This document shows positions 1 to 15,713 of a stretch of 15,713 bases of DNA, piece by piece. Position 1 is the stretch's first letter. The number at the start of each line of letters is the position of its first letter. The position numbers were made by a program, and so were the translations under genes. Under the pieces are notes generated by a model, which was not told the origin of the DNA, did no database searches, and was given only the letters and a program-made list of their open reading frames with translations. The DNA comes from Thiomicrospira sp. UBA5634 (lineage in GTDB: Bacteria > Pseudomonadota > Gammaproteobacteria > Thiomicrospirales > Thiomicrospiraceae): assembly GCA_002421475.1 (NCBI GenBank), contig DIJW01000227.1, forward strand, positions 4,246 to 19,958, given 5' to 3'.

Positions 1-484
1 GAGCCAATGTATCGATTTCTTTGGAAAATTTACCGCTAAAGGAAGCCATTGCTGCGCGCGCAGCGGCTTCTGAAGAGGCATCGATTAAATCGGCAATTGC
101 TTCAGCTTGAGCTAAATCCAATTTATCATTCAGAAACGCTTGCTTAGAAAACTCACCCGGTTCAGCTAAACGCGCACCCAGTTCAACTACTCGATTAAGT
201 ATCCATTGCAAAATTATCGGACCACCATGAGCTTGCAACTCTAAGACATCTTCTCCGGTAAAAGAATTTGGCGCTACAAATAACAACGCAATCCCTTGAT
301 CGAGAATTTGTCCGTTAACGCCATAAAAATTACCGTAGTGCGCTTTTCTTGCTGGCGGTAAGTTACCTAACACCTGTTCAGCTATCGCTTTAACCTTAGG
401 GCCAGAAATGCGCACAATACCTACTCCACCTCTACCGGGAGCCGTTGCAATTGCCGCAATGGTATCTTGATGAATAATCGTCAT
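1..484 (-). CDS. mnmE: tRNA modification GTPase MnmE (TrmE), N-terminal part, cut by the window edge
   Basis: With MnmG, MnmE makes the 5-carboxymethylaminomethyl group on U34 of certain tRNAs; it is a cytoplasmic, folate-binding, dimeric GTPase. The 161 visible codons start at an ATG (complement 482-484) and read [20 protein letters not shown], then the hallmark stretches [35 protein letters not shown] and [10 protein letters not shown]. These match the N-terminal tetrahydrofolate-binding domain and the first helices of the family; the G domain and C-terminal Cys motif lie off the window. The start is 6 bp after the mlaA stop, with no clear Shine-Dalgarno sequence, so translational coupling to mlaA is plausible. 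Identification rests on near-continuous similarity to the remembered E. coli protein. Confidence 0.96.
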
Positions 485-490
485 GGGTTT

Positions 491-1213
491 TTAATTGAAA
501 TCAAAATCATCTAAAGGGTTAACCGGCGGTTTGCCGTTATAAATTAAATTGGTGCGGTGTTGTAGGTAACTTTCACGATAAAAAATATACGGATCATGCA
601 TTTCTTTAAGTTGGTCAACATAATCCAACACGCTGACATAACTGTTAAATGAATCAACCGCAAAAATGACGGTGCGTCCTTCTAAATCAGTTTGAATAAC
701 ATAAGGATAGGTTGGGTTGTAACTCGCATCGCCAACTGCGCCAACAAGTTCACGAACGGTATAAGCACCTAAAATTGGCATGACAATAAAGGATGATTCT
801 GTCCAAACGCCCCATTTATAGAAGGTTTGTCCAAGATCTTCTTTTTCATAAGGTAATCCTGCCGGTGTGGCTATGTCCAAAATACCGCCGATACCAAATA
901 CCGTATTGATAGTGAAACGCATAAAATCGCCTAACCCGCGTTCAACATTGCCTTGCAGAAAATTATTCACCATATTTAACGGCATTCTTAAATTGATGAC
1001 AAAATTTGAAATACCGGTTTGTGCAGGTTGTGGCACATAATTTTTATACGCTTTACCAACCGGTTCGCCAATTACATCATTGAAAGCCATGTTGAAATTA
1101 AACATGGCACGATTGTAAGACTCATACGGATCATGGCTGCTCATTGGCGGTTTTTGAGTAGCACAACCGCTTAACAGTACCAAAAAAACGAATATATAAA
1201 AATTTTTAAACAT
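491..1213 (-). CDS. mlaA: MlaA (VacJ) family outer-membrane lipoprotein
   Basis: MlaA is the outer-membrane lipoprotein of the Mla pathway, which removes mislocalised phospholipids from the outer leaflet and passes them to MlaC and the MlaFEDB transporter. The 240-residue product begins MFKNFYIFVFLVLLSGC, a short lipoprotein signal with lipobox L-S-G-C (Cys17 is the lipid-modified residue). The mature part carries the family motif DPYESYNRAMFNFN, the NFL.G...RG.GDF.RF.INT region and the DLGQTF..WGV segment. I chose the ATG at complement 1211-1213 because the in-frame extension to 1321 would bury the signal peptide and overlap the upstream regulator by about 100 bp. No Shine-Dalgarno is evident in the 11 bp separating it from the oxyR stop. 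No other mla genes are in view. Confidence 0.93.
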   Translation of the reverse strand: MFKNFYIFVFLVLLSGCATQKPPMSSHDPYESYNRAMFNFNMAFNDVIGEPVGKAYKNYVPQPAQTGISNFVINLRMPLNMVNNFLQGNVERGLGDFMRFTINTVFGIGGILDIATPAGLPYEKEDLGQTFYKWGVWTESSFIVMPILGAYTVRELVGAVGDASYNPTYPYVIQTDLEGRTVIFAVDSFNSYVSVLDYVDQLKEMHDPYIFYRESYLQHRTNLIYNGKPPVNPLDDFDFN

Positions 1214-1224
1214 GACTGGATTGG

Positions 1225-2148
1225 TTAATTGAATTTTTTTATTGTACAAGGAATCGATAGTGCTTGAATTGATTGTTTGAAAATTTCCAATACTTGCTTG
1301 CGAGGGAAACTTTTTCGCCAAGCTAACGCTACGGTTCGATATGGAACTGGTGAATCAATCGGTTTTACAGTAAATAACTCATCATCATGTCCGTTTAATG
1401 AACTACAGGGCAAAATCGTAATACCTGCACCTGAAGCGACCATAAAACGGATTGTTTCTAATGAACTACCTTCTAAAGTACGTTGCATTTGACCATTAAG
1501 GAAGTTTACTTGATCAAAATTTGGAAACGATCCAATGACTTGATCTCTAAAACAATGACCTGCTCCAAGTAATAAAAAAGTTTCTTTTTCAATATCAGCT
1601 AAAGAAAGGGATTGCTTGTTGACCAAATGGTGATCATTAGGGATTGCAACAACAAAAGGTTCGTCATATAAAGCTAAGGTTTCGATATTTGGATCGTTAA
1701 ACGGTAAGGAAAGGATCACTAGATCCAATTCACCTTGTTGCAATTTATTAACGAGATTTGCAGTGTAGTTTTCTTGCAAAATAAATGGAATTTTTGGTGC
1801 ACGATGGTGAAACTCCGGTATCAGTTTTGGAAGTAGATAGGGCGCAATAGTGTATATGGCACCTACACGTAATTCACCACTATGATCTCCTTGCTCCTCT
1901 TTTGCTAACTGTTTTATCAGTTGGCTTTTCTGCAAAATGTCTTCTGCAAGTTTAACGATTTGTTCGCCAATCGGTGTAATGATAATTTCAGATTTATGTC
2001 GTTCAAATAATGTTACACCTAACTCGTCTTCAAATTTCTTAATCGCAATACTTAAAGTGGGTTGACTGACAAAACAGGTTTCGGATGCTTTACGAAAATG
2101 ACGTTCTTTCGCTACGGCAACGATATATTTGAGTTCACTGAGCGTCAT
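1225..2148 (-). CDS. oxyR: OxyR-like LysR-family regulator lacking the second redox cysteine
   Basis: A 307-residue LysR-type regulator. Residues 1-60 form the winged helix-turn-helix (MTLSELKYIV.V, then FVSQPTLSIAIKKFEDELGVTLFER); residues about 90-300 form the periplasmic-binding-protein-like effector domain. The local sequence GAGHCFRDQ around Cys199 is diagnostic of OxyR, the H2O2-sensing activator of catalase and peroxiredoxin genes, and numbering aligns with E. coli OxyR without gaps to this point. In family members Cys199 forms a disulfide with Cys208; here residue 208 is Phe (codon TTT), in the run RDQVIGSFPNF. Other cysteines are Cys25, Cys258 and Cys301. An AGGGA Shine-Dalgarno lies 7 nt before the ATG. 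The gene leads a tight run with mlaA and mnmE and diverges from a nitroreductase gene. The family call is firm; peroxide sensing is less certain given the missing cysteine. Confidence 0.88.
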   Translation of the reverse strand: MTLSELKYIVAVAKERHFRKASETCFVSQPTLSIAIKKFEDELGVTLFERHKSEIIITPIGEQIVKLAEDILQKSQLIKQLAKEEQGDHSGELRVGAIYTIAPYLLPKLIPEFHHRAPKIPFILQENYTANLVNKLQQGELDLVILSLPFNDPNIETLALYDEPFVVAIPNDHHLVNKQSLSLADIEKETFLLLGAGHCFRDQVIGSFPNFDQVNFLNGQMQRTLEGSSLETIRFMVASGAGITILPCSSLNGHDDELFTVKPIDSPVPYRTVALAWRKSFPRKQVLEIFKQSIQALSIPCTIKKFN

Positions 2149-2221
2149 AAAGTTATCCCTATTAAGTATTTATATATTCTTTTTTTTCTTTTTTCTGTTT
2201 CTCTTGGTGGGAGACTAAAAA

Positions 2222-2227
2222 AGTATA
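2222..2227 (-). promoter_or_regulatory. Candidate -10 element for the oxyR-like gene
   Basis: Read on the minus strand the hexamer is TATACT, one base from the sigma-70 -10 consensus. It would give a leader of about 65 nt before the oxyR ATG. No good -35 hexamer is visible 16-18 bp upstream, so the promoter may be activator-dependent or lie elsewhere. Confidence 0.25.
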
Positions 2228-2319
2228 AGTTAAAATTTTATATTAAAAACAGTAAGTTAAGTTGTTATTAAGCAGGCTGATAACTACAGCGTTTAATTTT
2301 GTATGGTGTGTGAACCAAT

Positions 2320-2374
2320 TGTGGATAACTTTTAAGATTTGCTATTTAAGCAAAGTTATCCCTCATTATGCACA
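2320..2374. promoter_or_regulatory. Two DnaA-box-like sites in inverted orientation
   Basis: Positions 2320-2328 read TTATCCACA on the minus strand, the perfect DnaA box. Positions 2366-2374 read TTATGCACA on the plus strand and fit the relaxed consensus TTWTNCACA. A degenerate TTATCCCT lies between them at 2356-2363. Two consensus boxes within 55 bp is more than expected by chance, but DnaA binding is inferred from sequence alone. Confidence 0.4.
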
Positions 2375-2391
2375 CGATATTATAAAAGTTG

Positions 2392-2420
2392 TTGGCTTGC
2401 GGCTCAGCGTAAACTATAAG
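2392..2420 (+). promoter_or_regulatory. Candidate sigma-70 promoter for the nitroreductase gene
   Basis: TTGGCT (2392-2397) and TATAAG (2415-2420) are separated by exactly 17 bp and match the -35 and -10 consensus at 4/6 and 5/6. Transcription would start near 2427, leaving a leader of about 45 nt that includes the Shine-Dalgarno at 2463-2467. Confidence 0.45.
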
Positions 2421-2471
2421 ACAATCGTTCGAGTTTTAGCAGTCCGTTAAAATTTGTATTACGAGGTTAGG

Positions 2472-3035
2472 ATGTTTTTAACGTTAGCGCAACAGCGTCG
2501 CACAATTTACCAATTCACTTCACAACCTGTTGAAGCAGAAAAATTAACCTATTGTTTACAGGCCGCTATTTGGGCACCTAATCATGGTCTTACCCAACCT
2601 TGGCATTTTTATGTGGTTGGCGATAAGACAAAACAAAAATTAACAGAAGTTTATGCGACAACTCGAGCTGCTAAACGTGCAAAAGAAAATACAACAGAAT
2701 ACGATGATATCTATGCCAAAGCCTGCGATCGTTTTTTAGCCAATCCACAAGTTGTGGTAGTCGGCCAGCAACGTTGCAATGATCCAATTCAAACGAAAGA
2801 GGATTATGCAGCCTGTGCCTGTGCAATTCAAAACTTTCAATTAGCCGCTTGGGAACAAGGGATAGGTGTGCAATGGAGCAGTGGGCCAATTATTAATGAG
2901 CAACAAACCTATCAAATACTTGGGTTAGATTCTCAGCAGATTGAATTAATTGGCATTTTATATATCGGTTATGCCGAATGTGTGCCTGATTCAACCCGTA
3001 AACCCTTGAGTGAAGTGGTGAGTTATATTGATTAA
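2472..3035 (+). CDS. Nitroreductase family FMN oxidoreductase (YdjA-like)
   Basis: A 187-residue single-domain nitroreductase fold protein. Such enzymes bind FMN and use NAD(P)H to reduce nitro compounds, quinones or related substrates; the physiological substrate is unknown. The N-terminal FMN-phosphate motif QQRRTIYQF (Arg9-Arg10) and the APNHGLTQPWHF segment (35-46) are typical of small YdjA-like members, as is the later AACACAIQNFQLAAWEQGIGVQW helix and strand. I start at the ATG at 2472, preceded by GAGGT at 2463-2467; a TTG at 2454 in the same frame has no such site. It is transcribed divergently from the oxyR-like gene, so control by that regulator is possible but not shown. It converges on the acetolactate synthase gene 24 bp away. 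Confidence 0.88.
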   Translation: MFLTLAQQRRTIYQFTSQPVEAEKLTYCLQAAIWAPNHGLTQPWHFYVVGDKTKQKLTEVYATTRAAKRAKENTTEYDDIYAKACDRFLANPQVVVVGQQRCNDPIQTKEDYAACACAIQNFQLAAWEQGIGVQWSSGPIINEQQTYQILGLDSQQIELIGILYIGYAECVPDSTRKPLSEVVSYID

Positions 3036-3063
3036 TTATGTACCAAGCCTGGTGGTTAATTAA
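3032..3063. terminator. Hairpin between convergent gene ends, containing a palindrome variant
   Basis: Outer arms TTAATTA (3032-3038) and TAATTAA (3057-3063) and inner arms ACCA / TGGT form an interrupted stem around AGCC. The hairpin spans both convergent stop codons. Its centre, ACCAAGCCTGGT (3042-3053), is one base from the 12-bp palindrome repeated elsewhere in the window. Neither side has a clear U-run, so a bidirectional terminator role is only a suggestion. Confidence 0.35.
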
Positions 3064-4703
3064 GATTGCATTTCAGATATAACCGAACCTAACAACTCAG
3101 TTAAACGATCATTTTGTGAATAATCCACAGGGCAGTCAATCACTGAAACGGTATTGTCTTGTAAAGCTTGCTGTAAGGTAGGCAATAATTGGTCTGCTGC
3201 ATTAATGCGATAACCTTTCGCGCCAAAAGATTGGGCATACTGTACAAAATCCGGGTTTTTAAAGTCGATATAAGCCGAACGCCCATATTTACGTTTTTGT
3301 TTCCATTCAATTAAACCGTACTGACTGTCGTTCCAAATCAAAATAACAATTGGTGTATTACAACGTAATGCGGTTTCAATTTCCTGTGAATTCATCATGA
3401 AACCAGCATCGCCGGTGACTGCGACTACCGCGCGTTTTGGGTAGGCCAGCTTGGCAGCAATCGCACCGGGAACTGCAATTCCCATCCCCGCAAAACCATT
3501 TGAAATAATGCAAGTGTTAGGTTTTTCAGCTCGGAACATCCGTGCCATCCACATTTTATGTGCACCTACATCACAAATCGCAATATCATTTGAATGCATG
3601 GCAGTACGCAAATCCCAAATGATTTTTTGCGGTAACATTGGCCAATCAAGTCGATTGGAACAGCGGTTCATTTCTTCAATTGCCGCGTCACGTAAAGGGT
3701 GATCCAAAGGTTTAGCTTCAACTACATTTAACAGTGAACGTAAACTTTGTAAATTACGCGCAATATCACCCAATAGTTCAATTTGGGGCATATAACTTGA
3801 ATCTACTTCTGCCGCAAGGGTATCAATATGAATAATGGCGTGACGGCGATTTGGGTTCCATAAATGAGGATGGTACTCCACCATATCAAAACCAATACAA
3901 ATCACTAAATCTGCTTTAGAAAAACCGCCATTTTCATAATCGCCTTTTTGTAGACCGGCAGTTCCCATTGCGATGGGATTCTTAAAAAAAGGAATGACAC
4001 CTTTAGCCATAAAAGTATTGACGGTTGGAATGTTAAGTTGTTTGGCAAATGCATAAACCTCACCGCCTGCTTGCGCACGAACAGCGCCATTACCCACCAA
4101 TATAAGTGGATTTTTAGCTTGTTGAATTAGAACGGCAGCTTGTTGGATTAATTGTTCAGAGGCGATTGAAAGCCTTGAACTCACCACATTTAATGGATGT
4201 TCATCGGTATCCATTTCGGCAATATTTTCAGGAAAATCAATAAATGTTGCGCCGGGTTTTTCACTCTGAGCAAGTTTAAATGCTTTACGTACAACTTCAG
4301 GAATTGTGCCGGGTTCAAGAATTTGAGCGGAATATTTAGTGATGGGTTTAAACATACTCACCAAGTCTACGACTTGATGAGATTCTTTATGCATTCGACT
4401 GGTAGCAGCTTGACCGGCAATTGCTACCAGTGGCGCATTATCCATATTCGCATCAGCAACGCCGGTAACCAGGTTTGTTGCGCCCGGACCAAGGGTTGAT
4501 AAACAAACACCGGCTTTACCGGTTAAACGGCCATATACATCGGCCATAAAAGCAGCGCCCTGTTCATGGCGAGTGGTTATAAATTTAATCGGCGAATCAA
4601 GTAAAGCATCCATGACATCGAGATTTTCTTCTCCCGGAATACCAAAAATGTACTCAACTCCTTCATTTTCTAAACACTCAACAAACAGTTTCGATGCTTT
4701 CAT
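3060..4703 (-). CDS. alsS: Acetolactate synthase, catabolic (AlsS-like) type, large subunit only
   Basis: A 547-residue ThDP enzyme that condenses two pyruvates to 2-acetolactate and CO2. Visible features: RHEQGAAF with catalytic Glu47, LGPGATN (71-77), and the ThDP-Mg motif GDAGFMMN (431-438) ending at NDSQYG (Asn458). Where anabolic FAD-dependent enzymes have an RFDDR-type motif, this protein reads ICIGFDMVEYHPHLWN (269-283), resembling the GYDPIEYDPKFWN stretch remembered from Bacillus AlsS. It is therefore placed with FAD-independent catabolic enzymes. No regulatory small subunit (ilvH-like) and no acetolactate decarboxylase lies nearby; the gene stands between a convergent nitroreductase and dsbA (73 bp upstream end to downstream stop). 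The start is the ATG at complement 4701-4703, with GGAA 8 nt upstream. Another ThDP decarboxylase specificity cannot be fully excluded. Confidence 0.85.
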   Translation of the reverse strand: MKASKLFVECLENEGVEYIFGIPGEENLDVMDALLDSPIKFITTRHEQGAAFMADVYGRLTGKAGVCLSTLGPGATNLVTGVADANMDNAPLVAIAGQAATSRMHKESHQVVDLVSMFKPITKYSAQILEPGTIPEVVRKAFKLAQSEKPGATFIDFPENIAEMDTDEHPLNVVSSRLSIASEQLIQQAAVLIQQAKNPLILVGNGAVRAQAGGEVYAFAKQLNIPTVNTFMAKGVIPFFKNPIAMGTAGLQKGDYENGGFSKADLVICIGFDMVEYHPHLWNPNRRHAIIHIDTLAAEVDSSYMPQIELLGDIARNLQSLRSLLNVVEAKPLDHPLRDAAIEEMNRCSNRLDWPMLPQKIIWDLRTAMHSNDIAICDVGAHKMWMARMFRAEKPNTCIISNGFAGMGIAVPGAIAAKLAYPKRAVVAVTGDAGFMMNSQEIETALRCNTPIVILIWNDSQYGLIEWKQKRKYGRSAYIDFKNPDFVQYAQSFGAKGYRINAADQLLPTLQQALQDNTVSVIDCPVDYSQNDRLTELLGSVISEMQS

Positions 4704-4776
4704 GCCATCTGTTCCGGATACTATATTAAACCTGCATGTTTCTTTATCGGTATAGACTAAAAATTCGCTAGGATGA

Positions 4777-5394
4777 TTATTTATCTAAAAGTTGATTAAC
4801 AGTTAACCAAAGTGGATCATGACCACCGGTCATTGGTAAATCAGTAAGATACTTACCGTTGACGATTAAACTAGGCACACCTTCAATACCATAGGCTTGA
4901 GTTAAACGTTGTGCACGACGTAATTGTTGGTCAATTTTGAAAGAATTAAACGTATTAATAAAAAGCTTCGAAGTGACTCCAAATTGCGTGTGAAATTGTG
5001 CGATCGCTTCAATGTTAAATAAAGGCTGTTTATCACGGTGTAATGCATGGAAAAAAGCTAAATGTGACTTTTCAATAATGCCTAATTCTTGAGCCGTTAA
5101 AAATACTTTAGCCATAAACACCCAATTTGGGTTATTTAAAACAGCAGGCAAACGTTCAAAATGAACATCTTTCGGCTTGGTTTTTAACCACTCGTGCAGA
5201 CTCGGTTCTAACTGATAACAATGCGAACAGCCATAATAAAACACCTCAACAACCTGCTTTTTATGCGGTGTAATTGGTTGAGGTTCCAGAACATTTTTAT
5301 AGTGTTTACCTAACTCAATACTAGCGAGCGCTTTATTGGTTAAACCCAATGACAATGCGAGAACGGATAATTTAAAAAACTGACGTCTTTGCAT
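4777..5394 (-). CDS. dsbA: DsbA-family periplasmic thiol:disulfide oxidoreductase with CSHC site and Tat-like signal
   Basis: A 205-residue thioredoxin-fold protein with the inserted helical domain of DsbA, which oxidises cysteine pairs in exported proteins and is reoxidised by DsbB. The active site is Cys56-Ser57-His58-Cys59 in VFYYGCSHCY, rather than the common CPHC; the cis-proline loop is GVPSLIVNG. The N-terminus MQRRQFFKLSVLALSLGLTN ends in a KALA-S cleavage context and carries a QRRQFFK stretch that resembles the twin-arginine motif. I start at the ATG at complement 5392-5394, 7 nt from an AGGAG (complement 5402-5406); the GTG just before it is too close. It is the last gene of resB-ccsA-dsbA, with 15 bp to ccsA. 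DsbA must be balanced against cytochrome c maturation, which needs reduced heme-binding cysteines. Confidence 0.92.
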   Translation of the reverse strand: MQRRQFFKLSVLALSLGLTNKALASIELGKHYKNVLEPQPITPHKKQVVEVFYYGCSHCYQLEPSLHEWLKTKPKDVHFERLPAVLNNPNWVFMAKVFLTAQELGIIEKSHLAFFHALHRDKQPLFNIEAIAQFHTQFGVTSKLFINTFNSFKIDQQLRRAQRLTQAYGIEGVPSLIVNGKYLTDLPMTGGHDPLWLTVNQLLDK

Positions 5395-5409
5395 CACAAT
5401 ACTCCTGTA

Positions 5410-6567
5410 TTAAAGTTCACCGTATGAATGCAGACCTGACAAGAACATATTGACACCTAGGAAAGCAAAGGATGTCACAAATAAACCAATAAATGCCCAC
5501 CATGCCATTGGCGCACCGCGCCAACCTTTCGTCATACGAACATGTAACCAAGCAGCATAGTTAAGCCACACAATAAGCGCCCAAGTTTCTTTTGGATCCC
5601 ATGACCAGTAGCCACCCCACGCTTCCGCTGCCCACATGGCACCTAAAACTGTTGCGATGGTAAAGAAGGCGAAACCTATTGCAATTGCACGATACATAAT
5701 ATCGTCCATCAAGTTAACGCTAGGTAATGCGTTTAACAAGCGACTTTGCGGACGACGTTTTTCAAGACTTAAACGAATTAAAGTAGCAACACCAACCATT
5801 GCAGCGATAGAAAAACCGCCGTAACCAACAAAGTTAGCCGGAACGTGAATTTTCATCCACCAGCTCTGTAGTGCCGGGATTAATGGTTGAATTTCATGCG
5901 CTTGACGATCAAAGATATACCACATTACAAACAACACTGACGCGGTCATAACTAACATCACAAAACCACCCATGGCGCGGGTTTTGAATTTTTGTTCGTA
6001 ATACAGATACATCAAAATAGTCATCACGATAAACAAAATAAAGACTTCATATAACGAACTGACCGGAATGTGGCCATAATCGACATTCACCAAATAGGAT
6101 TCGTACCAGCGAACCATCATGCCGATAAAACCAAACATTGCTGCTGTCCAAGCAAGGAAAGTGGAGGTTTTATATACAAACTCGGATTGTTTGAATAACC
6201 CGAAAAAATAAGTGAAGGTTGCGAAAATAACTAATACACCCATCCACATAATTGCGGCTTGACTGGAGACTAGATATTTGAGGAAAAAGGCATTTTCATT
6301 GGCCGCATAAAGGTTGCCATTCAGTTGATAAATCCAAATTGCAAGTAAACTGAATGTAGCAACAAAGTAAGCCAAGGTTTGAAAACTTTTCCAAAACCAA
6401 CCTAACCAAATGGTGCCTAAGGCAACGCCAAATAGAATAGCTATTTCATAACCATCCATATTGTCAGCGTAAACCTGCCAGCCGATAAAGGCACCCAACA
6501 GAACAATCAGTGCCCACAATCCGTTTTTTGATTTTTGCCAAATAGCTTGTGTATTAGTGTTTTCCAT
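5410..6567 (-). CDS. ccsA: Cytochrome c biogenesis protein CcsA/ResC (often labelled CcsB), heme handling
   Basis: This is the multi-pass heme-handling partner of ResB in System II cytochrome c maturation, working in the inner membrane to bring heme to the periplasmic face and, with ResB, ligate it to CXXCH apocytochromes. The 385-residue protein is hydrophobic throughout (about eight membrane spans by eye). The WWD signature WGGYWSWDPKETWAL is at 317-331. Candidate heme-ligand histidines flank it: His166 (YGHIPVSSLYE), His241 (KIHVPANF) and His342 (AAWLHVRM). The start ATG at complement 6565-6567 follows the resB stop by 8 bp, so the two genes are surely co-transcribed. Naming varies: ResC/CcsA in Bacillus and plastids, CcsB in several bacterial annotations. 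Confidence 0.95.
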   Translation of the reverse strand: MENTNTQAIWQKSKNGLWALIVLLGAFIGWQVYADNMDGYEIAILFGVALGTIWLGWFWKSFQTLAYFVATFSLLAIWIYQLNGNLYAANENAFFLKYLVSSQAAIMWMGVLVIFATFTYFFGLFKQSEFVYKTSTFLAWTAAMFGFIGMMVRWYESYLVNVDYGHIPVSSLYEVFILFIVMTILMYLYYEQKFKTRAMGGFVMLVMTASVLFVMWYIFDRQAHEIQPLIPALQSWWMKIHVPANFVGYGGFSIAAMVGVATLIRLSLEKRRPQSRLLNALPSVNLMDDIMYRAIAIGFAFFTIATVLGAMWAAEAWGGYWSWDPKETWALIVWLNYAAWLHVRMTKGWRGAPMAWWAFIGLFVTSFAFLGVNMFLSGLHSYGEL

Positions 6568-6575
6568 AGCCCAAC

Positions 6576-8570
6576 CTACGCTTTTAATTTTGCAACAAAT
6601 TGATTAAATTCAGCTTCTGTCTCCGGCAGCTTCTTATTATCCTTCGCGGCTACCGTAATATCAGTCCCTGTTCCCGTTGTGTTTAAATGAATCCACACAC
6701 GGCGTTGACGCACGTAAAACATGAAGAAGACCCCCATTATAAGCAACGCGCTACCAAAATAAACCACATCTTTACCAGGCGATTTAGTGATTTGCAAGCC
6801 GGTTGATTGAATTTGTTTAAAGGTTTCTAATTCAAAAAACATCGGCGGGCCATAACGATGCAAACTGGCAATTGAGGTTAAGGCATCTTCAAACCAAATT
6901 TGGTTTTCTGCACTAATATTGCCTTCGTTATCCAGAATGGCATTTTCTTGTTCCAAAATATGCAGGTATAACGTTTGCATAGCATTGGCTAATTGAGAGA
7001 AATAAAATTCTGCTACAGTCGCCTGTTCTTGCTCAGGAACATTCGTTTGAATAAATTGAGAGATGCCATCAAATCCGGCTTGGCGGAACAGGGTAATTAA
7101 TTGTTTAAACAAAACGATATGGGTTTCGTATGCTTTTTCTTCCATGCCGTCAGGACGAGGGTAAGCATTACGAATGATACGTTCAGCTAACGGTGCGTTA
7201 TTAACCAAGGCTAAAAACTCAAAGAAACGGGTTTTTGAACGATTTGCATCCGCTGGAATAAATAAATAACGGAAAGGCTCAGCCATACTGTTACGCACAC
7301 CACTCATAAAAAACCAACGTCCTTCTTGTTGGTTGGCAATCATGTAGTTTTCATATTCCCAGGCCTGACCTTGTTCGTTACGCACTTTAAACAGAATACT
7401 TGGTCCGTTATTATGCATTTTGTGTCCGGTCTTTTCGCGCTCTTCATCACTGTTCGGCACAATATTGTGCAGTTTGAAATCACTAAACTCAACGCGGAAT
7501 TTACCGGCCGGTGTATTTAAACTTTCTGTACGATTAACCGCTGACTCAATCACCGAACTGTTGGCAATCGGTGCCATTAACGGGTGAACTTTTAAGTTCA
7601 ATAAAGAGCCACCATCTCCAAAAGAGGACTGATAAATCGCGTAATTTTTGTAATACAGCGGATGATTTACTTCGATAGTTTTTGCGATAGGTTCAGCTAA
7701 TTCATCAGCAAATAATAAGATATCGCTTTCATAGGATTTAGGCATGCCATTGTCATAGTAATGTAAACGGAATTCTTTAACTTCAATACGGAAAGGCAAC
7801 TGCTGAACTAAATAACCTTCGTCATAAGGTAAAAACAATACATCCGCATTCTGGCCTTCAGTAATGTTCACTGTGCCGCGGTAAGAGAAATTATCTGATG
7901 ATAGCCAAGCACGTTTATCCACTTGATTTAATGGAACTGAGCGAGTTTCAGGCACTAAATCACCACGCCATTCATTCAGTTTCAGGTACAAATTGCTATC
8001 CATCAACGCGCCGATACAGATAACAATGATTGAAATATGAGTGAAGAAATAACCTAATCTATTCCAATGACCTTTAAGACCGGCAATCGTAACACTACCA
8101 TCTTCACGCTGGTGAACTCGCGTGCGGAAACCCTTATGTTTGAGGGTAGTTAATGCACGTTGTTGACTGGTGTGTAGATTGTCAGTTGAACTGAAACTGG
8201 CGTGATTTGGCTGGTGTTTTAATGCATTTAACGACAAGGTTTCGCTAAATTGTCTCATGTCTTTAATAAAAATAGGCGTGTGTCGAGTGACGCATACGCC
8301 AGTAGAAATTAGCAAGAATAACAATACCAACATAAACCAGCCGGCACTATAAACATCATATAGACCTAAACTGTTATATACCTGATGCCAGAAAGGGCCG
8401 AACTTTAAAATATAATTTTGAAAAGCTTGGTTTTGCTGGAGAACCGTACCGACCACAGAGGCGATCGACAGCATAACTAATAGAGTGATGGCTAAATTCA
8501 TTGAGCCTAAAAACTCAAGCCACACAGGACTTTTACGAGCGGTTTGGGTGGTGCGAGTAGTTTTTGACAT
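6576..8570 (-). CDS. resB: Cytochrome c biogenesis protein ResB (Ccs1)
   Basis: ResB is the other half of the System II heme lyase. The 664-residue product has three N-terminal membrane spans (about 24-43, 75-93 and 173-190, the third with His178 in FFTHISII), a large periplasmic domain with typical YQSSFGDGGS and AGKFRVEFSDF segments, and a last span (about 610-632, VVYFGSALLIMGVFFMFYV) before a cytoplasmic tail. I place the start at the ATG at complement 8568-8570, giving MSKTTRTTQTARKSPVWLEF; the longer in-frame reading to 8669 would run across the promoter and into the start of divergent engB. Its Shine-Dalgarno is weak. It heads resB-ccsA-dsbA. The periplasmic domain is long and includes a helical Gln/Glu-rich part (about 460-580) that may be lineage-specific. 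Confidence 0.93.
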   Translation of the reverse strand: MSKTTRTTQTARKSPVWLEFLGSMNLAITLLVMLSIASVVGTVLQQNQAFQNYILKFGPFWHQVYNSLGLYDVYSAGWFMLVLLFLLISTGVCVTRHTPIFIKDMRQFSETLSLNALKHQPNHASFSSTDNLHTSQQRALTTLKHKGFRTRVHQREDGSVTIAGLKGHWNRLGYFFTHISIIVICIGALMDSNLYLKLNEWRGDLVPETRSVPLNQVDKRAWLSSDNFSYRGTVNITEGQNADVLFLPYDEGYLVQQLPFRIEVKEFRLHYYDNGMPKSYESDILLFADELAEPIAKTIEVNHPLYYKNYAIYQSSFGDGGSLLNLKVHPLMAPIANSSVIESAVNRTESLNTPAGKFRVEFSDFKLHNIVPNSDEEREKTGHKMHNNGPSILFKVRNEQGQAWEYENYMIANQQEGRWFFMSGVRNSMAEPFRYLFIPADANRSKTRFFEFLALVNNAPLAERIIRNAYPRPDGMEEKAYETHIVLFKQLITLFRQAGFDGISQFIQTNVPEQEQATVAEFYFSQLANAMQTLYLHILEQENAILDNEGNISAENQIWFEDALTSIASLHRYGPPMFFELETFKQIQSTGLQITKSPGKDVVYFGSALLIMGVFFMFYVRQRRVWIHLNTTGTGTDITVAAKDNKKLPETEAEFNQFVAKLKA

Positions 8571-8599
8571 AGGCGTAAACTTTAAAATCTTATGATTGA

Positions 8600-8629
8600 T
8601 TAACAGAGTTGGACGGTAGAGTATATACT
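8600..8629 (+). promoter_or_regulatory. Candidate engB promoter, overlapping a palindromic -10 usable on both strands
   Basis: TTAACA (8600-8605, 5/6 to the -35 consensus) and TATACT (8624-8629, 5/6 to the -10) are 18 bp apart and point toward engB. The -10 lies in the palindrome GTATATAC (8621-8628), so TATACT can also be read leftward at 8620-8625 toward resB. The 92-bp gap is the only place for both divergent promoters. Confidence 0.45.
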
Positions 8630-8662
8630 TCTCATCTTCAATGTTAAAGGTAAAAACGTGCA

Positions 8663-10289
<1,627 letters not shown>

Positions 10290-10300
10290 CTCTTAATACA

Positions 10301-10312
10301 ACCAGGCCTGGT
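10301..10312. repeat. 12-bp palindrome ACCAGGCCTGGT, copy 2, at the hslR start
   Basis: The palindrome fills half of the 24-bp gap between hemF and hslR and ends 1 nt before the hslR ATG (10314). Its AGG (10304-10306) is the only Shine-Dalgarno-like sequence for hslR, and a possible alternative GTG start (10311) overlaps its last two bases. Anything bound to this site, or pairing with it in RNA, could affect hslR translation. Confidence 0.6.
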
Positions 10313-10313
10313 G

Positions 10314-10703
10314 ATGACGGAATTAGCTAGTGATAAAGTTCGAGTAGATAAGTGGTTGTGGGCGGCGCGGTTTTTTAAAACTCGTGGCGTAGCGTTGGTG
10401 GCAGTTAAAGGCGGCAAAGTTGAGGTTAATGGTCAAAAACCTAAACCGAGTCGAAATTTAGCGGCGGGGGATTTGTTACGCATCACTCAACCGCATCGCA
10501 AAGTAGAGATTAAAGTTTTGCAATTAACCGAACATCGGGGCAATGCCGAGCAAGCGCAACAGTTGTTTGAATTAATCAGTGAAACTTTATTACAAACTAA
10601 GCCGACAGCCGATATGGCATTGGTGGGGTATCGAGAGAAAGGTGCCGGACGACCAACTAAAAAAGATCGACGCCAAATTGCGTCATTAAGTTGGCTAGAT
10701 TAA
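10314..10703 (+). CDS. hslR: Hsp15-like S4-domain RNA-binding protein
   Basis: Hsp15 (HslR) is a heat-shock protein that binds 50S subunits carrying stranded peptidyl-tRNA and helps to free them. The 129-residue product has an N-terminal S4 domain, VRVDKWLWAARFFKTRGVA (9-27), then GGKVEVNGQKPKPSRNL and a basic C-terminal tail GRPTKKDRRQ typical of the family; length is close to E. coli Hsp15. The ATG at 10314 is preferred over the GTG at 10311, which is too close to the AGG at 10304-10306. It follows hemF by 24 bp and may be co-transcribed. Its stop overlaps that of the convergent receiver gene by 3 bp (TTAA at 10700-10703). Confidence 0.9.
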   Translation: MTELASDKVRVDKWLWAARFFKTRGVALVAVKGGKVEVNGQKPKPSRNLAAGDLLRITQPHRKVEIKVLQLTEHRGNAEQAQQLFELISETLLQTKPTADMALVGYREKGAGRPTKKDRRQIASLSWLD

Positions 10704-11059
10704 TTAACTAGATTTTGCTGAATAATGGCTTCGAGTTCTTCAAATTTTATCGGTTTGTGAATATAACCACAGGCACCAACTTCTTCAGCTTGGTGATTCA
10801 TATCAATATCACCATGCCCACTCATGACTAAACAAGGCAGATTTTTTAGGACGGCCTTAATTTTTTTGATCAGCGTTAAACCATCCATTAAAGGCATACG
10901 AACATCGGTAATAACAAAGTCGACCGGATTTTGTTCAATGGTTTTTAATGCCTCAATACCGGATACGGCACTAATCACTTTAAATCCAGTTGTTTCAAGA
11001 CGCCATTTCAGCATCTTTAACATTGCCGGTTCGTCATCTACTAATAAAATCGTGCTCAT
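10700..11059 (-). CDS. Single-domain response regulator (receiver only)
   Basis: A 119-residue stand-alone receiver domain with no output domain. The phosphorylation site set is complete: acidic pair Asp8-Asp9 (LLVDDEP), phospho-acceptor Asp52 (ITDVRMP), Ser80 (VMSGHG) and Lys102 (HKPIK). With nothing after the fold, it must act by protein contact or pass phosphate onward, as CheY- or Spo0F-like proteins do. Its ATG overlaps the kinase stop by 4 bp (ATGA at complement 11056-11059), which signals co-translation and a cognate pair. The partner or target is not visible in the window. Its 3' end overlaps hslR tail to tail. Confidence 0.93.
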   Translation of the reverse strand: MSTILLVDDEPAMLKMLKWRLETTGFKVISAVSGIEALKTIEQNPVDFVITDVRMPLMDGLTLIKKIKAVLKNLPCLVMSGHGDIDMNHQAEEVGACGYIHKPIKFEELEAIIQQNLVN

Positions 11060-12741
11060 GAGGGTATCTCTGATAACTTGTGTGGAATATGCATAATAAA
11101 TGCACTTCCCTTGCCGATTTCAGATTGTATCATGAGACTAATGTTAAATTCCTGCAGAATATTATGTACGATAGAAAGACCTAATCCTGTACCTTCTCCT
11201 GCATCTTTTGTCGTAAAAAATGGATCTAAACAATGTTGTTTAGTCATTTCATCCATTCCAATACCATTGTCTTCAATTACTAAATTAACCTGCTGATGAT
11301 CGCAAGTTAAGGTGACGGTAATGGATTTTTGTCGATTATCTTTAAGTGCTTCTAATGCATGGCGAGCATTGGTAATTAAGTTGACGATCACCTGTTCAAA
11401 TTTTTGCGTTTCAATCAGTATTTCCGGACAAGTGATATCAATATGGGTTTTTAATTCGATACAGTTAATTCTTAACTGCTCTTTAAAGAAAGATAAAGCT
11501 GAATTAACAGGGTGATGTGGTTCTACCCAGCGTTTTGGCGAGGGTTGTAAACGTGCGAATGACCGCATATTGTTAATAATCTGAGTTGCACGATCAACTT
11601 GCTCAATGACATCCTGTGCAATTTCAACCTCAAATGCATCCGGGTTTTGAGCGATTAACGAGTGTTTTATCCCTTCTGCCCCCAATCTGATAACGGCAAG
11701 GGGTTGGTTGATTTCATGGGCAATACCGGTGGCCATTTCACCGAGAGACTTTAATCGACTGGCATGTGCCATTTGTGCTTGATAAGCCAGTTTAGCTTCT
11801 GCAGTTTTGAGTGCCTGAATATCTTTAATTACCAACAGAAAACGCGGGTAATCAACCTCCGTATTATCGAGTTTAAATTCAGTTGCAGAAAGTAAGCCAA
11901 AATGGTCATGCTGATCAGCTAAATGGAAACGGACTTCAAGGTTGTTTTCACCTAGGGTTCGAAGGCGATTCAGTAGTCGTTGGTTTTTTTCAACCGTCTG
12001 TAAATATTCTTGAATGAAATGGGATTGTAATTCTGCTAACGTGGCTTTGAATAGGCGTTGTGCCGACAGGTTGGCATCAAGAATCCTGCCTTGATGATCA
12101 ATTAAAAACAACATATCTTGCATGGTATTTAGGATTTGCTGTTTATATAAATGAGAGTGCCCTAATTGTTCTTGTGACAATAACGTTTGCTGCCAGAGTT
12201 TACGAGTTGCTAACCAAATAACCAGTAACAACATGGCTAATATTGTCAAAACGAAAAAGAATTTTTGTGAAATTTCTTTCACTAATAACTGATAATTTTC
12301 AGGGTTTACATAAAAAGTTAATGTTCCCAGTAGTAATAATGTTTTTTGATCGTACAGCGGGGTGACGACCTTAAAGCACTCATTACAGTTTATTTCGCCT
12401 CGTACCAACGCTCGGTTATGATCTGGGAAAAACTCAGGATTAAATTCAATTTTTATACCATTAATAAACGGCCGATTATAGGTAGCATCGTTATACAGTA
12501 AAATTTTTCCAATTTCTTTTTGAAGTAAAAATGCATCATGCAATACCACTTGGCTGGTTAATCCATGACTTAACGATTGCGTTAGCATGTGTGCTTGTGA
12601 TTGTGCTTCTTGTTGTAAACGAGGTTGTAATACATTATAGAAATAGGCAAATACCAGTAAAATTACCCCAAAAGATAATGCGATAAAAATTAAACCTAAT
12701 CGTCCCTGCGTTGATTGAAAAGGGGTGTTTTGTCTATTCAT
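11056..12741 (-). CDS. Membrane sensor histidine kinase with periplasmic CXXC loop and PAS-like domain
   Basis: A 561-residue sensor kinase. Order: membrane span about 14-36, periplasmic sensor region about 37-160, membrane span about 161-178, PAS-like domain about 200-310 (MQDMLFLIDHQGRILDANLSAQRLF), HisKA helix with His342 (GEMATGIAHEINQPL), and an ATPase domain with N box NLITNARHAL (454-463), DNGIGM (491-496), DPFFTTK (506-512) and GTGLGLS (517-523). The H-box and overall type resemble NtrB/DctB-like kinases. The periplasmic region holds a Cys-X-X-Cys pair, C119-N-E-C122, in RGEINCNECFKVVTPLY, which could bind metal or heme or act as a thiol switch; no CXXCH heme motif is present. It overlaps the upstream gene by 8 bp and the receiver gene by 4 bp. 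The signal sensed is unknown. Confidence 0.93.
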   Translation of the reverse strand: MNRQNTPFQSTQGRLGLIFIALSFGVILLVFAYFYNVLQPRLQQEAQSQAHMLTQSLSHGLTSQVVLHDAFLLQKEIGKILLYNDATYNRPFINGIKIEFNPEFFPDHNRALVRGEINCNECFKVVTPLYDQKTLLLLGTLTFYVNPENYQLLVKEISQKFFFVLTILAMLLLVIWLATRKLWQQTLLSQEQLGHSHLYKQQILNTMQDMLFLIDHQGRILDANLSAQRLFKATLAELQSHFIQEYLQTVEKNQRLLNRLRTLGENNLEVRFHLADQHDHFGLLSATEFKLDNTEVDYPRFLLVIKDIQALKTAEAKLAYQAQMAHASRLKSLGEMATGIAHEINQPLAVIRLGAEGIKHSLIAQNPDAFEVEIAQDVIEQVDRATQIINNMRSFARLQPSPKRWVEPHHPVNSALSFFKEQLRINCIELKTHIDITCPEILIETQKFEQVIVNLITNARHALEALKDNRQKSITVTLTCDHQQVNLVIEDNGIGMDEMTKQHCLDPFFTTKDAGEGTGLGLSIVHNILQEFNISLMIQSEIGKGSAFIMHIPHKLSEIPS

Positions 12742-13249
12742 AAACGTATGAAACTCTTACAAAAAATGGTTTAAATGAAATGTGTTTGTTTTGCAACGAC
12801 GTTTTATTTAAAACCGGTCTAACCTGTTCTTTAACGATTAAACCCGTATCCGTACCTAATTGAACGCTTTGCAGAAATGGGGAAAAGCTAAGTATGCCGT
12901 ATTGTTGGCTATGGGATATAACTTGTTTATTTACTAACTCGGGTGCACATAAAAAAACCAATCCAATGTCTTTACGTTGTAAAAATGTTTCGACATTCAT
13001 GACTTCAGTTGGGTGAGTTAGAAATTTGTTTAATTGTTGCGCAACGATATTTGCTTGATGATCATTTTCGTCATAAACAATTGCAATCGTTTTATGAGGG
13101 TTTTTCATACTGTGTATCGAGTTAACCAGGCTTGGAAAAAGTTCAACACCCACCCATAAATAAGCCTCATCGCGCGGATTAAGTGCGTTGCTTAAGCTAC
13201 TGAAAAAACTAATCAGTAAGAATATATAGGTTTGAATTAAACGTTTAAT
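12734..13249 (-). CDS. Putative exported periplasmic protein of a sensor operon, likely ATT start
   Basis: I do not recognise a named family. Starting at ATT (complement 13247-13249) gives 171 residues: a basic N-terminus (KRLIQTY), a hydrophobic core IFLLISFFSSL, an SNA-L cleavage site, then a mature domain LNPRDEAYLWVGVELFPSLV, a TIAIVYDEND strand, DIGLVFLCAPE, ILSFSPF and a C-terminal FKPFFVRVSYVYE. The alternating strand and helix pattern is like half of a periplasmic binding protein. From the in-frame TAG at complement 13259-13261 there is no ATG, GTG or TTG until a GTG at 13153, which would remove the signal peptide and the first mature residues. An extended -10 promoter lies about 30 nt upstream and AGAGA is 6 nt before ATT. 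The 3' end overlaps the kinase gene, suggesting a ligand-binding or signalling partner for the kinase. Confidence 0.75.
   Translation of the reverse strand: MKRLIQTYIFLLISFFSSLSNALNPRDEAYLWVGVELFPSLVNSIHSMKNPHKTIAIVYDENDHQANIVAQQLNKFLTHPTEVMNVETFLQRKDIGLVFLCAPELVNKQVISHSQQYGILSFSPFLQSVQLGTDTGLIVKEQVRPVLNKTSLQNKHISFKPFFVRVSYVYE
13125..13136. repeat. Near-match to the 12-bp palindrome (ACCAGGCTTGGA)
   Basis: Two mismatches from ACCAGGCCTGGT. It lies in coding sequence for FPSLVN of the putative periplasmic protein, and could be coincidental. Confidence 0.3.
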
Positions 13250-13280
13250 GGCAGTTCTCTAAGCCGAAATGAACTGAAAA

Positions 13281-13289
13281 ATTATAGCA
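13281..13289 (-). promoter_or_regulatory. Extended -10 promoter for the sensor operon
   Basis: On the minus strand the sequence is TGCTATAAT, a perfect extended -10 (TGNTATAAT). Such promoters do not need a good -35, and none is obvious here. Transcription would start near 13274, giving a leader of about 25 nt to the proposed ATT start. This is the only strong promoter-like sequence between prk and the three-gene operon. Confidence 0.65.
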
Positions 13290-13329
13290 AAGGAACAGTA
13301 TGACAGGGGGAATAACACGAAGATAGTGA

Positions 13330-13358
13330 GTGCCTAACAATCGGTTGATGTTAGGCAC
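13330..13358 (-). terminator. Strong 10-bp hairpin downstream of prk
   Basis: GTGCCTAACA and TGTTAGGCAC form a perfect 10-bp stem around a 9-nt loop, 12 bp after the prk stop. No U-run follows in the prk direction, so it is more likely an mRNA 3' stabiliser or factor-assisted terminator than a classic intrinsic terminator. It lies upstream of the sensor-operon promoter. Confidence 0.55.
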
Positions 13359-13370
13359 CGGTGAACAGAA

Positions 13371-14306
13371 TTAAGCCTGAGCCAACGCTTTACGTTTTTT
13401 CTCAACTAAATTATGGATAATTGGTGACATTAACAAATCCATCGCCAAAATCATGTGTTCTGAATTGTAAACCAACGTCTCTGGTGTCTGTAGCCATGCA
13501 CCAGGAATTTTTGCGGCGATGCTTTTCAGGTCGACATCTTTTAAACGTACATGCGTTACCATTAATGAGTTTTTAGGCTCCGGAACCAATGCCGCTTCAT
13601 CTGCTAAAGTAGAAAAAGGATCTGACGTATCAACTAAAGGTACGCGGTGGAAGTTGATATGAGTACGGTGGAACTGAGGAACCACATACTCAATATAATC
13701 TTCCATACGCTCTAGAATCGTGTCACGTACTTGTTCAACTGTATAAGGACGCTCTGAAGTATCACGGTAGATTTTTTGCATCCATTCAATGTTCACCACC
13801 GGGCAAACACCAATACCAAGATCAACGTATTTAGAAACATCGTACATGCCTTCTTTCGGGCCGTGATCCATACGCTTTACCATACCGTGTAAACCTTCAT
13901 AGAAAAGGATATCGGTACCTGCCGGAAGATCTTCCCATGGTGTGAATTCACCCGGTTTTAGATTCGTACCTAAACGAGCATTTAACTCAGCTGCTTCTTC
14001 ATCACTGTGAATGTAATAACGACGTTTGCCGGTGCCTGTTTCACGATATTGTGAAAACAGTTCTTCAAGTTTAACAAACTCATTTGCATGCTCAGAAAAG
14101 TGAGTTAATACACGACCCCCATTTGCTTTGCTTTCAGCCACTTTTTGACGCATAGTCATACGGTCAAACTTGTGGAAACTATCGCCTTCGATAATGGCAG
14201 CATTTAGGTTTTCACGAGCGAAAATTTTTTCTACTGCGCGTTTAACGAAAGAAGTCCCGGCTCCAGAAGAACCCGTGACGGTAACGATAGGATGAACAAC
14301 AGACAT
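13371..14306 (-). CDS. prk: Phosphoribulokinase, proteobacterial type
   Basis: Phosphoribulokinase makes ribulose 1,5-bisphosphate from ribulose 5-phosphate and ATP, the CO2-acceptor step of the Calvin cycle. The 311-residue product carries the P-loop GSSGAGTS (12-19), the catalytic Asp42 with His45 and Arg49 in EGDSFHKFDR (numbering matches the Rhodobacter enzyme), LFYEGLHG with Glu137, and VCPVVNIEWMQKIYRD. Length fits the proteobacterial octameric class. I start at the ATG at complement 14304-14306: AGGAGG (complement 14313-14318) lies 6 nt upstream, the best Shine-Dalgarno in the window, whereas the longer in-frame start at 14339 lies in a hairpin. There are no RuBisCO or cbb genes in view; its only near neighbour on the same strand is gyrB, 148 bp upstream. 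An autotrophic host is inferred. Confidence 0.97.
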   Translation of the reverse strand: MSVVHPIVTVTGSSGAGTSFVKRAVEKIFARENLNAAIIEGDSFHKFDRMTMRQKVAESKANGGRVLTHFSEHANEFVKLEELFSQYRETGTGKRRYYIHSDEEAAELNARLGTNLKPGEFTPWEDLPAGTDILFYEGLHGMVKRMDHGPKEGMYDVSKYVDLGIGVCPVVNIEWMQKIYRDTSERPYTVEQVRDTILERMEDYIEYVVPQFHRTHINFHRVPLVDTSDPFSTLADEAALVPEPKNSLMVTHVRLKDVDLKSIAAKIPGAWLQTPETLVYNSEHMILAMDLLMSPIIHNLVEKKRKALAQA

Positions 14307-14325
14307 AAACAGCCTCCTTACTAAA

Positions 14326-14348
14326 AAATGAGTCGTCAAAACTCATTT
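14326..14348 (-). promoter_or_regulatory. Hairpin plus T-run in the prk leader, possible attenuator
   Basis: Read toward prk, AAATGAGT and ACTCATTT form an 8-bp stem with a 7-nt loop, and the right arm runs into six T residues. It ends 7-8 nt before the AGGAGG of prk. The stem is AU-rich and would be only moderately stable. It may be a second gyrB terminator or a control element in the prk leader. Confidence 0.4.
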
Positions 14349-14362
14349 GACCAGGCCTGGTC
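14349..14362. repeat. 14-bp palindrome GACCAGGCCTGGTC, copy 3
   Basis: This copy of ACCAGGCCTGGT (14350-14361) is extended to 14 bp by the flanking G and C. It lies between gyrB and prk, directly upstream of the prk leader hairpin. It could be a dimeric regulator's operator or part of a dispersed repeat. Confidence 0.65.
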
Positions 14363-14370
14363 ACGATTAA

Positions 14371-14415
14371 ATTAAAAACAAAATCGGTCAGTTTTGGCTA
14401 GGTTTAACCAAAACT
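14371..14415 (-). terminator. Probable gyrB terminator
   Basis: On the minus strand, AGTTTTGG and CCAAAACT (plus a T-A and a G-T pair) form a stem of about 10 bp with a 6-nt loop at 14390-14415. A T-rich stretch, ATTTTGTTTTT, begins after a 5-nt spacer, so the terminator is imperfect. It lies 40 bp after the gyrB stop. Confidence 0.45.
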
Positions 14416-14432
14416 ATAAAATTTATAAGTGA

Positions 14433-14453
14433 CAAACCTTATAGATAGGTTTG
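14433..14453 (-). terminator. 7-bp hairpin just after the gyrB stop
   Basis: CAAACCT and AGGTTTG form a perfect stem around a 7-nt AT-rich loop, 1 bp from the gyrB stop codon. No U-run follows; it probably protects the mRNA 3' end or works together with the next hairpin. Confidence 0.3.
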
Positions 14454-14454
14454 C

Positions 14455-15713
<1,259 letters not shown>

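Follow-up and report, generated by a model that had tools for sequence, protein, structure and literature searches.

The gene for initiation factor IF3, infC, begins with ATT in Escherichia coli and with ATC in Streptomyces, and the factor itself acts against non-canonical start codons, as related in an account of the Streptomyces gene sigR (PMC5472188). The same account gives the start of sigR as GTC, found in 32 of 34 cases across the genus with GTT in the other 2, in place of an annotated start that had been wrong, and presents the GTC start of this first gene and the overlap with the second gene, rsrA, as setting the ratio of regulator to partner. In E. coli, the AUU start of pcnB limits the amount of protein (Binns and Masters 2002, as cited in PMC1780047), and the Staphylococcus aureus genes cvfC1 (AUU) and ccpN (AUA) are described as having non-canonical starts that reach about 10% of the output of AUG in reporters in poor medium (PMC13009471). 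Starts at AUU are very rare: across 36 genome groups, only one change to AUU was reconstructed from 61,358 ancestral AUG starts and one from 5,080 GUG starts (PMC5622118). For the protein YfiR of Pseudomonas aeruginosa, four highly conserved cysteines have been described, and the same source already reports divergent variants that combine YfiR with a sensor kinase replacing the cyclase (PMC3375315). Searches of the open-licence PMC literature listed no paper describing an AUU start for a YfiR-like gene.

We analyzed a 15,713-nucleotide stretch of DNA from Thiomicrospira sp. UBA5634 (hereafter the window), in which a yfiR-like gene on the minus strand (13249-12734) very probably starts at an ATT codon (AUU in the transcript) at 13247..13249, as judged by sequence comparison. 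The full coding sequence read from this codon (12734..13249) has 171 codons and a stop, homologues in the genus, and a match to the YfiR fold. Its product of 171 residues has the N-terminus MKRLIQTYIFLLISFFSSLSNA-LNPRD, in which MKRLIQTYIFLLISFFSSLSNA (13184..13249) is a predicted signal peptide with two basic residues within the first seven, a hydrophobic core, and an S-x-A end, cleavage being predicted before LNPRD. The original prediction had placed such a signal peptide in the extension upstream of a GTG at 13153, and the basic start, the core, and the S-x-A end are all seen there. The details that it gave are exact: 35 codons are open between the in-frame upstream stop TAG (13261-13259) and the GTG, the extension contains no ATG, GTG, or TTG, the ATT at 13249-13247 is preceded at a distance of 6 nt by AGAGA (13256..13260), and an extended -10 element, TGCTATAAT (13281..13289), gives an expected start of transcription near 13274. 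Within the window, all frames are free of ATG, GTG, and TTG from the -10 element to 60 nt past the ATT, which argues against a start upstream in another frame followed by a shift into the yfiR-like frame; nothing was found in favor of such a frameshift, and we regard it as exceedingly improbable.

Homologues of the YfiR-like protein were found in seven of the nine genomes of the genus, its own included, and in none of the remaining genomes among the 57 searched; a scan of viral contigs gave no relative, and all matches in a sequence search of the PDB had E > 0.7. A tree of 21 proteins showed two clades, and 3 of its 18 inner branches were well supported: the split between clades A and B, the pairing of the window protein with P0002 (79% identical and from another contig), and that of P0017 with P0018. 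The DNA available for clade A consisted of four sequences, the window, L002, L003, and L004 (T. microaerophila ASL8-2, an isolate), of which L002 and L003 are close kin, and the sister clade B was represented by L005-L007. Whether relatives carry ATG or ATT at the start position, a question raised with the original prediction, was answered by the alignment: all four clade A genomes have ATT, and none of the three clade B loci has it at the start column, their in-frame GTG codons lying a few codons further upstream. The main alternative named at that time, an ATG-to-ATT mutation or a read error, is unsupported because the codon is kept in four of four genomes, including that of the isolate, which has no usable canonical start. 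The wider suspicion of a sequencing or assembly error, or of a broken gene, draws on the state of the assembly (235 contigs, 83.8% complete), but besides the same ATT and the same lack of a usable canonical start in T. microaerophila, the frame is intact to the stop, the conserved motifs are present, and P0002 on its separate contig is truncated too, making an artifact of this kind extremely improbable.

In the four clade A genomes, ATT-AAA occupies the same column, ungapped and always at a distance of exactly 22 codons from the signal-peptide end, and conservation sets in with it. Among the ungapped columns, 1 of 31 is invariant upstream of the ATT, followed by six of six (ATTAAA), and 23 of the 66 columns across the signal peptide are invariant. 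Codons 1 and 2 are the only ones among the 22 signal-peptide codons to be identical in the four genomes; a degenerate residue is common to all four proteins in 53 columns, of which 15 show a single codon throughout. When the 66 signal-peptide columns were shuffled, six invariant columns came first in 19 of 20,000 shuffles and a run of six invariant columns appeared anywhere in 206 of 20,000, figures that are post hoc and derive from four sequences, two of them (L002 and L003) closely related. Read from the ATT, the three other genomes show the same signal-peptide pattern as the window.

The window and T. microaerophila have no canonical codon able to give the full signal peptide, the first in-frame canonical codon of the latter being an ATG at codon 13; codon 4 is GTG in L002, and codons 4 and 5 are ATG in L003. 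With a canonical codon three to four codons later, the ATT may be dispensable in genes of the L002 and L003 type. These codons also lend themselves to another account, in which the ATT is merely a conserved isoleucine codon: translation would ancestrally have begun at codon 4 or 5, perhaps still the case in L002 and L003 and the position that gene callers assign to five further proteins resembling them (P0003-P0007), and the window lineage and T. microaerophila would have lost that start and would initiate poorly at another near-cognate codon. We consider this quite unlikely. The six columns before codon 4 are invariant, though L002 and L003 would then not translate them; in these two loci, the best stretch for pairing with the 16S tail lies just 0-1 nt from codons 4/5, as against 7 nt from the ATT; and inspection by eye showed no other near-cognate codon common to the four genomes, nor does any other in the window have a spaced motif.

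The preferred start, the ATT at codon 1, is preceded by a Shine-Dalgarno-like motif in all four clade A genomes (AGAGA, TGAGT, AGAGT, and TGGAA at spacings of 6, 7, 7, and 7 nt). The 16S 3' region of genomes G001 and G005 reads ...GGATCACCTCCTTT, and the strength of the motif is low across the clade, the duplex with the 16S tail giving -2.2 to -3.3 kcal/mol overall and -2.9 kcal/mol for the AGAGA of the window. The background rate of such motifs was about 10-11% of sampled positions (268/2660, 337/2994, 305/2827, and 545/5231), counted with a threshold of -2.15 kcal/mol and a spacing of 5-8 nt that were both picked after the clade A motifs had been seen. A TATAAT lies 30-33 nt before the ATT in all four genomes, and the TGCTATAAT element is not among the predictions of a consensus promoter scanner, which requires a -35 element. 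The predicted folds of the four leaders range from -2.3 to -8.3 kcal/mol and differ from one another, so we claim no special leader structure. Between the PRK gene and the promoter, the window contains a 10-bp perfect inverted repeat (13330-13358) without a T run, which is absent from the list of a terminator scan, and at gathering thresholds Rfam gave no family in the window. Three further candidates in the window, the ATT, ATA, and CTG at codons 5, 9, and 12, respectively, were rejected as starts, since none is preceded by a spaced Shine-Dalgarno-like motif and the basic residues would be lost.

The gene caller chose the GTG at 13151..13153, where P0001 begins, and a reading that follows this choice has translation producing a cytoplasmic protein of 139 residues, with the upstream signal peptide untranslated or vestigial. 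The GTG is the first in-frame canonical start, and in Thiomicrospira sp. ALE5, too, the annotation of P0015 begins at a codon inside the mature domain. Far from beginning at the GTG with unconserved sequence upstream, however, all seven homologues share A22, L23, R26, D27, and L31 ahead of that codon, along with V33, which the GTG itself encodes. This conservation strongly disfavors the GTG start, as do the signal-peptide design kept within clade A and the match to the YfiR fold (model residues 24-168), which begins before residue 33, and we rate its chances as very slim.

Initiation at the ATT would also account for the gene calls, a very rare AUU start leading gene-finding programs to clip off the export signal. 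Truncation by gene callers had been anticipated in the original prediction and is what the database holds, P0001 having 139 aa and P0002 135 aa. P0008, the called form of the L003 gene, begins at codon 10 by hand count and P0009 at codon 14; P0010 of clade A and, in the sister clade, P0017 and P0018 have short N-termini in their gene calls, which could point to a missing canonical start but need not. Also in the sister clade, the annotations of P0012 (L007) and P0015 (L006) clip within or after the signal peptide despite in-frame GTG codons upstream. Gene callers can thus hide an export signal: no fewer than five database entries (P0001, P0002, P0008, P0012, and P0015) have this gene clipped, at differing sites.

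Near-cognate initiation is probably in wider use in this genus. All nine genomes (L017-L025) have the pattern GGAGGAT-AA(A/G/C)-(A/G)CT-ATC-GCT-GTA at infC, from which the gene probably starts at ATC, so that IF3 itself would be near-cognate-initiated. An in-frame TTG lies upstream of this ATC in five of the nine (L017, L020, L022, L024, and L025), overlapping the Shine-Dalgarno sequence in four, and the other four genomes have none. For pcnB, the eight loci that passed the family cut-off have in-frame ATG codons close to the start. In T. microaerophila, a weak pcnB-like match (G004:C4:82421-83593, 56.8 bits) has three internal stops and is the sole long one beside a paralogue, which we take to be cca-like; pcnB may have decayed in this species.

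As a background check only, we compared a 460-kb part of G001 with the whole of G005 in search of homologous ORFs without a canonical start, the infC gene of G001 being outside the 460 kb. In a first, noisy form of the scan, 388 reciprocal pairs were obtained, the first canonical codon being preceded by at least 6 aligned residues in either member of 111 pairs and in both members of 53. After overlaps were removed, 301 pairs remained, and the numbers with at least 6, 10, 15, and 20 such residues in both members were 23, 14, 8, and 5. Four of the five longest lie in a 23S rRNA gene and one opposite a tRNA-Phe, and of the other three pairs with at least 15 residues, one covers 5S rRNA and two have a Met soon after, by eye. 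As all five pairs with at least 20 residues are at rRNA or tRNA loci, long conserved N-termini lacking a canonical start are rare in the portion covered. The yfiR-like gene itself was beyond the reach of this comparison, as it has canonical codons in both genomes.

The product looks like a divergent YfiR-like periplasmic protein. The fold test matched the YfiR fold, and the VIA-align ranking put two ABC substrate-binding proteins above YfiR. The Pfam model for YfiR/HmsC (DUF4154, PF13689) had no match in the window protein and at E up to 1 matched two of the seven homologues; G003 lay over the cut-off and G001 under it; precomputed PF13689 assignments are present on 7 of 10 database relatives, and the source name of P0008 and P0009 is "YfiR/HmsC family protein." The four conserved YfiR cysteines are absent, as each of the seven homologues has at most one Cys in its mature part and none is common to all, and we therefore call the protein YfiR-like and not a classical YfiR. 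The gene appears, then, to encode a YfiR-like protein that a normal Sec signal peptide would direct to the periplasm.

Downstream lie a membrane sensor histidine kinase (11056..12741, minus strand; HisKA, HATPase_c, and PAS by Pfam) and a single-domain response regulator (10700..11059, minus strand; Response_reg, 9.6e-30). The ATG of the kinase overlaps the 3' end of the yfiR-like gene by 8 nt (12734-12741), an overlap of the two genes found at all seven loci having the yfiR-like gene, and the ATG of the response regulator overlaps the end of the kinase by 4 nt. A fold search with the N-terminal 200 residues of the kinase gave no match at E 0.001, the best being 0.015. Within the predicted periplasmic part, a CxxCF motif (window 12373-12387, minus strand; residues 119-123) is invariant in eight of eight homologues and is a possible redox or metal site. 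The eight include the kinase of G008, where the order is PRK gene, sensor kinase, and response regulator (L046), with no yfiR-like ORF of at least 90 codons between the PRK gene and the kinase; the kinase can thus exist without the yfiR-like gene. A different DUF4154 protein is encoded elsewhere in G008 (L038). The kinase of G001 (L011:2444-4096, minus strand) is missing 12 residues just before the H-box that are present in the seven other aligned kinases, either through a natural in-frame deletion or through an assembly difference.

That ribosomes initiate at the ATT is our reading of aligned sequences, and the steps that would follow from it can be sketched. The fMet-tRNA would initiate at AUU with a small fraction of the efficiency of AUG, lower still because the Shine-Dalgarno motif is weak, and IF3, itself probably made from an ATC start in the genus, should act against it. 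The periplasmic YfiR-like regulator would then be in short supply, and low output of the protein is likely; control by IF3 and the setting of a ratio are plausible. The YfiR-like protein could bind the periplasmic part of the kinase encoded by the overlapping gene and bias it as YfiR does YfiN, and through coupling at the overlapping ATG, the kinase may share some of this limitation. Taken as a whole, we advance only tentatively, and consider doubtful, the idea that the AUU is an IF3-sensitive valve under selection that sets the ratio of YfiR-like protein to kinase in a periplasmic redox-sensing module, the cysteine chemistry having moved from YfiR to the CxxC of the kinase; redox sensing may have moved to the kinase with it. 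If this is true, the AUU keeps a repressor scarce relative to its kinase, shifts in IF3 or in the state of the ribosomes re-tune the sensor, and the envelope sensor of this sulfur bacterium parallels the sigR-rsrA design. A start kept across several species also offers a natural test of why a gene retains an inefficient initiator.

Compared with the described systems, the locus resembles infC in having a near-cognate start in a regulatory context; unlike infC, which regulates IF3 itself, its product would be a signaling protein with a signal peptide, and its Shine-Dalgarno motif is weak. With pcnB of E. coli it would share an AUU that limits the amount of protein, whereas pcnB in this genus has an in-frame ATG near the start in the eight loci. 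The S. aureus genes cvfC1 and ccpN are similar in that known or possible regulators have a conserved non-canonical start but are described with extended Shine-Dalgarno motifs and were mapped by ribosome profiling (PMC13009471). As in YfiBNR of P. aeruginosa, a predicted periplasmic protein of the YfiR fold is encoded with a membrane sensor; unlike there, the four YfiR cysteines are absent and the predicted periplasmic part of the kinase carries an invariant CxxC. The closest published design appears to be sigR-rsrA, with a sensor kinase here as the partner: in both, taking the ATT as the start here, the start is rare and conserved, the annotated start is wrong, and the rare codon stands on the first of two regulatory genes, with the start of the second overlapping the stop of the first. 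The codon here is ATT, in contrast to the GTC of sigR, for which a strong AGGAGGTG and experimentally shown repression by IF3 are reported. Near-cognate starts are already known from infC, pcnB, sigR, and ccpN, and the yfiR-like gene would be an added case.
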